The position numbers were made by a program, and so were the translations under genes. Positions 1-52,240 of a DNA stretch of 52,240 nucleotides are shown in pieces. The stretch is from the NCBI GenBank assembly GCA_947626265.1, contig CANQRM010000020.1, positions 1 to 52,240 of the forward strand, given 5' to 3'. Each line of letters starts with the position of its first letter. Positions within the stretch are counted from its first letter, which is position 1. The notes beneath the pieces are model-generated. The model did not search any database. It was not told the origin of the DNA and saw only the letters and a program-made list of their open reading frames with translations. Source of the DNA: an uncultured Oscillospiraceae bacterium (GTDB lineage: Bacteria; Bacillota; Clostridia; Oscillospirales; Oscillospiraceae).

Positions 1-2740
<2,740 letters not shown>

Positions 2741-2799
2741 TGCAATATGCAGACTCAATGCCCTGCTCCAACCTCAACCCAAACACCCATTGTTCAGTC

Positions 2800-2820
2800 T
2801 TCAGGGCGCATGGCCCTGAA
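2800..2820 (+). other. Hairpin in the 23S-5S spacer
   Basis: A perfect 8-bp stem, TTCAGGGC (2800-2807) and GCCCTGAA (2813-2820), closes a 5-nt loop directly ahead of the 5S gene. Its position suggests an rRNA processing signal. The rest of the spacer (2741-2799) shows nothing recognisable. Confidence 0.5.
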
Positions 2821-2822
2821 AA

Positions 2823-2940
2823 AGTTGGTGGCTATTACATCGGGGGTCCACCCGTTCCCATTCCGAACACGGCAGTTAAGCCCGACTGTGCCGAAGATAC
2901 TTGTCTGGAGACGGACCGGAAAAATAGGTCGCTGCCAACA
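2823..2940 (+). rRNA. 5S ribosomal RNA
   Basis: About 117 nt, with the conserved core (CATTCCGAACACGG near 2860-2873). The terminal helix pairs GTTGGTGGC at the start with GCTGCCAAC at the end. It closes the rRNA operon and is followed at once by a terminator. Ends are good to a few bases. Confidence 0.96.
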
Positions 2941-2945
2941 TCATT

Positions 2946-2980
2946 GAACCCGGAGTTGAAAAGCTCCGGGTTCTTTCTTT
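2946..2980 (+). terminator. Rho-independent terminator of the rRNA operon
   Basis: Perfect 10-bp arms GAACCCGGAG (2946-2955) and CTCCGGGTTC (2964-2973), an 8-nt loop, then a T-rich run broken by one C. Confidence 0.93.
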
Positions 2981-2993
2981 ATACAGTAAGGTA

Positions 2994-3002
2994 TGCTATA
3001 AT
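2994..3002 (+). promoter_or_regulatory. Extended -10 promoter for the VOC gene
   Basis: TGC followed by a consensus TATAAT (2997-3002) lies just after the rRNA terminator and about 33 bp before the VOC start codon. No good -35 is visible, which is usual for extended -10 promoters. It gives the VOC gene transcription independent of the rRNA operon. Confidence 0.65.
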
Positions 3003-3034
3003 GACCGCGCGACAGAATTTGGAGGTATCGTATT

Positions 3035-3445
3035 ATGAGATTGGACGGCTTTGGACTATTTGTTGAAGATATGGCGAAAATGATCCGCTTTTATAGAGAT
3101 GTACTTGGCTTTGAGATCAAAGAAGCGGAGGATACATCCAATGTATATCTTGTAAAAGATGGGACGTTGTTTCTGTTGTACGGCAGAAATGACTTTGAAA
3201 AAATGACGCATCGCAGATATGATCATATCAAAGGATTCAACGGTCATTTTGAGATGGCGCTTTATGTTGATACGTTTGAAGAAGTTGATAAAGCATTTAA
3301 CAAAGCGGTAGAAAACGGTGCTGCTCCTGTACTGGAACCGGAACTTGAACCTTGGGGACAGAGAACTTGTTATATTGCCGATCCTGAAGGTAATTTGATA
3401 GAGATAGGTTCTTGGAATAAGCCTTACGAAGAAAAGGATCCATAA
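3035..3445 (+). CDS. VOC-superfamily protein (glyoxalase/bleomycin-resistance fold)
   Basis: A 136-residue protein that fits a single VOC unit. It opens with the typical LFVEDMAKMIRFYRDVLGF segment (residues 7-25) and ends with a metal-site strand ADPEGNLIEIGSW (about 115-127), where the Glu is the usual ligand. The family binds a divalent metal and includes glyoxalases, dioxygenases and antibiotic-sequestering proteins; the substrate here cannot be read from sequence. GGAGG lies 11 bp upstream of the ATG. The base composition is clearly more AT-rich than the genes that follow, and the gene sits alone behind an rRNA operon with its own promoter. Both suggest a recently acquired gene. The fold is certain; the function is not. 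Confidence 0.85.
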   Translation: MRLDGFGLFVEDMAKMIRFYRDVLGFEIKEAEDTSNVYLVKDGTLFLLYGRNDFEKMTHRRYDHIKGFNGHFEMALYVDTFEEVDKAFNKAVENGAAPVLEPELEPWGQRTCYIADPEGNLIEIGSWNKPYEEKDP

Positions 3446-3477
3446 ATTCCCATTTATCGCGCCGCAGGCGCACAATT

Positions 3478-3483
3478 TATAAT
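3478..3483 (+). promoter_or_regulatory. Possible -10 element for the YitT gene
   Basis: TATAAT sits 38 bp ahead of the chosen YitT start; a weak TTATCG lies 18 bp further upstream. A small hairpin (GCGCC/GGCGC, 3460-3472) precedes it. If used, transcription starts near 3490, which rules out the in-frame ATG at 3482 as the start. Confidence 0.45.
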
Positions 3484-3520
3484 GTCTGACGATACACCAA
3501 CGGGAACAGGAGGAGAGAGC

Positions 3521-4420
3521 ATGAAAACAGCCGTCAAAAGCAAGCTGAGCCAGGGACTAGCCGCCCTGCGGTGGAAGAACTTTCTGTTCCTGTTCGTGGC
3601 TGGGTGTGTGAACGCCTTTGGCGTGACGGTGTTTTTGGCGCCGGTGAAGCTGTACGACAGCGGCATCTCCGGCACCTCCATATTGCTCTCCCAGGTGACG
3701 CCGGAGAGCCTGTCCCTGTCCTTCTTCCTGCTGGTTTTGAACATTCCCCTGTTTCTCTTCGGAGCGAAAAAGCAGGGCCTCGCCTTCACGGTCTACTCCA
3801 TCTTCGCGGTGACGGTATACTCCGCCGCCTCCTGGCTCATCACGGACGTGCTGCCCATCGACGTGAGCATGGCCTCGCCCCTGGCGGGGGAGGACCTGCT
3901 GCTGTGCGCCCTGTTCGGCGGCATCATCTCCGGGGTGGGCAGCGGCCTCACCATCCGCTATGGCGGCGCCATCGACGGCGTGGACGTGATGGCGGTCATC
4001 TTCGCCAAGTCCCTGAACATCACTGTGGGCACCTTCGTGATGGTCTACAACGTGCTGCTGTACATCGTCTGCGGCTGCGTCATCCACAGCTGGATACTGC
4101 CGCTGTACTCCATCGTCACCTATATGGCGGGGCTGAAGACCGTGGACTTCATCGTGGAGGGCTTCGACCGGTCCAAGGAGGTCTTCATCATCACGGACAG
4201 GCCCCAGGCCATCAGCGACGCCCTCATCGAGGCCTTCGGCTGCGGCACCACGAAGATCGCCGCCGTGGGCGGCTACTCCAACGCGGCCAAGACCATCGTC
4301 TATTTCGTGGTGAACCGGTTCCAGATATCCCGCATGCGCACTATCGTCCATCAGATCGACCCGGCGGCCTTCATGACCATCCGCGAGGTGGCGGATGTAT
4401 TCAAGAGCAACAACAAGTGA
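3521..4420 (+). CDS. YitT family membrane protein with C-terminal DUF2179 domain
   Basis: The protein has 299 residues. The N-terminal two thirds carry five or six hydrophobic helices, starting with NFLFLFVAGCVNAFGVTVFL. The last 85 or so residues are the soluble DUF2179 region (KEVFIITDRPQAISDALIEA and GGYSNAAKTIVYFVV). YitT proteins are widespread Firmicute inner-membrane proteins of unproven function. The start is placed at 3521 because AGGAGGAGAG precedes it at the right distance. The in-frame ATG at 3482 overlaps a TATAAT and has no ribosome-binding site. The high GC matches the genome. It is followed after 64 bp by a small membrane gene that may be co-transcribed. Confidence 0.92.
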   Translation: MKTAVKSKLSQGLAALRWKNFLFLFVAGCVNAFGVTVFLAPVKLYDSGISGTSILLSQVTPESLSLSFFLLVLNIPLFLFGAKKQGLAFTVYSIFAVTVYSAASWLITDVLPIDVSMASPLAGEDLLLCALFGGIISGVGSGLTIRYGGAIDGVDVMAVIFAKSLNITVGTFVMVYNVLLYIVCGCVIHSWILPLYSIVTYMAGLKTVDFIVEGFDRSKEVFIITDRPQAISDALIEAFGCGTTKIAAVGGYSNAAKTIVYFVVNRFQISRMRTIVHQIDPAAFMTIREVADVFKSNNK

Positions 4421-4484
4421 GGACAGCAGGAGGCGGGCGCCGGGACCGCACGGCAAATCGGAATTTAGCGGAGGCATATCGTTT

Positions 4485-4733
4485 ATGGAAAGGCTCAAAG
4501 CAATCCTTTTTTCACCCGCAGGGATGAAAATCGTAAATGTGCTTTTCTTTCTGACGGTCTTAATACGCAATAATGGTTTTATAATCGTCGCACATCTTGT
4601 GTGGGTGCTGTATCTTGTCGTCACAATCAGGAACACCGCCGACAAAACGCTTAAAGCGGCATATCGGGTAATGGTCATTTATGCGGTCGTGATAATTGCC
4701 GCCAACGGGTATTTCCTGATACACGGGAACTAA
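4485..4733 (+). CDS. Small two-helix membrane protein, family not recognised
   Basis: An 82-residue protein with two hydrophobic stretches: roughly residues 14-45 (VLFFLTVLIRNNGFIIVAHL and following), probably a hairpin, and 62-80 (VMVIYAVVIIAANGYFLIH). There are no Cys, His or catalytic motifs. GCGGAGGC lies 10 bp before the ATG, so translation is plausible. Base composition is less GC-rich than YitT upstream. It could form part of a complex with YitT or be an acquired orphan; nothing in the sequence decides between these. The 163 bp after it hold no convincing gene. Confidence 0.65.
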   Translation: MERLKAILFSPAGMKIVNVLFFLTVLIRNNGFIIVAHLVWVLYLVVTIRNTADKTLKAAYRVMVIYAVVIIAANGYFLIHGN

Positions 4734-4896
4734 CAGCATTGTATGACGGTGTTTAGACGGCTTTGACAACTTCCTGTTTATCGGGGCGGGATCAGTATGA
4801 CAGATCATCGCGAGGAACGCCAATGAACACGTTTGAAGAAATATGGACCAGTGCCAGTGGCGGCCGGAATAAGAAACCTTTTGAAAGGACAGAGCT

Positions 4897-5223
4897 ATGG
4901 CGATCACAGTGAATCTCTATTATACGGGCAGGGACGGCGCGGCGCGGCGGTTTGCGGAGGAGATGGTATCCTCCGGGACGGCCGGGGCCATCCGGGCCGA
5001 GGCGGGAAATGTGCGGTATGAATACTTCTTCCCTATGGACGACCCGGAGACCGTGCTGCTCATCGACAGCTGGGCCGACCAGGCCGCCTTGGATGCTCAC
5101 CACGCCTCCCCCATGATGGGACAGATCGCCGCATTGCGGGAGAAGTACGACCTGCATATGCGGGTGGAGCGGTACGTCTCCGATGAGGCACCGGGCCGGG
5201 ACGGGGCGTTCATCCGCAAGTGA
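4897..5223 (+). CDS. Antibiotic biosynthesis monooxygenase (ABM/YgiN-like) family protein
   Basis: A 108-residue protein matching one ABM ferredoxin-like unit. It has a short N-terminal strand (AITVNLYYTG), a central helix-strand (NVRYEYFFPMDDPETVLLID) and the diagnostic WADQAALDAHHASP segment near residues 65-78. Members are small dimeric enzymes or sensors acting on quinones or aromatic compounds, often without a bound cofactor. AAAGGAC precedes the ATG. The GNAT gene follows 15 bp later and a HAD phosphatase after that, so the three look like one transcription unit, although their functions suggest no shared pathway. Confidence 0.82.
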   Translation: MAITVNLYYTGRDGAARRFAEEMVSSGTAGAIRAEAGNVRYEYFFPMDDPETVLLIDSWADQAALDAHHASPMMGQIAALREKYDLHMRVERYVSDEAPGRDGAFIRK

Positions 5224-5238
5224 GAAGGGGTGACATGT

Positions 5239-5724
5239 ATGCGGTCTGAACCGGGAATATCGTTGCGGGCGGAGGAGGTCCGGGAGGAGCAGCGCCAAAC
5301 GCTGGCGAATCTGATGCAGAAATACCTCTATGAGATGACCCGCTATTACCCCATCGCCATGGGGGAGGATGGCAATTACAGCTATAAATACCTGCCGCTT
5401 TATTTTGAGGAAGAGGCCCGCCGGGCGTATTTTTTCTACGCGGGCGAGGCGCGGGTGGGCTTCGCGCTCATAAACGACTACTCTTTCACGGGCGAGCCCA
5501 CGGACAACTCCATCGCGGAGTTCACCATCTTTCCCGCCTGGCGGGGCCGGGGATATGGATTGGCGGCGGTGGAGGCGCTGCGGGCACTGCGGCCGGGGTC
5601 ATGGCAGCTGAAGTATTCCCCGGAAAACGAGGCCGGGGCGCGCCTGTGGCAGAAGGTCAAGGGGCGCTGTAACGGCGTGGAGCAGCCTCTTCCGGACGGC
5701 CATATCGCCATCAGCTTTTCCTGA
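5239..5724 (+). CDS. GNAT family N-acetyltransferase
   Basis: A 161-residue protein with the GNAT acetyl-CoA signature WRGRGYGLAAVEAL (R-x-x-G-x-G/A) in the second half, preceded by the beta-4 strand NSIAEFTIFP and followed by a strand/helix ending in SPENEAGARLWQKV. GNATs transfer an acetyl group to an amine; the acceptor cannot be told here. An in-frame GTG at 5230 would be only 1-2 nt from GAGAAGG. The ATG at 5239 has proper spacing and was chosen. It lies between the ABM gene and the HAD gene, with 15- and 18-bp gaps. Confidence 0.85.
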   Translation: MRSEPGISLRAEEVREEQRQTLANLMQKYLYEMTRYYPIAMGEDGNYSYKYLPLYFEEEARRAYFFYAGEARVGFALINDYSFTGEPTDNSIAEFTIFPAWRGRGYGLAAVEALRALRPGSWQLKYSPENEAGARLWQKVKGRCNGVEQPLPDGHIAISFS

Positions 5725-5742
5725 AACAGGGAGGGAGACAAT

Positions 5743-6402
5743 ATGAATCGATACGACTACGCCATATTCGACCTGGACGGGACCATCCTCTACACCCTGG
5801 AGGACCTGAAAAACAGCCTGAACTATGCGCTGGAAAGCCACGGCTGCCCGGCGCGGACCTTGGAAGAAGTGCGAAGGTTTGTTGGCAACGGGGTGCGCAA
5901 GCTGGTGGAGCGGGGCGCCCCGGCGGGCACGGACCCAGCCGAGCTGGACAGGCTCTATGAGACCTTCCACCAGCACTATAAGAGCCACGACCTGGACACC
6001 ACCCGGCCCTATGAGGGCGTGCCGGAGCTATTGAGCCGCCTGCGGAAAGCGGGGGTGCGCCTCGCCGTGGTGTCCAACAAGGTGGACTACGCCGTGAAGG
6101 CCCTGTGTGAGCGATTCTTCCCCGGCCAGTTCGACGTGGCCATCGGGGAGACCCCGGATGTGGCCAAAAAGCCCGCCCCGGACATGGTGGAAAAGGCCCT
6201 GGCGGCTCTGGGGGCGGACAGAGGCCGGGCCGTATACATCGGCGACTCGGAGGTGGACGTGCAGACCGCCCGGAACGCGGGGCTTTCCGAGATCATCGTG
6301 ACATGGGGCTTTCGCTCCCGGGAGGAGCTGGCGCCCTACGGGCCCAAGGTCCTGGCGGCGGACGCGGACGCCCTCTATGAGGCCGTCACGGGGGAGCGTT
6401 AA
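5743..6402 (+). CDS. HAD-family phosphatase, phosphoglycolate-phosphatase-like
   Basis: A 219-residue haloacid-dehalogenase hydrolase. Motif I is FDLDGTIL (nucleophile Asp at about residue 9), motif II SNK (about 109), motif III the KKPAPD Lys, and motif IV GDSEVD. A helical cap occupies residues 15-85, so this is subfamily I, close to Gph/PpaX. The likely reaction is hydrolysis of a small phosphate ester such as 2-phosphoglycolate, or of pyrophosphate; the substrate is inferred only from the family. GGGAGGGAG precedes the ATG. It is the last gene of the small 4897-6402 cluster; the next gene has its own promoter. Confidence 0.88.
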   Translation: MNRYDYAIFDLDGTILYTLEDLKNSLNYALESHGCPARTLEEVRRFVGNGVRKLVERGAPAGTDPAELDRLYETFHQHYKSHDLDTTRPYEGVPELLSRLRKAGVRLAVVSNKVDYAVKALCERFFPGQFDVAIGETPDVAKKPAPDMVEKALAALGADRGRAVYIGDSEVDVQTARNAGLSEIIVTWGFRSREELAPYGPKVLAADADALYEAVTGER

Positions 6403-6442
6403 AATCTTCCAAAATTCTTAAGAATCAAGCCCCGCAAGACAG

Positions 6443-6470
6443 TTGCGCAAAATTTATTTTATGGTATAAT
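6443..6470 (+). promoter_or_regulatory. Promoter for the potassium channel gene
   Basis: TTGCGC (6443-6448), a 16-bp spacer and TATAAT (6465-6470), preceded by TGG for an extended -10. It lies 30 bp before the GTG start. The same -35 hexamer recurs at three other promoters in this window. Confidence 0.75.
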
Positions 6471-6499
6471 GGCTTAACGTTGTAGCAGGTGGTGAGGCA

Positions 6500-7693
6500 G
6501 TGAGCTGGGAAGCGCGGAAAAAGCGGATATTCGACATCATCTCCGTGGGCAACCGGGAGGATTGGCCCAGCCGGCTTTTCGACATCGTCCTCATCGGGAT
6601 GATTTTGACCAACCTCTTCATCGCGGTATTCTCCACCTTCGACTGCTCCGCGCCCTACCATGAGCTCATGGGCCGGGTGGAGCTGGTGACGGTGGTGGCC
6701 TTCACCATCGAGTACGCCCTGCGGGTCTGGACGGCGGAGTACCTCTATCCCGCGCTGCCGCCCCTGCAGGCCACGGTGCGGTACATGGTCTCCTTCAACG
6801 GGATCATCGACCTTCTGAGCTTCCTTCTCTACTATCTCCCCTTCTTCTTCCCCACCGGCGTGGTGGCGTTCCGGCTTTTCCGGGTGGTGCGCATCTTTAG
6901 GCTTTTCCGGGTGAACGCCTACTATGACGCCCTGAATGTCATCGCGGATGTGCTGCGGAGCAAGAAAAACCAGCTCGTAAGCTCCATCTTCATCATCCTG
7001 GTGCTGATGACGGCGTCCAGCCTCTGCATGTACTCATTGGAGCACGAGGCCCAGCCGGAGGTATTTCAAAACGCCTTTTCCGGCCTGTGGTGGGCGGTAT
7101 CCACCCTGCTCACCGTGGGCTACGGCGACATCTACCCCGTCACCGTGGCGGGGCGCATCTTCGGGACCATATTGACCTTCCTGGGCGTGGGCATCGTGGC
7201 CATCCCCACCGGCATCCTTTCCGCCGGCTTCGTGGAGCAGTATACGCGCCTGAAGAGCTTCAGTGACTACACCCAGGCGGACATCCGCTTCGTACGGCTG
7301 GAAGCGGGCCCCGGCCATCCCTGGCTGGGGAAGCAGGTCAAAGACCTGCCCCTGCCGCCGGGACTGCTGCTGGCGGTCATCCTCCGGGGCCGGGAGGCGG
7401 TGGTGCCCCACGGGGATACGGTCATTGAGGAGGGCGACGCCATGATACTGGGGGCCGAGGGCTACCAGGACGACGCGGGCGTCACCCTGAAGGAGATCAC
7501 CCTGCGCCGGACCCACCCCTGGGCGGGCCGGCCCATCCGGGACCTGGACATCTCCCGCCAGACCCTCATCGTACTGGTCCGGCGGGGAGAAAGGGCCCTC
7601 ATCCCCAACGGGGACATGGTGCTGGAGCCGGGGGACACGGTGGTGCTGTACTCCAAAAAGAACATCCGGGACGCCCAGAGCGTGACCGTCTGA
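6500..7693 (+). CDS. Voltage-gated-type potassium channel with two C-terminal RCK_C (TrkA-C) domains
   Basis: A 397-residue protein. Six membrane helices (S1-S6) span about residues 25-245. S4 carries five arginines at three-residue spacing (R125, R128, R131, R134, R137), the voltage-sensor pattern. The selectivity filter TVGYGD lies at 205-210. After S6 come two copies of the TrkA-C/RCK_C fold (about 262-325 and 333-392), each with an HPW.G...DL start and a GDxV/GDA end. No Rossmann RCK_N domain lies between pore and RCK_C, which is unusual. The start is the GTG behind GGTGAGG. The protein sits in the cytoplasmic membrane and conducts K+. The ligand of the RCK_C pair is unknown; c-di-AMP binds similar domains in Firmicutes. 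Confidence 0.93.
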   Translation: MSWEARKKRIFDIISVGNREDWPSRLFDIVLIGMILTNLFIAVFSTFDCSAPYHELMGRVELVTVVAFTIEYALRVWTAEYLYPALPPLQATVRYMVSFNGIIDLLSFLLYYLPFFFPTGVVAFRLFRVVRIFRLFRVNAYYDALNVIADVLRSKKNQLVSSIFIILVLMTASSLCMYSLEHEAQPEVFQNAFSGLWWAVSTLLTVGYGDIYPVTVAGRIFGTILTFLGVGIVAIPTGILSAGFVEQYTRLKSFSDYTQADIRFVRLEAGPGHPWLGKQVKDLPLPPGLLLAVILRGREAVVPHGDTVIEEGDAMILGAEGYQDDAGVTLKEITLRRTHPWAGRPIRDLDISRQTLIVLVRRGERALIPNGDMVLEPGDTVVLYSKKNIRDAQSVTV

Positions 7694-7705
7694 GAGTGTT
7701 TTTCT

Positions 7706-9724
7706 ATGCAGAATTCTTCCCGCAAAAAATCGGCCCTCCGGCGGTTCTTTGACCGCCTGGGGGACCTGTATGACCGGCAGCCCATCCTGTTCCCGGCGGG
7801 GCTGGCGGTGCTTTTGGCGCTCGCCCTGGAGATGCTGGGCCGCCATTCGCCATGGAAGGGGCTGGTGTTCCTCTTCACCCACCCGGTGAATTTTTTGGTG
7901 AACGCCCTCATCATTCTCACCACCCTCGCGGTGTGCCGGCTTTTCAAGCGACGGAACTATTTCCTCGCGCTGGTGTCCACGGTGTGGCTGCTACTGGGCG
8001 TGGCCAACGCGGTGGTGCTGTGTTTCCGGTCCACGCCCCTGGGGGCGGTGGACCTGGCCATACTGCCCAGCGCCATCTCCATCATCGACGTATACATCGA
8101 CAAGTGGCTGATCATCGCCCTGTGCGTGCTCCTGGCGGCGGGGGTGGGGGCGCTCATCTGGGCCTTCTTCCGGGCGCGGAAGTTCACCCCGGGCTACAAG
8201 CGGACCACCGCCTTCGTGCTGCTGTGCGCGGCGCTGACGGCCCTGGGCTACGGCGTCACCGTATGGGGCAAGGAGGACGAGCGGGCAGAGATATATTCCA
8301 ATATCGTGGATGCCTATAACCGGTACGGATTCGTCTACTGCTTCGGCACCGGGGCGGTGGACCGGGGCATCGACGAGCCAGACCTCTATTCCAAACAGGC
8401 GGTGAAGGGCATGCTCCGGCGGCTGGACTGGAACGACGAGCCGGCGGTGAAGCCGGACATCGTTATGGTCCAGCTGGAATCCTTCTTCGACGTGGCCCAT
8501 CTGGACGATGTGACATACGAGGAGGACCCCATCCCTGTGTTCCGCCATTTGAAGGACACCTGCGCCTCCGGGTACCTGACCGTGCCCTCCGTGGGGGCGG
8601 GCACCGCCAACACCGAGTTCGAGGTCCTGTCCGGCATGAGCCTGGACTTCTTCGGCATGGGGGAGTACCCCTATATGACCGTGCTGCAGGAGGAGGCCTG
8701 CGAGACCATCGCCACGGACCTGAAGGACCAGGGCTACAAGGCCCATGCGGTGCACAACAACACTGGCACCTTCTACGTGCGCAACAAGGTCTTTGCCCAG
8801 CTGGGCTTCGATACATATACCTCCATCGAGTTCATGAACGGGATAGAGTATAACCCCATCGGCTGGGCCAAGGACAAGATACTCACCGGCGAGATCGTGA
8901 AGGCGCTTAATAGCTCCGACGACCCCCAGTTCGTCTTTGCCATCACCGTGCAGGGCCACGGCAAGTACCAGCGGGGCGTGGACAGCGCCGACGTGGAGGC
9001 GCTGAACGTGGACTGGGCCGACGACGAGGAGGACGAGGACGCCTTTGCCTACTATCTGAGCCAGCTCAAAGAGACGGATGAATTTATAGGCGACTTGGTC
9101 CAGGCCCTGGGAGAGCGGGAAAAGCCCGCGGTGCTGGTGCTCTACGGGGACCATCTGCCCAACTTCGACATCGGCTCTGAGCAGCTGGAAAACGGGGACA
9201 TCTTCCAGACGGAATACGTGATCTGGAGCAATCTGGACCTGGGGCTGAAGGACAGGAACCTGACCGCCTACCAGCTCTCCGCCCGGGTGCTGAAGGCCCT
9301 GGACATGGACGGCGGGATCATCAGCCGCTACCACCAGAAGATGCAGGGCCTGAACGGCTACCAGGACGGCCTGCGGCTGCTGGAATACGACGTGCTCTAC
9401 GGGGAGGACTACTGCTACGGCGGGGAGAACCCCTATACCGCCTCGGACCTCAGGATGGGCCTGTATCCAATCACTATCGACGGAGCGGATGTGAAAATAA
9501 ACGCCGACGGGACGGTGACCCTCACCGTCACCGGGGAGAACTTCACCCAGTGGAGCCGCATAACCCTGGACGGGGACGAGGAGGACACGGTGCTGAACGC
9601 GGACGGGTCCGTGTTCGCGGAGCTGGACGAGCCGCCCGAGAGCGGGACACAGCTCACCGTCCGCCAGCGGGCCGCCAATAAGACCACCAGCCTCGCCGAG
9701 AGCGAGCCCTACATATGGCCGTAA
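7706..9724 (+). CDS. LtaS-like polyol-phosphate transferase (sulfatase fold), membrane-anchored
   Basis: A 672-residue protein. Five hydrophobic helices span about residues 28-180. The extracellular sulfatase domain follows from about 245, with the metal ligand Glu in VQLESF (E258), the nucleophile Thr in GTANTEF (T300), HNNTGTFYVRN near 352, and YGDH (480-483). About 100 residues after the catalytic fold form a beta-rich C-terminal extension (about 580-672). Family members polymerise glycerol-phosphate from phosphatidylglycerol onto a lipid anchor or decorate envelope glycans. Which of these applies is not visible, but tagD elsewhere in the window fits a glycerol-phosphate envelope polymer. 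It starts 13 bp after the channel gene with only a weak ribosome-binding site, so translation may be coupled. Confidence 0.9.
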   Translation: MQNSSRKKSALRRFFDRLGDLYDRQPILFPAGLAVLLALALEMLGRHSPWKGLVFLFTHPVNFLVNALIILTTLAVCRLFKRRNYFLALVSTVWLLLGVANAVVLCFRSTPLGAVDLAILPSAISIIDVYIDKWLIIALCVLLAAGVGALIWAFFRARKFTPGYKRTTAFVLLCAALTALGYGVTVWGKEDERAEIYSNIVDAYNRYGFVYCFGTGAVDRGIDEPDLYSKQAVKGMLRRLDWNDEPAVKPDIVMVQLESFFDVAHLDDVTYEEDPIPVFRHLKDTCASGYLTVPSVGAGTANTEFEVLSGMSLDFFGMGEYPYMTVLQEEACETIATDLKDQGYKAHAVHNNTGTFYVRNKVFAQLGFDTYTSIEFMNGIEYNPIGWAKDKILTGEIVKALNSSDDPQFVFAITVQGHGKYQRGVDSADVEALNVDWADDEEDEDAFAYYLSQLKETDEFIGDLVQALGEREKPAVLVLYGDHLPNFDIGSEQLENGDIFQTEYVIWSNLDLGLKDRNLTAYQLSARVLKALDMDGGIISRYHQKMQGLNGYQDGLRLLEYDVLYGEDYCYGGENPYTASDLRMGLYPITIDGADVKINADGTVTLTVTGENFTQWSRITLDGDEEDTVLNADGSVFAELDEPPESGTQLTVRQRAANKTTSLAESEPYIWP

Positions 9725-9740
9725 AAAGCGCAATGATATG

Positions 9741-9775
9741 CCCCCTGCCGTCCGGCAGGGGGCTTTCCTTATTCC
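9741..9775. terminator. Terminator between convergent genes
   Basis: Perfect 10-bp arms CCCCCTGCCG (9741-9750) and CGGCAGGGGG (9753-9762), followed on the plus strand by CTTTCCTTATTCCTTT. It serves the LtaS-like gene. The minus-strand side has no T run. Confidence 0.85.
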
Positions 9776-10392
9776 TTTGGCCCTTTTCGCTTGGGGTAGA
9801 GACTCACGGCGATGGCGATACCGGCGACGAGGGAGATGAGGCCGACGGCGATGACGAAGCCGGATATGATGGAGACGGGCGAGGAGACGCTCATGCCCCC
9901 GGTCTGACCCAGTATGTTGCCCGCCTCGTCGGTCCAGACGATGTCGCCTGGGTACCCGAAGGAGGAGCCGGCCATGAACCGGTCCGCCGTGCGGGCAAAG
10001 GGGTTCATCATAGCCCGCATCACGAAGCCGAAGGCGGCGAACAAGCCCCCGCCGATGGCCATGCGCAGGCCGAAGAGCCACCCGTACTGGCGCAGCAGCC
10101 GTCCCACCGCGCCGGGCACCGAGTCCACCCAAGTGTGCTCCGCCGTGGGCGGAGCGTTTGCCGGGTCCGGGGTCGGTCCCTCCTCTTGGGCGGGCCCCTC
10201 CTCCGACAGCAGCCAGTCCGTGGTGACGCCGAAGGCCTTAGCCAGGGCCAGCAGCTTGCCGATATCCGGCGAGGCGTCCCCCAGCTCCCACTTGGACACC
10301 GCCTGGCGGGACACGCCCACCTGCGCGGCCAGCTCCTCCTGGGAAAGGCCCGCCTTCTTCCGGCAGTACGCTATCTTTTCCGACAGGGTCAT
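9769..10392 (-). CDS. XRE-family transcriptional regulator with C-terminal membrane segments
   Basis: A 207-residue protein. Residues 1-60 form a classic Cro/CI helix-turn-helix (LSQEELAAQVGVSRQAVSKW). A Pro/Glu-rich linker covers about 66-85. Two hydrophobic segments follow (about 108-125 and 176-200), ending in the basic tail KRKGPKE. Membrane-linked XRE proteins usually repress nearby genes in response to an envelope or membrane signal, but no target is visible. The start at 10392 is supported by AAAGGAGAG six bases upstream and its own TATAAT. A longer frame reaching 10638 has no ribosome-binding site and crosses a terminator. It lies downstream of pheA and its small membrane partner, but as a separate unit. 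Confidence 0.88.
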   Translation of the reverse strand: MTLSEKIAYCRKKAGLSQEELAAQVGVSRQAVSKWELGDASPDIGKLLALAKAFGVTTDWLLSEEGPAQEEGPTPDPANAPPTAEHTWVDSVPGAVGRLLRQYGWLFGLRMAIGGGLFAAFGFVMRAMMNPFARTADRFMAGSSFGYPGDIVWTDEAGNILGQTGGMSVSSPVSIISGFVIAVGLISLVAGIAIAVSLYPKRKGPKE

Positions 10393-10423
10393 GGTCACTC
10401 TCCTTTTATCGTAGTGTGCCCAT

Positions 10424-10453
10424 ATTATAAGAGAAAAGGTGGTTGCGGCGCTA
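10424..10453 (-). promoter_or_regulatory. Promoter for the XRE regulator
   Basis: On the minus strand: TAGCGC (10448-10453), 18 bp, TATAAT (10424-10429), then AAAGGAGAG and the ATG at 10392. It overlaps the hairpin that ends the preceding operon. Confidence 0.6.
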
Positions 10454-10480
10454 CCAGCAAAAGCTGGAACATCCGCAACC
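10441..10480 (-). terminator. Hairpin ending the pheA operon
   Basis: Outer arms GGTTGCGG (10441-10448) and CCGCAACC (10473-10480) enclose an inner stem CCAGC/GCTGG around AAAA. On the minus strand it is followed by ACCTTTTCTCTT. It terminates transcription coming from pheA and the 107-residue gene. Confidence 0.65.
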
Positions 10481-10493
10481 GCCCGTTGCATGT

Positions 10494-10817
10494 TCACAAA
10501 AAGGCGTACCCCGCCACGAACAGGGCGCACAGCACCCACCGGAAGATGTGGTGCTTTATGTGGAAATTGTTGTTGCGCCGGCCGTTCCACATGGCCCCCG
10601 CGCTGATGGCGAGGCTGCCGGTGAGAGCGGCGGTCCACATGCCCTCATGACCGCTTATGCCGCCGTATACGGCCACGCCCAGGGCGAAGCATCCGGCCAG
10701 GATCAGCAAACAGGGAGCGGTGAACCGGCTGTCCCGCATCTGCACCAGCGCCGCGAAGGCCGTCAGGGCCGCGAACAGGCCGCTCACCACCCACAGAAGC
10801 GTCCGCAGGCCTTCCAT
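10494..10817 (-). CDS. Small membrane protein, four predicted helices, family not recognised
   Basis: A 107-residue, strongly hydrophobic protein. Helices lie at about residues 6-26, 34-54, 61-78 and 90-107, with the charged NGRRNNNFHIKHH patch between helices 3 and 4. Its ATG overlaps the pheA stop (TGATG at 10815-10819), so the two are translationally coupled. No domain was recognised, and nothing links it mechanistically to phenylalanine synthesis beyond the shared mRNA. A GTG three bases upstream is an alternative start. Confidence 0.7.
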   Translation of the reverse strand: MEGLRTLLWVVSGLFAALTAFAALVQMRDSRFTAPCLLILAGCFALGVAVYGGISGHEGMWTAALTGSLAISAGAMWNGRRNNNFHIKHHIFRWVLCALFVAGYAFL

Positions 10818-11959
10818 CACACGATCTCCGAGTAGCTGCCGAGGTATTTAAAGGTCTCGCACATCTCCTCCAGGTCCGCCATGAGCTGAATGAACCGGGG
10901 GGAATAGACCGAGGTCTCCAGGTCGAAATAGAACATGAACTCGAAGTCCCGGTCGGGCAGGGGGCGGCTTTCCAGTTTCGTGAGGTTGATGCCGAGGGCG
11001 GTGATGCGGCTCATGAGCCGGTACAGGGAGCCGGGCCGGTGGCTCACGGTGAGCATGACGCTGGTCCTGTCCGCCCCGGGGAAGATCTCCGGCTCCTTGC
11101 CGATGCAGATGAAGCGGGTGTAGTTGTTGCCCTTGTCCTGCACGTCGGAGGCAAGCTCGTCCAGCCCGTAGAGGGCGCCGCAGGCGTGGGAGCTGAGGGC
11201 CGCCACGTCCCGCCGGTCGGATTCCGCCACCCGCTTCGCCGCCACGGCGGTATTTTCGCACACGGTGACCTTCACCCCGGGCATGGTCTTTAAAAACTCG
11301 CCGCACTGGGCGATGGCTTGCTCGTGGGAGAATATCTCCCTGATGTCCGCCTGCTTCACCCCGGGCCGGGCCATGAGGTTGTGGTCCACCTTCAGGCGCA
11401 CGGAGCGGACGATGGAGAAATTGTACTGCATCATGAGGTCGTAGATGCGGTTGACGGAGCCGGCGGTGCTGTTTTCCAGGGGCAGCACCCCGTAGCGGCA
11501 GAAGCCGCTGGCGATGGCGGAAAAGACCGCCTCGAAGCTCTTTACGTAGGAGATGTGGGCGTCGGCGAACAGCTTATCCGCTGCGATCTGGGCGTAGGCC
11601 CCCTCCACCCCCTGGCAGGCCACGGTGGCCGACTCGGGGAAGAGCTGGGCGGTGTTCTCCAGACTCTTTTGGATGCGGGCGCACAGATCGCTGGGCTCCT
11701 TTAAAAGGGCGGCCTCATAGCTCTGGGCCACGTCCTGCAGGGTAGCGTACACCACCCCGGCGTAGCCGGAGAGGTCCTCGCCCGCGGTCTGCTGGAAGCG
11801 GGCCTTCGCCTCCCGCTGGCCGGCCAGGTCCATGGGCACCAGGCCCTGGGCCTGCCGGGCCCTGGCCATCTGGGCCGTCAGGTCCATCCGCCGGGCGAAC
11901 AGTTCGCTCATCTGCCCGTCCACTTCGTCCAGCTGCTGTTTTATCTGTTCCAGGTCCAT
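10817..11959 (-). CDS. pheA: Bifunctional chorismate mutase / prephenate dehydratase (P-protein)
   Basis: A 380-residue protein that converts chorismate to prephenate and then to phenylpyruvate in phenylalanine biosynthesis. The AroQ chorismate mutase domain is at about 1-85 (MDLEQIKQQLDEVDGQMSEL). The dehydratase domain is at about 105-285 (EGAYAQIAA; GVLPLENSTAGSVNRIYDLM; the CT.TRF-like NNYTRFICIG). The ACT regulatory domain is at about 295-375, with the phenylalanine-binding ESRP intact, so feedback inhibition by phenylalanine is expected. The ATG at 11959 has a modest AGAAAGG upstream and a TATAAT. The frame extends further upstream to 12061, but without supporting signals. Confidence 0.95.
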   Translation of the reverse strand: MDLEQIKQQLDEVDGQMSELFARRMDLTAQMARARQAQGLVPMDLAGQREAKARFQQTAGEDLSGYAGVVYATLQDVAQSYEAALLKEPSDLCARIQKSLENTAQLFPESATVACQGVEGAYAQIAADKLFADAHISYVKSFEAVFSAIASGFCRYGVLPLENSTAGSVNRIYDLMMQYNFSIVRSVRLKVDHNLMARPGVKQADIREIFSHEQAIAQCGEFLKTMPGVKVTVCENTAVAAKRVAESDRRDVAALSSHACGALYGLDELASDVQDKGNNYTRFICIGKEPEIFPGADRTSVMLTVSHRPGSLYRLMSRITALGINLTKLESRPLPDRDFEFMFYFDLETSVYSPRFIQLMADLEEMCETFKYLGSYSEIV

Positions 11960-11978
11960 GTGATATTCTGCCTTTCTT

Positions 11979-11984
11979 ATTATA
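11979..11984 (-). promoter_or_regulatory. Possible -10 of pheA
   Basis: TATAAT on the minus strand, 20 bp ahead of the pheA ATG. No matching -35 is visible, and the leader would be very short. Low certainty. Confidence 0.4.
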
Positions 11985-12040
11985 AGCGTGGGAAAATGAT
12001 ACCCTGTTTTCCAGCGGATGTCAACCGATATTTCCCGGGG

Positions 12041-12074
12041 AATAGGAAAAGCGCCCGGCATATGCCGGGCGCTT
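12041..12074 (-). terminator. Terminator of the rnf operon
   Basis: A 26-bp perfect palindrome (12049-12074, half-site AAGCGCCCGGCA) lies 15 bp past the rnfB stop. On the minus strand it is followed by TTTTCCTATT. Confidence 0.88.
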
Positions 12075-12088
12075 GGGAAAGAACTTTC

Positions 12089-12886
12089 TTACTCGCTGAA
12101 GGCGTGGATGACCTTCCGGGGGCAGACCTCGGCGCAGTGGCCGCAGTGCTGGCACTTCGTCTGGTCGATCTTGGCCAGGAAGTTCTCGATGGTGATGGCG
12201 TCGGCGGGGCACTCCTTCTTGCACTTCATGCAGCCGATGCAGCCGAAGTCGCAGTACTTGGTGACCTGGGCGCCCTTGTCGTTGGAGTTGCAGCCCACGG
12301 CGTTGGTGGAGTCAGCGGGGACCTTGGTGATGAGCTTCTTGGGGCAGGCCGCGGCGCACTTCATGCAGCCGACGCACTTGCTCCGGTCCACCTGGGCGAT
12401 GCCGTCCACCACGTGCATGGCGTCGAAGGGGCAGGCCGCAGCGCAGTCGCCGAAGCCCAGGCACCCGGCCGGGCACACGTTGGCGCCGTTGCCGCCGCCG
12501 AGACGGGTGGCGGCGAGGCACGAGGTCAGGCCCTCATACTCGAACTTCTTCTTGGTGTGGCCGCAGGAGCCGGAGCACTGCACGAAGGCCACGCTGGCCT
12601 CGGCCGCGCCGGCGGAGACGCCCATGATCTCGCCGATGGCGGTGGCGGCGGCGGCGCCGCCGGGCACGCACCCGTTCACCGGGGCCTCGCCCTTTGCCAC
12701 CGCGGCGGCATAGCCGTCACAGCCGGGATAGCCGCAGGCGCCGCAGTTGGCGCCGGCCAGAACGGCGCGGACGGCCTCTTCCTTCGGGTCCTTTTCCACA
12801 TAGAACACCTTGCCGGCGATGACCAGCAGCACGCCGAACAGCAGGCCCAGCGCACCAAGGATGATGATGGCGGAAACAACAGTCAT
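12089..12886 (-). CDS. rnfB: Rnf complex subunit B, polyferredoxin
   Basis: A 265-residue protein. An N-terminal membrane helix (about 4-26) is followed by the Fe-S domain with C48, C51, C56 and C73. Four further four-cysteine clusters come next: CPAGCLGFGDCAAACP, CVGCMKCAAACP, CDFGCIGCMKCKKECP and CQHCGHCAEVCP. RnfB takes electrons from reduced ferredoxin and passes them into the Rnf membrane complex, which reduces NAD+ and pumps Na+ or H+. It is the last gene of rnfCDGEAB, 15 bp after rnfA. The multi-cluster C-terminus is typical of clostridial rather than proteobacterial RnfB. Confidence 0.97.
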   Translation of the reverse strand: MTVVSAIIILGALGLLFGVLLVIAGKVFYVEKDPKEEAVRAVLAGANCGACGYPGCDGYAAAVAKGEAPVNGCVPGGAAAATAIGEIMGVSAGAAEASVAFVQCSGSCGHTKKKFEYEGLTSCLAATRLGGGNGANVCPAGCLGFGDCAAACPFDAMHVVDGIAQVDRSKCVGCMKCAAACPKKLITKVPADSTNAVGCNSNDKGAQVTKYCDFGCIGCMKCKKECPADAITIENFLAKIDQTKCQHCGHCAEVCPRKVIHAFSE

Positions 12887-12901
12887 GTCTTCTCGCCCTC
12901 C

Positions 12902-13492
12902 TTACACAGGGATCTTCATGCCGGAGAAGCCCATGAACGCCAGAGCGAACAGGGCCGCCGTCACGAGGCAGATGGCGAAGCCTTCAAAGGCCTTGGGATA
13001 ATCCGCGAACTCCAGACGCTCACGAACGCTGGCGAACAGGACGATGGCCACCGTGAAGCCGATGCCGCCGGTGAAGCCGTCGATGACGCTCTCCAGGAAG
13101 TTGTAGCTGTTCTGGGTGTTCAGCAGCACCACGCCCAGCACCGCGCAGTTGGTGGTGATCAGGGGCAGGAAGATGCCCATGGCGGAGTACAGGGCCGGGA
13201 TGGCCTTTTTCAGGAACATCTCCACGAACTGCACCAGCACGGCGATGACCAGGATGTAGGCCACGGTCTGCATGAAGCCGGCCACGCCGAAGGGGATCAG
13301 CAGAAACTCGTTGATGACCCAGCAGATGGCGGAGGCCATGGTCATGACGAAGATGACGGCCACGCTCATGCCGGTGGCGGTGCTCATCTTGTTGGACACG
13401 CCCAGGAACGGGCAGATGCCCAGGAACTGGGAGAAGATGAAGTTGTTGGTCAATATCGCGGCCAGGGAGATCGTTACGATGGAAGCAAACAT
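12902..13492 (-). CDS. rnfA: Rnf complex subunit A, membrane protein
   Basis: A 196-residue protein with six hydrophobic helices. It opens with the family hallmark TNNFIFSQFLGICPFLGVSN (residues about 15-34), which holds the conserved cysteine thought to bind a membrane-embedded iron-sulfur centre together with RnfE. In the complex RnfA and RnfE are inverted relatives that carry electrons across the membrane. It overlaps rnfE by one base (start at 13492) and is followed 15 bp later by rnfB. Confidence 0.97.
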   Translation of the reverse strand: MFASIVTISLAAILTNNFIFSQFLGICPFLGVSNKMSTATGMSVAVIFVMTMASAICWVINEFLLIPFGVAGFMQTVAYILVIAVLVQFVEMFLKKAIPALYSAMGIFLPLITTNCAVLGVVLLNTQNSYNFLESVIDGFTGGIGFTVAIVLFASVRERLEFADYPKAFEGFAICLVTAALFALAFMGFSGMKIPV

Positions 13493-14172
13493 TACTCTTT
13501 GACCTCCTTTTCTTTCTTGGCCTTCTTCTCACTGCTCTTGCGCAGCGCGTACTGCATCACGGCCATGAGCAGCCCCAGGGTGAGGAAGCCGCCGAAGGGC
13601 AGGATCAGCGCGCCCGCGCCGAAGCCCTCGGGGATGATGCGGATGCCGGCGCCGGTGCCGTCCAGAGTGATGAAAGAGTTGGCGCCGTTGAGAAGGCCGC
13701 CGCCGATGGTGCCGGAGCCCAGAAGCTCACGGAACAGGCACATGATCACCAGCACGCAGGTGTAGCCCAGGCCCTGGAATACGCCGTCCCGGAAGGACAG
13801 GAACACGCCCTCCTTGGAGGAGAAGGCCTCGGCCCGGCCGATGATGATGCAGTTGACCACGATCAGCGGGATGAACACGCCCAGCGCGGAGGAAAGGGCG
13901 GGGATGAAGGCCTGCAGCAGCAGGTCCACGATGGTGACGAAGCCGGCGATGACCACCACGAAGATGGCCAGACGGACCTGCCCGGGGATGATCTTGCGGA
14001 TGGCGGAGACCACCACGTTGCAGCAGGTCAGGATGATCAGCACGGACAGGCCCATGCCGATGCCGTTGAACAGGGTGGTGGAGATGGCCATGGTCGCGCA
14101 CAGGCCGATCTGCTGCACCAGAACGGGGTTATTGGTGATAAGGCCTTCGGTAAGCTGTTTCTTTGCGTTCAT
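13492..14172 (-). CDS. rnfE: Rnf complex subunit E, membrane protein
   Basis: A 226-residue protein and paralogue of RnfA with six helices. The family segment is LTEGLITNNPVLVQQIGLC near the N-terminus, followed by LIVVNCIIIGRAEAFSSKEG in the middle; both are characteristic of RnfE/NqrD. A short Lys/Glu-rich tail (KSSEKKAKKEKEVKE) faces the cytoplasm. It lies 13 bp after rnfG. Confidence 0.97.
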   Translation of the reverse strand: MNAKKQLTEGLITNNPVLVQQIGLCATMAISTTLFNGIGMGLSVLIILTCCNVVVSAIRKIIPGQVRLAIFVVVIAGFVTIVDLLLQAFIPALSSALGVFIPLIVVNCIIIGRAEAFSSKEGVFLSFRDGVFQGLGYTCVLVIMCLFRELLGSGTIGGGLLNGANSFITLDGTGAGIRIIPEGFGAGALILPFGGFLTLGLLMAVMQYALRKSSEKKAKKEKEVKE

Positions 14173-14185
14173 GCCTCTGCCCCCC

Positions 14186-14731
14186 TTAACCTAAAGATTC
14201 GCACAGAGCCAGCGCGGCGGTGACGCCGGTGGAAATGGCCCTGGAGGTGATGGTAGCGCCGGTGAGGGCGTTGATGGTGCCGCCGTCCTTGGTGACGGCC
14301 ACGGTGCCGGACTGGCCCACGAACTGGCTGCGGAAGGCGTCGCCGGCCGCGCTCTGCTGGGAGGCGATGGCGCCCAGGCCCGCGGTCTCGCTGCTCTTGG
14401 TGACGGAGATGCCGCTGCAGGTAAGGTCGGGGTTCACGCCCACCATCATGGTGACGGCGCCCTGGGAGCCGGTCTCGGTGACCTGCACCACCCAGCCGCC
14501 GCCCTCGGCGGCGTATGCCTCGTCGATGTCGGCGGGAGCGCCGGTGACGTCCAGCGCCTCATAGGAGGGCGCCTCCAGCACCGCGTTCATGGCGTTGGTC
14601 TTGGTCTGCTCGGCGATGGCCTCGATACGGTCCCTGGTCATCATATCCACCAGGCCCAGGACCAGGGCCACCACGGCGGCGACCAGCAGGAGGATCACGG
14701 CGGGCTTAATAAAGTCGATTGCTTTTTTCAT
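14186..14731 (-). CDS. rnfG: Rnf complex subunit G, FMN-binding
   Basis: A 181-residue protein. One N-terminal membrane helix (about 10-30) is followed by an extracytoplasmic FMN_bind domain. The covalent flavin site is LTGATITS near residues 156-163; the last Thr of TGAT (about T160) carries FMN through a phosphodiester bond in characterised homologues. It begins inside the end of rnfD (4-bp overlap), so the two are translationally coupled. A flavin transferase (ApbE) is required but is not in this window. Confidence 0.96.
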   Translation of the reverse strand: MKKAIDFIKPAVILLLVAAVVALVLGLVDMMTRDRIEAIAEQTKTNAMNAVLEAPSYEALDVTGAPADIDEAYAAEGGGWVVQVTETGSQGAVTMMVGVNPDLTCSGISVTKSSETAGLGAIASQQSAAGDAFRSQFVGQSGTVAVTKDGGTINALTGATITSRAISTGVTAALALCESLG

Positions 14732-15729
14732 CCTTTTGCCTCCTCCTTCTCCTTCTTTTTCTTCTCACCCTTCATGACGCCGAAGCGGCGGGGCGCCGTA
14801 TGCTGGTCGATGAGCCAGGTGCAGCAGTTCATGATGAGGATGGCGAAGCTGACGCCCTCGGGATAGCCGCCGAAGTAGCGGATGAGCACGGTCAGCAGGC
14901 CGCAGCCCACGCCGAAGATCAGCTGGCCGTTGGGGGTCACGGGGCTGGTGCAGTAGTCGGTCGCCATGAAGATGGCGCCCAGCAGCAGGCCGCCGGAGAG
15001 GACGTTCTGGAGCATCCACAGCAGGTGGTTGTTGCCCCGGGAGAAGATCAGCGTCAGCACGGCCACGGTGCCCACATAGGCCACGGGGATGCGAAGGCTG
15101 ATGACCTTGCGGTACACGAGCCACGCGCCGCCCAGGAGCAGCGCCAGGGAGCTGACTTCACCGAAGCTGCCGCCGATGTTGCCGATGAACATGTCCCACA
15201 GGGCGTTGGCGCCGCCGGGGACCAGCTGGCCGGCGTGGAGGCTGGCCAGGGGGGTGGCGAAGGTGGCCGCGTCCGCGTTCTGGAAGCGGGCGGGGGCCCA
15301 GGTGGTCATGAGCACGGCGTAGCTCACCAGCAGGAACGCACGGCCCGCCAGGGCGGGGTTCCAGATGTTCTTGCCGATGCCGCCGAACAGCTGCTTCACC
15401 AGCACGATGGAGAAGAACGCGCCGATGATGACGGTCCACCAGGGGAAGGTGGGGGGCAGGCAGTAGGCCAGCAGCATGCCGGTCACCACGGCGGACAGGT
15501 CCATGTAGCTGGCGTTCTTCTTCAAAAGCTTGCGGTAGGCGAACTCAAAGACCACGCAGCTGACCACGGAGATGACGGTAATGACGAGGGGTTTCACGCC
15601 GAAGAAGATCACGGCGGCCACCAGCGCCGGGAGCAGGGCGATGATCACGTCCAGCATGATCTGCTGGGTGCCCCGGGGGGTGCGTACGTGCGGCGAGGAG
15701 GAAACGATAAGTTTACGTTCTTCGTTCAT
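14728..15729 (-). CDS. rnfD: Rnf complex subunit D, FMN-binding membrane protein
   Basis: A 333-residue protein with about ten hydrophobic helices. The N-terminus LIVSSSPHVRTPRGTQQIM is diagnostic of RnfD/NqrB. The covalent FMN attachment site is in TFATPLASL (Thr about 159). The cytoplasmic C-terminus ends with a Lys/Glu run. It sits one base away from rnfC and overlaps rnfG. Confidence 0.97.
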   Translation of the reverse strand: MNEERKLIVSSSPHVRTPRGTQQIMLDVIIALLPALVAAVIFFGVKPLVITVISVVSCVVFEFAYRKLLKKNASYMDLSAVVTGMLLAYCLPPTFPWWTVIIGAFFSIVLVKQLFGGIGKNIWNPALAGRAFLLVSYAVLMTTWAPARFQNADAATFATPLASLHAGQLVPGGANALWDMFIGNIGGSFGEVSSLALLLGGAWLVYRKVISLRIPVAYVGTVAVLTLIFSRGNNHLLWMLQNVLSGGLLLGAIFMATDYCTSPVTPNGQLIFGVGCGLLTVLIRYFGGYPEGVSFAILIMNCCTWLIDQHTAPRRFGVMKGEKKKKEKEEAKG

Positions 15730-15730
15730 C

Positions 15731-17161
15731 TTATTTTGCCTCCTTCTTTTCTTCCTTGGCGGGCTCGGCCGGCTTCTCGGCGGGCTTTTCCTCGGCCTTG
15801 GGAGCCTCGGCTTCGGCCTTGGCCTTCTCGGCCTCCGCCTTTGCCTTCAGCTCGGCCAGATGGGCCTGGACCATGGCCTTGCCGGTCTTGAAGGCGTGGG
15901 TCAGGTGCAGGCGGCCCGGGCAGATGTAGGAGCAGGAGCCGCACTCCACGCAGTCCATGATGTTCAGCTTCTGGAGCATCTCCACGTCGCCCTTCTGCTG
16001 GTACATGTACATGTAGATGGGCTGCAGGTTCATGGGGCAGCCGTCGATGCACTGGCCGCAGCGGATGCACACGGGGTCGGCGACGGTCTTGTCCTCATCG
16101 TCGGAGAAGGCCAGCAGGGACGCGGTGCCCTTGCCGCAGGGGACCTCCAGGTCGTACTGGGCCATGCCCATCATCGGGCCGCCCATGATGACCTTCCAGG
16201 GCTCCTTGGCGAAGCCGCCGGTCTGCTCAAAGACCCACTGCATGGAAGTGCCCACCCGGACCTTCACGTTCTTCGGGTCGGCGATGGCCGAGCCGGAGAC
16301 GGTGACCACGCGCTCGATGGCGGGCCAGCCCTCGTAGCAGGCGCGGTACACGCTGTAGGCGGTAAAGGTGTTGAACACGGAGCAGCCCACGTTGGCGGGC
16401 AGGCCTCCGGGAGGCACCTCCCGGCCGGTGATGGTCTTGATGAGGGTCTTCTCAGCGCCCTGGGGGTACTGGCACTTGAGGGGTACGACCTCGATGCCCA
16501 TCTCCTTGGCGCCCTTGAAGTTGAGAAGGTCGATGGCGAACTTCTTGTTCAGCTCGATGCCGAAGTAGGTTTTGTCCACCTTGCAGGCCTTCATCAGCAG
16601 CTGGATGCCCTTCAGCAGTTCGTCGGGGTGCTCCAGCATGGTGCGGTGGTCGCTGGTTATGTACGGTTCGCACTCGGCGCCGTTGATGAGCACGGTGTCC
16701 ACCTTGCCCCAGCCGCTGGTGATCTTGAAAGCGGTGGGGAACGTGGCGCCGCCCATACCGACGATGCCGGCTTCGCGTATGATGTCAGCGATCTTTTCGG
16801 GGGATTGCAGGTCCTCCTCAGTGGCGGGGACCATGGTCTCGGCGGGGGTGTCCTTGAAGTCGTTTTCGATGACGACGCTGGTCACCATATTGCCCAGGTT
16901 GTTCAGATGGGGCTCGATGGCCACCACCTTGCCGGAGACGGAGGCGTGGATGGGCGCGGAGACGGGGGCTTTCGCCTCGCCGATCTTCTGGCCCAGCTTC
17001 ACCTCGTCGCCCACGGCCACCAGGGGCGTACAGGGCGCGCCGATGTGCTGGGACATGGGGATGACCACCTGCGGGGGCTGAGGGATGGTGGTTATCACCG
17101 CTTCGTTGGCGGGCGCCTTTTTGTCGTTGGGGTGCACGCCGCCATGGGACTTGAAGAGCAT
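15731..17161 (-). CDS. rnfC: Rnf complex subunit C, NADH/FMN and Fe-S subunit
   Basis: A 476-residue protein. An N-terminal barrel-sandwich domain (about 30-90) is followed by the NADH/FMN-binding core with MGGATFPTAFK and INGAECEPYITSDHR. Two [4Fe-4S] motifs come next, CIRCGQCIDGCPMN (near 365) and CVECGSCSYICPG (near 400). The last 45 or so residues are a Lys/Glu/Ala/Pro tail. RnfC is the NAD+-reducing end of the complex. ATG 17161 was chosen because AGAGGTG lies six bases upstream; GTG 17170 and ATG 17167 lie within or against that site. First gene of the operon. Confidence 0.96.
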   Translation of the reverse strand: MLFKSHGGVHPNDKKAPANEAVITTIPQPPQVVIPMSQHIGAPCTPLVAVGDEVKLGQKIGEAKAPVSAPIHASVSGKVVAIEPHLNNLGNMVTSVVIENDFKDTPAETMVPATEEDLQSPEKIADIIREAGIVGMGGATFPTAFKITSGWGKVDTVLINGAECEPYITSDHRTMLEHPDELLKGIQLLMKACKVDKTYFGIELNKKFAIDLLNFKGAKEMGIEVVPLKCQYPQGAEKTLIKTITGREVPPGGLPANVGCSVFNTFTAYSVYRACYEGWPAIERVVTVSGSAIADPKNVKVRVGTSMQWVFEQTGGFAKEPWKVIMGGPMMGMAQYDLEVPCGKGTASLLAFSDDEDKTVADPVCIRCGQCIDGCPMNLQPIYMYMYQQKGDVEMLQKLNIMDCVECGSCSYICPGRLHLTHAFKTGKAMVQAHLAELKAKAEAEKAKAEAEAPKAEEKPAEKPAEPAKEEKKEAK

Positions 17162-17196
17162 GAGCATCACCTCTTGCTAAATTTATATACCTTGTT

Positions 17197-17225
17197 ATAA
17201 TAACACAAGTCATTCCGGCTGTCTA
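17197..17225 (-). promoter_or_regulatory. Probable rnf promoter
   Basis: On the minus strand: TAGACA (17220-17225), a 17-bp spacer and TATTAT (17197-17202), 35 bp ahead of rnfC. GTTATTATAAC around the -10 is itself a short inverted repeat. Confidence 0.55.
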
Positions 17226-17419
17226 TAACTTAATTCTGCAAATTCGGCAAACTTTCCGCAAAAAACCGGTCTTGTCCGCCCCGGGCTGCCCCCGGGACGT
17301 ATTATAATATGACCGGCGGGGCAAATATAGCGCAAAAATCCTGCCGGTCTATCCAATATCTGCGGGGGAAATACGCCCGTTTTTCCGCGGGGCATATCTG
17401 CGCATACGGTGCATAGAAT
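17226..17419. other. Intergenic stretch without a gene
   Basis: Lies between the divergent rnf promoter and the toxin-antitoxin operator. It holds an isolated TATAAT-like site (17303-17308, also readable on the other strand) without a partner -35, and a loose inverted repeat GACCGGC (from 17311) / GCCGGTC. No open frame with a ribosome-binding site is seen. Confidence 0.5.
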
Positions 17420-17462
17420 AAAGTCGTACAACATTGACAAGTTGTACGACTTTTGCTATACT
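17420..17462 (+). promoter_or_regulatory. Toxin-antitoxin promoter with embedded palindromic operator
   Basis: Perfect 13-bp inverted repeat AAAGTCGTACAAC (17420-17432) and GTTGTACGACTTT (17441-17453) around an 8-bp centre. The centre contains most of a consensus -35 TTGACA (17434-17439), and the right arm fills the 17-bp spacer up to TATACT (17457-17462). Binding of a dimeric repressor here would block RNA polymerase directly. This is the expected place for antitoxin autorepression. Confidence 0.88.
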
Positions 17463-17487
17463 GGAGGTGAAAAAGGAGATGAACGAT

Positions 17488-17913
17488 ATGCTTTCGATCC
17501 CATCCAGCGACGTGCGCAGAGAGTGGAGCAGCGTGATGGATACGGTCATCCGGGAAAAGCCGGTGTTCATCAAGCGGACCCGGGACCACATGATGCTCTC
17601 CGACACCGGGACCATATGGCAGCTCATAGCGGGCGTCAAGTTCATAGCGGATATGTACCGGGAGGCGGACGGCAGCGTGACCCTGTCCGCCCGGGATATG
17701 GATATCGTGGCGAACGGGGCCGACGAGGCCGCGGCCAGAAAGGCGCTGGTCCGGGACATCATTGAATACGCGGAGGAGTATTATCAGGATTTTGAGCGCT
17801 ATTCCGCCGCGCCCAACCGCCAGGGGCATCTGCCCTATGTCATCAAGGCGCTGGTGGCCCGGTCGCCGGAGGAACTGGAGGGCGAGGTCGTATGCCGGAC
17901 TGGAAGGACCTGA
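17488..17913 (+). CDS. Antitoxin, Phd/YefM-like N-terminus
   Basis: A 141-residue protein. Residues 1-45 resemble the Phd/YefM DNA-binding region: a strand, a helix RREWSSVMDTVIREK, then PVFIKRTRDHMMLSD. The rest is helical and acidic (about 75-105, EEAAARKALVRDIIEYAEEY pattern) and probably wraps the toxin; this is longer than a typical antitoxin. Transcription should start near 17469, so the AAGGAG before ATG 17488 is the usable ribosome-binding site. The upstream ATG 17479 pairs with a GGAGG that would lie at or before the transcript's 5' end. It overlaps the toxin gene by 22 bp. The role is inferred from gene order, operator and weak family resemblance. Confidence 0.72.
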   Translation: MLSIPSSDVRREWSSVMDTVIREKPVFIKRTRDHMMLSDTGTIWQLIAGVKFIADMYREADGSVTLSARDMDIVANGADEAAARKALVRDIIEYAEEYYQDFERYSAAPNRQGHLPYVIKALVARSPEELEGEVVCRTGRT

Positions 17914-18110
17914 GACGGTACTGCGAGCGGGACGGCTGGGAGCTCTATAAGGAGACGGACCACTATTTTTACCGGAAGATACTGGACGACGGCAGCATCC
18001 TGCGGACGAAGGTATCCAAGGGGTCCGGAGAGATACGGGGCCACCTGTGGCAGGAGATATTGAAAAAGCAGCTGCAAACGACCATGGAACATTTCAACGA
18101 AGTCATATAA
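17892..18110 (+). CDS. HicA-like toxin (putative mRNA interferase / cytotoxic translational repressor)
   Basis: A 72-residue protein. The pattern DGWELYKETDHYFYRK (residues 14-29), followed by a strand with RTKVS and an alpha helix LWQEILKKQL, matches the small double-stranded-RNA-binding-like fold of HicA toxins. H24 takes the place of the catalytic His. HicA toxins cleave mRNA and stop growth until neutralised. Here the neutraliser would be the overlapping upstream gene rather than a HicB, an unusual pairing. Translation is coupled to the antitoxin (start 22 bp inside its end). A terminator follows 7 bp after the stop. Alternative: a member of an RNA-binding family that is not toxic. Confidence 0.68.
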   Translation: MPDWKDLRRYCERDGWELYKETDHYFYRKILDDGSILRTKVSKGSGEIRGHLWQEILKKQLQTTMEHFNEVI

Positions 18111-18116
18111 AAATCG

Positions 18117-18140
18117 CCCGCGGAGAGTGCTCTCCGCGGG
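18117..18140. terminator. Bidirectional terminator between toxin and tagD
   Basis: 11-bp perfect arms CCCGCGGAGAG (18117-18127) and CTCTCCGCGGG (18130-18140). On the minus strand it is followed by CGATTTTTAT, a good T run for the udk-tdk-tagD operon; the plus side is weaker. Confidence 0.85.
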
Positions 18141-18146
18141 TGGTGT

Positions 18147-18542
18147 TTATCCCTGTTGCAGGTCCTGTTTTATCTGGGTGGTGCTGACCTCCGGGGTGCG
18201 GGGGAGGTAGACCACCTCCACGCCCTGGTCCTTCAAAAAGTCGAATTTTCCCGTCCAGTCGTCGCCAATGACGAATACGTCCACGTGGTATTCCTTCGCG
18301 TCGGTCTTCTTCTGCTCCCAGCTCTCCTCGGGGATGACCAGGTCCACGTAGCGGATGGCCTCCAGAAGCTGCTTGCGAACTTCATAGGGGAAGTAGCTCT
18401 TCTTGTGCTTCTCCACCCAGTTGAACTCGTCCGTGGACAGGGCCACGATGAGGTAATCCCCCAGAGCCTTGGCCTGGCGGAGCAGGTTGATGTGGCCGTA
18501 GTGGAGCAGGTCGAAGGTGCCGTAGGTGATGACGCGTCTCAT
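18147..18542 (-). CDS. tagD: Glycerol-3-phosphate cytidylyltransferase
   Basis: A 131-residue protein, the usual TagD/GCT length. The nucleotidyltransferase motif GTFDLLHYGHINLL (HxGH, about residues 7-20) and the late signature RTPEVSTTQI are both present. It makes CDP-glycerol from CTP and glycerol-3-phosphate for teichoic-acid-type polymers. Its ATG overlaps the tdk stop (ATGA). A frame extending upstream inside tdk is an artefact. It is last in udk-tdk-tagD, a pyrimidine-nucleotide grouping that fits its use of CTP. The LtaS-like enzyme at 7706-9724 is a possible functional partner. Confidence 0.93.
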   Translation of the reverse strand: MRRVITYGTFDLLHYGHINLLRQAKALGDYLIVALSTDEFNWVEKHKKSYFPYEVRKQLLEAIRYVDLVIPEESWEQKKTDAKEYHVDVFVIGDDWTGKFDFLKDQGVEVVYLPRTPEVSTTQIKQDLQQG

Positions 18543-19129
18543 GCTCTTTTCTGCGCCTCCTGCTCCCGTATCTTCTTTTTCCAGCACCGGTGGCACATGG
18601 CGGTATAGGTGTCGTTGCCGCCCAAAAGCACCTGCTGGCCCTCGGTGACCACGTTGCCGTTCTCGTCCAACCGGGCGTTCACCACCGCCTTCCGGCCGCA
18701 GGTGCAGATGGTCTTGATCTCCGTGATGGAGTCGGCCACCTCCATGAGCCGCCGGGCGCCGGGGAAGAGGTGGGTGAGAAAGTCGGTGCGCAGGCCGAAG
18801 CACATCACCGGCACGTCCGCCGTGTCCACGATGTCCCGGAGCTGGTCGATCTGGGCGGGGGTGAAAAACTGGGCCTCGTCGGCGATGATCACGTCGCACC
18901 AGCCCGCGGCCTGGTAGAGGTCGCCGATGTTGTCCTCCGGGGCCACCACGTCGCCGGTGGCGGTGAGGCCTATGCGGGAGCGGACCACGTCCGCCCCGTC
19001 CCGGGTGTCCGTGGCGGGCTTGATGAGCCAGCAGCGCATGCCCTGCTCCTCGTAGTTGAACTTGGCGATGAGGGCCTGGGCGGATTTCGATGAGCCCATG
19101 GCGCCGTATTTGAAATAGAGTTTAGCCAT
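18539..19129 (-). CDS. tdk: Thymidine kinase (type II, TK1-like)
   Basis: A 196-residue protein that phosphorylates thymidine with ATP in pyrimidine salvage. The P-loop is KYGAMGSSKSAQAL, the GSSKS variant of GxxGKS. The Mg-binding DEAQF (about 98-102) and the C-terminal zinc site with two pairs of cysteines (CTC near 147 and CHRC near 183) are present. It overlaps udk by 8 bp and tagD by 4 bp. Confidence 0.95.
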   Translation of the reverse strand: MAKLYFKYGAMGSSKSAQALIAKFNYEEQGMRCWLIKPATDTRDGADVVRSRIGLTATGDVVAPEDNIGDLYQAAGWCDVIIADEAQFFTPAQIDQLRDIVDTADVPVMCFGLRTDFLTHLFPGARRLMEVADSITEIKTICTCGRKAVVNARLDENGNVVTEGQQVLLGGNDTYTAMCHRCWKKKIREQEAQKRA

Positions 19130-19754
19130 TTTCCTCCGCCTCCTGCAAATGGGCCTGGATGCGCCGGATCAGCAGCTCCATAGCCACCTCGTTATGGCCC
19201 CCCTCGGGGATGATGATGTCCGCCTTCCGCTTGGAGGGCTCCACGTACAGCTCGTGCATGGGCTTGACCGTGGTCAGGTACTGGTTCACCACGCTCTCCA
19301 GGCTCCGGCCCCGGTCCCGCACGTCCCGGACGATGCGCCGCAGGATGCGCACGTCCGCGTCCGCGTCCACGAAGACTTTGATGTCCAGGCTGTTGCACAG
19401 CTCTTCGCTGGCCAGGATCAGGATGCCCTCCACCAGCACCACCGGCGCCGGCTCGATGTGCTGGGTCTCGGCGGCGCGGTTGTGGACGGTGTAGTCGTAG
19501 ACGGGCCCGTCCACAGCCTGGCCGGCCCGGAGCTTCGCCAGATGCTCTACGAGAAGGCTGGTCTCGAAGGCGGCAGGCTCGTCGTAGTTGAGCCTGGCCC
19601 GCTCCTCCATGGTCAGGTGGTCATGGGCGTGGTAGTAGTTGTCGTGATAGAGGGTGCAGACCCGGTGTTCGAACTGCCGCTGGAGCCGGCGGGTGATGGT
19701 GGTCTTGCCGCTGCCGGTGCCCCCGGCGATGCCGATGGTGAGGATGCGGTCCAT
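19122..19754 (-). CDS. udk: Uridine kinase
   Basis: A 210-residue P-loop kinase that phosphorylates uridine and cytidine. Walker A is GIAGGTGSGKTT (about residues 8-19). HDNYYHAHDHLTMEERARLN is the uridine-kinase substrate segment, VEGILIL the Walker B-like strand, and RILRRIVRDVRDRGRS the lid. The ATG at 19754 has AAAGGGGG upstream; a frame reaching 19823 would start inside the promoter. It is first of three overlapping salvage genes. Confidence 0.95.
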   Translation of the reverse strand: MDRILTIGIAGGTGSGKTTITRRLQRQFEHRVCTLYHDNYYHAHDHLTMEERARLNYDEPAAFETSLLVEHLAKLRAGQAVDGPVYDYTVHNRAAETQHIEPAPVVLVEGILILASEELCNSLDIKVFVDADADVRILRRIVRDVRDRGRSLESVVNQYLTTVKPMHELYVEPSKRKADIIIPEGGHNEVAMELLIRRIQAHLQEAEENG

Positions 19755-19794
19755 GGGCGCGCGCCCCCTTTCCAAAACTTCCTTATTAGATACA

Positions 19795-19823
19795 ATGATA
19801 CCATAAATGACCCCGCCGCGCAA
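19795..19823 (-). promoter_or_regulatory. udk operon promoter
   Basis: On the minus strand: TTGCGC (19818-19823), 17-bp spacer, TATCAT (19795-19800) with TGG just before it. It is back to back with the importer promoter, 80 bp away. Confidence 0.7.
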
Positions 19824-19903
19824 GGCGAAGATATGCGCCGGAAGACGCAGAAATTTTGCAACTGTTTTGCAACTATTCGTTTCTGAATTTTTCGTCTTTT
19901 CCG

Positions 19904-19932
19904 TTGCGCCAAAAGGGGGGACATGCTATAAT
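19904..19932 (+). promoter_or_regulatory. Promoter of the nucleoside importer operon
   Basis: TTGCGC (19904-19909), 17-bp spacer, consensus TATAAT (19927-19932) preceded by TGC (extended -10). The leader is about 55 nt, with AAGGAGG before the start codon. Confidence 0.8.
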
Positions 19933-19994
19933 GTATTTGTCTGAAAATGAGATGAAACCTCAAAAACAAACAATTATTTTAAGGAGGCAACCCC

Positions 19995-21098
19995 ATGAAG
20001 AAGATCCTTGCGATCGTCCTTGCGCTCGCCATGGTCCTGTCCCTGTCCGCTGTCGCTTTCGCGGCTGAGGGCGAGATGTCCGTGGCCATGATCACCGACT
20101 ACGGCGACATCACCGACCAGTCCTTCAACCAGACCACCTATGAGGCCTGCCAGGCTTACGCCGAGGCCAACGGCGTGGAGTTCCAGTACTACAAGCCCAC
20201 CTCCGACTCCGACGCCGACCGTGTGGCCATGATCGAGCAGGCCATCGACGACGGCTTCAACGTCATCGTGATGCCCGGCTACGCTTTCGCCAACGCCATC
20301 AAGGAGACCGCCGAGTACTATGAAGACGTGACCTTCATCGCCCTGGACGTGGGCGCCGGCGACCTGGGCGACGACTACACCGTCCCCGCGAACCTGTACT
20401 GCGCTACTTACCAGGAAGAGCTCTGCGGCTACATGGCCGGCTACGCGGCCGTGAAGCTGGGCTACACCAAGCTGGGCTTCTGCGGCGGCATGGCTGTGCC
20501 CGCCGTCATCCGCTACGGCTACGGCTTCGTGCAGGGCGCTGACGCCGCTGCCGCCGAGATCGGCGCGGACGTGGAGCTGAACTACGCTTACGCCAACCAG
20601 TTCTTCGGCGACGCCGACATCACCGCCGCCATGGATACCTGGTACGGCGCCGGCACCGAGATCGTCTTCGCCTGCGGCGGCGGCGTTTACACCTCCGTGG
20701 CCGAGGCTGCCGCGAAGGTCGGCGCCAAGGTCATCGGCGTGGACGTTGACCAGGCTGCCATCATCGACGGCGCTTACGGCGAGGGCATGACCGTGACCTC
20801 CGCCATGAAGGGCCTGGCCCCCACCGTGCAGACCATGCTGGCCGCGGTGCAGGACGGCCTGTTCGACCAGTTCGGCGGCAAGATCGACACCCTGGGCCTT
20901 GTCTCTGAGACCCCCGAGGACAACTACGTCCAGCTGGCCGGCTCCACCCAGTTCGGCGACGGCTTCACCGCCGACGATTACGCCGCTCTGGTGGCCGCCA
21001 TGTACAACGGCGAGATCACCGTGTCCAACGACACCGAGGCCGCCGCTGCCGATATGGCCACGACCATCACCGTCAACGATCAGGGCAACATCAAGTAA
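19995..21098 (+). CDS. BMP-family substrate-binding protein of a nucleoside ABC importer
   Basis: A 367-residue protein. The signal peptide MKKILAIVLALAMVLSLSA is followed by VAFA and a signal-peptidase I type cut before AEGEM. There is no lipobox cysteine, unlike the usual PnrA/BmpA lipoproteins. The mature part begins with the BMP hallmark VAMITDYGDITDQSFNQTTY and includes the VIVMPGYAFANA and VGAKVIGVDVDQA segments. It captures purine or other nucleosides for the ABC genes that follow. Codon use is very biased (GAC, GGC, AAG), suggesting high expression. A strong terminator separates it from the ATPase gene and should make the binding protein more abundant than the transporter. Confidence 0.93.
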   Translation: MKKILAIVLALAMVLSLSAVAFAAEGEMSVAMITDYGDITDQSFNQTTYEACQAYAEANGVEFQYYKPTSDSDADRVAMIEQAIDDGFNVIVMPGYAFANAIKETAEYYEDVTFIALDVGAGDLGDDYTVPANLYCATYQEELCGYMAGYAAVKLGYTKLGFCGGMAVPAVIRYGYGFVQGADAAAAEIGADVELNYAYANQFFGDADITAAMDTWYGAGTEIVFACGGGVYTSVAEAAAKVGAKVIGVDVDQAAIIDGAYGEGMTVTSAMKGLAPTVQTMLAAVQDGLFDQFGGKIDTLGLVSETPEDNYVQLAGSTQFGDGFTADDYAALVAAMYNGEITVSNDTEAAAADMATTITVNDQGNIK

Positions 21099-21120
21099 GA
21101 TAACCCCCTCAGCAACAACA

Positions 21121-21153
21121 GCAGACGCGGCCCCTCGCCGCGTCTGCTTTTTT
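21121..21153 (+). terminator. Terminator or attenuator inside the importer operon
   Basis: 10-bp arms GCAGACGCGG (21121-21130) and CCGCGTCTGC (21138-21147), then six T. It lies between the binding-protein gene and the ATPase gene. A TTGACA at 21173-21178 lacks a recognisable -10, so the downstream genes probably depend on read-through. Confidence 0.88.
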
Positions 21154-21222
21154 CAAAGACGGCTGTAAAAAATTGACACACCGCGCCCGCTGCGCGCGGC
21201 CGAAGTCGGGAAGGAGGATGAC

Positions 21223-22764
21223 ATGGCGGAAACACCCTACGCGATAGAAATGCTGAACATCACCAAGAAGTTTCCGGGCATCATCGCAAACGACAACATC
21301 ACCCTGCAGCTGAAAAAGGGTGAGATACACGCCCTGCTGGGCGAGAACGGCGCCGGCAAGAGCACGCTGATGAGCGTGCTGTTCGGCCTGTACCAGCCGG
21401 AGGAGGGCATCATCAAGAAGGACGGCAAGGAGGTCAAAATAAACGACCCCAACGATGCCAACGATCTGGGCATCGGCATGGTCCATCAGCACTTCAAGCT
21501 GGTGGAGTGCTTCACCGTCCTGGACAACATCATCCTGGGCGTGGAGCCCACCAAAAACGGCTTTCTCCAGAAGAAGGAGGCCCGGGAGAAGGTCCTGGCC
21601 CTGTCGGAGAAATACGGCCTGCAGGTGGACCCGGACGCCTACATCGAGGACATCACCGTGGGCATGCAGCAGCGCACGGAGATCCTCAAGATGCTCTACC
21701 GGGACAACGAGATTTTGATCTTCGACGAGCCCACCGCCGTGCTGACGCCCCAGGAGATCGAGGAGCTCATGCAGATCATGAAAAATCTCGCCGCCGAGGG
21801 CAAGAGCATCCTCTTCATCTCCCACAAGCTGGCGGAGATCATGGCCGTGGCCGACCGCTGCTCGGTGCTGCGCAAGGGCAAATACATCGGCACCGTGGAG
21901 ACGAAGAACACCACCATGGAGGAGCTGTCCGCCATGATGGTGGGCCGGAACGTGAACTTTCACGTGGAAAAGGGCGAGGCCCATCCCGGGGACGTGGTCC
22001 TGAACATTGAGAACATGACCGTGGCCAGCAAGGTCCACAAGAACAACGCGGTGAAGAACGTGTCCCTGAAGGTCCGCAAGGGCGAGATCGTCTGCATCGC
22101 CGGCATCGACGGCAACGGCCAGACCGAGTTCGTCTACGGCCTCACCGGCCTGGAGCCCCTGGTCAGCGGCAAGATCGAGTTCAAGGGCCAGGACATCACC
22201 CACGCCTCCATCCGCAGGCGCTCCACCTCCGGCATGAGCCACATCCCCGAGGACCGGCACAAGCACGGCCTGGTCCTGGACTACACTCTGGAGGACAACC
22301 TGGTGCTCCAGCGGTACTTCGAGCCGGAGTTCACAAGCTCGGCAGGCTTCCTGAAGCGGGGCCCCATCCGCCAGTACGCCGAGCGGCTTATTGAAGAAAA
22401 CGACATCCGCTCCGGCCAGGGGCCCGTCACCATCGCCCGGAGCATGTCCGGCGGCAACCAGCAGAAGGCCATCGTGGCCCGGGAGATCGACAAGGACCCG
22501 GACCTGCTGGTGGCGGTGCAGCCCACCCGCGGCCTGGACGTGGGCGCCATCGAGTCCGTGCACAAGCAGCTTGTGGCCCGGCGGGACGCCGGCAAGGCGG
22601 TGCTGCTGGTGAGCCTGGAGCTGGACGAGGTCATGGACGTGCCCGACCGCATCCTGGTGATGTACGAGGGCGAGATCGTGGGCGAGCTTGACCCGAAGAA
22701 GACCACCCAGGAGGAGCTGGGCCTTTACATGGCCGGCGCCAAGAGAGACGAGGTGAGCCCGTGA
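21223..22764 (+). CDS. Nucleoside ABC importer, double ATP-binding subunit
   Basis: A 513-residue fusion of two ABC cassettes. Cassette 1 (about 5-240) has Walker A GENGAGKST, signature-region VGMQQRTEILK and Walker B ILIFDEPTA. Cassette 2 (about 258-505) has a degenerate Walker A GIDGNGQTE without the Lys, a good signature MSGGNQQKAIVARE, and a Walker B followed by Gln instead of the catalytic Glu (LLVAVQPTRGLD). This is the YufO/NupB-type pattern in which each half supplies complementary parts. AAGGAGG precedes the ATG. Its stop overlaps the GTG of the first permease (GTGA). Confidence 0.95.
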   Translation: MAETPYAIEMLNITKKFPGIIANDNITLQLKKGEIHALLGENGAGKSTLMSVLFGLYQPEEGIIKKDGKEVKINDPNDANDLGIGMVHQHFKLVECFTVLDNIILGVEPTKNGFLQKKEAREKVLALSEKYGLQVDPDAYIEDITVGMQQRTEILKMLYRDNEILIFDEPTAVLTPQEIEELMQIMKNLAAEGKSILFISHKLAEIMAVADRCSVLRKGKYIGTVETKNTTMEELSAMMVGRNVNFHVEKGEAHPGDVVLNIENMTVASKVHKNNAVKNVSLKVRKGEIVCIAGIDGNGQTEFVYGLTGLEPLVSGKIEFKGQDITHASIRRRSTSGMSHIPEDRHKHGLVLDYTLEDNLVLQRYFEPEFTSSAGFLKRGPIRQYAERLIEENDIRSGQGPVTIARSMSGGNQQKAIVAREIDKDPDLLVAVQPTRGLDVGAIESVHKQLVARRDAGKAVLLVSLELDEVMDVPDRILVMYEGEIVGELDPKKTTQEELGLYMAGAKRDEVSP

Positions 22765-23906
22765 AGAAGAACTTTTGGAAAAGACCGGCCGTCCAGGCCC
22801 TGACGGCCTCCCTGATATGCATCGTGCTGGGCCTGCTCATCGGCTATATCGTGCTGCTGTTCATCAATCCCGCCGGCGCGGGGAAGGCCATCCTGGCGGT
22901 GGTGAAGAACTTCCTGAACTCCTCCCGGGCCAACCTGCGAATGAAGAACTTCGGCAACACCCTGGTGAAGACCGCGCCGCTGCTGATGTGCTCTTTGAGC
23001 GTGCTCTTCGCCTACAAAGTGGGCCTATTCAACATCGGCGCCGCCGGCCAGTTCGTGGTGGGCAGCTGCGCCTGCCTCATCTCCTCCCTCAGCTGGGGCT
23101 GGAGCTGGCTGCCCTGCCTGCTGTTCACCATCCTGGTGGGCGCGGTGTACGGGGCCATCGTGGGGCTGCTTAAAAGCTACTGCAACGTCAACGAGGTCAT
23201 CTCCGGCATCATGCTCAACTGGATAGGCCTCTATACGACGAACATGATACTGAACTCCGTGAAGGAGCCCACCAGCCCCTACACCCTGCACGTGACCAGC
23301 GAGGCGCCTCAGGCGCTGCTGCCCACCCTGGGTCTGGGCGAGCTCTTCAGCGGCAATAAGTACGTGTCCATCGCCATCCCCCTGTCCATCATCCTGGCCA
23401 TCATCATTTTGATATTGCTGGACAAGACGAAGCTGGGCTATGAGCTCAAAGCCACCGGCAACAACCGCAACGCGGCCAAGTACGCCGGCATGGCGGAGAA
23501 GCGGAACATCATCCTGACCCTGGCCATCGCCGGGGCCCTGGCGGCCCTGGGCGGGGCGTTCCTGTACCAGACCGACTACGAGCAGTGGTCCGTCACCCAG
23601 TCCTCCGTCCCCGGCATGGGCTTCAACGGCATCGCCGCCGCCTTCCTGGGCGGCCTGAACCCCATCGGGGCCATCTTCGCCTCCTACTTCATCCAGCACA
23701 TCACCAACGGCGGCGGCTATGTGGACCTGACCATGTACTCGTCCCAGATATCCGACCTGATCTCCTCCCTCATCATCTATCTCTGCGGCTTCGTGCTGTT
23801 CATCAAGTACGCCATGAACAAGCGCATCGCCAAGACCGAGGAAAGGAGAGCCCAGCGGGAAAAAGCTGTATCCGCTGAGGCCGGGAAAGGAGGCGACGGG
23901 AAATGA
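22761..23906 (+). CDS. Nucleoside ABC importer, permease subunit 1
   Basis: A 381-residue protein of the BPD_transp_2 permease family (YufP-like) with about nine helices. The N-terminal helix is LICIVLGLLIGYIVLLFINP, followed by FAYKVGLFNIGAAGQFVVGS, the typical permease motif. The KLGYELKATGNNRNAAKYAG loop (about 230-250) docks on the ATPase. It starts with GTG overlapping the ATPase stop and ends overlapping permease 2 (ATGA). The C-terminus is charged. Confidence 0.94.
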   Translation: MKKNFWKRPAVQALTASLICIVLGLLIGYIVLLFINPAGAGKAILAVVKNFLNSSRANLRMKNFGNTLVKTAPLLMCSLSVLFAYKVGLFNIGAAGQFVVGSCACLISSLSWGWSWLPCLLFTILVGAVYGAIVGLLKSYCNVNEVISGIMLNWIGLYTTNMILNSVKEPTSPYTLHVTSEAPQALLPTLGLGELFSGNKYVSIAIPLSIILAIIILILLDKTKLGYELKATGNNRNAAKYAGMAEKRNIILTLAIAGALAALGGAFLYQTDYEQWSVTQSSVPGMGFNGIAAAFLGGLNPIGAIFASYFIQHITNGGGYVDLTMYSSQISDLISSLIIYLCGFVLFIKYAMNKRIAKTEERRAQREKAVSAEAGKGGDGK

Positions 23907-24844
23907 CACTGCTTGTGCAATATACCCTCATCTTCTCGTCCGTGCTGCTGCTGGTGGCCCTGGGCGGCTGCTTCGCCGAGCACTCCGGCGTGATCAACCT
24001 GGGCCTTGAGGGCATCATGGTCATCGGCGCCCTGGGCGGCGCGCTGGTCATGCGCTACATGCCCCTGTCCGTGGCCCCCATCGTCATGGTGCTGGGCACC
24101 ATCATCGGCGCCGTGGCCTTCGGCGTGATATACGCCTCGCTGTTGGGCGTGGCCTGTATCAACTTCCGGGCGGACCAGACCATCGTGGGCACGGCCCTCA
24201 ACATGCTGGGCACCGCGGCGGCCACCGTGTTCGTCAAGGCCATCAACACCGCCGCCAACCCCAACGACGTGTCCTCCGTCATCCAGTACATCGAGCCGAA
24301 AAAGCGGTTCCTGGTGAACATCGCCGGGTTCGAGTTCAACTGGTTCATGCTGGTGGCCGTCATCGCCCTCGTCGTGGCCTATGTGGTGCTTTACAAGACC
24401 AAGTTCGGCCTGCGGCTCATGGCCTGCGGCGAGCACCCCCAGGCGGCGGACAGCGTGGGCATCAACGTCCATAAGATGCGCTGGGCCGGCGTGCTCATCT
24501 CCGGCGTATACGGCGGCCTGGGCGGCATCACCTACATCCTGGCCGGCGTCAGCGAGTGGAAGTTTGAAAACGGCGTGGCCGGCTTCGGCTTCCTGGCATT
24601 GGCCGTGATGATCTTCGGTCAGTGGAAACCCACCCGCATCGCCCTGGCGGCGCTGCTGTTCGGTCTGTTCCGGGCCCTCTCCAACGTGTACATGGGCTTC
24701 GACTTCCTCTACAACCTGAACATCCCCAGCACCGTCTACAACATGATGCCCTACATCGTGTCCCTGGTGGTCCTGGCCTTCACCTCCAAGAACTCCCGCG
24801 CCCCCAAGGCAGAAGGCATACCGTACGACAAGGGCCAACGATAG
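23903..24844 (+). CDS. Nucleoside ABC importer, permease subunit 2
   Basis: A 313-residue protein of the BPD_transp_2 family (YufQ-like) with eight to nine helices. The family motif is AEHSGVINLGLEGIMVIGAL (about 26-45), and the coupling loop is KFGLRLMACGEHPQAADSVG (about 167-186). It pairs with the preceding permease to form the membrane channel. It ends the operon; a hairpin follows 14 bp after the stop. Confidence 0.94.
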   Translation: MTLLVQYTLIFSSVLLLVALGGCFAEHSGVINLGLEGIMVIGALGGALVMRYMPLSVAPIVMVLGTIIGAVAFGVIYASLLGVACINFRADQTIVGTALNMLGTAAATVFVKAINTAANPNDVSSVIQYIEPKKRFLVNIAGFEFNWFMLVAVIALVVAYVVLYKTKFGLRLMACGEHPQAADSVGINVHKMRWAGVLISGVYGGLGGITYILAGVSEWKFENGVAGFGFLALAVMIFGQWKPTRIALAALLFGLFRALSNVYMGFDFLYNLNIPSTVYNMMPYIVSLVVLAFTSKNSRAPKAEGIPYDKGQR

Positions 24845-24858
24845 ACCATTTCAAAAAG

Positions 24859-24888
24859 AGCGCCGCAGGCACTGCCTGCGGCGCTTTC
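24859..24888 (+). terminator. Importer operon terminator
   Basis: 13-bp arms AGCGCCGCAGGCA (24859-24871) and TGCCTGCGGCGCT (24873-24885), then TTC ATT. The inner core is identical to that of the cysS terminator at 50973-50993. Confidence 0.82.
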
Positions 24889-24896
24889 ATTATGGG

Positions 24897-25008
24897 GGCT
24901 CCCTTGTGTAAAGGGAGCTGTCGCCGCCGTCAGGCGGTGACTGAGGGATTGTCTGACAACCCCTCCGTCGTGGCTTTGCCGCGCCACCTCCCCTTGCACA
25001 GGGGAGGC
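24897..25008. repeat. Dispersed repeat, copy A: tail-to-tail pair of type 1 and type 2 units
   Basis: Two hairpin-rich units face each other with only CTG between them. Unit A1 (24897-24952) begins GGCTCCCTTGTG and ends CTGAGGGATTGT, like the units flanking the DUF559 gene. Unit A2 (24956-25008), read on the minus strand, begins GCCTCCCCTGTGCAAGGGG and ends GGAGGGGTTGT. Each unit is a stem with a GTG(C/T)A loop followed by a second, variable stem. It fills the gap between the importer and the convergent DUF4349 gene, right up to that gene's stop codon. Confidence 0.9.
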
Positions 25009-25009
25009 T

Positions 25010-25879
25010 TTATTTACACTTCCGCTTTTTCACTGCCCGGCGGAGAAGGAATACGGCGATGACCAATACCGCCAGCGCCAGCAGCAGCCATGTCCAGCTG
25101 TAGGCCAGGGCCTCCAGCAGCTCCCGGACCCACGCGCCGAAGGCGGCCAGGCCCTCCCGGAAGGCGGCGGCCATGCGCTGGCCAAAGGTCTGGGCCGGCT
25201 CCGGCACGTTGGAAAGCCGGCTCACCTGCCGCAGGCATACTGCCACGGAGGCCAGGTCCACCTGGCTGTCCCAGCGGCTCAGCGTCCCGGAGAGCCGGTC
25301 GATCTCCTCCTCCGTCTGGGAGATGGCGCTCTCCAGCGAGATCATGTCCTCCATGTCCGCCGCCTGGCCCAGAAGCTCCCGCAGCCGGTCCAGCTTTGCC
25401 TGCTGGGTCTTAAGGCGGCCTTCCGTGTCGTAGTAGACCTCGCTCACGTCGGCGGCGTCCTCCCGCACCGACAGCACATGGCATATGCTCCCGGCCCGGT
25501 CCAGAAAGGAGCGGAAATTCTCCGCCGGCACCCGGACCGTGTAGCTGGTCCGGCGGCCGCCGTCGGTGTCCAGGCGGCTGGATTCATAGTAACCGCCCAG
25601 CTCCCCGGTGAGTTGGGCCAGGGCCTCCACGGCCCCGCCGAAGTCCGTGGTCTCCAGGTCCATCTCCGCCGTGTGGATGATCTTGGCCGGGGCGCTGGCG
25701 TCGGCGCTGGTGGCGGGGGCCTCCGCCGGGGCGGCGGCATAATCGTATACGGCTCCATCCCAGACAGCCATATTGACTGCTGCCTCCCCGGGGGCGGCGG
25801 ACTTATGGGCGGCGCAGCCGGCGAATCCTATCACCAGCAGCAGACAGGCAAGGCCCAAGGCCAGAAACCTCTTTTTCAT
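25010..25879 (-). CDS. DUF4349 lipoprotein
   Basis: A 289-residue protein. Signal peptide with lipobox FAGC (Cys about 22), so anchored to the outer face of the membrane at its N-terminus. An Ala/Pro-rich linker covers about 25-68. The DUF4349 domain has the characteristic IIHTAEMDLETTDF start and YTVRVPAENFRSFL. A predicted coiled coil (about 150-198, with LDRLRELLGQAADMEDMISL) follows, then a C-terminal membrane helix (about 263-282) and a basic end KKRKCK. The domain function is unknown; the two anchors suggest it spans or tethers at the cell surface. The 3' end abuts repeat copy A. Confidence 0.9.
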   Translation of the reverse strand: MKKRFLALGLACLLLVIGFAGCAAHKSAAPGEAAVNMAVWDGAVYDYAAAPAEAPATSADASAPAKIIHTAEMDLETTDFGGAVEALAQLTGELGGYYESSRLDTDGGRRTSYTVRVPAENFRSFLDRAGSICHVLSVREDAADVSEVYYDTEGRLKTQQAKLDRLRELLGQAADMEDMISLESAISQTEEEIDRLSGTLSRWDSQVDLASVAVCLRQVSRLSNVPEPAQTFGQRMAAAFREGLAAFGAWVRELLEALAYSWTWLLLALAVLVIAVFLLRRAVKKRKCK

Positions 25880-25946
25880 GGGCGCGTCCTCCGTGTTCGT
25901 TTACCCATAGGACGGCCCCGGCGGGAAAAAGTTCCCGGAACAAAAT

Positions 25947-25976
25947 GACCGCCGGAGGCGAGAGCCTCCGGCGGTC
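25947..25976 (-). terminator. Terminator of the HerA-like gene
   Basis: 13-bp arms GACCGCCGGAGGC (25947-25959) and GCCTCCGGCGGTC (25964-25976), followed on the minus strand by ATTTTG. Confidence 0.8.
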
Positions 25977-25992
25977 TCCAAATCTGGAGTTT

Positions 25993-27633
25993 TTACTTGA
26001 AGAACCCGCCGATGAGGTCGCTGACGATGTTGCCGGCGAACTGGCTGGCGGCGTTGCGGACGGTCTTGGAGCTGTTGCCCATGAGGCCCCGGGTGATGCT
26101 TTTGGTGAGCTGCCGGCCCATGGACTTGGCGGTGTTGCGGCTGGCCTTGATGATGCTCTGCTGCATCTTGGTATGGCCGTACTTGTCCCGGCCCTCGGCC
26201 TTGTACTGGGCCTGCAGGGCCTTCTCCTCCTCCCGGGCGGCCTTCTCCGCGGCCTTGGCCTCGGCGAGGGCCTGTTTCTCGGCGGCGGCAGCCTCCTTGG
26301 CGGCCTGTTCCTCCGCCTCCGCCTGCGCCGCGGCAGCCTGAGCCGCCTGCTCCTGCTCGGTCAATATCTCGTAGGCGGAGCGGTCGTCCACGGCCTGGGC
26401 GTACTTGGAGTACAGGGCGTCGTTGGCCACCAGCATGGCCCTCGCGGCCATGTCCATGGCGCTCATGGAGCTCTGGGGCGGGCAGATGGTGGTCTGCTCC
26501 ACCATGGTGGGCACGCCGTCATCGTCCAGCATAGACGTCAGCGCCACGCCGGTGCCGAGAGAGCCGATGGCCTCCTCGGTCTTGAACTTGGGGTTCTCCC
26601 TAAAGCTCTGGGCCGCCACGCGGACGGCCTTCTGCTCGGCGGGGGTATAGGCCCGCAGGGCGTGCTGGATGCGGTTATTGAGCTGGGCCAGCACCTCGTC
26701 GGGGATGTCGGAGGGGCTCTGGGTGATGAAGAAGATGCCCACGCCCTTGCTGCGGATGAGCTTCACCACCTGCACCACCTTGTCCACCAGGGCCTTGGGG
26801 GCGTCGGAGAAGAGCATATGGGCCTCGTCGAAGAAGAACACCAGCTTGGGCTTGTCGGCGTCGCCCACCTCCGGCAGGCCCTCGTAGAGCTCGGACAGCA
26901 TCCACAGCATGAACGTGGCGTAGAGGAGGGGCCGCTGGGCCAGCTCCACGCAGTGGAGGATGTTGATCATGCCCCGGCCGTCGGCAGAGGCCTGCATCCA
27001 GTCATCGATGTCCAGGCTGGGCTCGCCGAAGAAGTCCGCCGCGCCGTCGTTCTCCAGGGCCAGCAGGGCCCGCTGGATGCCGCCCACGCTCTGGCTGGAC
27101 ACGTTGCCGTAGGTGTTGACGAAATCGGCGTGGTGCTCGCCCAGATACGCCAGCATGGCCCGCAGGTCTTTGAGGTCTATGAGCTCCCAGCCGTTGTCGT
27201 CGGCCACCCGGAAGGCGATGTTGAGGACCCCCTCCTGGGCGTCGGACAGGTCCAGAAGCCGGCTCAAAAGCAGGGGCCCCACGTCCGTGACGGTGGCCCG
27301 GACGGGGATGCCGCCCTTGCCGAACACGTCCCAGAACCGGCAGGGATAGCCGGTGTACTTAAAAGCCGCCGGGTCCACGCCCACGTTCTGAAGCCGCTCC
27401 TGCATCTTCTCGTTGTCGGTCCCCGCCAGGGCCGTGCCGGACACGTCGCCCTTGATGTCCGCCAGGAACACGGGCACGCCCATGTCGGAAAAGCCCTCGG
27501 CCAGGACTTTGAGGGTGACGGTCTTGCCGGTGCCGGTGGCGCCGGCGATGAGGCCGTGGCGGTTGGCCATGCCGGGCAGAAGGAAGACCTGATTCTCTCC
27601 CTTGCCCACCAAGATTTTGCCGTCCTGGAGCAT
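25993..27633 (-). CDS. HerA-like ATPase, DUF853 (YjgR) family
   Basis: A 546-residue protein. Walker [13 protein letters not shown] is at about 31-42, [11 protein letters not shown] near 58-68, Walker [14 protein letters not shown] near 255-267, and a sensor ITQSPSDIP near 296. From about residue 408 an Ala/Glu/Lys-rich coiled coil runs to about 460, then a basic C-terminal region with [16 protein letters not shown] and a hydrophobic end. HerA/FtsK-type motors translocate DNA. The DUF853 branch is widespread and poorly characterised, and no NurA nuclease partner is adjacent. Monocistronic, with an ATG behind CAGGAGGA. Confidence 0.92.
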
Positions 27634-27666
27634 ATATGTATCCTCCTGTATGTTGACTTTTTATCT

Positions 27667-27675
27667 ATGATACCA
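27667..27675 (-). promoter_or_regulatory. Possible extended -10 of the HerA-like gene
   Basis: TGG followed by TATCAT on the minus strand (27667-27672), 34 bp before the ATG. No clear -35. The same TGGTATCAT string forms the udk -10. Confidence 0.45.
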
Positions 27676-27725
27676 TGTTTTTGCGAAAAAGAAAAGGGTC
27701 AGCGGGGAAGGGCCATCCGCGGCCC

Positions 27726-27754
27726 TTGCGCGTTCATGGGAGCGGGGGTATAAT
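27726..27754 (+). promoter_or_regulatory. Near-consensus promoter with no gene of its own
   Basis: TTGCGC (27726-27731), 17-bp spacer, TATAAT (27749-27754). The first ATG after it encodes only MAEER before a stop. A small hairpin (TGTCGCT/AGCGACA, about 27783-27799) follows, and then the DUF559 unit. It may drive the DUF559 gene or be left over from a gene that is now lost. Confidence 0.65.
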
Positions 27755-27810
27755 CATGGCGGAAGAACGATAAATCGGGATTTGTCGCTGAAAGCGACAC
27801 CATATGGAAA

Positions 27811-27865
27811 GGCTCCCTTGTGCAAAGGGAGCTGTCAGCGCCATAGGCGCTGACTGAGGGATTGT
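27811..27865 (+). repeat. Left inverted repeat of the DUF559 unit (type 1)
   Basis: Hairpin 1 is GCTCCCTT-GTGC-AAGGGAGC type; hairpin 2 is GTCAGCGCC-ATA-GGCGCTGAC. The conserved end is CTGAGGGATTGT. It supplies the Shine-Dalgarno-like GAGGG of the gene. Confidence 0.92.
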
Positions 27866-27867
27866 AA

Positions 27868-28236
27868 ATGGAGCGAAAGCATAACAAAACGCTCACGTCA
27901 ATGGCCAGAGAGCTGCGCAAAAACATGACGAAAGAAGAACGTCATCTTTGGTATGACTATCTTCGGGAATACCCCGTTCCCTTTTTGAGACAAAAGGTCC
28001 TGGGGAAGTATATCGTTGACTTTTACTGTGCCCAGGCAAAATTGGTCATAGAATTGGACGGCTCTCAGCATTTTGAGCCGGATGCCATGGCAAAAGATGA
28101 GAAAAGGACAAGTTTTCTGTCTGACTATGACTTAACAGTCATAAGGATGCCCAATAATGAGATCAGTCAGAACTTTGACGGCGTTTGCAAATACATAGAT
28201 CAGGCTGTAAAACAATCCCTCAGTCAGCTTCGCTGA
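27868..28236 (+). CDS. DUF559 protein, Vsr/PD-(D/E)XK nuclease-like fold
   Basis: A 122-residue protein, a full-length single DUF559 domain. RELRKNMTKEERHLWYDYLR (about 15-34) is the family opening. The likely active-site set is D51 in YIVDFYC and E62/D64 in LVIELDGSQH, as in Vsr-like endonucleases. The final eight codons (KQSLSQLR) and the stop are encoded by the right repeat. Base composition is clearly lower in GC than that of its neighbours (MATE, HerA), which supports transfer. The ATG follows the left repeat by two bases. Molecular function in this family is not established; a DNA-cleaving role linked to the flanking repeats is a hypothesis. Confidence 0.88.
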   Translation: MERKHNKTLTSMARELRKNMTKEERHLWYDYLREYPVPFLRQKVLGKYIVDFYCAQAKLVIELDGSQHFEPDAMAKDEKRTSFLSDYDLTVIRMPNNEISQNFDGVCKYIDQAVKQSLSQLR

Positions 28237-28260
28237 CAGCCCCCTTTGCACAAGGGGGCC
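28212..28260 (-). repeat. Right inverted repeat of the DUF559 unit (type 1)
   Basis: Read on the minus strand it parallels the left repeat. In hairpin 1 the T:A pair of the left copy is C:G here (GCCCCCTT/AAGGGGGC), a compensated change. Hairpin 2 is shortened to GTCAGC-GAA-GCTGAC. It ends in the same CTGAGGGATTGT. Confidence 0.92.
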
Positions 28261-28311
28261 TTTGGTTTGGCGGCGACCTTGACAACTTCCCATCTATCGG
28301 GCAAACAACAG

Positions 28312-28339
28312 GGCGGGAGCATCGGAGGATGTTCCCGCC
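28312..28339 (-). terminator. Hairpin after the MATE gene
   Basis: GGCGGGA (28312-28318) pairs with TCCCGCC (28333-28339), with a further ATC/GAT inside. It lies 6 bp past the MATE stop on the minus strand. The T run is poor (CTGTTGTTTG), so efficiency is uncertain. Confidence 0.55.
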
Positions 28340-28344
28340 TTATC

Positions 28345-29712
28345 TTATCCGGCCAGTTCCCCGGCCACAGCCGCCCGGGTCCGGCGCCACAGGACCAGCG
28401 CCAGGGGCATGGCGGCGGTCTCCGCCAGGGCGAAGGCCCACCATATCCAGGTGAGGTTTCCGAACACCCGCAGGATGAGCGCGAAGGCCACCGGCAGCAC
28501 CGCCTGCCGGGCCGTGGTCAGGACCATGCTCTTGAGCCCCTGGCCCAGCCCCTGCAGCCCCGCGGCGCACACCATGCCCGGGATGGACAGAAACCATACC
28601 AGCGCGAAGACGCGCAGGGCGGGCTTACCCATGGCGGCCATGTTCTCCGAGGCGTTGAACAGCCGCAGCACCGTCCCCGGCAGCAGCTCCAGCGCCGCGA
28701 AAAAGACGAGATATAAAAGCGCCGAATAGATGAGCGTCCAGCGGATGGCCTGGTCGATGCGGGAGGGCTTTCGGGCCCCGTAGTTGTAGGCCACGATGGG
28801 GATGAGGCCGTTGTCGATGCCGTGGACCCCCACGGTCACCACGCCCTGTATTTTGGCGCACACGCCGTAGATGGCCACCGCCGTGGAGGAGAAGGCGAAG
28901 AGGATGGAGTTCATCACCACGCTCACGAAGCTGGTCAGGACCTGCACCAGCGCGGAGGGCACGCCCACCCGCAGGATGTCCCGGATGCTCTTCCCATCCG
29001 GCTTTGGCCGGAGGGAGAAGGGTATCTCCCTGTTCCACCGGCGGTTGATGACGACGCCGGCTATCATGCCCACCACCTGGCCGATGACGGTGGCGATGGC
29101 GGCGCCCAGGGTCTCCAGGCGGGGCACGCCGAACAGACCGAAGATGAAAATGGGGTCCAGGGCCAGGTTCGTCAGCGACGCGGCGGAGAGGGTGAAGAGG
29201 AAGAGGTGGCCCTTGCCGCTGGCCATGACGAACCGGTCGAACACCCACTGACCCATCTGGCCGAAGGAGAAGAGCATGCACACGGCGAGATAGTCCCGGC
29301 CGTAGGCGGCGATGACCTCGTTGCCGCCGGACTGCCAGTCAAAATACCACCGCACGCCCACCAGGCACAGCACCGCGATCAGCACCCACGCGCAGAAAGC
29401 CAGGAAGATGGCGCTGTCCGCCGCCCGGCGCACCTTGCCCGGGTCCTTCTCCCCCAGGGCCTTGGAGATGACGGCGTTCAGGCCGATGGCATTGCCGAAG
29501 CCCAGGGCGGACGCCAGCGTCTGCACCGGCGCGGACAGGCTCAGGGCCGTCAGCGCCTCCTCCGACACCCGGGAGACGAACACGCTGTCCACGAAGTTGT
29601 AGAGGGAGTTTATGAGCAGGCTCACCATCAGGGGCAGGCCCGTGGTGAGGATGAGCCGGCTCATCCTCGCCGTGCCCATGGCGTTTTCCTTTTGCAGGGT
29701 AGTTTCGCTCAT
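28345..29712 (-). CDS. MATE family efflux transporter
   Basis: A 455-residue protein with twelve predicted helices in two homologous halves. The first half starts at LILTTGLPLMVSLLINSLYN with VDSVFVSRVSEEALTALSLS, the MatE hallmark. The second half starts near residue 230 (RVGVPSALVQVLTSFVSVVM). MATE proteins export cationic drugs or metabolites using Na+ or H+; the substrate is unknown. The ATG overlaps the dipeptidase stop (ATGA), so the two form an operon. It is the second gene of that operon. Confidence 0.93.
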   Translation of the reverse strand: MSETTLQKENAMGTARMSRLILTTGLPLMVSLLINSLYNFVDSVFVSRVSEEALTALSLSAPVQTLASALGFGNAIGLNAVISKALGEKDPGKVRRAADSAIFLAFCAWVLIAVLCLVGVRWYFDWQSGGNEVIAAYGRDYLAVCMLFSFGQMGQWVFDRFVMASGKGHLFLFTLSAASLTNLALDPIFIFGLFGVPRLETLGAAIATVIGQVVGMIAGVVINRRWNREIPFSLRPKPDGKSIRDILRVGVPSALVQVLTSFVSVVMNSILFAFSSTAVAIYGVCAKIQGVVTVGVHGIDNGLIPIVAYNYGARKPSRIDQAIRWTLIYSALLYLVFFAALELLPGTVLRLFNASENMAAMGKPALRVFALVWFLSIPGMVCAAGLQGLGQGLKSMVLTTARQAVLPVAFALILRVFGNLTWIWWAFALAETAAMPLALVLWRRTRAAVAGELAG

Positions 29713-30635
29713 GCCAGCACCCGCCGCCAGTTGCCCCAGAAGATGTCCTCCAAAAGGGGCCGGTCATAGCCCCGCTTTTCCAGCGCCTGCCACAGGGTGG
29801 GCAGGTCCTCCACCCCCCGCCAGCGGCAGGCCAGGGTGCAGCCGTCCCAGTCCCCGCCGAGAGACACCGTCTTTTCCCCGCCCAGGTCCATGAAATGGTC
29901 TATGTGGCGGATGAGGTCGTCGAGGGAAGCGGCCCCGCCCACGAACTCGTCGCACAGGTTGATGCCCGCCACGCCGCCGCTGTCCCGGATGGCCTTGAAC
30001 ATGTCGTCGGTCAGGTTCCGGGGGTGGCCGCACAGGGCCCGGCTGTCGGAGTGGGTGGCGACGAGAGGCCCCAGGCCCATCTCCGCCAGGTCCCAGAACC
30101 CGGGGTCGGAAAGGTGGGACACGTCAGGGAGGATACCCAGCCGCGCCGCCTCCCGGCAGAATTCCCGGCCCTTATCCGTGAGGCCCTCGTCCGTGGCGTC
30201 CACATTGGCGCCGGACAGGGCGTTTTTATAGTTCCAGGTGACGGTCACCAGCCGCACGCCCCAGCCTGCGACGGTCTGGAGCTTTTCCGGGTCGCAGTCT
30301 ATGAGCTCCGCCCCCTCGATGGAGAGCACCGCGGCCACTTTCCCTGCGGCGTGGGCGGCGTCCAGCTCCGCGCCATTGCGGCAATGGGCCGCTGCGCCGG
30401 CGTTTTTGGAAAGCTCCGCCAGGAACACGTCATGCTCCTTTTGGCACTCGGCCCACAGGGCCCCGGCGGGGTATTTTTTCGCGTTGGCGAAGAGGGCGAA
30501 CACCTGGGCCGCCTTTTGAAACTGGCCCAGCCGGGCAAAGTCCAGGTGGCCGGGGGCCTTGGCCAGGGACCAGCCCTGGTGGGTGCACTCGCTGATGGTA
30601 TCGCAGTGGCCGTCGAAATAGGGGATGGGCAGCAT
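29709..30635 (-). CDS. Membrane dipeptidase-like metalloenzyme, peptidase M19 family
   Basis: A 308-residue protein, standard length for bacterial M19. Zinc ligands H10 and D12 are in DGHCDT, the bridging Glu in LSIEGAE, a His in PLVATHSDSRAL, and a substrate-side GGDWDG near 265. The family cleaves dipeptides, including some with D-residues. The protein lacks a signal peptide and is probably cytoplasmic. The start at 30635 has AAAGGCGG upstream and lies 39 bp from a good -10; longer frames run through the promoter. It is translationally coupled to the MATE gene. Confidence 0.92.
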   Translation of the reverse strand: MLPIPYFDGHCDTISECTHQGWSLAKAPGHLDFARLGQFQKAAQVFALFANAKKYPAGALWAECQKEHDVFLAELSKNAGAAAHCRNGAELDAAHAAGKVAAVLSIEGAELIDCDPEKLQTVAGWGVRLVTVTWNYKNALSGANVDATDEGLTDKGREFCREAARLGILPDVSHLSDPGFWDLAEMGLGPLVATHSDSRALCGHPRNLTDDMFKAIRDSGGVAGINLCDEFVGGAASLDDLIRHIDHFMDLGGEKTVSLGGDWDGCTLACRWRGVEDLPTLWQALEKRGYDRPLLEDIFWGNWRRVLA

Positions 30636-30673
30636 GGTCTGTCCGCCTTTCTGTGGAAAATTTCCTCTCCTAA

Positions 30674-30703
30674 AGTATAAAACGGGGCCGCCCCGGCTGT
30701 CAA
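30674..30703 (-). promoter_or_regulatory. Promoter of the dipeptidase-MATE operon with inverted repeat at the -35
   Basis: On the minus strand: TTGACA (30698-30703), 18-bp spacer, TATACT (30674-30679). A perfect 10-bp inverted repeat, GCCGCCCCGG (30687-30696) and CCGGGGCGGC (30706-30715), brackets the -35 and could be an operator. Confidence 0.7.
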
Positions 30704-30806
30704 TCCCGGGGCGGCGTAGTGTATCTTGCCCTATTCCGACTGGAAAAGATTTGTAATTTTTACCCGGAAAGAATTTGACAAAACACTTCCATTTGAACTT
30801 CGCCTT

Positions 30807-30815
30807 TGTTATAAT
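30807..30815 (+). promoter_or_regulatory. Extended -10 promoter of the prs-pth operon
   Basis: TGT followed by consensus TATAAT (30810-30815), 76 bp ahead of prs. A TTGACA at 30775-30780 is too far upstream to pair with it (29 bp). The 30720-30800 stretch shows no gene. Confidence 0.65.
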
Positions 30816-30891
30816 GTTCATAGGTATGTTACAGGCGTGACCATGTTTACATATAGAATCGAATATGCCCATACGGGCAGGGGGTAACTGA

Positions 30892-31854
30892 ATGATCTCT
30901 CACGGCAAAGAAATCAAGGTCTTTACCGGAAATGCCAATCCTGAGCTGGCCAAGGGCATATGCGACAATCTGAACATATCCCTGGGCGACGCTGTGTGCA
31001 CCCACTTCGCCGACGGCGAGTGCTCCGTGTCCGTGTATGAGCCGGTGCGGGGGGCGGACGTATTTTTGGTGCAGTCTACCTGCGGTCCCGTGAACGACAA
31101 CCTGATGGAGCTGCTGGTCATGACCGACGCCATGCGCCGGGCCTCCGCCGGGCGCATCACCGCCGTGATGCCCTATTTCGGCTACGCCCGCCAGGACCGG
31201 AAGGCCAAGAGCCGCGACCCCATCTCCGCGAAGCTGGTCGCCAACCTGATCACCCAGGCCGGCGCCGACCGGGTGCTGACCATGGACCTGCACGCCCCCC
31301 AGATACAGGGCTTTTTTGACATCGCCGTGGACAACCTGGCCGGCGGGCCCCTGTTCGCCAACCACTACAAAAAGCGCTTTGATCTTAAAAGCGGCGACTT
31401 CATGGTGGTGTCCCCGGACGTGGGCAGCGTGGCCCGGGCCCGTACCTTCGCCATGAAGCTGGGCCTGGAGCTGGCCATCGTGGACAAGCGCCGGGAAAAG
31501 GCCAACCAGTCCGAGGTCATGAACCTCATCGGCAACGTGGAGGGCAAGAACGTGCTGCTCCTGGACGACATGGTGGACACCGCCGGGTCCCTTGTAGGCG
31601 CGGCCAAGGCCATCAAGCACATCGGCGGCGCCAATAAGATATATGCCTGCGCCAGCCACGGGGTCCTGTCCGGCCCCGCCCTGGAGCGCATCGAGAACAG
31701 CGAACTTGAAGAGCTTTTGCTCTTCGACACCATCCCCTACCCCAAGGACCAGCCCCGGGTGGAGAAGATCAAGTACCTCTCCGCGGCGCCCATCTTCGCC
31801 GCCTCCATCCACCGCATCTATGAGGACGAGTCCCTGGCGTCCCTGTTCGAGTGA
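30892..31854 (+). CDS. prs: Ribose-phosphate pyrophosphokinase
   Basis: A 320-residue class I PRPP synthase, making PRPP from ribose-5-phosphate and ATP for nucleotide, His and Trp synthesis. ATP-binding FADGECSVSVYEPVRGADVF and the flexible-loop region GYARQDRKAKSRDPISAKL are present. The metal-binding segment DLHAPQIQGFFDIAVDNL and the ribose-5-phosphate loop LLDDMVDTAGS follow. The start codon lies in GGGGGTAACTGAATG. Its stop overlaps the pth start. Confidence 0.96.
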   Translation: MISHGKEIKVFTGNANPELAKGICDNLNISLGDAVCTHFADGECSVSVYEPVRGADVFLVQSTCGPVNDNLMELLVMTDAMRRASAGRITAVMPYFGYARQDRKAKSRDPISAKLVANLITQAGADRVLTMDLHAPQIQGFFDIAVDNLAGGPLFANHYKKRFDLKSGDFMVVSPDVGSVARARTFAMKLGLELAIVDKRREKANQSEVMNLIGNVEGKNVLLLDDMVDTAGSLVGAAKAIKHIGGANKIYACASHGVLSGPALERIENSELEELLLFDTIPYPKDQPRVEKIKYLSAAPIFAASIHRIYEDESLASLFE

Positions 31855-32453
31855 TGTTCGGGCGGAGCGCCGGCCCGGTGAGCTGGCTCGCGGTATTTCT
31901 GGGCAATCCCGGCCCCCGGTATAACGGTACCCGCCACAACGCGGGCTTTCTGGCCGCGGAGGCGCTGGCAAAAGAGGAGGGCGTGGCGGCCACCCGCCTG
32001 CGCTTTCAGGCCCTCACAGGCCGGTGGGAGCTCAATGACGGCACCGGCGTGCTCGTCATGAAGCCCCAGACCTATATGAACGAGTCCGGCCGGGCCGTGG
32101 GCCAGGCCGCCCGGTTCTATAAGATACCCCCGGAGCATGTACTGGTGGTGTCGGACGACATCAATCTCCCCTGCGGGAGGCTGCGCATCCGGGAGCGGGG
32201 CTCCGCGGGGGGCCACAACGGCTTGAAAAGCATCATCGCCCACCTGGGCAGCGAGGATTTCCCCCGCATACGCATCGGCGTGGGCGCCCCGCCCCACGGG
32301 GGCGAGGAGCAGATAGACTGGGTCCTGGGCGTGCCGCGAAACGCCGACTGGGACGCCTTTTCCGGGGCCTGCACCCGGGCGGCCAAAGCGGTGGAGGACT
32401 ATATCCTCCTGGGCCCCGCCAAGGCCATGGAGCGGTACAACCGGCAGGAATGA
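31854..32453 (+). CDS. pth: Peptidyl-tRNA hydrolase
   Basis: A 199-residue protein that recycles peptidyl-tRNA released from stalled ribosomes. The motif GNPGPRYNGTRHNAG contains the conserved Asn and the catalytic His. KPQTYMNESG and the catalytic Asp in VVSDDINLPCGRLRIR follow, then GSAGGHNGLKSI. ATG 31854 overlaps the prs stop (TGATG); GTG 31851 is an equally placed alternative. prs-pth adjacency is common in Firmicutes. Confidence 0.95.
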   Translation: MFGRSAGPVSWLAVFLGNPGPRYNGTRHNAGFLAAEALAKEEGVAATRLRFQALTGRWELNDGTGVLVMKPQTYMNESGRAVGQAARFYKIPPEHVLVVSDDINLPCGRLRIRERGSAGGHNGLKSIIAHLGSEDFPRIRIGVGAPPHGGEEQIDWVLGVPRNADWDAFSGACTRAAKAVEDYILLGPAKAMERYNRQE

Positions 32454-32512
32454 ACTTGTTTTCTCAACGCTTCGGTGGAGCGAAAAGATAAAACAGTATT
32501 GGAGGTTTGCCC

Positions 32513-33706
32513 GTGAAAAAGGAATGTATTGCCATGCTGCTGGCCGGCGGACAGGGTTCACGGCTGTACGCCCTGACGGCCGACGTGGCAAAGCCCAACC
32601 TTCCCTTCGGTGGGAAGTACCGCATCATCGACTTTCCCCTTTCCAACTGCGCCAACTCCGGCATCGACACCGTGGGCGTGCTGACCCAGTACCGGCCCAT
32701 GAAGCTCAATGCCTACCTGGGCACCGGCCAGCCCTGGGACCTCAGCGCGGATGACGGCGGCGTGTTCATCCTGCCGCCCTATATGTCCGCGGGCGAAAAG
32801 GGCAACTGGTTCTCCGGCACGGCCAACGCCATCTACCAGAACCTGGACTTCATCGACGTACGGGACCCGGAATATGTGCTGATTTTGTCCGGCGACCACA
32901 TCTATAAGATGGACTACGCCGACATGCTCCGGGAGCACAAGGAAAAGGGCGCGGCCTGCACCATCGCCGTCATCCAGGTGAGCATGGACGAGGCCAAGCG
33001 CTTCGGCATCATGAACACCGGCGAGGACGGCTATATCACCGAGTTCGAGGAAAAGCCCGCCCATCCCAAGAGCGACCTGGCCAGCATGGGCATCTACATC
33101 TTCACCTGGAAGAAGCTGCGCCAGGCCCTGGTGGAGGACAACGCCGACCCCAACAGCCAGCAGGATTTCGGCAAGAACATCATCCCCCGGCTCTTAAACC
33201 AGGGGGAGAAGCTCTGGGCCTACCACTTCAAGGGCTACTGGCGTGACGTGGGCACCATCACCAGCCTCTGGGACGCCAACATGGATATGCTCAGCCAGGA
33301 CCAGATCGACCTCTACGACCCCGACTGGCCCATCATGAGCCGCAGCCCCATCCGCCCGCCCCAGATCGCGGGGCCCGAGGCGGACATCCGCCACTCCATC
33401 GTGACGGAGGGCTGCATCGTGGACGGCAGCGTGTTCAACAGCGTATTGTCCAACCAAGTTACCATCGAAAAGGGCGCCAAGGTGGAGTACAGCGTGCTCA
33501 TGCCCGGCGCCGTGGTGGAGGAGGGCGCGGAGGTGCGCTTCGCCATCCTGGGCGAGAACGTCCGGGTCTGCAAGGGCGCCCGCGTGGGCGCCGAGCCGGA
33601 CGGAACGGATAGCTGGGGCGTAGCGACCTGCGGCCCGGATGTGACTGTTGGCCCCGGCGCCGTGGTGGCGCCCGGCGCCATGCTGTATAGCGGGGTGGCG
33701 ACATGA
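32513..33706 (+). CDS. glgC: Glucose-1-phosphate adenylyltransferase, catalytic subunit
   Basis: A 397-residue protein. The pyrophosphorylase motif [19 protein letters not shown] is at about 10-28. [31 protein letters not shown] and the glucose-1-phosphate site [10 protein letters not shown] follow. A left-handed beta-helix (about 290-397) closes the protein. It makes ADP-glucose for glycogen. The GTG at 32513 was chosen, since GGAGGT lies six bases upstream. It overlaps glgD by 4 bp. No promoter was seen in the 59-bp gap after pth. Confidence 0.95.
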
Positions 33707-34821
33707 GAAACGATCTGCATGGCATCATCTACACCTTGAGCTCCGAGCCCGCGCTGCGGGAGCTGGTGGAGCACAGAAACAGCGCCTCTATCCCCTTCGG
33801 CGGCCGGTACCGCCTCATCGACTTCGCCCTGTCCATGATGGTCAACGCGGGCATCCGGGACGTGGGCGTCATCATGGAGCGGGACTACCAGAGCCTTTTG
33901 GACCACATGTCCAACGGCGCGGACTGGGGTCTGGCCCGCCGCAGCGGCGGCCTGCGCCTGCTGCCCCCGTTTGGCCTCAAGGAATCCCACTCCGGCCACT
34001 TCTCCGGCTGCATGGAGGCCCTGCGGTCCGTGCGCAGCTACATACGGGACATCCCCCAGGAGGACATCGTCCTCTGCGCCGCGGACTGGGCCGGCAACAT
34101 CGACCTGGCCGCCGCCGTGGAGCTGCACCGCCAGACGGGAGCCCGCATGACCGCCATCTGCTCCGAGGGCTATGGCCCCTTCGCCCATCACCGGCTGGTG
34201 AAGGATGCGGACGGCTTTGCCCGCCGGCTCATCTTCTCCGAGGGCGGCCCCGGGGAGGGCCTGTTCTCCCGGGAGATCTACATCATCAAGAAGGATTTGC
34301 TGCTGGAGCTGATGGAGTACTGCTCCGATTCGATCCATGACCACTTCCACCGGGACGCGGTGGCCCATTACCTGTCCCAGGGCGGCGAGATCGCCGTCTA
34401 TGAGCACAACATCTACGCCCGGCGCATCACGTCGGTGCGGGACTACTACGACGCCAGCATGGAGCTGATGCAGCCCCAGATCATGGCGGAGCTGTTCCCC
34501 ACGGACGAGCGGCCCATCCGCACCAAGGAGCGGGCCGACGCCAGCACCTATTACAGCGACAAGGCCAAGGTCACCGGCTCCCTGGTGGCCGACGGCTGCT
34601 ACGTGGAGGGGGAGCTTGACCACTGCATCCTCTTCCGCGGCGTCCGGGTGGGTAAGGGCGCGAAGCTGAAAAACTGCATCCTCATGCAGGACACCGTCAT
34701 CGGCGAGAACGCGGCCCTCACCAGCGTCATCGCGGACAAGGACTGCGTCGTGTCGGAGGGCACCGTGCTCACCGGCAGCGATAAATTGCCAGTCGTTATT
34801 CCGAAAGGCGAGAAAGTCTGA
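33703..34821 (+). CDS. glgD: GlgD, regulatory-type partner of ADP-glucose pyrophosphorylase
   Basis: A 372-residue protein, homologous to GlgC but with a shortened, altered N-terminal nucleotide loop (no GGxGxRL) and a retained [16 protein letters not shown] beta-helix C-terminus ([14 protein letters not shown] and following) is present. In Firmicutes GlgD forms a heterotetramer with GlgC and raises its activity. The ATGA overlap with glgC fits equal production. Confidence 0.94.
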
Positions 34822-34841
34822 ATTAATCCCAAACGAACCCC

Positions 34842-34878
34842 TGCCCCCGCCCTGCGGAGGTCCCGCCGGACGGGGGCA
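34842..34878 (+). other. Stem-loop between glgD and glgP
   Basis: TGCCCCCG (34842-34849) pairs with CGGGGGCA (34871-34878) over a 21-nt GC-rich loop; GCGTTTGTCTTT follows. It may act as a weak terminator or an mRNA-stability element setting glgP level apart from glgCD. Confidence 0.45.
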
Positions 34879-34928
34879 TGGCGTTTGTCTTTAACATTGC
34901 AATCTATCTTCACAAGGAGCGTCTATAT

Positions 34929-37334
34929 ATGTCAGAGATCATGTCGGAGATCACACGCGACGAGCTGCACGCGGCCATAGAGGACAAACTCTGCGCCCAC
35001 TTCGGCACCACCGGCACCCGCGCCACGGACGAGCAGGTATTCCTGGCCTCCGCGCAGGTCATCCGTGACATCATGAGCCGTATCATCGCCGTACAGCGGG
35101 ATACAAAAGACGAGCGGCAGGTCCACTACCTGTCCATGGAGTTTTTGCTGGGCCGCAGCCTGATGAAAAACGCCTATAACCTGGGCATCGGCGACGAGCT
35201 CATCGGCGCGCTGCAGGACATGGGCCGGGAACCGGCCGACATCTTTGAGGAGGAGCCGGACGCGGGCCTTGGAAACGGCGGCCTGGGCCGTCTGGCCGCC
35301 TGCTATTCGGACTCCATGGCGACGCTGGGCATCCCCGCGTCGGGCTATTCCCTCTGCTATGAGCTGGGCCTTTTCAAGCAGGTCATGAAGGACGGCGTCC
35401 AGACCGAGGTGGCCGACAGCTGGCACCGGGGCGCCATCGGCTGGCTGGTCCCCCGGGAGGAGGACACCTGCGAGGTGCGCTTCGGCGGCACTGTGGAGGA
35501 GATATGGGACCACACCGGCATGTGCCGGACGAAGCACACCGGCTATACCACCGTGCTGGCGGTGCCCCGGGATATGCTCATCGCCGGTTATGAGGGCAAG
35601 CGCATCAACACCCTGCGGCTGTGGGAGGCCCGGAGCAACCAGGATTTGGATATGTACCTGTTCTCCGGCGGCAAGTATGTGCAGGCCATGGAGCAGCGGA
35701 CCATGGCGGAGGTCATAACAAAAGTCCTGTACCCCGCCGACGACCACATCCAGGGCAAGGAGCTGCGGCTCAAGCAGCAGTACTTCTTCGTCTCCGCCAC
35801 CGCCCAGGACCTGGTGAAAAAACACCGCCGGGACTGGGGCGACGTGAGGAGCTTCCCCCAGCACCACGTCATCCAGATCAACGACACCCACCCCACCCTC
35901 ATCATCCCCGAGCTCATGCGCATCTTCATGGATGAGGACGGCCTGGGCTGGGACGAGGCCTTCGACGCGGTGAAGGGCACCGTGGCCTACACCAACCACA
36001 CCGTCCTCTCCGAGGCGTTGGAGAAGTGGCCCCAGAACCTGGTGCAGCAGCTGCTGCCCCGGTGCTGGCAGATCATCCGGGAGCTCAACATCCGCTGGAA
36101 CAAGTGGCTCAACGAGCACTACCCCAACGACCCGGCCAAGGTGGAGCGGAACCTTATCCTCTCCGGCGGCCAGGTGCATATGGCGAACCTGTGCCAGGCG
36201 GTGTGCTTCAAAATAAACGGCGTGTCGAAGCTCCACGGCCAGATATTGACCAGCCGGCTATTTAACGACGTGTACTCCATCCGCCCGGAGCGGTATACCT
36301 TCGTCACCAACGGCATCGACCACCGCCGGTGGCTGGACCAGATAAACCCCGGCCTTTCCGGCCTGGTGCGGGAGCTCATTGGCCCCGACTTCATCACCAA
36401 GCCCGAGGAGCTCAAGAAGCTGCGGCAGTTTGAGAACGACGCCGTGGTGCTGGATAAGCTCAACGAGATCAAGCGCCGCAACAAGTCCCGGCTGGCCGCG
36501 TGGCTGAAGCGGGACCAGGACGCGGTGCTGGACCCGGCGGCGGTGCTGGACGTGCAGGTGAAGAGGCTTCATGAGTATAAGCGTCAGCTTCTGGCCGCCA
36601 TGCTCATCACCAGCCTGCAGCAGCGCCTGCGGGACGACCCTGACCAGGACTTCATCCCCCGCTCCTTCGTCTTTGGCGCCAAGGCCGCCGGCGGCTATGT
36701 GATCGCCAAGCGCATCATCGAGCTTCTGAACTCCCTGTCGAAGGACATCGCCGCGGACCCGGCCTGCAAGGGCAAGCTGCAGGTGCTGTTCGCCGCCAAC
36801 TACCGGGTGTCCATGGCCGAGCAGCTCATGCCCGCTGCCCAGATATCCGAACAGATCTCCACCGCGGGCAAGGAGGCCTCCGGCACCGGCAACATGAAGC
36901 TCATGATGAACGGCGCCATCACCATCGGCACCCTGGACGGCGCCAACGTGGAGATGTACGAGCACCTGGGCGACGAGAACATGTTCCTCTTCGGCCTGAA
37001 GGCCGAGGAGGTGGAGGCCCTGCGGCCCAACTACTATCCCCAGGGCTATTATGACTCCGACCCGGTGACCCGGGCTGTGCTGGACCGGTTCCGCAGCGGC
37101 TTCTCCGACGGCAAGAGCTACGCGGACCTGGTGAACAACCTTTTGTACAACGGCGACCAGTACATGCTCCTGGCGGACTTCGCCGACTACCGCCGGGCCC
37201 ATGACGACCTCTACAAGGTCATGGCCGACCCCCGGGCCTCGGCGCGGATGAGCCTCGTGAATATCGCGGAGAGCGGCGTCTTCGCCGCCGACCGCGCCGT
37301 GGACGAGTACGCGAAGAATATTTGGAAAGTGTAA
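34929..37334 (+). CDS. glgP: Glycogen/starch/alpha-glucan phosphorylase
   Basis: An 801-residue GT35 phosphorylase that releases glucose-1-phosphate from glycogen. VHYLSMEFLLGRSLMKN near the N-terminus and GLGNGGLGRLAACYSDS are present. The mid-protein VQINDTHPTLIIPELMR equivalent lies near 317. The pyridoxal-phosphate lysine is K657 in EASGTGNMKLMMNG. The ATG at 34929 follows AAGGAGCG; the frame opens earlier, at 34878, inside the stem-loop. glgA and glgB are not in the window, so glycogen synthesis genes are split in this genome. Confidence 0.96.
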   Translation: MSEIMSEITRDELHAAIEDKLCAHFGTTGTRATDEQVFLASAQVIRDIMSRIIAVQRDTKDERQVHYLSMEFLLGRSLMKNAYNLGIGDELIGALQDMGREPADIFEEEPDAGLGNGGLGRLAACYSDSMATLGIPASGYSLCYELGLFKQVMKDGVQTEVADSWHRGAIGWLVPREEDTCEVRFGGTVEEIWDHTGMCRTKHTGYTTVLAVPRDMLIAGYEGKRINTLRLWEARSNQDLDMYLFSGGKYVQAMEQRTMAEVITKVLYPADDHIQGKELRLKQQYFFVSATAQDLVKKHRRDWGDVRSFPQHHVIQINDTHPTLIIPELMRIFMDEDGLGWDEAFDAVKGTVAYTNHTVLSEALEKWPQNLVQQLLPRCWQIIRELNIRWNKWLNEHYPNDPAKVERNLILSGGQVHMANLCQAVCFKINGVSKLHGQILTSRLFNDVYSIRPERYTFVTNGIDHRRWLDQINPGLSGLVRELIGPDFITKPEELKKLRQFENDAVVLDKLNEIKRRNKSRLAAWLKRDQDAVLDPAAVLDVQVKRLHEYKRQLLAAMLITSLQQRLRDDPDQDFIPRSFVFGAKAAGGYVIAKRIIELLNSLSKDIAADPACKGKLQVLFAANYRVSMAEQLMPAAQISEQISTAGKEASGTGNMKLMMNGAITIGTLDGANVEMYEHLGDENMFLFGLKAEEVEALRPNYYPQGYYDSDPVTRAVLDRFRSGFSDGKSYADLVNNLLYNGDQYMLLADFADYRRAHDDLYKVMADPRASARMSLVNIAESGVFAADRAVDEYAKNIWKV

Positions 37335-37347
37335 AACAAAACAGCAT

Positions 37348-37380
37348 AAGGGCGCGGCATTCGCCGCGCCCTTTCCTTTT
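37348..37380 (+). terminator. glgP terminator
   Basis: 11-bp arms AAGGGCGCGGC (37348-37358) and GCCGCGCCCTT (37363-37373), loop ATTC, then TCCTTTT. Confidence 0.88.
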
Positions 37381-37383
37381 GGA

Positions 37384-37581
37384 GGCCCCCTTGTGCAAAG
37401 GGGGCTGGCCAAGACTTCTTCCAAAGCCTCCCCTGTGCAAGGGGAGGGGGACCGCACGAAGTGCGGTGGAGGGGTTGTCTGTTATCCAACGTTACAATCC
37501 CTCAGTCTCGCTTCGCTCGACAGCTCCCTTTGCACAAGGGAGCCTCCAAGCGAAAAGCCTCTCCCCTTGCACAGGGGAGGC
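37384..37581. repeat. Dispersed repeat, copy C: cluster of whole and half units
   Basis: In order: a lone first hairpin (37384-37410); a type 2 unit (37426-37478), beginning GCCTCCCCTGTGC and ending GGAGGGGTTGT; a 15-bp centre (37479-37493); a type 1 unit in inverse orientation (37494-37544), beginning ACAATCCCTCAGTC; and another lone hairpin (37557-37581). The whole units again face each other tail to tail, as in copy A and around the DUF559 gene. This fills the 287-bp gap between glgP and the response regulator; no gene is present. Confidence 0.9.
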
Positions 37582-37621
37582 TTTTGGGTTATAGTAGTCG
37601 CCGAAAGGGGGGAGCAACCGC

Positions 37622-38293
37622 GTGAAGCACATCCTCATCATCGACGACGACCAGCATATCGGGGACATGCTCTCCGAGGTGCTGACGAAGGAGGGCTACC
37701 GGGTGAGCCGGGCCTATTCGGGCACGGAGGCCCTGCTGCTCCTGCCCCAGGCGCGGCCGGACCTGGTATTGCTGGACCTGATGCTGCCCGGCCTTTCCGG
37801 GGAGGAGGTCCTGCCCAAATTGAAGGGCATCCCCGTCATCGTGGTGTCCGCCAAGGTGGACGTGCAGGACAAGGTATCCCTGCTCCTGGGCGGGGCGGCG
37901 GACTATGTGACCAAGCCCTTCGAGGTGAAGGAGCTCTTGGCCCGCATCGCCGTGCGCCTGCGGGAGGGGCCCGGCCCCGAGGCGGCGCACCTGACGTTCT
38001 CGGACCTTGCCCTGGACGCGGACACGCGGACCGCGTCGGTGGGGGAAAATCAGGCCCATCTCACCCGCACGGAGTGTGCAATCCTGAAAATGCTCATGCT
38101 GAATCCCGGCCAGGTCATCACCAAGTCCACCATCCTGGACCGCATCAGCCTGGACACCCCCGACTGCACGGAGGGGTCTTTAAAAATGCACGTGAGTAAC
38201 CTGCGGAAAAAGCTGCGGGACCTGTCCGGCCACGACTACATCGAGGCGGTGTGGGGCATCGGTTTCAAGCTCCGGCCCCATGAGGACGCGTAA
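37622..38293 (+). CDS. Response regulator, OmpR/PhoB type
   Basis: A 223-residue protein. In the receiver domain (1-118) the acidic pocket is D8/D9, the phosphorylation site D52 in LVLLDLMLPGLSG, VSAK is near 82 and the KPFE lysine near 103. The winged-helix DNA-binding domain (about 128-220) has LTRTECAILKMLMLNPGQVI and a C-terminal YIEAVWGIGFKL. The start is the GTG behind GGGGGGAG. It pairs with the histidine kinase at 40929-41813, four genes downstream. Its likely target is the direct-repeat promoter 38295-38340 immediately after its stop. Confidence 0.95.
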   Translation: MKHILIIDDDQHIGDMLSEVLTKEGYRVSRAYSGTEALLLLPQARPDLVLLDLMLPGLSGEEVLPKLKGIPVIVVSAKVDVQDKVSLLLGGAADYVTKPFEVKELLARIAVRLREGPGPEAAHLTFSDLALDADTRTASVGENQAHLTRTECAILKMLMLNPGQVITKSTILDRISLDTPDCTEGSLKMHVSNLRKKLRDLSGHDYIEAVWGIGFKLRPHEDA

Positions 38294-38294
38294 T

Positions 38295-38340
38295 CTTTAC
38301 CTCCGCCTTTACCGGTATCTTTACCCCCGGCGGCTATCAT
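38295..38340 (+). promoter_or_regulatory. Triple direct repeat and promoter ahead of the ABC genes
   Basis: CTTTACC occurs at 38295, 38307 and 38319, exactly 12 bp apart, followed by TATCAT (38335-38340) nine bases after the last repeat. No -35 is present; the repeats occupy that place, as at promoters activated by OmpR-family regulators. AGGAGG and the ATPase start codon follow. Confidence 0.72.
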
Positions 38341-38369
38341 AGGCCCATCCAAGAACAGGAGGTCATACT

Positions 38370-39284
38370 ATGCAATACGTCCTGCAGACGGTGGGCCTTA
38401 CCAAGCGCTACCGGCAGAGCAAGGCCCTGGACGGGCTGACCATGGCCGTGCCCAAGGGGGCGATCTACGGCCTGGTGGGCCGAAACGGCGCCGGCAAGAC
38501 CACCCTCATCCGCCTCATCTGCGGCCTGCAAACGCCAACAGCGGGAGATTACGCCCTCTACGGCCGCCGCTATAAGGACCGGGACATCAGCCGCTCCCGC
38601 CGGCGCATGGGCGCGGTGGTGGAGACCCCGTCCATCTATCTCGACATGTCCGCGAGGGACAATTTGAAGGAACAGTACCGGGTGCTGGGCCTGCCCTCCT
38701 TTGAGGGGATAGACGAGCTTTTGGCGCTGGTGGGGCTTTCGGACGCCGGGAAGAAAAAGGCAAGGCACTTCTCTCTCGGCATGAAACAGCGTCTCGGCAT
38801 CGCGGTGGCGCTGGCCGGGGACCCGGACTTTCTGGTGCTGGACGAGCCCATCAACGGCCTGGACCCCCAGGGTATCATCGAGATACGGGAGCTCATATTG
38901 CGCCTCAATCGCGAAAAGCAGATCACCGTCCTCATCTCCAGCCACATCCTGGATGAGCTTTCGCGCCTCGCCACCCATTACGGGTTCATCGACCAGGGGC
39001 GGATGGTGAAAGAGATGTCCGCGGCGGAACTGGAGGCGGCCTGCCGCAAGTGCGTGCGCCTCACGGTCACGGATGGCCGCGCCCTGGCCCGGGTCCTGGA
39101 CGCCATGGGGGCGGAGTACAAGGTGCTGGACGAAAAAACGGCCGATGTGTACGAAAAACCGAACGTCTCCCAGCTCACATTGGCCCTGGCGGCCCAGGAC
39201 TGCGAGCTTCTGGACATCCGGGAGCGGGACGAGAGTCTGGAGAGCTATTTCGTCTCCCTGGTGGGAGGTGGCAGCCATGGGTGA
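38370..39284 (+). CDS. ABC transporter ATPase, antimicrobial-peptide/bacitracin-resistance type
   Basis: A 304-residue protein. Walker A is GRNGAGKTTL (about 37-46), signature FSLGMKQRLGIAVALAG, Walker B LVLDEPINGLDP and switch His ISSHIL. The ATPase core resembles LanF/BcrA/CprA. About 80 extra residues after the core (ARVLDAMGAEYKVLDE and following) are usual in that group. It works with the next two permeases. ACAGGAGG precedes the ATG. It overlaps the first permease by 8 bp. Confidence 0.93.
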   Translation: MQYVLQTVGLTKRYRQSKALDGLTMAVPKGAIYGLVGRNGAGKTTLIRLICGLQTPTAGDYALYGRRYKDRDISRSRRRMGAVVETPSIYLDMSARDNLKEQYRVLGLPSFEGIDELLALVGLSDAGKKKARHFSLGMKQRLGIAVALAGDPDFLVLDEPINGLDPQGIIEIRELILRLNREKQITVLISSHILDELSRLATHYGFIDQGRMVKEMSAAELEAACRKCVRLTVTDGRALARVLDAMGAEYKVLDEKTADVYEKPNVSQLTLALAAQDCELLDIRERDESLESYFVSLVGGGSHG

Positions 39285-40089
39285 GCTCCTTCGGGCCGGC
39301 TTCGCCCGGCTGTGGCGGGCGCCGCTGCTCTGGCTGGGCATGGCGGTCATGGTGTGCTGGGGCCTGCAGGTCTGCCACGGCCTGCGGGGTGAGGTGCACA
39401 TGGACGACCTGCTCCAGGCCCACAACCTGGTCACCGTGTTCCTGCCGCCGGTGTTCTGCGCCATGTTCCTGGGCGCGGAGCATGAAAACGGTACCATCCG
39501 CAACAAGCTCATCGCGGGAAAGAGCCGGACGGCGGTGTATCTTTCAAGCCTCGTCCTCTCCTGCGCGGCCTGCCTCCTGATGCTGGCGGCCTACTTCCTG
39601 CCGGTGGCCATATGGGGTCCCTTCCTCACCGAGCCCTTGGCCCGGCCCCTGGGCGTTGTGGCGCTGGAGGTAGGGGGGAGCGTGCTCATGGCCCTGGCCG
39701 TCACGGGCCTGTGCACCTTTGGGAGCATGCTCATCACCCGGCGGGCGGTGCTGGCGGTGGTGCTCATCCTCGCGGCCCTGGCCCTGCTCGTGGCGGGCGC
39801 CACGGTGGAGAACTGGCTGGCGGAACCGGAGTACTATCCCGCCGTCATCACGATGCAGGAGAACGGGGAGCTGGCAGAGCTGCCCGACGTGCCCAACCCC
39901 TATTACCTCACCGGGACAAAGCGGGCGATATGTCAGTTTATATCGGACTTTCTCCCCACGGGCCAGGCGGTGCAGTATAACTTCGGCAATGTGGTCCACC
40001 CCATGGCCCTGTGCCTGTATTCGCTGTTCATCCTCTGCGCCTCCGCCATCGGGGGGCTGGCAGCCTTCCGCCGGAAGGACCTGAAATAG
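39277..40089 (+). CDS. ABC permease 1 of the antimicrobial-peptide-type transporter
   Basis: A 270-residue protein with six predicted helices. The opening MGELLRAGFARLWRAPLLWL and the loop GAEHENGTIRNKLIAGKSRTAVYLS (about 67-91) are shared with the next gene, so the two are tandem paralogues, as in LanE/LanG or CprB/CprC. A large extracytoplasmic loop lies between about 175 and 230. It starts inside the ATPase gene with GGGAGGTG upstream. Confidence 0.9.
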   Translation: MGELLRAGFARLWRAPLLWLGMAVMVCWGLQVCHGLRGEVHMDDLLQAHNLVTVFLPPVFCAMFLGAEHENGTIRNKLIAGKSRTAVYLSSLVLSCAACLLMLAAYFLPVAIWGPFLTEPLARPLGVVALEVGGSVLMALAVTGLCTFGSMLITRRAVLAVVLILAALALLVAGATVENWLAEPEYYPAVITMQENGELAELPDVPNPYYLTGTKRAICQFISDFLPTGQAVQYNFGNVVHPMALCLYSLFILCASAIGGLAAFRRKDLK

Positions 40090-40099
40090 GGGGCGCGCC

Positions 40100-40915
40100 A
40101 TGGGAAACCTCATACGCGCCCACATGGCGCGGCTCTGGAAGACGCCCATCTTCTGGCTGGCGCTGCTGGTCATGGTCCCCTACGGCCTGGGCATCTGCAA
40201 CAGCGCCATAGGCGATTATCAGTCCGGCGCACGGCCCGCGGACTGCTGGGGCCAGCCCCTCTTTGGCTTCGGCCTGCTGGCGGGGATCATCCTCGCGGCG
40301 GTGTTTGGCCTCTTTTTCGGCGCGGAATACGCCGACGGGACCATCCGCAATAAGCTGACCGCGGGCCACGGGCGGGCGTCCATCTATCTCGCGGCGCTGC
40401 TGTCCGCCCTTTTGGCGGCCTTCGTCCTGTACGGGGTCTATATGCTGGTCTGGGTGCCCAGGCTGCCCTGGATGGGGAAGAACATCCCTGCCCCGCCCAA
40501 AATGCCGGCGATCCTGTGCCTCACGGGGACAGTCCTTCTCACGGTGCGCTATTGCTCGCTGTGCACCATGCTCTCCATGCTCATCACCCGCCGGGCGGTG
40601 CTGGCGGTGGTTTTGATACTGCTGATGGTCCTTCTCTTCACCGCCTCGCTCCAGGCCCAGGACGCCTATGAGTCCGCCGACATGGGCGGGATGGAGCTGA
40701 TGATCGACGAGAACGGCGGGCAGCAGTTCGTATTCCATGAGGCCCGGGACCCGGGGAAGCTTCTGATGTTCCTCTACGACTTTCTCCCCGGCTGTCAGGC
40801 CTACCGGTTCATGGAGCTGGAAGCAACCCCCAAAATGCTGGCGTATTCCGCGGCGGCGACGGCGCTGACCACGGCCCTGGGGCTCATTTTGTTCAAGAAA
40901 AAAGACATCCGATAA
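40100..40915 (+). CDS. ABC permease 2 of the antimicrobial-peptide-type transporter
   Basis: A 271-residue, six-helix paralogue of the preceding permease. It keeps GAEYADGTIRNKLTAGHGRASIYLA and MLITRRAVLAVVLIL almost unchanged in position. The extracytoplasmic segment (about 175-230) is different in sequence, so the pair may contact the ligand asymmetrically. It lies 10 bp after permease 1 and 13 bp before the kinase. Confidence 0.9.
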   Translation: MGNLIRAHMARLWKTPIFWLALLVMVPYGLGICNSAIGDYQSGARPADCWGQPLFGFGLLAGIILAAVFGLFFGAEYADGTIRNKLTAGHGRASIYLAALLSALLAAFVLYGVYMLVWVPRLPWMGKNIPAPPKMPAILCLTGTVLLTVRYCSLCTMLSMLITRRAVLAVVLILLMVLLFTASLQAQDAYESADMGGMELMIDENGGQQFVFHEARDPGKLLMFLYDFLPGCQAYRFMELEATPKMLAYSAAATALTTALGLILFKKKDIR

Positions 40916-40928
40916 AGGCGGTGTGTCC

Positions 40929-41813
40929 GTGGCGTATGCGTTGTGCGTCATACTGGCCGTGACCGTCCTGGCGCTGGGCCTGCATATCCGGTCCATGCGC
41001 CGGGCGGCCCGGGAAATCGTCCGGGAGCTTTCCGAAAAGCTCTCGGAGGACACCAATACCCTCATCTCCCTGTCCACGGCGGACGGGGAGATGCGCCGTC
41101 TCGCGGCGGCGCTGAACCGGGAGCTGCGTTCCCTGCGGGCCGCCCGGCTCCGGTACCGCCAGGGGGACCGGGAATTGAAAGACGCCGTGACGAACGTCTC
41201 CCACGATATCCGCACGCCTCTCACCGCCATATGCGGGTATCTGGAGCTCTTGGAGCGGGAGGACTTGAGCCCCGACGCCCGGCGGTATCTTGATTGTATA
41301 TCCCAGCGGACGGAGGCCATGAAGAGCCTCACTGAGGAGCTCTTCCGCTATTCGGTGGTGCTGTCCACGGAGGAAGAGCTTGACCCTGAGCCGGTGGACC
41401 TGAACGCCGCCGTGGAGGAGGCGGCCGCGGGGTTTTACGCCGCCCTCACCGCCCGGGGCATTTCCCCGGAAATATCCCTGCCGGAGGCGCGTGTGGTCCG
41501 CTCCCTGGACCGGGCGGCCCTCAGCCGGGTGCTTTCAAACCTCTTCTCCAACGCCCTCAAGTACAGCGACGGGGACCTGGCCGTGACGCTGACGGAGGCG
41601 GGGGACATAGCCTTCTCCAACGCCGCGGCGGGGCTGGACCCGGTGCAGGTGGGGAGGCTCTTCGACCGGTTCTTTTCCCTGGAGGCCGCCCGGAACGCCA
41701 CGGGCCTGGGCCTTTCCATCGCCCGGACGCTGGCGGAGCGCATGGGCGGGGCCATCGGCGCGGGGTATGAGGACGGCCGCCTCACGGTGACGGTCTCCTT
41801 CCCGGAAGCATAA
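40929..41813 (+). CDS. Sensor histidine kinase
   Basis: A 294-residue protein. A single N-terminal membrane helix (about 2-20) has almost no extracellular part. A helical linker is followed by the dimerisation/phosphoacceptor region NVSHDIRTPLTAICGYLELL (H92) and the ATPase domain with N box NLFSNALKYSD and GLGLSIARTLAERMGG. Lack of a sensor domain suggests that it senses through the neighbouring permeases, as in Bce-type or CprK-like systems. GTG 40929 has the ribosome-binding site AAAGGCGG seven bases upstream; GTG 40923 would be too close. It should phosphorylate the regulator at 37622. Confidence 0.92.
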   Translation: MAYALCVILAVTVLALGLHIRSMRRAAREIVRELSEKLSEDTNTLISLSTADGEMRRLAAALNRELRSLRAARLRYRQGDRELKDAVTNVSHDIRTPLTAICGYLELLEREDLSPDARRYLDCISQRTEAMKSLTEELFRYSVVLSTEEELDPEPVDLNAAVEEAAAGFYAALTARGISPEISLPEARVVRSLDRAALSRVLSNLFSNALKYSDGDLAVTLTEAGDIAFSNAAAGLDPVQVGRLFDRFFSLEAARNATGLGLSIARTLAERMGGAIGAGYEDGRLTVTVSFPEA

Positions 41814-41847
41814 AAAAGCAGACGCGAAGGTTCGCGTCTGCTTTTTT
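41812..41847. terminator. Bidirectional terminator
   Basis: 17-bp perfect arms (41812-41828 and 41831-41847): A6-GCAGACGCGAA, loop GG, mirror image ending in T6. It serves the kinase gene on the plus strand and the efp cluster on the minus strand. Confidence 0.95.
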
Positions 41848-41862
41848 GATCGGTCAAAGGTC

Positions 41863-42273
41863 TTATTCCTTTTCGGCGTCCTCGCCCAGCTCGAATTCCA
41901 GGGTCTCGCCGCAGGCGGGGCACTGGATGGAGCCCTTGGCCAGCACGTCCTCGTCGAAGGTGACGGTCTCGCCGCAGGCGGGGCACTGGCACTCATAGAA
42001 GGCGGTCTCCCCGTCCCAGTCCTCGATGTCGTCCTCGTCGTCTTCCTCTTCGTCGCCGAACAGGACGGTCTCCACATCCTCCAGGTCGTCGCTGACCGCG
42101 TCCAGACCCTCGTCCAGCTCCGCGATGTCGGCGGCCAGGTCCTCCTGGTCGATGGCCAGATCCTCCAGGATGTCCAGGATGGTGGTGAGGATCTTCCCCT
42201 CCTTCTGCTCGGGGTCGATGCCCAGGCCCTCGGTCAGGCCCTTCAGATACGCGACTTTCTCCGCAGTGGTCAT
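41863..42273 (-). CDS. CD1247-like protein with C-terminal zinc ribbon
   Basis: A 136-residue protein. The helical N-terminal domain (about 1-60: AEKVAYLKGLTEGLGIDPEQ and following) matches the CD1247 N-terminal family of Clostridia. An acidic stretch (EEEDDEDDIEDWD) is followed by two CPACGE knuckles (about 95-100 and 118-123) that should bind one zinc ion. Function unknown; such proteins often sit beside efp. AAGGAGG is well placed. Last gene of the minus-strand cluster before the shared terminator. Confidence 0.88.
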   Translation of the reverse strand: MTTAEKVAYLKGLTEGLGIDPEQKEGKILTTILDILEDLAIDQEDLAADIAELDEGLDAVSDDLEDVETVLFGDEEEDDEDDIEDWDGETAFYECQCPACGETVTFDEDVLAKGSIQCPACGETLEFELGEDAEKE

Positions 42274-42298
42274 GGCAAAAGCCTCCTTACAGTTCAGC

Positions 42299-42862
42299 TC
42301 ATCCCTTGGCCCGGCCCAGGTACTCCCCGGTGCGGGTGTCTATCTCGATGCGCTCGCCCGGCTCGATGAACAGGGGTACCTTGATCTCGGCGCCGGTCTC
42401 CAGGGTGGCGGGCTTGGTGGCGTTGGTGGCGGTGTTGCCGGCGAAGCCGGGGTCGGTCTCGGTGATCTCCAGGGTTACGAAGTTGGGGGGGTCAACAGCA
42501 AAGACGACGCCCTTGTAGGAGTTCACGGTGCAGACCTCATTCTCCTTGACGAAACGGAAGCCGTCGGAGAGCTTCGACTTGTCGATGGGGATGAGCTCAT
42601 AGGTCTCGCCGTCCATGAAGTAGTAGATATCGCCGTCGGCGTAGCTGTACTCCATGTTCTTGCGCTCCACGTACGCGCTCTCGAACTTGGCCGTGGGGTT
42701 GAAGGAGGTCTCCACCACCGCGCCGGTGATGACGTTCTTCATCTTGGTGCGGACAAAGGGGGAGCCCTTGCCGGGCTTGACGTGCTGGAACTCGATGACC
42801 TGCATCACCTGGCCGTCCATCTCGAAGGTCACGCCGTTGCGAAATTCGCCTGCTGAAATCAT
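42299..42862 (-). CDS. efp: Elongation factor P
   Basis: A 187-residue, three-domain protein that rescues ribosomes stalled on polyproline. The functional loop is [10 protein letters not shown] with K32 at the tip, the position modified or left bare in other species. The C-terminal OB domain ends with [10 protein letters not shown]. No modification gene is in the window. It lies 80 bp after the papA-like gene, a pairing conserved in Firmicutes. Confidence 0.97.
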
Positions 42863-42942
42863 ATAAATATCCTCCGTATGAGTTGTATGTGTCTTAACGA
42901 TTCATTCTACTATATTTTCGCCCTGTTGGCAACCCCTGATTT

Positions 42943-43998
42943 TTACAGCACTATCAACTCTTTCGGGGCTTTTGTCAGATTTTCGGCCCCGCCGTCATGG
43001 AGCCACAGCATATCCTCGATGCGCACGCCGAACTTCCCCGGCAGGTATATGCCCGGCTCTGCGGAGATGACCGCCCCCTCCGGCAGCACGTCCTGACCGG
43101 CGGCGCCGGGGGTCTCGTGGATCTCCAGGCCCAGGCCGTGGCCGAAGCCGTGGCCGAAGTACTCCCCGTAGCCCGCGTCGGCGATGACCTTGGCGGCGGC
43201 GTTGTGGATATCTATGCCCACCGCCCCGGGAGCGGCGGCCTCGATGCCCGCCAGCTGCGCCCGCAGCACCACGTCGTACACGTGGCGCATCTCGTCGGTG
43301 GCGCGGCCCACCGCCACGGTGCGGGTCATGTCGGAGCAGTAGCCGTTATAAAGCGTGCCGAAGTCCATGGTGAGGAAGTCCCCGTCCCGGATGACCACGT
43401 CCCCAGGCACGCCGTGGGGCATGGAGCTCTTGGCCCCGGTGACCACGATGGGGTCGAAGGAGTTGCCCTCGCCGCCGTATTTATACATCCGGTAGACCAG
43501 CTCCGCGGCCACTTCCTTTTCCGTCATGCCCGGGCGGATGAGCCCCAGCACCTCGTCCAGGGCCTTCTCCGCGATGCGCTGGGCTTTGACGATGGAATCC
43601 ACCTCGTCCTGGTCCTTGCTGGCCCGCAGGGCGGTGAGGATGGTCTTTTCCTCCACCAAAGGCACGCCGGTGGCCTCTTCCAGCCACTTCCACTGGTCAT
43701 GGGAGAGCCGGTCGGGCATGGCGGCGGCGCGCTTGAGGCCGTTTTGGGCAAAGAGCTCTCCCAGCACCGCGCCCAGCTTCTTCTCCCGGGACACGCAGAG
43801 AACTTCCATGTCCTTGATCGCGGCGGTGGCCGCCTCCACGTACCGGGAGTCGGTGACGACCCAGGCCCTGTCCGGGGTGATGACGGCGGCGCCGTCGTCG
43901 ATGTGGAAGCCCGAGGCGTAGCGGATGCTCACTGCGTCGGTCATCACCAGGGCGGGCAGGTCTCCCAGGGCCTGCTGTATCTGCTTTACATGGGACAT
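42943..43998 (-). CDS. Xaa-Pro aminopeptidase, M24 family (PapA/YqhT-like)
   Basis: A 351-residue protein. The N-terminal creatinase-like domain (about 5-120) is followed by the M24 pita-bread domain. Two-metal ligands are in MDFGTLYNGYCSDMTRTV (two Asp), GHGFGHGLGLEIHE (His), ISAEPGIY (Glu) and RIEDML (Glu). It removes N-terminal residues before proline, in line with its place next to efp. The start at 43998 follows AAGGAG at good spacing; an upstream ATG at 44016 overlaps that site. Confidence 0.94.
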   Translation of the reverse strand: MSHVKQIQQALGDLPALVMTDAVSIRYASGFHIDDGAAVITPDRAWVVTDSRYVEAATAAIKDMEVLCVSREKKLGAVLGELFAQNGLKRAAAMPDRLSHDQWKWLEEATGVPLVEEKTILTALRASKDQDEVDSIVKAQRIAEKALDEVLGLIRPGMTEKEVAAELVYRMYKYGGEGNSFDPIVVTGAKSSMPHGVPGDVVIRDGDFLTMDFGTLYNGYCSDMTRTVAVGRATDEMRHVYDVVLRAQLAGIEAAAPGAVGIDIHNAAAKVIADAGYGEYFGHGFGHGLGLEIHETPGAAGQDVLPEGAVISAEPGIYLPGKFGVRIEDMLWLHDGGAENLTKAPKELIVL

Positions 43999-44012
43999 AA
44001 AGTTACGCTCCT

Positions 44013-44363
44013 TCATTCGATGTATGGTTCGATCTGTTCGTATAGGGCCGGGCCGATGCCCTCCACCTGCGTCACGTCCTCCGGGGCAGGGAAGGGGCCG
44101 TGCTCCTCCCGCCAGGCCACGATGCGCCCGGTCAGGGCGGGGCCCAAGCCGGGCAGGTCGTCCAGCTCCGCCTCCGTCGCGGTATTCAGGTCCAATGCCG
44201 CGGTCCCGGCGGCCAGAGCGGCGGTATCCACCGGCCCTGCCGCCATGGTCCGGGGCCGGTCGTCCAGGATATACCACCCCAGCGCCGCAGCCAAAAGCCC
44301 GGCCGCCAGGACCCACAGCACGGCGTTCAGGCGGGATGCATTTTTTCTGGAAGACTTTTGCAT
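44013..44363 (-). CDS. ComEA-like helix-hairpin-helix protein
   Basis: A 116-residue protein. A short basic N-terminus is followed by a membrane helix (about 10-28) and a C-terminal ComEA HhH domain (about 52-116: LDLNTATEAELDDLPGLGPA, then VEGIGPALYEQI). It should be anchored outward and bind DNA during uptake or, more generally, at the envelope. The usual SLBB domain of full ComEA is missing. No clear Shine-Dalgarno precedes ATG 44363; the region is AT-rich. The gene is the first of the minus-strand cluster leading to efp. Confidence 0.82.
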   Translation of the reverse strand: MQKSSRKNASRLNAVLWVLAAGLLAAALGWYILDDRPRTMAAGPVDTAALAAGTAALDLNTATEAELDDLPGLGPALTGRIVAWREEHGPFPAPEDVTQVEGIGPALYEQIEPYIE

Positions 44364-44393
44364 ATATTCAATGATATTTAATAAAAAACAAGG

Positions 44394-44424
44394 TTGCTTT
44401 TCTCCGGCTTTTTTTCTATAATAG
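44394..44424. promoter_or_regulatory. Divergent promoter region, shared -10 palindrome
   Basis: Plus strand: TTGCTT (44394-44399), 17-bp spacer, TATAAT (44417-44422). The -10 lies in CTATAATAG (44416-44424), which also reads TATTAT on the minus strand, 55 bp before the ComEA-like ATG. The two transcripts may compete for one site. Confidence 0.6.
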
Positions 44425-44484
44425 GTAAGAACGGCTTTCGATATCGCGCTACACATATCATATCACAGTTTTCCGGAGAATGAC

Positions 44485-46134
44485 ATGAAAAAATACAGGC
44501 TTTTGTCCCTCCTTCTCATACTGTCGCTGTTTGCCTGCCTGCTGCCCGTCCAGGCCCTGGCCCTGGATGAGCCGGAGACCGTGGCCCGCTCCGCCGTGCT
44601 CATCGACGCGGACACCGGCGACATCCTCTACCAGAAAAACGGGGACCTGACCATGTTCCCCGGGGGACTTACCATGCTCATGACGGCGCTGCTGGTGGCG
44701 GAGGCCATCGACGTGGGAAGCCTGAACCTCTCCGACGAGGTCACCGCCTCGGAGAACTTCCGCTACAACCTGAGCGAGGAGAGCATCACCGCGGACCCCG
44801 CCGTGGTGCCCGGCGAAAAGCTGACGGTGGAGGAACTTCTCTACTGCTCCCTGCTCCGGTCCTCGGCGGACACCTGCAACATGCTGGCTGAGCGGGTGGG
44901 CGGCACGGTGGACGGCTTCGTGGAGGCCATGAACCGGCGGGCCCAGGAGCTGGGCTGCACCAACACCCACTTCGCCAACGCCAACGGCCAGGCCGTCGCC
45001 GGCGGCGAGAACCATCAGACCACGGCCCATGACCTGGCCCTCATCTGCCGCCAGCTGGTGACGAAGCCCGCCATCCTGGCCGTGAGCCGGGCGGCCAGCT
45101 ATACCATCGGCGCCACGGAGGTGGCGGGAAGCCGCACCGTGTATAACGCAAACTACCTCCTGGACCCCACCAGCGAGTTTTACTATCAGCACGCCTACGG
45201 CCTGAAGACCGGCTATTCCGCCGCCCTGGGCAACTGCCTGGTGGCCGCGGCGGACCTGAACGAGGTGAACGTGGTGGCGGTCATCCTGGGCTGCCCGGAA
45301 AACGGCGACCAGTTCCGGGACGCCATCACCCTCTTCGACTGGGCCTTCGATAACTACAGCTACCGCCAGATATTGAGCCCCATGGACACCCTGGACACCG
45401 TGGAGGTGTCCACGGGCAGTCCCTCCAGCATCGGCGTGCGGGCGGAGACGGCCGTGAGCCTGCTCCTTCCCAACGACCAGGAGCTGGGCGACGTGGAGTA
45501 CGCCATCCAGTACGCCCATGAGCAGTCCGGCACGGAGCTGGAAGCGCCCATCAGCGCCGGGGAATACTTGGGCACGGTGACGGTCCGGGTGGACGGGGAG
45601 GACCACGGCACGGTCCGCCTGGTGGCGGCCGCCAGCTCCGATATCTCCCGCCTCGACTACCTGCAGACCCAGCTCAAGGGCATGATCCAGACCCCCGCCG
45701 TCCGGCAGATATTGACCATTCTGGTCATCATCTTCGGGGTGTATCTGCTTTTGACGGTCATATACTTCATCCAGCGGATGCACCACCTGCACACCCTGCG
45801 CCGCGCCCGGAAGGAGCGGGCGGCGTCCCGGGCCCGGCAGGAGGCCCAGTGGCTGGACGTGCCCCGGGAGGAAGAGCCCGCGGGGTACATTGACGAGCCC
45901 CCGGCCCGGTATGCCGAGCCGGAGGAAGAGGACTATGAGGACGAGGTGCCGGAGGAGCCCAGCGGCCGGTACGGCGGCCGCCATGCCGGCGGCGCACGCC
46001 GGGCGGCCCCGCCGGAGGAAGAGGAATATGAAGACGAGGCGCCGGAGGACGCAGAGCCGGAGGAGGACGATATCCCCGGCATCGTGGAGCCGGGAGACGA
46101 CATAGACGAATTTTTCCGCCACTATAAGCTCTGA
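44485..46134 (+). CDS. DacF-like D-Ala-D-Ala carboxypeptidase homologue lacking catalytic residues (pseudoenzyme), with cytoplasmic acidic tail
   Basis: A 549-residue protein. Signal peptide (about 1-26), then a peptidase S11/PBP5-like domain (about 33-280). Where active enzymes have SxxK (PASTTKIMT), this protein reads PGGLTMLMT: Ser is G61 and Lys is M64. The SxN motif is S127-A-D129. K241-T-G243 is intact. A C-terminal domain (about 290-385) and one membrane helix (about 409-429) follow, then a 120-residue Glu/Asp/Pro/Arg tail predicted inside the cell. The frame is open throughout with normal codon use, so this is not a decayed gene. Transpeptidase or carboxypeptidase chemistry is not expected; a scaffolding, muropeptide-binding or signalling role is inferred. 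It overlaps a LURP-one frame and probably forms an operon with it. Confidence 0.9.
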   Translation: MKKYRLLSLLLILSLFACLLPVQALALDEPETVARSAVLIDADTGDILYQKNGDLTMFPGGLTMLMTALLVAEAIDVGSLNLSDEVTASENFRYNLSEESITADPAVVPGEKLTVEELLYCSLLRSSADTCNMLAERVGGTVDGFVEAMNRRAQELGCTNTHFANANGQAVAGGENHQTTAHDLALICRQLVTKPAILAVSRAASYTIGATEVAGSRTVYNANYLLDPTSEFYYQHAYGLKTGYSAALGNCLVAAADLNEVNVVAVILGCPENGDQFRDAITLFDWAFDNYSYRQILSPMDTLDTVEVSTGSPSSIGVRAETAVSLLLPNDQELGDVEYAIQYAHEQSGTELEAPISAGEYLGTVTVRVDGEDHGTVRLVAAASSDISRLDYLQTQLKGMIQTPAVRQILTILVIIFGVYLLLTVIYFIQRMHHLHTLRRARKERAASRARQEAQWLDVPREEEPAGYIDEPPARYAEPEEEDYEDEVPEEPSGRYGGRHAGGARRAAPPEEEEYEDEAPEDAEPEEDDIPGIVEPGDDIDEFFRHYKL

Positions 46135-46154
46135 TGCTACAGGAGGGCCATGAG

Positions 46155-46700
46155 ATGCTGCTGCATACCAAGGCGAAGATGCTGTCCATCCACGACAAGG
46201 TGGAGGTGCTGAACGAGGCGGATGAGGTGGTGTATTCCGCCGAGAGCAAGGTGCTGTCCATCCACCACGCCACCACCGTCCGGGACGGCCAGGGCCGGGA
46301 GGTGGCCAAGATCACCCAGAAGCCCATCTCTCTCCACGAGACCCACGACATCGAGATGGCCGACGGGGAGAAGATCGAGCTTCGTACAGAGCTGTTCCAC
46401 GTGATGAAGGACGTCATCGACCTGGAGGGCCTGGGCTGGCAGCTCCACGGCGACGTCCTGGAGCACAATTACGAGATCGTGAACCAGCTCGGCGCGGTCA
46501 TCGCCGCCGCCCATCACAAGTGGGTGTCCGTCCATGACGTGTACTACATCGACGTGATGGACGAGAGCCAGGCGGACAAAATAGTTTGCGTGTACCTGGC
46601 CCTGGAGCAGATCATCCGCATGCGGGAGCTGCAGCGGGCCAACGCCGCCGGCGGGACCGCCGCCGCGGCCGGAACGGCTGACCGGAACGACCAAAACTAA
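46155..46700 (+). CDS. LURP-one-related (tubby C-terminal-like) protein
   Basis: A 181-residue protein. Repeated beta-strand pattern with KVLSIHHATTVRDGQGREVA and HDIEMADGEKIELRTELFHV, matching the LURP-one/YxjI fold; the central helix is VMKDVIDLEG-like. An Ala-rich C-terminal tail follows. Bacterial members have no settled function; the fold resembles phospholipid-binding scramblases. The ATG at 46155 has AGGAGGG seven bases upstream and was preferred over ATG 46134, which overlaps the previous stop. It is the second gene behind the DacF-like pseudoenzyme. Confidence 0.86.
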   Translation: MLLHTKAKMLSIHDKVEVLNEADEVVYSAESKVLSIHHATTVRDGQGREVAKITQKPISLHETHDIEMADGEKIELRTELFHVMKDVIDLEGLGWQLHGDVLEHNYEIVNQLGAVIAAAHHKWVSVHDVYYIDVMDESQADKIVCVYLALEQIIRMRELQRANAAGGTAAAAGTADRNDQN

Positions 46701-46715
46701 AAGCGGAACCATTAC

Positions 46716-46746
46716 GCCCCCGCTGACACGAAGCGGGGGCTTTTCC
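46716..46746 (+). terminator. Terminator of the DacF-like/LURP-one operon
   Basis: GCCCCCGCT (46716-46724) and AGCGGGGGC (46732-46740), 7-nt loop, then TTTTCC. Confidence 0.88.
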
Positions 46747-46759
46747 TTGGAGGAGAGAA

Positions 46760-48409
46760 GTGAACATACTCTATGACTGCCGGGACAAGGCGGATAAAAC
46801 CCCCTTCGGCCCCGTGAAGACGGGGCAGGCGTGCCATATCCGCATCCGCATCCCGGCCCAGTGCGGCGCGTACCGCGTCGTCCTCACCGCCGACGGGCTG
46901 AAAGAGGAGCTTACGAAACAGGGGACCGCCGGGTCCTATGATGTCTTTGCAGGGGCGTTCACGCCCACGGAGACAGGGCTTTATTTCTACAAATTCCACA
47001 TCTGGGACAAGAACGGGGACTATGACCTCTATAAGGCCGGGGACGGCACCAACATGGAGGCCGGGGACCTGTGGCAGCTGTCCGTGCTCCCGGCGGACTA
47101 TGACCCGCCGGAGGATTACCGGGGCGTGGTGTACTATCAGATATTCCCCGACCGGTTTTTCAAGAGCGGGAAGTGCGACCTCGCGGAAAAGCTGCACCCC
47201 TATACCGTCCGGAAATTCGACACCTTCGTGCCCCGGGCAAAAAACGCCACCGACTTCGCCGGGGGCAACCTGCGGGGCATCATGGAAAAGCTGGACTACA
47301 TCGCGGGCCTCGGCGTGAAGGTCATCTACTTAAACCCCATCGTCATGGCCTGGTCCAACCACCGCTACGACGCGGCGGACTATATGCGGGTGGACCCCAT
47401 GCTGGGCACGGAGGAGGACTTCACCGCCCTGTGCCGGGCGGCCCATGAGAAGGGCATGCGCATCGTGCTGGACGGGGTGTTCTCCCACACCGGCAGCCAC
47501 AGCAAGTACTTCGACGCCACTGGTGAGTTCGGTGGGGGCGCTGTGTCGGCCGGACCCGCCTCTCCCTATTATAAGTGGTACGATTTTCAGGAATTTCCCC
47601 GGAAATATACGGCCTGGTGGGGCGTGGAGGTGATGCCCTGCGTCAACGAGCTGGACCCGGACTACATGGAATACATCCTGGGCGAGGAGGGCGTGGTGGC
47701 CACCTGGCTGCGCCGGGGAGCGGACGGGTTCCGCCTGGACGTGGCCGACGAGATACCGGACGAATTCCTGGCCGCCCTGCGAAAGCGGGTGAAGGCGGTG
47801 AAGCCCGACGCCGTGGTCATCGGCGAGGTCTGGGAGGACGCCTCCAACAAGATAAGCTACTCCGTACGCCGGAAATATTTCACCGGCGCGGAGCTGGACG
47901 GGGTCATCAACTACCCCTTCCGCACGGCGATACTGAACTTCGCCGCCGGAAAGGACGGGGGCGAGGCCTTGGCGGAGACGGTCCGGACCCTGGCCGAGCA
48001 CTATCCCGCCGCCGCGCTGGACTGCACCATGGCGGTGCTGGGCACCCACGACACCGAGCGGGTGGGCACGATGCTGCCGGAGAAAAACGCCCGCCGGACG
48101 GCGGCCTTCCTCCAGTTCGCCCTGCCGGGCAGCCCGGTCATCTACTACGGGGACGAAGCGGGCCTCACCGGGGGCAAGGACCCCATGAACCGCCTGCCCT
48201 ATCCCTGGGGCCGGGAGGATGAGGAATTGATCGCCCTCTACCGGGAGCTGGCGGGGCTCAAAAACGCCCATCCCGCCCTGCGGACAGGGGATATCCGCTT
48301 CGAGGCCGCGAGGGACGGGGTGATCCAGTTCACCCGCCGGTGCGAGGCCGAGGCGGTCCGGTGCCGGGTGGACCGGGCCACGGGAAGCTACAGCGTGGAA
48401 GTCATATAA
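46760..48409 (+). CDS. GH13 family alpha-glucan hydrolase (neopullulanase/maltogenic amylase-like)
   Basis: A 549-residue protein. The N-terminal beta domain (about 1-118) resembles CBM34-like or starch-binding modules. The (beta/alpha)8 barrel includes YYQIFPDRF, VIYLNPI and DGVFSHTG. The catalytic nucleophile is D327 in GFRLDVADE, the acid/base E356 in GEVWED and the stabiliser D431 in GTHDTER. The short beta C-terminal domain is reduced. No signal peptide, so it should act on intracellular glucans or imported oligosaccharides, complementing glgP. GTG start behind GGAGGAGAG. Confidence 0.93.
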   Translation: MNILYDCRDKADKTPFGPVKTGQACHIRIRIPAQCGAYRVVLTADGLKEELTKQGTAGSYDVFAGAFTPTETGLYFYKFHIWDKNGDYDLYKAGDGTNMEAGDLWQLSVLPADYDPPEDYRGVVYYQIFPDRFFKSGKCDLAEKLHPYTVRKFDTFVPRAKNATDFAGGNLRGIMEKLDYIAGLGVKVIYLNPIVMAWSNHRYDAADYMRVDPMLGTEEDFTALCRAAHEKGMRIVLDGVFSHTGSHSKYFDATGEFGGGAVSAGPASPYYKWYDFQEFPRKYTAWWGVEVMPCVNELDPDYMEYILGEEGVVATWLRRGADGFRLDVADEIPDEFLAALRKRVKAVKPDAVVIGEVWEDASNKISYSVRRKYFTGAELDGVINYPFRTAILNFAAGKDGGEALAETVRTLAEHYPAAALDCTMAVLGTHDTERVGTMLPEKNARRTAAFLQFALPGSPVIYYGDEAGLTGGKDPMNRLPYPWGREDEELIALYRELAGLKNAHPALRTGDIRFEAARDGVIQFTRRCEAEAVRCRVDRATGSYSVEVI

Positions 48410-48424
48410 GAAGCTAATATTAAA

Positions 48425-48452
48425 AGAGCGCGCTCCCAATGGAGCGCGCTCT
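48425..48452. terminator. Terminator between GH13 and pseudokinase genes
   Basis: 12-bp arms AGAGCGCGCTCC (48425-48436) and GGAGCGCGCTCT (48441-48452). On the minus strand it is followed by TTTTAATATT; the plus strand has no T run right after it. Confidence 0.82.
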
Positions 48453-48465
48453 CCGCTTGTTTGCC

Positions 48466-50871
48466 TTAACTTCCGGTCACATAGCCCAGCTTTCCGGCGT
48501 AGGCGGCCGGATCGAAGGCGGAGGAGGACAAGCTGACATACTTCCAGGAGCCGTCCTGTTTCGTGAGCAGGACGATATCGTCTCCGGCCTTGGGGCTGCC
48601 GGAGGCCCAATGGCTGTCGCCAGTATAGAGGACCGACCCGTCGGACCAGCGCCAGCAGGCGCCCGAGGCGTCGTACTCCACGCCCAGCCAGGCGTATTCC
48701 ACGCCGCTGCCGCCGTTGTTGAGCTCCCGTGCCACGGCCTGGAAGTCATCCTCGGAGCGGATGACGGTGAGGCCGCCGCTGGCCTGAGCCTGGGCCTTGG
48801 CGTCGGCATAGGTCAGGTCGCCGCCGGTGACGGTGTACCGGGGCGCCGGGGCGGGGGTCGTGGTGCCCGGGGTCTCTTGTGGCGCGGGGGTGGCCGTGAC
48901 CGAGGGCGTGGGGTTGGTGGTGGAGAGATAGGTATTGGACACGTAGCCGGTGGTGCCCTTGAAGGTCACCCGGCTCCAGTTGCCGGATATGCCCGTGCGC
49001 TTCAGCTCATAGCCGGTGGAGGCGGAGCCGATGATGGGGTAGCTGGTGCCCGGGCCGGAGCGGACGTTCACGCCCACGCCGGTGATGTACACGGTGTCGT
49101 CGGCGGGGGAGACGGTATAGCCGGGGGTGGGGGTGGTGGATGTGCCGCCGCCGGAACCTGTGCCGGAGCCGCCGCCCCAGGACGTACCGCCGCCGGAGCC
49201 CGTACCGGAACCACCGCCCCAGGAGGTGCCGCCGCCGGAACCGGTACCGGAGCCGCCCGTCCCGGCGTTGCCGCCGGAGCCGGTGCCCGTGTTACCGGAG
49301 CCCGTGCCGGTGCTGCCTGTGCCGGTATTGCCGCCGGAGCCAGTGCCCGTATTGCCTGTACCGGTGTTATTGCCTGTACCGGTACCGCCCGCAGTGCCGC
49401 TGCCGGTGCCGGTACTGCCGGTCCCGGCGCCGCCGGTCGTTCCCACGATGCCCTCCAATGTGCCGGGGGCGGGGGTGACGATCACCGTGCCGTCGCTTGG
49501 CCGGGCGGAGGCGTCAGGGCTGGCCTCGGGGCTGGTCTTGGGCGTCGCCGTGGGCTTGGCGGTGGGCTTGGCGGTGGGAGAGGGCTCGGGGGTGATGACC
49601 ACCGGGGAGGGGGGCGCCTCTATGGCCGTCTGCTCCGTGGCCTCGGGGGACACCACGGGACTGCTGCCGCCGTTGCCGAATACCATGTAGCCCACGCCGC
49701 CCAGCAGGGCCGCCGCCGCGACGCCGCACAATATGGGCACCGCCTTGGACTTCTTCTTTTTGTTGGAGGCCACCGTGGGGGCCTTTTTGTCGGGGGAATG
49801 CTCAAAGTCCTTGCGGACCTTATACTCTTTCTTGGCCGTGGGGGCTGTATCCGCGCCCGCGGCGGCCATACCGGCCGCAGCCGCGCCGCCTGCCACACCT
49901 GCAGCGGCCGCCTCGTCGGCCGGGGTCTCATCCTCCCCGGCGGGGGCTTCCGCGCCCTCGCCCCCGGGAGAGGGGGCCTCGCCGTCGGCAGGGGCGTTCT
50001 CTTCCGCGGGCGCGTCCCCTTCCGCGGGGCTCTCCGCCCCGCCTTCGGGCGTTTCGCCGCCCTCCGCGGAGGCGCTGTCGTTTTCCTTGCTCGCCGCGGC
50101 CGCTGCTACAGCCGCGCCGCCTGCCGCCGCCAATCCGGCGGCCGCGGCCGCCAGGACCTGGTCGGCCTCCCGGAGCATCTCCTCGGCGGTCTCCTCGGGC
50201 ACGGGGGGCTCCTCCGCTATAGCCGCGGGGGCATCTTCCGCCGTTACAGCGGCGGCTTCCGCCTCGGGAGCGGCCTCATCTGCCGGGACAGCCGCGGCCG
50301 CGGCGTCCCCCTCCTTCTCGGGGCCCAGGGCCTCGTCCGTCCAGTGCAGGGCGAAGAGGAGCTCCTTGGGGGTGATATACCGGTCCTCCGGCTTGTAGGC
50401 CAATGCCTTTTCCAGCACCTTTTTCAAATCGCCGCTGACGCCCTCCGGGGCGGGGATGGCCTCGCCCTTCATCCGCCGGCGCAGGGCGGAGGCCCTGTCC
50501 TGGTTGGTCAGGTCATCCTTCTCCGGCTGGAAGGGGAGAAAGCCCTTATTGCACCCGGCATATATCATCAGACCCACGGAGAACACGTCCGCGGCGGCGG
50601 AGCTCTCCCCGTCCCAGAAGAACTCCGGGGCCAGGTACTCCACCTGGTTGGCGGGCCGCTGGGCCGCGGGGGTGGACATGGGCATGCCGAGGACAGCCTT
50701 GCCGTCCCCGTCCAGCGTCACGTTCCCCGGCCACACGCCCCCGTGGAACCGCTCCGGGTCCCCGGGCAGCTGCTCGCACAGCTCCATGGCCGCTTTTACC
50801 GCCTGTTCCGGCGTCGTCTGGCACAGATACCCCGCCAGAGAGGCCGCCGGATTCATCTCCGTATCCGTCAT
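48466..50871 (-). CDS. Pseudokinase - transmembrane - SH3b - C-type-lectin-like fusion protein
   Basis: An 801-residue protein. Residues 1-180 look like a Ser/Thr kinase C-lobe without an N-lobe. The catalytic loop reads HGGVWPGNV (43-51) instead of HRDLKPxN, and no DFG follows. YLAPEFF (79-85), ADVFSVGLMIY and KPEDRY are kept. About 185-365 is Ala/Glu/Pro-rich. A lysine patch is followed by one membrane helix (about 376-397), a Pro/Thr linker and Gly/Thr/Ser tandem repeats (about 477-580). An SH3b domain (about 585-650, with VNVRSGPGTSYPIIG) and a C-terminal C-type-lectin-like domain (about 677-801, with YAWLGVEY and WRWSDGS) close the protein. The layout mirrors PASTA-kinase receptors with different outer domains and a dead kinase. 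ATG 50871 follows AAAGGTG. Confidence 0.88.
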   Translation of the reverse strand: MTDTEMNPAASLAGYLCQTTPEQAVKAAMELCEQLPGDPERFHGGVWPGNVTLDGDGKAVLGMPMSTPAAQRPANQVEYLAPEFFWDGESSAAADVFSVGLMIYAGCNKGFLPFQPEKDDLTNQDRASALRRRMKGEAIPAPEGVSGDLKKVLEKALAYKPEDRYITPKELLFALHWTDEALGPEKEGDAAAAAVPADEAAPEAEAAAVTAEDAPAAIAEEPPVPEETAEEMLREADQVLAAAAAGLAAAGGAAVAAAAASKENDSASAEGGETPEGGAESPAEGDAPAEENAPADGEAPSPGGEGAEAPAGEDETPADEAAAAGVAGGAAAAGMAAAGADTAPTAKKEYKVRKDFEHSPDKKAPTVASNKKKKSKAVPILCGVAAAALLGGVGYMVFGNGGSSPVVSPEATEQTAIEAPPSPVVITPEPSPTAKPTAKPTATPKTSPEASPDASARPSDGTVIVTPAPGTLEGIVGTTGGAGTGSTGTGSGTAGGTGTGNNTGTGNTGTGSGGNTGTGSTGTGSGNTGTGSGGNAGTGGSGTGSGGGTSWGGGSGTGSGGGTSWGGGSGTGSGGGTSTTPTPGYTVSPADDTVYITGVGVNVRSGPGTSYPIIGSASTGYELKRTGISGNWSRVTFKGTTGYVSNTYLSTTNPTPSVTATPAPQETPGTTTPAPAPRYTVTGGDLTYADAKAQAQASGGLTVIRSEDDFQAVARELNNGGSGVEYAWLGVEYDASGACWRWSDGSVLYTGDSHWASGSPKAGDDIVLLTKQDGSWKYVSLSSSAFDPAAYAGKLGYVTGS
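49142..49257 (-). repeat. 42-bp tandem repeat inside the fusion gene
   Basis: Two full copies (49142-49183, 49184-49225) and a partial third (49226-49257) encode GGGTSWGGGSGTGS-type 14-residue units in the outer linker. The copies differ at third codon positions while the peptide stays the same. Confidence 0.88.
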
Positions 50872-50923
50872 TGCGATCACCTTTGCTCCCAGAAAAGTTA
50901 CAATTTGGTTACGATATGAAACA

Positions 50924-50952
50924 AACTTAACACAAATAAAACAAAATGTCAA
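50924..50952 (-). promoter_or_regulatory. Probable promoter of the fusion gene
   Basis: On the minus strand: TTGACA (50947-50952), 17-bp AT-rich spacer, TAAGTT (50924-50929), a weak -10. The leader is about 45 nt. Confidence 0.5.
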
Positions 50953-50960
50953 CAGATAAT

Positions 50961-50998
50961 TGAAAAAAGAATGCCGCAGGCACTGCCTGCGGCATTCT
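50961..50998 (-). terminator. cysS terminator
   Basis: 15-bp arms AGAATGCCGCAGGCA (50968-50982) and TGCCTGCGGCATTCT (50984-50998), followed on the minus strand by TTTTTTCAATT. The core is shared with the terminator at 24859-24888. Confidence 0.92.
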
Positions 50999-51013
50999 CA
51001 GTTGTTTTTTGGC

Positions 51014-52240
51014 TTACGCCCGGTGCCATTTGACGCCCTGGGGGGTGTCCTCCAGGATGATGCCCTGGGCCTTCAGCTCGTCGCGGATGCGGTCGGCCTC
51101 CGCCCAGTTTTTGGCCTTGCGGGCCGCCTGGCGGGCGGCGATCTTCTCCTCGATCTCCCCGGCCAGGTCGTCCTCCTTCTTGAAGGGGATGCCCAGCACG
51201 CCGCACAGCTCCATGAATATGTCCCGGCAGGCGATGGCCAGGGCCTTGGTGGGGTCGGCGGCGGGGGACACGGCGGCGTTCACCTCCCGGACCAGTTCGA
51301 AGATGGCGCTGACCGCGTCGGCGGTGTTGAAGTCGTCGTCCATGACCTCGATGAACCGCTGGCGGTACTTGTCAAGGCCCGCGACGAAGGCGGCGTCCGC
51401 CTCGGTGAGGTCCCCGTCTTTGCCGTTCTCCGCGAAGAAGTCCAGGTTGTCCTTGGCGGTCTGCAGACGGTCCAGGGCGGCCTGGGCCTGCTCCAGCACG
51501 TCGGTGGAGTAGTTTAAGGGGGAGCGGTAGTGGCTCATGAGCATGAACATGCGGATGCAGTCGTAGCCGTACACCGCCGCGGCCTCCCGGACGGTGAAGA
51601 AGTTGCCCAGGGATTTGCTCATCTTCCTGTTGTCCACGTTGATGAAGCCGTTATGCAGCCAGTAGTGGACGAAGGGCACGCCGTTGGCGGCCTCGGACTG
51701 GGCGATCTCGTTTTCATGGTGGGGGAAGATCAGGTCCTTGCCGCCGGTGTGGATGTCGATGGTCTTGCCCAGATAGCGGTTGGACATGGCGGAGCACTCG
51801 ATGTGCCAGCCGGGCCGGCCCATGCCCCAGGGGGACTCCCAGGCGGGCTCGCCGGGTTTCGCGGCCTTCCAAAGGGCGAAGTCCATGGGGTTTTCCTTCA
51901 CGTCGTTGACCTCCACCCGGGCGCCGGACTGGAGGTCGTCCAGGTTCTGGTGGCTCAGCTTGCCGTAGTCCCGGAATTTGGCGGTGCGGTAGTATACGTC
52001 CCCGTTCACCTCGTAGGCGTAGCCCTTGTCCATGAGGGTCTGCACGATCTCGATGATCTGAGGGATGTTCTCGGTGGCCTTGGGGTGGACGGTGGCCTCC
52101 CGGACGCCCAGGGCCTTCACGTCACTCCAGTACTCGGCGATGTACTTCTCCGCGATCTCGGCCGAGGACACGCCCTCCTCGTTGGCCTTTTTGATGATCT
52201 TGTCGTCCACGTCGGTGAAGTTCTGCACGAACGTCACCTC
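51014..52240 (-). CDS. cysS: Cysteinyl-tRNA synthetase, N-terminus beyond the window
   Basis: The last 409 codons of a class I synthetase that charges tRNA-Cys. It begins inside the catalytic domain at EVTFVQNFTDVDDKI; the HIGH motif and about 60 residues are outside the right edge. Zinc ligands are visible in GWHIECSAM and HHENEIAQSE, and the KMSKSLGN loop is at about 51620 in window coordinates. The DALR and C-terminal tRNA-binding regions end with EDTPQGVKWHRA. Frame intact to the edge. Confidence 0.97.
   Translation of the reverse strand, partial: EVTFVQNFTDVDDKIIKKANEEGVSSAEIAEKYIAEYWSDVKALGVREATVHPKATENIPQIIEIVQTLMDKGYAYEVNGDVYYRTAKFRDYGKLSHQNLDDLQSGARVEVNDVKENPMDFALWKAAKPGEPAWESPWGMGRPGWHIECSAMSNRYLGKTIDIHTGGKDLIFPHHENEIAQSEAANGVPFVHYWLHNGFINVDNRKMSKSLGNFFTVREAAAVYGYDCIRMFMLMSHYRSPLNYSTDVLEQAQAALDRLQTAKDNLDFFAENGKDGDLTEADAAFVAGLDKYRQRFIEVMDDDFNTADAVSAIFELVREVNAAVSPAADPTKALAIACRDIFMELCGVLGIPFKKEDDLAGEIEEKIAARQAARKAKNWAEADRIRDELKAQGIILEDTPQGVKWHRA

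Follow-up and report, generated by a model that had tools for sequence, protein, structure and literature searches.

The window, that is, the whole stretch of 52,240 nucleotides from an uncultured Oscillospiraceae bacterium (genome G000; G and L numbers designate the genomes and loci compared), carries a DUF559 gene of 122 codons at positions 27868..28236 on the plus strand, standing alone between an ATPase and a MATE gene. The open reading frame matches PF04480 with 103.2 bits (E 9.3e-30; the curated Pfam cut-off is 20.6), in agreement with the initial annotation, and its product is predicted to have a Vsr-like fold. Neither an intron nor an intein surrounds the gene, and no Rfam intron matched the window at gathering scores. 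The Rfam matches in the window were of rRNA only; at positions 1-2940 the window starts within a 23S rRNA gene, followed by 5S rRNA.

The gene is enclosed by two repeats of the same type (R-type) in inverted orientation. The left one, read from the sequence, occupies 27808..27865 on the plus strand (58 bp) and consists of a first hairpin (GCTCCCTT-GTGCA-AAGGGAGC, 27812-27832), a single T as link (27833), a second hairpin (GTCAGCGCC-ATA-GGCGCTGAC, 27834-27854) and a tail (TGAGGGATTGT, 27855-27865). The ATG at 27868 follows after 2 bp ('AA'), and a GAGGG inside the tail (27856..27860) lies in the Shine-Dalgarno position, 7 nt before the ATG, both as initially annotated. The right repeat is a C-rich variant of the R-type on the minus strand (28212..28263), with hairpin 1 at 28259-28239, the T link at 28238, hairpin 2 at 28237-28223 and the tail at 28222-28212. 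On the plus strand, it encodes QSLSQLR and the stop codon (28213-28236). The initial annotation had placed the last eight codons and the stop within this repeat; seven codons and the stop are wholly inside, and of the eighth codon one base is, so that the annotation is correct to within two bases. The repeat arms on the two sides of the gene span 33 nt, are 94% complementary and lie 390 nt apart, and a short T-run with a hairpin is found at the outer ends of the element.

The GC content of the gene is 44.2%, compared to 62.7% for the window, and only 8 out of 1038 windows of 369 nt are equally low. This difference had been taken to support transfer; low GC alone is no proof of it.

Eight occurrences of the hairpin core were counted in the window at three or fewer mismatches, compared to none in 100 shuffles. 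As initially described, the repeats also meet tail to tail without a gene. One such short unit, at 24897..25008, consists of an R repeat (24897-24952, plus strand) and an L repeat (24956-25008, minus strand) separated by 3 bp (24953-24955). The other, at 37426..37544, consists of an L repeat (37426-37478, plus strand) and an R repeat (37494-37544, minus strand) separated by 15 bp (37479-37493), and has beside it two relics reduced to hairpin 1, at 37384..37405 (plus strand) and 37560..37581 (minus strand). Genome G000 contains one DUF559 gene and about 70 repeats, arranged mostly as tail-to-tail pairs of one L-type and one R-type member. The repeat pattern gave 78 matches, a few of them noise or double counts, and the reversed control pattern gave 3. 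The 36 sites retrieved from outside the window comprise 31 tail-to-tail pairs and 5 single repeats, and 30 of the 31 pairs combine one L-type repeat (GCCTCCCC) with one R-type repeat (GGCTCCC or GGCCCCC). The second member of the remaining pair (L194) is altered in the diagnostic letters and reads as a damaged R. Both gene-less units of the window follow the same L-with-R rule. The DUF559 element itself, with an R repeat at both ends, is of an atypical R-R kind and was left out of the tally of relatives given below.

Two further sequences were seen at the borders of units. In the right flanks of L165 and L189 in G000, a second dispersed sequence, beginning with TTTGCCCACCCGACGGGCGGCGAGAACCGGCAGTG, lies directly against the unit on its outer side; in the relative G138 it is absent at L189 together with the unit and at L165, where the unit is kept, and is thus apparently gained and lost independently of the unit. 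A short palindrome, GCGCC..GGCGC with ACAT or ACAA..GAA after it, was seen in more than one place directly beyond the R repeat (left flank of L174; L150, 2640-2670; L010, 2900-2942), as if the end of the element were extended.

The DUF559 family is very large and has no assigned function: the window protein has at least 8,000 homologues (8,000 candidates were scored), and YcjD of Escherichia coli has 3,865. Residues D51, E62, D64 and H68, invariant in an alignment of 54 sequences, are all present in the window protein. Profile and structure comparisons placed another DUF559 protein, an EDxHD homing endonuclease and Vsr as the nearest solved relatives; the catalytic domain is akin to that of the EDxHD enzyme I-Bth0305I, and the modelled protein has the Vsr-like PD-(D/E)XK nuclease fold. 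Vsr acts in the repair of T:G mismatches and I-Bth0305I in intron homing; we know of no Vsr-like/EDxHD nuclease (Vsr, I-Bth0305I, NGO0050) that acts on triplex repeats. PADLOC returned weak, low-scoring matches to restriction-type models. Profile matches to bacterial toxin B chains in the PDB (E 0.004 to 0.7) look like chance. RAYT and IS200 transposases were not among the listed structural neighbours, an absence that carries no weight.

Recurrence of the unit and occupancy of its sites

We scanned GTDB species genomes and found at least 559 relatives of the gene, of which the best 80 loci (63-91% identity), mostly from metagenome-assembled genomes named Oscillospiraceae, Clostridia or Clostridiales, were kept. 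Under a strict pattern, 67 of these 80 loci have a repeat on both sides of the DUF559 gene, 6 on one side and 7 on neither. The initial annotation had proposed that gene and repeats form one unit and are not associated by accident, and had named a clade of DUF559 genes mostly lacking the repeats as the outcome that would speak against this; the tally bears the proposal out. The left repeat ends 1 bp before the start codon in 47 of the 80 relatives, 2 bp before it in 11 and at another distance in 11. The types of the two ends are also conserved, with L upstream and R downstream in 60 of the 80 loci (L-L in 4, R-R in 3, and one or both missing in 13). Among the 120 homologues of the window protein listed, 108 have an SLSQ-like C-terminus, the string encoded by the window protein's own repeat. 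A different arrangement was seen at L024 (2643-4264), where nine GGCTCCCCTG-type repeats in the same orientation surround one DUF559 gene in a tandem-like array, with no inverted pair.

DNA matches over the gene, available for 78 loci, run from border to border in 49 cases (start at 27800-27815, end at 28255-28275), and the right border coincides with the end of the match in 66; only L010 and L014 extend past a repeat border. Two copies in one genome (L010 and L011) have the element in common and nothing else, and the pair L053/L059 has about 200 bp more in common on either side. The boundaries of the unit are thus visible from border-to-border matches and from copies sharing only the element, without knowing how the unit moves.

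Occupancy of the window's site varies among relatives. Identical occupancy in all of them had been named at the outset as evidence against a mobile unit, and is not what was observed. In the closest relative, G138, whose flanks are 95% identical, the same right border holds a short unit and no DUF559 unit; G138 carries two DUF559 genes, both elsewhere. In G146, only 84 bp separate the two neighbouring genes, less than the element would need, while in another genome (L010) a full unit lies at what looks like the window's site. Just left of the unit in G138 (L150, 2400-2632) there is a small membrane-protein-like frame that is missing there in the window.

For the 36 G000 sites outside the window and for the window's own, the comparison covered 865,872 bases of G138, whose genome spans about 2.9 Mb. 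Units are absent from G138 at L163, L174, L176 and L189 and present at L165, L170 and L187, with a different L subtype at L165 and L170; at L169, L171, L172, L173, L186 and L190 the spacing of the flanks in G138, the only feature considered there, fits an occupied site. At the four sites lacking the unit in G138, no target duplication was seen and the borders are diverged and ragged; the pattern would therefore fit gains as well as losses, and loss could explain the absences.

Repeat abundance and the presence of DUF559 go together within the genus. Among 35 congeneric genomes, 14 out of 17 with DUF559 had at least 10 repeat matches, compared to 2 out of 18 without it (Fisher p 3e-5; 13 out of 16 against 2 out of 18 when the window's genome is omitted). 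At the family level, DUF559 was found in 7 out of 10 genomes with at least nine matches and in 27 out of 110 others (p 0.005), the p values at both levels ignoring relatedness. Three genomes have DUF559 without window-type repeats: in G095 the gene (L115) is surrounded by repeats of another family, in G124 (L335) motifs lie close to it, and in G128 (L333) there are none close by. Conversely, repeats were present with no DUF559 gene found in G135 (120 matches), G147 (42), G097 (31) and G107 (11); in G135 and G147, either the repeats can outlive the gene or the gene was missed. A second repeat family (GCTCTCCC) gave 6-14 matches in five genomes where it accompanies the DUF559 gene, compared to 0-5 in 22 genomes lacking DUF559; being a palindrome, it is often counted on both strands at two mismatches, so that sites are fewer than matches.

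Repeat architecture and the mirror code

Elsewhere in the family, order and phylum, DUF559 genes often lie within inverted repeats that are very different in sequence and share one architecture. Inverted repeats flank 120 of 146 DUF559 loci above a shuffled null, a survey that covered loci other than L275-L295 (weak or long DUF559 proteins). The repeats begin with hairpin 1, whose 5' arm is made of pyrimidines and whose 3' arm is made of purines; there follow, usually after a single T, a second hairpin with no fixed sequence and a tail rich in purines. In 101 distinct spacers between hairpin 1 and the tail, the best stem averages 6.0 bp, compared to 3.3 bp after shuffling, with pairing not being a requirement. 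In several families, the tails point outward from the gene.

The tail is neither a copy nor a complement of the purine arm but its mirror: in the 5' to 3' direction it matches the arm taken from 3' to 5', G standing opposite G and A opposite A or T, and a closing C of the arm usually meeting a T. In the window, the left tail fits the reversed arm CGAGGGAA at 8 of 8 positions, and the right one at 7 of 8 (arm CGGGGGAA, tail TGAGGGAT). Examples of arm and tail are CGAGGGAA/TGAGGGAT, GGAGGGGA/GGAGGGGT, CGAGAGGG/TGAGAGGG and GGGAGAAA/GGGTGTTT, and at L242 the two ends of one element differ by changes in the arm that are matched in the tail. The mirror code is followed by about a dozen families of repeats. 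In purine-motif triplexes, the third strand runs antiparallel to the purine strand and forms GGC and A(T)AT triads (PMC4666352). In its first two rules, the mirror code is identical with this published code; the closing C:T is an addition made here.

We assessed the code with a fixed register, demanding the same orientation at both ends and never using tail letters in the choice. Both arms could be parsed in 84 of the 120 inverted-repeat loci, and the other 36 stayed outside the code statistics; misparsed arms were kept in them (e.g. L011 up, L041 up, L241 and L246 up). With the orientation chosen blind to the tail, the full code was found in 133 out of 168 arms, and a fit of at least 0.85 in 152. 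Among 40 distinct arm-tail pairs, misparses included, 17 fit fully and 26 at 0.85 or above. For the 28 distinct arms, the mean fit was 0.790, compared to 0.560 (sd 0.030) with permuted tails, and none of 20,000 permutations attained the observed mean. With the orientation set by hairpin 2 and a tail start that could shift by 0-3 nt, the fit was perfect in 37 of 61 distinct pairs, and the mean was 0.872, compared to 0.639 with swapped arms. The code was first spotted by eye in loci that were also tested; hence, the comparisons of DNA near and far from the gene and the plasmid, phage and E. coli loci described below are the more independent checks. An antiparallel Watson-Crick guide pairing between the tail and the 5' arm, of the IS608 kind, needed three registers and scored 0.379, below the permuted mean of 0.423, for which reasons the mirror code was kept.

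Within G000, 51 of 74 repeats obey the code at all 8 positions, and 71 at 7 or more. The main departure is the combination of a C-rich arm with the common tail: among regular-tail CGGGGGAA arms, 14 of 21 carry TGAGGGAT, with one code violation each, while none of 14 common-type arms carries the tail of the C-rich type. The conserved repeat end reads TGAGGGATTGT / GGAGGGGTTGT, and GTAG or CGTC tags are not part of it. The 5' pyrimidine arm, the 3' purine arm and the antiparallel third purine stretch are those of class II intrastrand-triplex motifs. However, the published second loop is short (1-6 nt), and in the window and most loci of the order a hairpin takes its place, which measures roughly 13-27 nt in the majority of the Oscillospirales families seen and more in L258. 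Short loops of 2-5 nt, mostly 3, occur in most of the loci from plasmids, E. coli and Neisseria. By sequence, the window repeat is thus best described as a putative structural variant of the class II motif. This triplex-type tail is the decisive property shared by the repeats, and it was absent from the initial reading.

Distribution beyond the order and the E. coli ycjD gene

Searches were extended with a strict motif (a perfect 7-bp stem, a perfect tail and a second loop of 2-30 nt), counted near (within 250 bp of) and far (more than 600 bp) from DUF559 genes. Near the 80 best-relative genes, 149 strict motifs were found, or 3.84 per kb, compared to 0.067 per kb far from them. The rates were 2.78 per kb near and 0 far for 29 loci of the family, and 2.97 near and 0.053 far for 36 loci of the order and phylum; for 12 plasmid and phage loci, the near rate was 2.67 per kb, the far DNA (2,311 bp) being too short for comparison. 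The excess is about 56-fold in the two groups that allow a ratio, with rates that are not phylogenetically independent. Strict motifs occur within 250 bp of 133 out of 157 DUF559 genes (90 on both sides and 43 on one), and the remaining 24, including 4 of the 12 plasmid and phage loci first examined, have none within that distance. At 18 further loci of the genus, motifs were present on both sides in 5 cases, on one side in 11 and on neither in 2.

Matches to DUF559 were found in 43 plasmid records (40 of them listed) and 3 phage records, from which 15 (14 plasmid and 1 phage) were picked for variety and examined. A lenient finder detected motifs in 10 of the 12 plasmid and phage loci, and the strict motif was within 250 bp in 8: Sphingomonas, Synechocystis, two Deinococcus, Lelliottia, Photobacterium, Sinorhizobium and Azospirillum lipoferum, four of them with motifs on both sides. 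The strict test was negative for A. brasilense, Picosynechococcus, Pseudanabaena and the phage, with imperfect motifs in A. brasilense and the phage. The three extra loci, from Neisseria, Klebsiella and Methylobacterium, all have a strict motif within 250 bp on one side. Together, these results are strong evidence for an association between DUF559 and triplex motifs across phyla, including Proteobacteria, Deinococcus and a cyanobacterium. At the Photobacterium locus (L318, 1071-1693), seven triplex motifs in both orientations lie within about 620 bp downstream of the DUF559 gene.

The E. coli DUF559 gene is ycjD. In strain K-12, an exact match to the published TM_ECO pattern lies about 170 bp beyond ycjD, and the end of the gene overlaps a damaged motif. 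In strain HR5-1, both of these motifs are present with fully fitting tails, the second one extending over the stop codon. The E. coli motifs fail the strict test (none at L296 and L307) because of one stem mismatch; one of the six E. coli loci scanned leniently (L306) had no motif. A PSPxPSP-like C-terminus, codable by the C-rich strand of a triplex motif, was found in 67 of the 120 YcjD homologues listed. PSPRPSP and PSPQPSP ends (YcjD homologues P0143-P0183 and others) look like read-through into a triplex repeat, and similar tails on other proteins may point to additional repeat insertions. According to PMC12817139, ycjD occurs in phylogroups A, B1 and C, and the eef operon is found instead in the others, with the exception of two sequence types; the two alternate at one E. 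coli site. At least 80% of the fabI-ycjD-sapF stretch is present in 3,362 of 5,426 E. coli genomes.

The E. coli repeat, known as BoxC, PIT or TM_ECO (Holder et al. 2015), has the same arms, linker, third purine stretch and code as the window repeats and, like them, is dispersed, intergenic and variable between close strains (PMC4666352). It differs in the second loop, of 3 nt in BoxC and mostly a hairpin in the Oscillospirales families. As described in PMC4666352, its number ranges from 29 motifs in one strain to one in another, and the five close inverted pairs of K-12 all combine a type A with a type B motif, a pairing that resembles the L-with-R rule. The same source reports that TM_ECO forms a triplex in solution, by CD and NMR, and that in vivo footprinting showed no stable triplex. 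Bacterial triplex-forming repeats have been known since the 1990s and 2000, and the account in PMC4666352 gives them no partner protein, function or route of spreading; its 2015 survey found no mobility gene around the E. coli motif. Neither DUF559 nor ycjD appears in the main text of that paper, and our search of the open-access literature returned no paper linking either to triplex repeats.

Proposed mechanism, alternatives and known systems

We consider it reasonably probable that the locus is the full-length form of a repeat-nuclease element with triplex-type ends, whose units spread when the nuclease nicks and host repair follows. The full form would consist of an L repeat, the DUF559 gene and an R repeat (R at both ends here), with the ribosome-binding site and the last codons of the gene lying in the element ends, and the dispersed short units would be gene-less L/R derivatives of it. 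Each end would be a class II (purine-motif) intrastrand-triplex motif. In single-stranded DNA, hairpin 1 would form, the second hairpin (in other phyla mostly a loop of about 3 nt) would turn the chain, and the purine tail would fold onto the purine arm of hairpin 1 by reverse-Hoogsteen pairing. We infer that the DUF559 protein would recognize such folded ends on single strands, as in the lagging-strand template or in repair or uptake intermediates, and nick beside the tail. The host would then copy or resect from the nick, whereby units could spread, convert one another and be lost. PD-(D/E)XK enzymes cut DNA by hydrolysis and have no strand-joining activity of their own; since this enzyme class can nick and is not known to join, the copying step is tentatively placed with host repair. 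One nuclease gene could in this way maintain dozens of gene-less units, as RAYT does for REPs, with a different enzyme and a different DNA structure. The element would be a two-part selfish unit, made of a structure-specific nuclease and triplex-type ends, with the gene-less copies parasitic on it. The initial view of a full element with short derivatives, following the logic of REPs and RAYTs, is supported, except that the enzyme is unrelated to the HUH transposases of the RAYT kind.

The strongest alternative, though an unlikely one, is that DUF559 is a host nuclease that clears replication-blocking triplexes, the repeats spreading by other means and the gene being kept where they are common. 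The same co-occurrence and the same fold would be expected, and nuclease-type action in the cell is shown by a Caulobacter DUF559 protein reported to be behind the SOS response in a subset of cells lacking a methylase (PMC12907096). What it leaves unexplained is the position of the gene between repeats at unrelated sites, with its start and stop fitted to them. Somewhat less likely is the idea that another enzyme, such as an IS200/IS605-like HUH transposase or a RAYT encoded elsewhere, moves the repeats and that DUF559 is a passenger. The hydrolytic chemistry of PD-(D/E)XK enzymes and the persistence of repeats in G135 and G147, where no DUF559 was detected, would suit a passenger; against this, the same protein family accompanies changing repeat families in distant phyla, its presence predicts repeat abundance within the genus, and the L-upstream, R-downstream order is kept in 60 of 80 loci.

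It appears very improbable that the repeats act at the RNA level, as a ribosome-binding site combined with bidirectional terminators, the tail being a Shine-Dalgarno sequence whose likeness to the arm reflects purine richness. The GAGGG is in the right position, the repeat ends 1-2 bp before the start codon in 58 of 80 relatives, and a hairpin with a short T-run lies at each outer end of the element. However, permutation among purine-rich arms and tails rejects mere composition, and tails that point outward, as in several families, cannot be the Shine-Dalgarno sequence of the gene. In addition, according to PMC4666352, purine-motif triplexes cannot form in RNA, and PIT elements have no promoter or terminator activity. 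Most doubtful of all is a homing or restriction-like action of DUF559 on incoming DNA, with the motifs serving defence genes as landing sites or as hot spots of recombination. The closest solved relatives (an EDxHD homing endonuclease and Vsr), the weak PADLOC matches to restriction-type models and the alternation of ycjD with the eef operon (PMC12817139) would agree with it, but the motifs keep a fixed polarity with DUF559 and are about 56 times rarer away from the genes, no intron or intein surrounds the window gene, and the PADLOC scores are low.

Returning to the repeat-nuclease element, a broader proposal, for which we see about equal reasons to believe and to doubt, is that DUF559 proteins are triplex-specific nucleases driving a widespread, unrecognized kind of mobile DNA, with YcjD and BoxC/PIT/TM_ECO and the window's hairpin-loop element as members. 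If the link holds, a candidate enzyme for triplex repeats is named, DUF559 is given a substrate, and the question becomes testable in E. coli K-12.

A parallel in organization is the REP/REPIN system with its RAYT (TnpA_REP) proteins, which, as here, consists of palindromic inverted pairs in many dispersed copies, one or few associated nuclease genes and gene-less derivatives (PMC8266576). As in that system, inverted copies of a dispersed repeat enclose the nuclease gene. The enzyme and the recognized structure differ: RAYT is a HUH enzyme acting on hairpins with a GTAG-type tag, while the window protein belongs to PF04480, has a predicted Vsr-like PD-(D/E)XK fold in place of that of an IS200/IS605-type HUH transposase, and is accompanied by a tail in triplex code. 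The tags of REPs are reportedly GTAG or CGTC tetranucleotides, as the title of one REP study has it (PMC3733652). With Vsr, I-Bth0305I and NGO0050 (3hrl), all Vsr-like/EDxHD nucleases, the window protein shares the fold class; EDxHD homing endonucleases sit in an intron or intein of a conserved gene, whereas the window gene does not. MITEs resemble the short gene-less units in sharing both ends with a full element, and differ in that no target duplication was seen here, the ends are structured triplex motifs and the enzyme is not a DDE transposase. The repeats alone are of a known kind; the pair, the enzyme and the structural code together fit none of the families tested and, if the proposed reading is true, would make this, as far as we know, the first mobile-type unit with ends defined by a triplex code, beyond sequence or hairpin alone.
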